12,813 nucleotides of DNA from Lachnospiraceae bacterium (GTDB lineage: Bacteria; Bacillota; Clostridia; Lachnospirales; Lachnospiraceae), in contig CAAEAB010000192.1 in NCBI GenBank assembly GCA_900753685.1, positions 1 through 12,813 of the forward strand. The letters are read 5' to 3'. Shown here piece by piece: positions 1 through 12,813 of the stretch. Positions within the stretch are counted from its first letter, which is position 1. Each line of letters opens with the position of its first letter. The notes beneath the pieces are model-generated. The model was not told where the DNA came from. It saw nothing but the letters and a program-made list of their open reading frames with translations, and did not search any database. The translations under genes and the position numbers were made by a program.

Positions 1-1
1 A

Positions 2-511
2 AAGGCGGAGGTGATGGTTTCTGTACCTGCGGAGGTGGACACGATGCGACCGATCCTTTTGGGACTTTGTAAGACGATGAGCGGCGGCAGAGCCTACGAC
101 AGCTCGGACAGTGAGTTTTTCTGGAGTGGTATTTATGCGGCGATTAATGGAAGCAGCTGGATTCACCCGGATATCAGTCTGTCAGACAGCGGCAGCGGGT
201 ATATGGTGCCGAAGGAGGTTTTGGCCGAATATGCGGAAGCTATGTTTGCCGGCAACAGTGCTATTCCGGATATACCGTCCTCCATCGGCGGCATTGAGTT
301 TGATGTGGATGCGGACAGCTATGTGCTTTACAGTTCGGAAGGCTACATGGGTTCCATGGAATTCACTGAAATCGAAGAGACAGACAACGGTTATGAGGTC
401 ACGGTTGCTTTTACAACGAAGAGCGGAAATGTGGAAACTCATACGTTTATTATGACCAGCGGCGGATATGGCACCTTCCCTTGTGCTGTAAACGCGGTCA
501 TTGATGATTAA
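2..511 (+). CDS. Hypothetical protein, C-terminal part (5' end outside window)
   Basis: The reading frame is open to the left edge, so I treat this as the C-terminal 169 residues of a longer protein. In-frame GTG 11, ATG 14 and ATG 44 exist, and ATG 44 even has GGAGGTGG five bases upstream. None of these starts is followed by a signal peptide or other N-terminal feature, and the sequence reads like the middle of a folded domain. The visible part is acidic, rich in Ser, Gly and Tyr, and has no membrane segment. It ends in short alternating strands typical of a beta-rich secreted domain. I do not recognise a named family. My impression is of the C-terminal domain of a clostridial lipoprotein, but the part that would show a lipobox is not here. 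It ends 23 bases before the next gene, so the two are probably co-transcribed. Confidence 0.6.
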   Translation, partial: KAEVMVSVPAEVDTMRPILLGLCKTMSGGRAYDSSDSEFFWSGIYAAINGSSWIHPDISLSDSGSGYMVPKEVLAEYAEAMFAGNSAIPDIPSSIGGIEFDVDADSYVLYSSEGYMGSMEFTEIEETDNGYEVTVAFTTKSGNVETHTFIMTSGGYGTFPCAVNAVIDD

Positions 512-534
512 TTTTATTATAATGGAGGAAGCTT

Positions 535-2151
535 ATGAAAAAAATAGTGCGCACGGTAGGGATTACACTGATTTTTGCGCTTGTAACCTTTTACTTTACT
601 CTTCCGGCGCTGAATCTACGGTCACCGGCCTTTTACAGCTGGCTGATTGAGGTTGCGGTGGTTTATATTATTGCCTCTTTGATCGGCACCTTTTCCGTTT
701 CGGATTTGAGGAATCGGACCGTGGATTTTAAATTTCTAAAAAATAATGCGAAAGTCGGTCTGGCAATTGTTGTTTTGTCCGTGGCGGCCTTGGGGATTGG
801 CCAGGTTGTTTCCCACCAGTTTTTTCACGCGGGAGCTTATCAAAAGCTGATGACTGTGGAAAATCGGGAATTTTCTGAAGACATTACCCAGATTTCCATG
901 AGTGATGTGCCAATCGTTGACAGGGATTCGGCGGTACGGCTCGGCAACCGGAAAATCGGTGAGTTGGTCAATCTCATTTCCCAGTTTGAAGTGGATGAAT
1001 ACAGTTATTCCTATACCCAGATTAATTATCAGGGTGTGCCGACCCGGGTGGCCCCGTTAAGGTACGGAGATGTGATTAAATGGTTCAATAACCGTTCCGA
1101 GGGGATTCCGGGATACATTTCGGTGAATATGACAACCCAGGATGTGGAGCTTGTCCAGTTGGAGAATGGCATTAAATATTCGCCGGGAGAGTATTTTTTC
1201 AGAGATTTGGACCGGCATCTTCGGTTCAAATATCCGACAAAGATTTTTGAGGACTACTCCTTTGAGGTGGATGATGACGGAAAGCCTTACTGGATTTGTC
1301 CGGTCATCAATTATACGATCGGTTTGTTCGGCGGCCGGGATGTGGTCGGCGTCGTCATTGTGGATGCCTGCAATGGTGATTCGACCTATTATGACATTAA
1401 AGATTGTCCGGAATGGGTAGATAGAGCTTATTCGGCAGATATCATTGTGGAACAGATTGATTACTGGGGCGCCTACAAAAATGGATATATCAATACAATT
1501 TTTGGGCAGAAGGATGTATGCGTGACCTCTGGCGGTTATAATTATTTGGCGCTGGATGATGATGTATGGCTTTATACCGGTCTGACCTCGGTGGGTAATG
1601 ATGAATCGAATATCGGCCTTGTCCTTGTCAATATGCGGACAAAGGAATCCCATTATTATATTGTATCTGGAGCAACCGAATATTCGGCCATGGATTCGGC
1701 AGAAGGGCAGGTCCAGAATCTGGCTTATACGGCGACCTTCCCGGTGCTTCTTAATATCGGAGGACAGCCGACCTATCTTGTGTCCTTAAAGGATAATGCA
1801 GGACTGGTCAAGAAATTTGCTTTTGTTAATGTGGAAAAATATCAGCAGGTAGCCATCGGCGACACGTTGAATGAAGCTTATTCTGTTTATGTGAAGCTTT
1901 TGTCTGCCGGACAGATTATCGATACGGGAGATTTGTCTGAAGTTACAGGACGGGTGACGCAGGTGGATTCGGCGGTGAAAGACGGCAATACCTATTTTTA
2001 TATCCAGATTTCCGGTTCGGATAAGGTCTTTATGGCTTCCATACAGCTCGATGATGTGCTGGCTGTACTGAAGCCGGAGGACAGAGTAACGATTAGCTAT
2101 GTGGATTCGGAGGACGCCTTTGTCATGATGAATCAGATTGAGAAGAAGTAG
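535..2151 (+). CDS. Membrane-anchored extracytoplasmic repeat protein, function unknown
   Basis: This is a 538-residue protein of unknown function. Three hydrophobic segments lie at about residues 5-24, 35-55 and 73-95. Lysines at the N-terminus and a basic loop at 56-72 predict an N-in topology, which places residues 96-538 outside the membrane. That large part contains four diverged copies of a beta-hairpin-like unit at about 154-210, 247-288, 341-377 and 408-441. Each copy has an aromatic strand, a short loop, then a strand of the form hhhV(N/D) followed by a polar turn and aromatic or hydrophobic residues (for example VVIVDACNGDSTYY and LVLVNMRTKESHYY). Residues 457-538 form a separate beta-rich domain that could be an OB-like fold, but this is inference. 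The start ATG has GGAGGA five bases upstream. The next gene begins 8 bases after the stop, so the protein probably works at the cell surface with the NusG_II and Gx proteins. Confidence 0.85.
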   Translation: MKKIVRTVGITLIFALVTFYFTLPALNLRSPAFYSWLIEVAVVYIIASLIGTFSVSDLRNRTVDFKFLKNNAKVGLAIVVLSVAALGIGQVVSHQFFHAGAYQKLMTVENREFSEDITQISMSDVPIVDRDSAVRLGNRKIGELVNLISQFEVDEYSYSYTQINYQGVPTRVAPLRYGDVIKWFNNRSEGIPGYISVNMTTQDVELVQLENGIKYSPGEYFFRDLDRHLRFKYPTKIFEDYSFEVDDDGKPYWICPVINYTIGLFGGRDVVGVVIVDACNGDSTYYDIKDCPEWVDRAYSADIIVEQIDYWGAYKNGYINTIFGQKDVCVTSGGYNYLALDDDVWLYTGLTSVGNDESNIGLVLVNMRTKESHYYIVSGATEYSAMDSAEGQVQNLAYTATFPVLLNIGGQPTYLVSLKDNAGLVKKFAFVNVEKYQQVAIGDTLNEAYSVYVKLLSAGQIIDTGDLSEVTGRVTQVDSAVKDGNTYFYIQISGSDKVFMASIQLDDVLAVLKPEDRVTISYVDSEDAFVMMNQIEKK

Positions 2152-2159
2152 GCCTGGTT

Positions 2160-2519
2160 ATGAAAAAAGGAGATATCCTGTTAATTTGTGCAGTCCTTAT
2201 TTTGGCGGCTGCTGGTCTTGTTTTTATGAATCTGGGCGGCAGGAAGTCGGGAGGAACACTGACGGTGACTGTCGGCGGTGAGGTCTACGCGGACTATGCT
2301 CTGTCCGAGGACCAGGAGGTTTCACTGGACATTGACGGCTGGCATAACCGGTTTCAGATTAAGGACGGTAAGGTTTCCATGCTGGAGGCCGATTGTCCGG
2401 ATCAATATTGTGTGGAACATGCCGCCATTGATAAGGTGAACGAAACCATAGTCTGTCTGCCTCACAAAGTGGTTTTGGAAATTACTGAGGGAGAAGCAGC
2501 CAGGGATGTGGATGCATAA
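2160..2519 (+). CDS. NusG domain II-containing anchored protein (EetA-like)
   Basis: This 119-residue protein has one N-terminal membrane segment (about 5-24) and then a small extracytoplasmic beta-domain. The conserved CPDQYC at 79-84 and CLPH at 99-102 are the hallmarks of the NusG_II family (PF07009). The family resembles domain II of some NusG proteins in fold but has no part in transcription elongation. The three cysteines (79, 84, 99) could form a disulfide or bind a metal or cofactor; that is inference. Members are commonly encoded next to a Gx-transporter gene, as here. From memory, the Listeria extracellular electron transfer protein EetA is of this type. The gene starts 8 bases after the previous stop with only a weak Shine-Dalgarno, which suggests translational coupling. 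Confidence 0.85.
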   Translation: MKKGDILLICAVLILAAAGLVFMNLGGRKSGGTLTVTVGGEVYADYALSEDQEVSLDIDGWHNRFQIKDGKVSMLEADCPDQYCVEHAAIDKVNETIVCLPHKVVLEITEGEAARDVDA

Positions 2520-2556
2520 AAATAAGTTATGGAGTATCGGTACGAAAAGGTGAATT

Positions 2557-3048
2557 ATGTCTAAAAAAGTTGCAATGGCCGGGATGTTTACAGCCCTGGC
2601 GATGATATTCAGTTATGTGGAAGTACTTATACCGATAAATTTAGGCATTCCGGGGATGAAGCTGGGTCTCGCCAATCTGGTGGTTGTGGTGACTCTTTAT
2701 ACGATGGGAGCGCCGATGGCCTTTGCCGTATCGATGATACGGATCGTGCTCGTCTCAGCAACCTTTGGCAGTTTATCCGCCATGCTTTACAGTCTGGCGG
2801 GAGGATTATTAAGCTTTGCCGGTATGATTTTGTTAAAAAAAATACCGAACTTTTCCATGGTCGGTGTCAGTGTGGCTGGAGGCCTCCTGCACAATATGGG
2901 CCAGCTTATTGTAGCTATGGCTGTGGTGGAAAATATTCACCTTGTTTCCTATTTGCCGCCGTTAATGATTGCCGGAACTGTGACAGGCATGTTGATCGGC
3001 ATTATATCCGGTCAGGTGGTTCCGAGGATAAAACATGTGTTAAGGTGA
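2557..3048 (+). CDS. Gx transporter family membrane protein (PF07456; EetB-like)
   Basis: This 163-residue, almost wholly hydrophobic protein has about five to six membrane segments. The motifs PGMKLGLAN at 32-40 and GGLLHNMGQL at 108-117 identify the family long labelled 'heptaprenyl diphosphate synthase component I' and now often called Gx transporter. It looks like an S-component-style small membrane carrier rather than an enzyme; there is no DDxxD prenyl-synthase motif. An isoprenoid or quinone link and a flavin or electron-transfer link have both been proposed for relatives, and the substrate is not established. It lies 37 bases after the NusG_II gene and is preceded by AAAAGGTGA. The pairing matches the EetA/EetB order in electron-transfer loci. 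No hairpin terminator is visible after it. Confidence 0.87.
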   Translation: MSKKVAMAGMFTALAMIFSYVEVLIPINLGIPGMKLGLANLVVVVTLYTMGAPMAFAVSMIRIVLVSATFGSLSAMLYSLAGGLLSFAGMILLKKIPNFSMVGVSVAGGLLHNMGQLIVAMAVVENIHLVSYLPPLMIAGTVTGMLIGIISGQVVPRIKHVLR

Positions 3049-3068
3049 TAAAAAGGAAAATAAATGCT

Positions 3069-3096
3069 TTTACCCGGCGGTTGGATGTGGTATGAT
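3069..3096 (+). promoter_or_regulatory. Predicted promoter for gltX
   Basis: A -35-like TTTACC (3069-3074) is followed by a 16-base spacer and TATGAT (3091-3096), the latter preceded by TGG as in an extended -10. The start codon of gltX lies about 45 bases downstream. This is a sequence match only. Confidence 0.6.
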
Positions 3097-3127
3097 ACAG
3101 AATGGATATTTTGAATGATATATAAAT

Positions 3128-3133
3128 GAGGTG
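3128..3133 (+). promoter_or_regulatory. Ribosome binding site deciding the gltX start
   Basis: GAGGTG lies 7 bases before ATG 3141. The alternative upstream TTG at 3135 would be only one base from this site, so ATG 3141 is the start. Confidence 0.75.
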
Positions 3134-3140
3134 ATTGAAG

Positions 3141-4601
3141 ATGGATAAGAAAGTCAGAACACGCTTTGCGCCAAGTCCGACGGGACGGATGCATGTAGGA
3201 AATTTAAGAACAGCATTGTATGCTTATCTCATCGCCAAGCATGAAGGCGGCGATTTCCTTTTGAGAATCGAGGATACAGACCAGGAACGTTTTGTGGAGG
3301 GCGCTGTAGATATTATTAATCGTACCCTTGAGAAAACAGGGCTGATTCATGATGAAGGACCGGATAAGGACGGCGGCTGCGGACCTTATGTCCAGAGTGA
3401 ACGGCATGCTGCCGGTATTTATATGGAATACGCAAAAAAACTGATTGACAGAGGCGAAGCTTATTACTGCTTCTGTGATAAAGAACGTCTGGAAGGACTG
3501 AAACAGGAAGTGGCCGGCAAGGAGATTATGGTCTATGACAAACATTGCCTCCACCTTTCCAAAGAAGAGGTCGAAGAAAAGCTGGCGTCGGGTATTCCCT
3601 ATGTTATCCGTCAGAATAATCCCACAGAAGGAACAACCACCTTCCATGATGATATTTACGGTGATATCAGTGTGGATAATGCGGAATTGGACGATATGAT
3701 TCTTATTAAATCCGACGGATATCCGACATATAATTTTGCCAATGTGGTGGACGACCATTTGATGGGAATTACCCATGTGGTCCGGGGAAATGAATATTTA
3801 TCTTCTTCACCGAAATATAATCGTCTGTATGAAGCCTTTGGCTGGGAGGTTCCGACGTATGTACATTGTCCGCTCATTACAGACGAGGAGCATAAAAAGC
3901 TGAGTAAGCGCAGCGGTCACTCATCCTTTGAAGATTTATTGGAGCAGGGCTTTTTAACAGAAGCGGTGGTCAATTATGTGGCCCTCCTTGGATGGAGTCC
4001 GGAGGAAAATCGGGAGATTTATAGTCTGGAGGAGCTGGTTAAAGCCTTTGACTATCATCATATGAGTAAATCTCCGGCCGTATTTGATATGACCAAGTTA
4101 AAATGGATGAACGGTGAATATATTAAAGCCATGGATTTTGACGCTTTTTATGAAATGGCCCTGCCATTTATTAAGGAGACGATTCACAGAGATGTGGATT
4201 ACAAAAAGATTGCGCAGATGGTGAAAACACGAATTGAAATCTTCCCGGATATTCCGGCGCTCATTGATTTCTTTGAAGCCGTACCGGAATATGATGCGGC
4301 CATGTATACGCACAAGAAGATGAAAACCAACGGGGAAACTTCCCTTACCGTTTTGAAAGAAGTGCTTCCGGTGCTGGAGGTTCAGGAAGATTACAGCAAT
4401 GACGCCCTTTACGGACGGCTTGTGGAATTCGTCAAAGAAAAGGGCTATAAAAACGGATACGTGATGTGGCCGATCCGTACCGCAGTTTCCGGCAAGCAGA
4501 TGACACCGGCCGGGGCGACTGAGATTATGGAAGTCATTGGCAAAGAGGAATCTCTGGCAAGAATCCGCAGCGCCATTGAAAAGCTGGAAGCATGCAAGTA
4601 G
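3141..4601 (+). CDS. gltX: Glutamyl-tRNA synthetase
   Basis: This class I aminoacyl-tRNA synthetase charges tRNA(Glu) with glutamate in the cytoplasm, giving Glu-tRNA for translation. It has 486 residues, the usual bacterial length. The N-terminal Rossmann domain begins with FAPSPTG (9-15) and HVGN (18-21, the HIGH motif), followed by LRIEDTD (41-47). The KMSKS-type loop is KLSKR at 253-257. C110-x-C112 together with C136-x-H138 form a CxC/CxH pattern like the zinc site of E. coli GluRS. The C-terminal anticodon-binding domain runs from about 330 to the end. It cannot be told by eye whether the enzyme is discriminating or also charges tRNA(Gln), as is common in bacteria lacking GlnRS. It has its own predicted promoter, and its last ten bases overlap the start of the helicase gene, so the two are probably coupled. 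Confidence 0.96.
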
Positions 4602-6421
4602 ACAGCGCCCAGAAAAAAGCAATTGAACATAACCGGGGACCGATGCTTGTATTGGCTGGCCCCGGTTCGGGAAAAACCCTTGTTATTACCCGGAGAACAC
4701 AATGGCTCATAGAAAGAGCCGGTGTGGCTCCGGGTAATATTCTTGTGGTAACCTTTACCCGGGCGGCGGCGGGAGAGATGCGGAGCCGGTTTGATAGGCT
4801 GATGGATGGCCGCCATCTGCCGGTGAGCTTCGGAACCTTTCATGCCGTCTTTTTTACGATCTTGAAATACGCCTATAATTACCGAGTGGAAAACATTTTA
4901 TCCGAGGATGAAAAGTACGGGATTATCCGAGACATTGTTCATCAGGTCGATGTGGAGATGGATGATGAGAAAGATTTTTTGATGAATATTGCCGGAGAAA
5001 TCAGCCAGGTGAAGGGGGATATGATGCCGTTGGAGCATTTTTACTCGGCGAACTGTTCAAAGGATGTTTTTGAAGAAATTTATAGGGGATATGAACAAAA
5101 GCTCCGCCGGATGCGCCGGCTGGATTATGACGATATGCTCGTGCAGACGTGGCAGTTATTTAAGGAGCGGCCGGATATACTTCTGGCATGGCAGAAAAAA
5201 TATACTTACATATTAATCGATGAGTTTCAGGACATTAACCGAATTCAGTATGAGGTCATACGGATGTTGGCAAAACCGGAGAATAATTTATTTGTTGTCG
5301 GGGATGACGACCAGTCGATTTATCGCTTTCGTGGGGCAAAACCGGAAATCCTTCTCGGATTTACAAAGGATTATCCGGAGGCTAAAATGACAGTACTGAA
5401 TAAAAATTATCGTTCTACCGGGGCTATTGTGTCTCGGGCCGAAGGGCTTATCCGGCACAATGAACACCGTTATGCCAAGCATATGACGGCGGTGAGGGAA
5501 CAGGGCAGTGAAATTTTAGTGAAAGCTTTCCAGAAGCCCGCTGACCAGTATTTGAAAATGATCCGGGAAATTGTGGATCTGCGCCGGGAAGGTGTTGCCT
5601 GGGAGCAGATTGCGGTGATTTTCCGCACCAATATCCAGATGAGCGGTCTTGTAGAGCAGCTGATGGTTTACAATGTACCCTTTGTCATGAGAGATTCGGT
5701 GCCAAATATTTATGAACATTGGATTGCCAGGGACATTTTCGCTTATATGAATATTGCCTTTGGCAGCAATTCCAGGGCAGACTATCTTCGGATTATCAAC
5801 CGGCCAAATCGGTACATTTCCCGCGCCTATTTTGACGAGGAGATTGTGAATCTGGCCAATGTCAAAGATTATTTGGAAAACAGGGAATGGATGTTAGAGC
5901 GGGTGGAGCAGCTGGAATACGATTTATATATGATGGCTTCCATGGGGCCTTATCCAGCCATTCAGTATATCCGTCATTCCATTGGCTATGATGATTATTT
6001 GAAAAGCTATGCCATGGATCGGGGAATTAAAAGCGATGATCTGCTGGAGGTGCTGGATGAATTGATGGATAAAAGCCATGCCTATAAAACCTGGGAGGAG
6101 TGGTTTCGGGCTATGGAGCAGTATGCAGAGACTTTGAAAATACGTTCCAGGCAGAAATTTGAGGCGTCAGAAGGAATACGGCTTTTAACAATGCATGGCG
6201 CCAAGGGACTGGAATATGAGGTAGTCTATATCCCCGATGCCAATGACGGCCTTATGCCCCACAAAAAAGCGGCCACCGAATCGGATAAAGAGGAAGAACG
6301 GCGTATGTTTTATGTGGCCATGACCCGGGCGAAGAATGATTTGAGAATATATTTTACCCGGGAACGCTATGGAAAGCCTTCGGAAATGTCGCCTTTTGTT
6401 GGAGAATTTCTTGCTTTTTAA
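4592..6421 (+). CDS. UvrD/PcrA/Rep-type superfamily 1 DNA helicase, compact
   Basis: This 609-residue ATP-dependent helicase carries the complete SF1A motif set: AGPGSGKT (22-29, Walker A), [10 protein letters not shown] (54-63, motif Ia), DEFQD (210-214, Walker B), [13 protein letters not shown] (237-249, motif III), LNKNYRST (269-276, motif IV), [15 protein letters not shown] (531-545, motif V) and [14 protein letters not shown] (568-581, motif VI). It should move 3' to 5' on single-stranded DNA and serve in repair or replication restart. It is about 110-140 residues shorter than typical PcrA/UvrD. It ends about 28 residues after motif VI, so it lacks the C-terminal extension that in PcrA binds RNA polymerase. 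It may therefore be a second UvrD-like protein rather than the housekeeping PcrA. The start overlaps the end of gltX by ten bases, with GGAAG just upstream. Confidence 0.92.
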
Positions 6422-6439
6422 GGAATAATCTGGTAGAGT
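6411..6439 (+). promoter_or_regulatory. Possible promoter for the DUF1292 gene
   Basis: TTGCTT (6411-6416), a 17-base spacer and TAGAGT (6434-6439) preceded by TGG give a weak extended -10 promoter match just after the helicase stop. The gene could equally be read through from upstream. Confidence 0.3.
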
Positions 6440-6481
6440 GATAGTGAGCGAAATACGCAAAAAGAAAGTTGAGGTAGAAAA

Positions 6482-6787
6482 ATGGGAACATTTATTCCAG
6501 AAGATGACGATACGATGACATTAAGCTTTGATGATGGCGCAGAAATTGAATGTGCGGTAATCGCCGTATTTCCGGTAGGCGAGAGAAATTATATTGCCTT
6601 ACTTCCTTTTGAAGACCAGGGTGTGGATGAGGACGAGGTTTATATTTACCGGTTTATCGCTGCTGAAAATGCAGAGGATGTCCAGCTTGAGGATATCGAA
6701 ACCGACGAAGAATGGGAAATCGTATCCGATGCGTTTGATGAGCTGTTAGACAGTGAAGAATTTGATGAATTATTTGACGGCGAATAA
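6482..6787 (+). CDS. DUF1292 domain-containing acidic protein
   Basis: This 101-residue cytoplasmic protein is extremely acidic; roughly a third of its residues are Asp or Glu. The N-terminal half has the DUF1292 (YrzB-like) pattern: a short strand over residues 12-17, a DGAEIECAVIAVF strand, a Y-I-A-L-L-P strand, and VYIYRFI before an acidic tail. The tail ends in ELLDSEEFDELFDGE, near the end of the protein. The function of the family is unknown. Relatives are common in Firmicutes and are often near alaS, ruvX or fur genes; here the neighbour is a helicase. GAGGT lies six bases before the ATG. A hairpin terminator follows about 20 bases after the stop. Confidence 0.88.
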   Translation: MGTFIPEDDDTMTLSFDDGAEIECAVIAVFPVGERNYIALLPFEDQGVDEDEVYIYRFIAAENAEDVQLEDIETDEEWEIVSDAFDELLDSEEFDELFDGE

Positions 6788-6808
6788 AAAGTAAGACATA
6801 GGGAATAG

Positions 6809-6859
6809 AAAGATGATTCCATGAAGCAAGAAATGCTGAGGAATCATCTTTTTGTTTTT
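6809..6859. terminator. Bidirectional intrinsic terminator between convergent genes
   Basis: A perfect 12-bp stem pairs AAAGATGATTCC (6809-6820) with GGAATCATCTTT (6840-6851) around a 19-base loop. A T-rich run follows on the plus strand and an A-rich run lies on the other side, so it can end both the DUF1292 transcript and the minus-strand LysR transcript. The T run reaches into the LysR stop codon. Confidence 0.85.
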
Positions 6860-7736
6860 ACATAAGAATATCGATGAAGTATTGGGCGGCTTCGGAGAGA
6901 AGAGATTTGTCATTATATCCGACAACGATCTGACGGGGAGGAAGCATTTCCCGGGTACGGAGGATAAACAGCTCCGATTCATTTTCCGGCAGGCAGAAGT
7001 CGGGGATAAAGGCAATGCCGAGACCAATGCGGGCTAAATCAATGAGAAGATCGTTACTGCTCAGTTCAATCTCAGGGACCAGATCTAATTGATGCTGCTG
7101 GAAAAGGCTGTGGAGAAATTCACTGGTCAGACTGGCTTTATCCAGCATGAGAATCGGATAACCAAGCAGCTCTTCCGGCTCTAACCGTTTATTTTTTAAA
7201 TGATTGAAATTGCGGTTGGCAATAAATACATCGTGAAATTCTTTCACCTTACGGACATTACGGATGGCATTCATCCTTGGATTTGGCGAATTGGTGACAA
7301 TGATATCGACCAGTTCATTTTCCAATAGATCCACACAGCGGGCGGAGGTCGCATTTGTCACCTTGATATGTACATTTGGAAAGTGTTCATGGAATTCTTT
7401 CAGATACGGAACAAGATAATAGCGGCAAATGGTATCGCTGGCGCCGATGCGCAGCTGGCCGCCGTTTAATGCTTTTGCGTCCATAATCTGATTTTCACCG
7501 CGGATAATCAGGTTGATGGCGGGCTCGATATGTTTAAAAAGTATTTCCCCTTCCGGGGTTAGCTTGACACGCTTAGTACTTCGGATAAAAAGCGTCTGAT
7601 CTAGCTTTTTTTCCAGAGCTTTAATCGACTGACTGACGGCCGACTGGGAGATGAAGAGCTTCTTTGATGCTTCGGAAAAGCTTAACGTTTTGGCAACATA
7701 ATAAAAAACCTTGTATAATTCGTAGTTAATATCCAT
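6858..7736 (-). CDS. LysR-type transcriptional regulator
   Basis: This 292-residue protein has the standard LysR length. The N-terminal winged helix-turn-helix spans about residues 1-66, with the recognition region SEASKKLFISQSAVSQSIKA (21-40) and the wing RVKLTPEG (56-63). A linker helix follows, then a periplasmic-binding-protein-like effector domain from about 94 to the end (GQLRIGAS at 93-100, IGLGIAFIPD at 237-246). I chose ATG 7736 rather than the in-frame GTG at 7748 because the ribosome site GAGGTGG covers the GTG and precedes the ATG. The effector is not evident. The gene is divergent from the ATP-grasp operon, with about 210 bases between start codons, which is the classic layout of a LysR regulator and its target. 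It could instead regulate a distant gene. Confidence 0.93.
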   Translation of the reverse strand: MDINYELYKVFYYVAKTLSFSEASKKLFISQSAVSQSIKALEKKLDQTLFIRSTKRVKLTPEGEILFKHIEPAINLIIRGENQIMDAKALNGGQLRIGASDTICRYYLVPYLKEFHEHFPNVHIKVTNATSARCVDLLENELVDIIVTNSPNPRMNAIRNVRKVKEFHDVFIANRNFNHLKNKRLEPEELLGYPILMLDKASLTSEFLHSLFQQHQLDLVPEIELSSNDLLIDLARIGLGIAFIPDFCLPENESELFILRTREMLPPRQIVVGYNDKSLLSEAAQYFIDILM

Positions 7737-7739
7737 AAG

Positions 7740-7746
7740 CCACCTC
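7740..7746 (-). promoter_or_regulatory. Ribosome binding site deciding the LysR start
   Basis: On the minus strand this reads GAGGTGG and ends three bases before ATG 7736. It overlaps the alternative GTG start at 7748, which argues against that start. Confidence 0.7.
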
Positions 7747-7777
7747 ACTTATTAACCTATTTAATAAAAACTCAATC

Positions 7778-7791
7778 TTATATTAATATAA
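7778..7791. promoter_or_regulatory. Perfect 14-bp palindrome, candidate LysR operator
   Basis: TTATATTAATATAA is its own reverse complement and satisfies the T-N11-A form of LysR boxes. It lies just downstream of the predicted LysR promoter, a position suited to autoregulation. The region is very AT-rich, so chance is a real alternative. Confidence 0.35.
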
Positions 7792-7795
7792 TTAA

Positions 7796-7824
7796 ATAAT
7801 AACATAAGCTAGGGAAATAGTAAA
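7796..7824 (-). promoter_or_regulatory. Predicted promoter for the LysR gene
   Basis: Read on the minus strand: TTTACT, a 17-base spacer, then TATTAT preceded by TGT (extended -10). The LysR start codon is about 60 bases downstream. Confidence 0.5.
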
Positions 7825-7826
7825 TG

Positions 7827-7834
7827 TAAATTTA
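7827..7834. promoter_or_regulatory. Small palindrome upstream of the ATP-grasp operon promoter
   Basis: TAAATTTA is a perfect 8-bp palindrome inside a near-symmetric 12-mer (TGTAAATTTATG). It is centred about 55 bases before the predicted transcription start of the operon, where a LysR activator would typically bind. It is short and AT-rich, so the assignment is weak. Confidence 0.22.
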
Positions 7835-7848
7835 TGGGGGAACATCCA

Positions 7849-7877
7849 TTGACAAAGTTGAAGGAAAAGCGTATGCT
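7849..7877 (+). promoter_or_regulatory. Predicted promoter of the ATP-grasp operon
   Basis: A perfect -35 TTGACA (7849-7854), an exact 17-base spacer and TATGCT (7872-7877, four of six matches) predict a start near 7884. Short AAGC/GCTT arms (7867-7870, 7875-7878) flank and overlap the -10. This is the only good promoter seen for the five-gene operon, and a terminator-like hairpin begins a few bases after the predicted start. Confidence 0.65.
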
Positions 7878-7888
7878 TAAAGCAAGCG

Positions 7889-7919
7889 AAGGCGCTCTTA
7901 GAGATAAGAGCGCCTTTTT
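7889..7919 (+). terminator. Leader hairpin with U-tract (attenuator or tiny-RNA terminator)
   Basis: A perfect 12-bp GC-rich stem pairs AAGGCGCTCTTA (7889-7900) with TAAGAGCGCCTT (7905-7916) around a GAGA tetraloop, followed by T7915-7919. It has the form of a strong intrinsic terminator. It stands between the operon promoter and the first start codon at 7946, so it should stop most transcripts at about 35 nt unless bypassed. No leader peptide, T-box or known riboswitch is evident. Confidence 0.8.
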
Positions 7920-7930
7920 GCGTACATATA

Positions 7931-7936
7931 GAGGAG
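7931..7936 (+). promoter_or_regulatory. Ribosome binding site deciding the ATP-grasp start
   Basis: GAGGAG touches the in-frame ATG 7937 directly, which is too close for use. It lies nine bases before ATG 7946, which is therefore the preferred start. Confidence 0.7.
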
Positions 7937-7945
7937 ATGGGAATT

Positions 7946-9259
7946 ATGAAAGAATTAAGAGATCATATTGAATGTATCAATGATTTGCTGGCCAGATACG
8001 GCGTCCGATTTGGCTTGTATAAAAATGGCGAATTTAAAGAGCAGCTGTTTCCCTTTGATCCGATCCCCAGGATTATTCCAAAGGCGGAGTTTGAGCGGTT
8101 AGAAAGAGGTTTGATCCAGAGGGTCAAGGCATTGAACTGCTTTTTGCAGGATATTTATTCGGAGAAAAGGATCGTAGCGGACGGTGTTATACCGGAGTCC
8201 TTTGTATTTTCTTCCAGCGGTTTTCTTCCTGAGTGTGACGGAATTCATCCGGTTCATGGAATTTACAGCCATATTTCGGGCATTGATCTGGTGGAAGGCA
8301 AGGACGGCGAATGGTATATTTTGGAGGATAATCTTCGGATTCCTTCCGGCGCCTCCTATCCCCTCATTGCGCGGAATATATGCCGGAGAGCCAGTCCGGG
8401 AACTTTTTCAAACAATGCCATTGCGGATAATCGGGATTATGCAAAAATGCTGAAGGAAATGATGGATTATGTAAATACAGGGGGCATCAATGTCATACTG
8501 ACGCCGGGACGTTATAATGCGGCATTTTTTGAACATTCCTATCTTGCTGAAAAAACCTATTCCATTTTGGCGGTGCCGAGCGACCTCTATGTGGAAAATG
8601 ATGTTTTGTATTATAAGGATTATTCGGAACGTCCGAAGCGGGTCGGCGCGGTGTATCGACGGATTTCCGATGAATATATGGATCCGATGGTCTTTAATCC
8701 GGAATCCGTCATCGGCGTGCCGGGGATCATGTCGGTGTATAAGGCCGGAAATGTGGCTTTGATCAATGCGCCGGGAAACGGCATCGGGGATGATAAAGGC
8801 ATTTATTATTTTGTGCCGAAAATGATCGAATATTATTTAAATGAGAAACCGGTGCTTAAAAATGCGCCGACCTATCTGCCTTATTTTGAAAAGGACCGCA
8901 AATATGTTCTTGATAACCTGGAAAGGCTTGTCATCAAGGATGTGGCGGAAGCCGGCGGATACGGCGTTATTTTCGGCAAAGATTTAGAGGGCGAAAGGTT
9001 GGAAGAAATGCGCCAATTGATCCAGAGAGAATCTCGACGTTTTATTGCCCAGGAAGTCATCGATTTTAAAGCTCTGGAAATCGTTGAGGGCGGCGGAACT
9101 GTGGAGCGAAAGGCAGATTTGAGGGCGTTTGTACTTTATGGAAAAGAAGTGAAGGTCTGGAAAAGCGGTTTGACCCGTTTTTCCAGAAATCCGGATTCAT
9201 TTGTGGTGAATTCATCTCAGGGAGGAGGCTTTAAAGACACATGGGTATTATCTCAGTAG
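7946..9259 (+). CDS. Circularly permuted type 2 ATP-grasp protein (COG2308 family)
   Basis: This 437-residue protein is a predicted ATP-dependent amide- or peptide-bond-forming ligase; no substrate is established for the family. The motifs fit along the whole length: FDPIPRIIP (37-45), GLIQRVKALNCFLQDIY (55-71), SGIDLVEGKDGEWYILEDN (111-129) and LRIPSGASY (130-138) in the first half. YRRISDEYMDP (237-247), IGVPGIMSVYKAGNVALINA (256-275) and GIGDDKGIYYFVP (279-291) follow in the middle. GGYG (337-340), DLRAF (391-395) and VNSSQGGGFKDTW (421-433) close the ATP site. The last motif normally follows a PGGLTR-like segment, which reads KSGLTR (406-411) here. It starts at ATG 7946 and overlaps the alpha-E gene by 19 bases. 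From memory, in mycobacteria and many proteobacteria the same trio occurs as separate or fused genes. It is probably cytoplasmic, with no signal peptide. Confidence 0.93.
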   Translation: MKELRDHIECINDLLARYGVRFGLYKNGEFKEQLFPFDPIPRIIPKAEFERLERGLIQRVKALNCFLQDIYSEKRIVADGVIPESFVFSSSGFLPECDGIHPVHGIYSHISGIDLVEGKDGEWYILEDNLRIPSGASYPLIARNICRRASPGTFSNNAIADNRDYAKMLKEMMDYVNTGGINVILTPGRYNAAFFEHSYLAEKTYSILAVPSDLYVENDVLYYKDYSERPKRVGAVYRRISDEYMDPMVFNPESVIGVPGIMSVYKAGNVALINAPGNGIGDDKGIYYFVPKMIEYYLNEKPVLKNAPTYLPYFEKDRKYVLDNLERLVIKDVAEAGGYGVIFGKDLEGERLEEMRQLIQRESRRFIAQEVIDFKALEIVEGGGTVERKADLRAFVLYGKEVKVWKSGLTRFSRNPDSFVVNSSQGGGFKDTWVLSQ

Positions 9260-9921
9260 TGAAAGCAAGTAATCTTTTATGGCTTGGCCGTTACAGTGAG
9301 CGGGTATATACGACACTGCAGGTTTTTGGACAGTATTATGATGATATGATCGATCATAATATGACCGGTTATGAGGAGTATTGTGAGAAGTTGTCGATTC
9401 CGTCCATTTATACGGGCGTGGAGGACTTTTTTGACAGGTATCTGTTTGACGAATCGGATCCGAATTCTATTGTTTCCAATCTGATCCGGGCGGTAGACAA
9501 TGCAATTATGCTGCGGAATGAAATTAGCTCGACGACCCTTTCCTATTTGGAATTAGCTCTCAATAAGCTGAAACGCATCCGGAACAGTAAAACGGCCCTT
9601 TTTGAAATCCAGAAGGTATCTGATTATATGCTGGCCTTTTGGGGCTGTCTGGATGACTATGTATTGGATGACGAGTGCCGGAATCTGATTAAGACGGGGC
9701 GTTATATTGAACGTCTGGATTTGTATCTGAGGCTGGATTTTCCCTATGATACGATTGAACGGGAATTTGACAAGTTGATGGGTCGGCTTGGCCGGGTACA
9801 TATCAGCTATGACCGCCGCAGCTCCAGCCGTCTCCATTCGATCATTATGGACGGGGACCCGGAGCGGGCGGGCCGGAGCAGGGCTCTGGAATGTGTCAAT
9901 AAATTTTTTGAAGGATATTGA
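9241..9921 (+). CDS. Alpha-E domain protein (COG2307 family), short form
   Basis: This 226-residue, mostly helical protein belongs to the alpha-E family, whose genes almost always accompany the permuted ATP-grasp gene; its biochemical role is unknown. Family marks are ASNLLWLGRYSER at the N-terminus (9-21), NAIMLRNEIS (87-96), and a second helix TGRYIERLDLYLRL (152-165). The repeated GRYxER (16-21 and 153-158) suggests two related helical halves. It is about 80 residues shorter than the roughly 310 usual in the family, with a tail of basic and Ser residues (191-199) in place of the normal end. The start overlaps the ATP-grasp gene by 19 bases, with GGAGGAGG twelve bases upstream. The stop is followed within eight bases by the transglutaminase start, so all three genes are translationally linked. 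Confidence 0.88.
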   Translation: MGIISVVKASNLLWLGRYSERVYTTLQVFGQYYDDMIDHNMTGYEEYCEKLSIPSIYTGVEDFFDRYLFDESDPNSIVSNLIRAVDNAIMLRNEISSTTLSYLELALNKLKRIRNSKTALFEIQKVSDYMLAFWGCLDDYVLDDECRNLIKTGRYIERLDLYLRLDFPYDTIEREFDKLMGRLGRVHISYDRRSSSRLHSIIMDGDPERAGRSRALECVNKFFEGY

Positions 9922-9925
9922 AGGA
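9920..9925 (+). promoter_or_regulatory. Ribosome binding site deciding the transglutaminase start
   Basis: GAAGGA overlaps the alpha-E stop codon and lies three bases before ATG 9929. It supports that start over in-frame codons inside the alpha-E gene. Confidence 0.6.
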
Positions 9926-9928
9926 ACG

Positions 9929-10723
9929 ATGAAGCGGTTGAAATATGAGTACCGGACATTGGTGGAATTTGACAGGGACGTCATTGACCACGGATTTTTG
10001 CTTCGCTGCCTTCCGAGGGACGATGACCGTCAGCATCCGGAGTACAGTTGGTTGGAGGTGTGGCCGGAAACCGAGGTTAAAGGGGAACCGGATTTCTGGA
10101 ATAATATGACGGTTCAGGGGTTTGTCATAAAACCCCACCACTGTTTTGGTTTCAGGTCCTGGGGCGAAGTGACTGTGGATTTGAGCCGGCCAAGGAAGGA
10201 ATGGCATCCCATCTTTTGTTATCCGACAAAATTCACACAGACGAGTCCGGCCATGGAAGCTTTGACGAAAAAGCTTCTCGGAAAAAATGACAGCGAGGGT
10301 CGGTGGGCCGGGAGCAATGCGCTTTCAAAGGCACTTTGTCTGATGAATGGACTTTATAATGTTTTTGAGTATCGTACGGGTGTCACCAGAACGGCGACAA
10401 CGGCAGAAGAAGCCTTTGCTTTGGGGCAGGGTGTCTGTCAGGATTACGCTCATATGCTGGCGGCTATGTGCCTGTATGCGAAAATACCGGCGCGGTATGT
10501 GGCCGGTTTCATGCTTGGCGAAGGCTATACCCATGCCTGGGTGGAGATTTTTTCAGAAGGAAGCTGGTATGGGCTGGATCCGACGAATAATCTGATGGTC
10601 GATGAGACCTACATTAAGCTGGCCCATGGGCGCAATGCGCTCGACTGCAGTGTGCTTCGGGGAGGCTTTAAGGGGAGCGTCTGTCAAAGCCAGGAAATTT
10701 TTGTACATGTGGAGGAAGTATAA
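9929..10723 (+). CDS. Transglutaminase-like cysteine protease domain protein (COG1305)
   Basis: This 264-residue protein has an N-terminal beta domain (about 1-105, corresponding to the bacterial transglutaminase N-terminal domain) followed by a transglutaminase core. The catalytic triad is visible: Cys170 in GQGVCQDYAHM, His202 in YTHAWVEIF and Asp217 in WYGLDPTNN. It should hydrolyse or transfer at an amide or peptide bond. In this gene association it is thought to process the ATP-grasp product or attach it to a target, which is inference from context. No signal peptide or membrane segment is seen, unlike the membrane-anchored relatives. I start it at ATG 9929; the same frame is open to 9788 inside the alpha-E gene, but that segment has no family similarity. 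Its stop directly abuts the next start codon. Confidence 0.92.
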   Translation: MKRLKYEYRTLVEFDRDVIDHGFLLRCLPRDDDRQHPEYSWLEVWPETEVKGEPDFWNNMTVQGFVIKPHHCFGFRSWGEVTVDLSRPRKEWHPIFCYPTKFTQTSPAMEALTKKLLGKNDSEGRWAGSNALSKALCLMNGLYNVFEYRTGVTRTATTAEEAFALGQGVCQDYAHMLAAMCLYAKIPARYVAGFMLGEGYTHAWVEIFSEGSWYGLDPTNNLMVDETYIKLAHGRNALDCSVLRGGFKGSVCQSQEIFVHVEEV

Positions 10724-11659
10724 ATGATAGAAACAGTGGTTGCATCTGCATTACCGGTGGACGAGATGATGCGGATTGAGAAAAACCGCCTGGAGCCGGA
10801 ACATCCGGTGGAACGGCCGAAGCGTATGGTCATCGTGACGGGAACCCATGGCGATGAGCTGGAGGGGCAGTTTTGCTGTTATGAAATCATCCGGCGGATT
10901 AAAGAGCATAAAGAATATTTAAACGGGATTGTCGATGTGTTTCCGGCATTAAATCCTCTGGGGATTGATACGATCACCCGGGGGATTCCCAAATTTGATC
11001 TGGATATGAACCGGATATTTCCGGGAAATCTGGACGGCAGCCTGGCCGAATATACGGCCTGGCAGGTCATTGAGAATATTAAGGGCGCGGATGTATGTGT
11101 AGATATTCATTCCAGCAACATTTTCTTACGAGAAATACCTCAGATTCGTATCAATGAGGAAACGGCGGATCGTCTTGTGCCTTTGGCGTTAAAAATGAAC
11201 GTGGATTATATATGGGTTCATTCGGCTTCCACTGTGCTGGAAGCGACGCTGGCCCACAGCCTGAATAAGGCCGGCGTTCCGACACTGGTGGCGGAGATGG
11301 GCGTCGGCATGCGCATTACAAAGGATTACGGATACCAGCTGACGGAGGGGATTTTTAACGTAATGAAACATCTGGGCATTTGGACAGGACCGGTTTCGGC
11401 GGTCCGGTCGCCGATCATTTCCACCGACGGCAAGGTCTCTTTTATCAATGCGGAGGCCTCGGGAGTCTTTGTTCCCAGTGTCAATCATTCCAACAAGGTC
11501 AGAAAGGGCGAGCATATCGGGGATATTATCAGTCCGGTGACGGGAGAGGTCATTCATAGCGTCAATTCTCCGGTGGACGGTCTGGTATTTACCCTTCGTG
11601 AATATCCGATTGTTTATGAAGGCTCATTGCTGGCACGAATTCTTGGAGGTGTGGATTAA
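10724..11659 (+). CDS. Succinylglutamate desuccinylase/aspartoacylase family (M14-like) zinc hydrolase
   Basis: This 311-residue predicted zinc-dependent amidohydrolase or carboxypeptidase is of the AstE/AspA type. The zinc ligands are His42 and Glu45 in THGDE (41-45) and His129 in CVDIHSS (125-131). The substrate-binding DMNRIFPG is at 94-101 (Asn96, Arg97), and the general base is Glu191 in VAEMGVG (189-195). A C-terminal beta-barrel, barrel-sandwich-like domain runs from about 225, with a VTGEVIHSVNSPVDGLVF stretch typical of the family. Such enzymes remove an acyl group from an amino acid or a C-terminal residue from a short peptide, so it may trim or recycle what the ATP-grasp protein makes; the substrate is unknown. 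The start ATG follows the previous stop with no gap. Its stop overlaps the next ATG by one base. Confidence 0.9.
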   Translation: MIETVVASALPVDEMMRIEKNRLEPEHPVERPKRMVIVTGTHGDELEGQFCCYEIIRRIKEHKEYLNGIVDVFPALNPLGIDTITRGIPKFDLDMNRIFPGNLDGSLAEYTAWQVIENIKGADVCVDIHSSNIFLREIPQIRINEETADRLVPLALKMNVDYIWVHSASTVLEATLAHSLNKAGVPTLVAEMGVGMRITKDYGYQLTEGIFNVMKHLGIWTGPVSAVRSPIISTDGKVSFINAEASGVFVPSVNHSNKVRKGEHIGDIISPVTGEVIHSVNSPVDGLVFTLREYPIVYEGSLLARILGGVD

Positions 11660-12594
11660 TGCAAAAAGAAACGTTATTTCATTTGAAATCTCCCTATAGA
11701 GATGATTTACGGATTCAGGGGTATCGTTTTGGAAAAGGAGAAAAGGCGGCCTGTATCGTTGGAGCTCTTCGAGGAAATGAGGTGCAGCAGCTCTATGTGT
11801 GTTCCCAGATCATAAAGACTCTGGCAGAGCTTGAACGTCGGGGCAATATTGTTCGGGATAAGGAAATTTTGGTTGTTCCTTCGGCAAACAGCGCCTCTTT
11901 AAATATCGGCAGTCGTTTCTGGGCGCTGGATAAAACCGATATTAACCGGATGTTCCCGGGCTATAATCTGGGAGAGACGACCCAGAGAATTGCGGCTGGC
12001 CTGTTTGAAAATATCAAGGGCTACGCCTATGGCATCCAGTTTCCAAGCTTTTATATGCAGGGGGATTTTATTCCGCATGTCCGTATGATGGAAACAGGCT
12101 ATCAGAATCCGAGTCTGGCTAATCTGTTCGGTCTGCCCTATGTGGTCATTCGTTCTCCGAAACCCTATGATACGACCACATTGAACTATAACTGGCAGAT
12201 TTGGGAGACCAGCGCCTTTTCTGTGTATACCTCAGCCACGGACCGGATCGACGAGGCTTCGGCCAAACAGGCGGTAGCTTCTGTCATGCGTTTTTTAAGC
12301 CGTATGGGTATTATTAAATATCACGGACACAGTGGCTATATTGCCAGTGTGATCTATGAAAAGGATTTAATGCCGGTCAAAACAAAGGAAGCCGGAATTT
12401 TCCGCCGGTTAAAGCAAGAAGGCGATGATGTGCGTTTCGGAGAGGTTGTCGCTGAAATTATTGATCCTTTTGAAGGCTATGTGAAGATGCAGATCATATC
12501 GCCGACCGACGGAATTATCTTTTTTGCGCATAATGAACCCCTGGTCATGGAAAATACGGTCATATTTAAAATCATAAAGAAAATGTATAATTAA
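11659..12594 (+). CDS. M14-like paralogue lacking zinc-ligand histidines (probable pseudoenzyme)
   Basis: This protein has exactly the same length, 311 residues, as its upstream neighbour and the same fold pattern. DINRMFPG occupies the identical position 94-101 as DMNRIFPG, and the C-terminal beta domain (about 225-311, with SPTDGIIFF) is kept. The catalytic zinc site is broken: the HGDE motif reads RGNE (Arg38 for His, Glu41 kept), and the DIH segment aligns without gaps to QFP (127-129), so the second His is Pro129. A glutamate (Glu183, in QIWETSAF) may correspond to the general base. The frame is intact and the gene sits last in the tight operon, so decay is unlikely. More likely it is a non-catalytic partner, a regulator or binding subunit, or an enzyme using a different mechanism. 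A terminator follows seven bases after the stop. Confidence 0.85.
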   Translation: MQKETLFHLKSPYRDDLRIQGYRFGKGEKAACIVGALRGNEVQQLYVCSQIIKTLAELERRGNIVRDKEILVVPSANSASLNIGSRFWALDKTDINRMFPGYNLGETTQRIAAGLFENIKGYAYGIQFPSFYMQGDFIPHVRMMETGYQNPSLANLFGLPYVVIRSPKPYDTTTLNYNWQIWETSAFSVYTSATDRIDEASAKQAVASVMRFLSRMGIIKYHGHSGYIASVIYEKDLMPVKTKEAGIFRRLKQEGDDVRFGEVVAEIIDPFEGYVKMQIISPTDGIIFFAHNEPLVMENTVIFKIIKKMYN

Positions 12595-12600
12595 AATTTA

Positions 12601-12651
12601 ATCCCCCGATTCTCATGAAATGGTTTTTCAGAGAACCGGGGGATATTTTTT
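12601..12651. terminator. Intrinsic terminator after the ATP-grasp operon
   Basis: A 14-bp stem with one mismatch pairs ATCCCCCGATTCTC (12601-12614) with GAGAACCGGGGGAT (12631-12644) and is followed by six T (12646-12651). The other side is A-rich, so it may also end the convergent minus-strand ECF gene. Confidence 0.87.
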
Positions 12652-12655
12652 CATA

Positions 12656-12813
12656 TTAGATGATAGAACGGAAATCCGGCACTTGTTTAAGTAACGGCAA
12701 AAGGATGGTCGAAATGATGAGGCCGGAAAGTCCCTGAATGAGGTTGGCAGGTACGCTGGCAAAGGCGCCGCTGCCGTACATAAAGTATTCGAAAAAGCAG
12801 TATCCAGCGGCGA
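12656..12813 (-). CDS. ECF transporter S component, C-terminal part (5' end outside window)
   Basis: The minus strand reads 51 residues up to a TAA at 12656-12658. The segment starts with an aromatic-rich stretch (GYCFFEYFMYGSGA), then SVPANLIQGLSG and a hydrophobic helix ending LLPLLKQVPDF. The FEYFMYGS...PANLIQG pattern is typical of the last part of the membrane-embedded substrate-binding subunit of energy-coupling factor vitamin transporters. The specificity cannot be told from this fragment. It is convergent with the ATP-grasp operon and separated from it by the shared hairpin. There is no sign that it belongs functionally to that operon. Confidence 0.75.
   Translation of the reverse strand, partial: AAGYCFFEYFMYGSGAFASVPANLIQGLSGLIISTILLPLLKQVPDFRSII

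Follow-up and report, generated by a model that had tools for sequence, protein, structure and literature searches.

Here we present a five-gene operon from a Frisingicoccus-like Lachnospiraceae bacterium that joins an ATP-grasp, alpha-E and transglutaminase trio to two M14 proteins, M14a and M14b, in one tight cluster (7946–12594 of the 12,813-nucleotide stretch of DNA analysed, hereafter the window; Table 1). In many cases the operon starts with a strong promoter, and the transcript folds into an intrinsic terminator from its first bases on; because this element is common to the operon and to glutamine and nitrogen genes, the operon probably belongs to a nitrogen/glutamine regulon. All five open reading frames lie on the + strand with junctions of −19, +7, 0 and −1 bases, as the preliminary description of the window had stated. 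The single promoter and single terminator of that description were also recovered, but it had missed an additional terminator-like hairpin between the promoter and the ATP-grasp gene (−22.7 kcal/mol, z −4.2).

Table 1. Features of the operon and its flanks
Feature	Position	Strand	Basis
Circularly permuted ATP-grasp protein, probable amide ligase	7946..9259	+	ORF, Pfam, conserved residues
Alpha-E protein, short form, 226 aa	9241..9921	+	ORF, Pfam
Transglutaminase-fold protein with Cys170, His202, Asp217	9929..10723	+	Pfam, residues
M14a, AspA/AstE/DoeB-type zinc amidohydrolase, catalytic residues intact	10724..11659	+	Pfam, fold, residues
M14b, strongly conserved paralogue of M14a lacking the zinc histidines and the catalytic glutamate	11659..12594	+	Pfam, alignment
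Sigma-A type promoter, TTGACA, 17 nt, TATGCT	7849..7877	+	Sequence
Promoter-proximal intrinsic-terminator hairpin with T5, leader start; same element precedes nitrogen genes in relatives	7888..7919 (about)	+	Folding, comparison
3' intrinsic terminator of operon	about 12601..12651	+	−26.3 kcal/mol, z −4.7
Divergent LysR-type regulator gene, candidate operon regulator	6858..7748	-	ORF, Pfam

The first three proteins match Pfam CP_ATPgrasp_2 (E 7.6e-134), Alpha-E (E 2.1e-19) and Transglut_core (E 1.5e-17), and their genes are adjacent and in the order that defines the ATP-grasp/alpha-E/transglutaminase system. For the ATP-grasp gene we prefer the start at 7946, since an in-frame ATG at 7937 falls inside the ribosome-binding site; judged by family and conserved residues, its product is a probable amide ligase. 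The divergently encoded LysR-type protein is a possible regulator of the operon, and its homologues occur at 10 of 80 loci (the 80 top-ranking ones among 582 confirmed stretches matched by M14b). None of the five operon proteins had a PADLOC match, and a reading of the operon as a defence system was dropped for that reason.

M14a and M14b both match AstE_AspA_cat (E 1.2e-22 and 1.3e-10, respectively). Family score, fold and the H-x-x-E / H / E residues place M14a in the AspA/AstE/DoeB branch of M14. M14b also scores above the family cut-off (41.5 versus 25 bits), and the joint alignment bears out its earlier description as an inactive twin, with zinc histidines and catalytic glutamate lost: H42 is replaced by R in 44/44 sequences, the position of H129 is occupied by A, T, P or I (His in 0/44), E191 is replaced by Y in 44/44, and E45 alone is retained; Q127 of M14b aligns with D127. 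Every genome with M14a also holds M14b (56/56), and 56 of the 59 genomes with M14b hold M14a; the two form a nearly obligatory active/inactive pair. In a distance-matrix analysis of co-evolution over 36 rows, the M14a–M14b value (0.73) lies inside the range of the other pairs (0.61–0.80), and an M14a–M14b complex therefore gains no support there. Three fusion proteins (P0046, P0048 and P0111) were set aside as evidence of contact, as they appear to be duplicated or truncated assembly joins.

The five genes keep the same order in 50 of the 80 top-ranking loci found with M14b, out of 582 confirmed stretches, and in each of the six genomes with ATP-grasp from a sample spanning the class (n = 246), where one contig ends within M14a. 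Within a family sample, ATP-grasp is present in 37 of 250 Lachnospiraceae genomes, 34 of which also hold M14b (kinship uncorrected), and the other three have just a fragment or a partial ATP-grasp. Across the ATP-grasp genomes of these two samples (6/246 and 37/250), the trio was never seen with unrelated partners, nor without the M14 pair save in fragments, partial copies and at contig ends. The M14 genes thus extend beyond one strain, and the proposal of a recurrent Clostridia unit holds.

The converse expectation, that the M14 pair always sits beside the trio, stands from the side of the trio genomes but fails from that of the pair: ATP-grasp is missing from 25 of the 59 M14b genomes (kinship uncorrected), and the pair is therefore a separable module. 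The trio, which sits upstream of the pair, is repeatedly absent, and trio-gene remnants lie upstream of M14 pairs at four loci (L005, L007, L009 and L118). On a tree, 14 changes were counted, with 8 of 108 rows of unknown state; this count may be one too high, because one locus labelled orphan (L123, genome G364) has a short contig. The neighbours of orphan pairs are diverse, with aminotransferases at L006 and L011 only, and no constant partner gene was found for them. Several genomes carry a second M14 pair apart from the operon, as two M14b matches on different contigs (for example, G279, G281, G320 and G324).

Such separability could mean that two independent nitrogen-related modules, a pair of deacylases and a trio acting on an unrelated substrate, share one promoter, as the 25 pair-only genomes and the second pairs away from the operon would suggest; the constant gene order in 50 of those best 80 loci and the failure to see an intact trio without the pair argue against this reading, which we regard as rather improbable. 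It is highly improbable that the trio makes an antimetabolite which the M14 pair detoxifies, pair-only genomes being resistant non-producers. Retention of the pair after loss of the trio, with the remnants noted above, would fit such self-protection, but no conserved transporter adjoins the operon, the leader is of the type found at central nitrogen genes, and the PADLOC result points the same way, although PADLOC covers defence rather than antibiotics.

Of 73 distinct regions upstream of the operon, 46 combine a sigma-A promoter with an intrinsic terminator near the transcription start, compared with 2 of 282 control genes (kinship uncorrected). The terminator stem begins 13 nt past the −10 box in the window and, by definition, 4–26 nt past it in the 46 counted leaders. 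Because the element as defined is absent from 27 of the 73 operon regions and present in only 3 of 19 orphan-pair upstream regions, the case for nitrogen control applies chiefly to the operon with all five genes. The idea that the leader hairpin is special to this operon was overturned by a whole-genome pattern search, in which 26 of 30 non-operon copies of the element precede glutamine or nitrogen genes of related genomes (encoding ammonium transporter, PII, glutamine synthetase, glutamate synthase and glutamine-using biosynthesis) and the other four precede other genes. Raw pattern matches were mostly background (set 1, 52 versus 27 when the pattern was reversed; set 2, 46 versus 32), and the regulon claim is limited to matches that also have a −10 box and a hairpin. 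The high pairing in the leader covariation set is partly by construction, because all 30 sequences were picked for forming a hairpin. Searches against Rfam 15 gave no match over the gathering score for the leader in the window and, at 20 element or near-element loci, only one T-box (L214, on the + strand opposite its element) and one tRNA; weaker matches (GibS, RsaE and others) fell far under their gathering scores and were regarded as chance. NtrC control of the trio has been published for Burkholderia, consistent with the nitrogen-regulon reading here.

Since it shares its control element with ammonia-uptake and glutamine genes, the operon probably serves nitrogen shortage. We tentatively take it, as a quite possible reading, to be a nitrogen-limitation module with a scavenging cycle, for which the gamma-glutamyl-putrescine pathway, with its steps of ligation, processing and release, is a model. 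Nitrogen shortage would permit read-through of the leader terminator and raise expression of the operon; the ATP-grasp protein would then use ATP to put an amide bond on a nitrogen compound not otherwise usable, and the conjugate would be processed by the transglutaminase-fold enzyme, assisted by alpha-E. M14a, with M14b as a binding or regulatory partner, would cut an N-acyl or isopeptide bond and free amino nitrogen, and in pair-only genomes the two proteins would cleave similar conjugates that are already formed. An ATP-spending ligase is odd for scavenging, unless substrate activation is its role. More doubtful is a wider proposal: that an undescribed element (a sigma-A promoter with a transcript starting with an intrinsic terminator) governs nitrogen/glutamine metabolism in Lachnospiraceae and relatives, and that its regulon includes an undescribed scavenging cycle. 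In this cycle the ATP-grasp and transglutaminase-fold proteins would produce an amide conjugate for cleavage by a heteromer of the active and inactive M14 proteins, with the pseudoenzyme as ligand sensor or specificity subunit. Such a role for M14b would account for its strong conservation without a catalytic site.

The same genes could instead run a storage cycle, in which the trio builds a nitrogen-rich amide or small-peptide reserve that the M14 pair mobilises, much as CphZ does with cyanophycin dipeptides. We consider this unlikely, as synthesis and breakdown would be co-induced with ammonium uptake, that is, during shortage, the 25 genomes above have the pair but no ligase, and cyanophycin synthetase (TIGR02068, E ≤ 1e-50) was found in 0 of 250 family genomes (control rings, 2/14), a result on which cyanophycin breakdown was also rejected. 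The preliminary description had suggested a peptide-modification or metabolite system. In its tagging form, an amino acid or peptide would be attached by the ligase, transferred or trimmed by the transglutaminase fold and removed by M14, a reading that reportedly goes back to a proposal by Iyer in 2009 for the ATP-grasp/alpha-E/transglutaminase system. The domain types fit such tagging and untagging, but the leader element common with nitrogen genes points to nitrogen metabolism instead, and we hold tagging to be quite unlikely. Its precedent is RimK/RimB, where an ATP-grasp ligase is opposed by a protease, according to the available portions of PMC12239564. There, RloA/RloB/RloC likewise combine ATP-grasp and protease, with a transglutaminase-fold partner as well. 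Those systems differ from the present operon in that their peptidases are aspartic and their transglutaminase is inactive and membrane-bound; alpha-E is not mentioned in the portions available.

Among hydrolases, M14a shares 20% identity with DoeB/EutE (N-acetyl-diaminobutyrate deacetylase) and scores 61 bits in NCBIfam TIGR02994 against a cut-off of 402.7, short of DoeB proper; identity to CphZ, the cyanophycin dipeptide hydrolase of the AspA/AstE branch, is 16%. Unlike both, M14a is accompanied by an inactive paralogue. This active/inactive pair offers a second handle on the system and, as the part that survives alone, allows its substrate to be sought directly.

ANTAR-controlled nitrogen regulons (EutV/NasR/AmiR type) also have terminators in the leaders of genes for PII, ammonium transporter and glutamine synthetase (PMC3369931, as far as its available text goes). 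They differ in that no space is visible here for two ANTAR hairpins ahead of the terminator: by inspection, and with an inferred transcription start, we saw no target with two A1/G4-hexaloop hairpins before or overlapping it. An ANTAR gene is present, one each, in 43 of 48 genomes, and none was found in G364 and G451, although both carry the element. Together, the promoter-proximal terminator element and the single ANTAR protein of most checked genomes provide a lead on nitrogen sensing in Lachnospiraceae.

A close known arrangement is the Anbu operon, which, in the available portions of PMC5666114, PMC6376114 and PMC5491218, begins with the same three families in the same order, has a hydrolase fourth and is expressed under nitrogen limitation; the arrangement of a trio followed by a hydrolase was thus already described (PMC5666114 and PMC6376114). 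In Yersinia, the operon proteins failed to bind Anbu, and no substrate of the ATP-grasp protein was identified, according to the part of PMC6376114 available. The Anbu/proteasome fold (PF00227) was detected in 0 of 24 operon-bearing genomes searched (control rings, 10/14) and is absent from the operon of the window, where the M14 active/inactive pair takes the fourth-place position of Anbu. The two operons also differ in their alpha-E proteins (226 aa here versus 310–319 aa in four plasmid records compared) and in their control, by sigma54 there and with a promoter-proximal terminator here. Far from Proteobacteria, the trio lies behind an element common to nitrogen genes, unlike NtrC/sigma54, which makes nitrogen limitation the common denominator and turns an orphan trio into a testable system.

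The five genes of the operon overlap or abut, and the five-gene system put forward in the preliminary description is real: its junctions of –19, +7, 0 and –1 bases were recovered from the open reading frames. The products match the Pfam families CP_ATPgrasp_2, Alpha-E, Transglut_core (hereafter the trio) and, twice, AstE_AspA_cat (the pair: the zinc amidohydrolase M14a and the pseudoenzyme M14b). The ATP-grasp is related to 3n6x, its sole PDB sequence match (E = 7.5e-112). In the transglutaminase-like protein, Cys170, His202 and Asp217 are each kept at 97% or more (81 rows), which makes it a probable active cysteine enzyme. Among the database relatives of M14b, the best-named come from Frisingicoccus (Lachnospiraceae; names as given by the sources).

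Positions of the features in the window
Feature	Position	Strand	Evidence
Protein of 169 aa, truncated at the window start	2–511		No Pfam match
Protein of 538 aa	535–2151		No Pfam match
LysR regulator, divergent	6858–7748	–	
Promoter TTGACA-17-TATGCT	7849–7877	+	Sequence match
Hairpin followed by five T	13 nt past the –10 box; leader 7849–7919	+	–22.7 kcal/mol, z –4.2
Five-gene operon	7946–12594	+	Pfam matches

A genome-wide scan with the M14b alignment gave 582 confirmed loci, of which the best 80 were taken. All five genes are present in order at 50 of these 80 loci; the transglutaminase end is visible at a contig edge at one (L055), the pair occurs without the trio at 24 (several at contig edges) and M14b is alone at 5. 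In the class sample, ATP-grasp (E ≤ 1e-30) was found in 6 of 246 genomes, with the trio and M14a in all six and M14b in five; the contig of G237 stops inside M14a. In the Lachnospiraceae sample, 37 of 250 genomes carry ATP-grasp and 34 of these also carry M14b, against 8.7 expected (hypergeometric p = 1.5e-22, genomes being counted as independent despite kinship). In the other three (G270, G275 and G333), ATP-grasp is a fragment or partial copy. Near-full-length ATP-grasp matches have M14b on the same contig in 27 of 29 cases; in the remaining two (G326 and G364) the trio is near a contig end, and in G326 the remainder of the transglutaminase is on a second contig, together with both M14 genes. 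The five-gene unit therefore recurs more widely than the preliminary description, which treated trio and pair as one system, could know, but the M14 pair is a separable module: 25 of the 59 M14b genomes in the family sample have no ATP-grasp. ATP-grasp was also absent (E ≤ 1e-5) from all five orphan-pair genomes searched.

Remnants of ATP-grasp (L005 and L009) or alpha-E (L007 and L118) lie upstream of orphan pairs, so at least these four look like losses of the trio. At L154 (G275), L155 (G344) and L159 (G374), the start of the ATP-grasp gene is fused to part of M14b, as if by internal deletion of the operon or misassembly. When the operon label is placed on the tree of M14b (108 rows), 14 changes are needed, at least 9 of which are forced by well-supported branches.

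Beyond the operon genes, no gene cluster occurs in more than 10 of the best 80 of 582 loci; the commonest neighbour is a LysR regulator, with homologues in 10. As in the window, it is upstream and divergent at L005, L009 and L022. In the Clostridium loci L006 and L011, class III aminotransferase (Pfam, L011 only) and PucR-like (by eye) genes adjoin the orphan pair, and L011 also has polyamine-transporter-like PotABCD-like genes (by eye) and a PII gene (Pfam; 1269–1622, about 7.4 kb before the pair); these surroundings fit amine or amino-acid catabolism. Another PII gene lies at L045 (4362–4718), about 1.5 kb before the five-gene operon. At L067, L069, L070 and L078, M14b lacks an adjoining M14a and is closely downstream of an NYN-like gene (by eye); M14a is encoded elsewhere in these genomes.

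The operon is preceded by a leader element that combines a promoter with a terminator hairpin. Defined by agreement at 9 or more of the 12 promoter positions and a terminator hairpin beginning 4–26 nt past the –10 box, this element is found upstream of the operon in 46 of 73 distinct regions (54 of 88 with near-copies included), in 3 of 19 regions before orphan pairs, before 2 of 282 further genes from these loci and in none of 1,460 shuffles permuting two-base blocks. Clustering at 80% identity reduces the 65 regions whose ATP-grasp was aligned to 25 clusters, of which 18 have the element in some member and 14 in the first member. In an alignment of 30 of the 46 hairpins, 93.9% of cells pair and double-sided changes number 56 versus 17.5 in shuffles; because each sequence was picked for forming a hairpin, this shows that one stem is served by differing sequences and is not an independent proof of the stem. 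Judged from the –10 box, transcription starts at about the beginning of the stem, which appears to leave no space for an antiterminator structure further upstream; read-through would need a trans-acting factor or initiation events. Apparent tandem terminators are seen at L020, L031, L077, L099 and L108. No Rfam family covers the element in the window or at 20 element or near-element loci, and a literature search mostly outside subscription journals found nothing on it; PMC2965389 treats premature terminators.

The leaders of the operon, and no other sequences, supplied a pattern (TTGACAN{26,46}AAGGCGYT) for whole-genome searches. Across 24 operon-bearing genomes this pattern gave 52 matches, but its reversed control also matched often (27), so many raw matches are background. 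Of the 52 strings, 51 were examined, the remaining one being the G281 operon leader. A filter for a –10 box (at least 3 of 6) and a terminator hairpin passed 23 matches, including 5 operon leaders. The 18 non-operon copies precede genes for ammonium transporters (7), type III glutamine synthetase (4), PII (3) and one each of glutamine synthetase I, carbamoyl-phosphate synthase small chain, CTP synthase and an AraC-type regulator (9 assigned by Pfam, 9 by eye from like sequences). In an independent set of 24 genomes of the same family without M14b and without ATP-grasp, the pattern matched 46 times and its control 32 times; 12 of the 46 matches had both a –10 box and a hairpin. Nine of these 12 precede genes for glutamine synthetase III (3) or I (1), PII (1), an ammonium transporter (1), PurF (2) and a glutamate-synthase-like class II amidotransferase domain (1); the remaining three stand before a periplasmic-binding-protein gene, an IS200-like gene and an ORF some way off (gap 339) (4 of the 12 assigned by Pfam, the rest by eye). 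Nitrogen or glutamine genes lie downstream of 26 of the 30 non-operon copies, a count without a formal null for such genes. Leaders of this type are found at L001–L080, and before nitrogen genes at L211–L223 and L252–L279.

ANTAR proteins are described in PMC3369931 as governing nitrogen genes through antitermination. One such protein per genome was found in 43 of the 48 genomes of the two sets. Its gene is downstream of an element-bearing glutamine synthetase gene in G479, and on contig C49 of G361 (29121–29270) it precedes the five-gene operon by about 5.7 kb. The leader element differs from ANTAR systems in that their double-hairpin target was not seen at it, and G364 and G451 carry the element with no ANTAR gene detected.

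The operon shares its regulatory element with nitrogen genes, forms a unit and includes an enzyme–pseudoenzyme pair, and a role of the five-gene system in nitrogen limitation is probable. Under nitrogen shortage, the terminator would be read through; the ATP-grasp would form an amide bond on an amine or acid that cannot otherwise be used, processing or handing over of the conjugate would fall to the transglutaminase-fold enzyme together with alpha-E, and M14a/M14b would cut an N-acyl or isopeptide bond, freeing amino nitrogen. Solitary pairs in many genomes fit hydrolysis of ready-made conjugates. The five proteins could possibly run a storage cycle instead, or possibly a tagging cycle.

Four annotated plasmid records, out of 117 with a match, were compared with the window. 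Alpha-E has 310–319 aa in these records (Hymenobacter, Deinococcus, Paracoccus and Sinorhizobium), whereas that of the window is short (226 aa, aligning to positions 6–164 of 294 of the Pfam profile). No M14 gene is annotated next to the trio in any of these records, the Sinorhizobium table having an unlisted gap at that place. On the Hymenobacter plasmid (L163), two divergent putative zinc-binding metallopeptidase genes adjoin the trio and are possibly another hydrolase partner; the Paracoccus record has a gene named "peptidase" near the trio.

The five-gene M14 operon is a variant of a known trio association. PMC6376114 and PMC5666114 describe the trio with Anbu, a proteasome-fold hydrolase, in fourth place as an established association of conserved gene order, and report that the Yersinia ATP-grasp frees phosphate from ATP, that Anbu peptidase activity was not found and that Anbu expression is high under nitrogen starvation. 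A search mostly outside subscription journals found no literature on the M14 form. A proteasome-fold gene was not found in any of the 24 operon-bearing genomes (the same search found it in 10 of 14 in the control set), so Anbu's place is taken by the M14 pair. According to PMC5491218, a DUF404/407, DUF403 and transglutaminase cluster is down 6- to 9-fold in a Burkholderia cenocepacia ntrC mutant, and PMC3597751 places these domains in a network with urea metabolism in marine metagenomes. Control is by sigma54/NtrC in the published work, whereas the operon described here has a promoter-proximal terminator; two unlike regulatory solutions therefore point to the same condition, nitrogen limitation.
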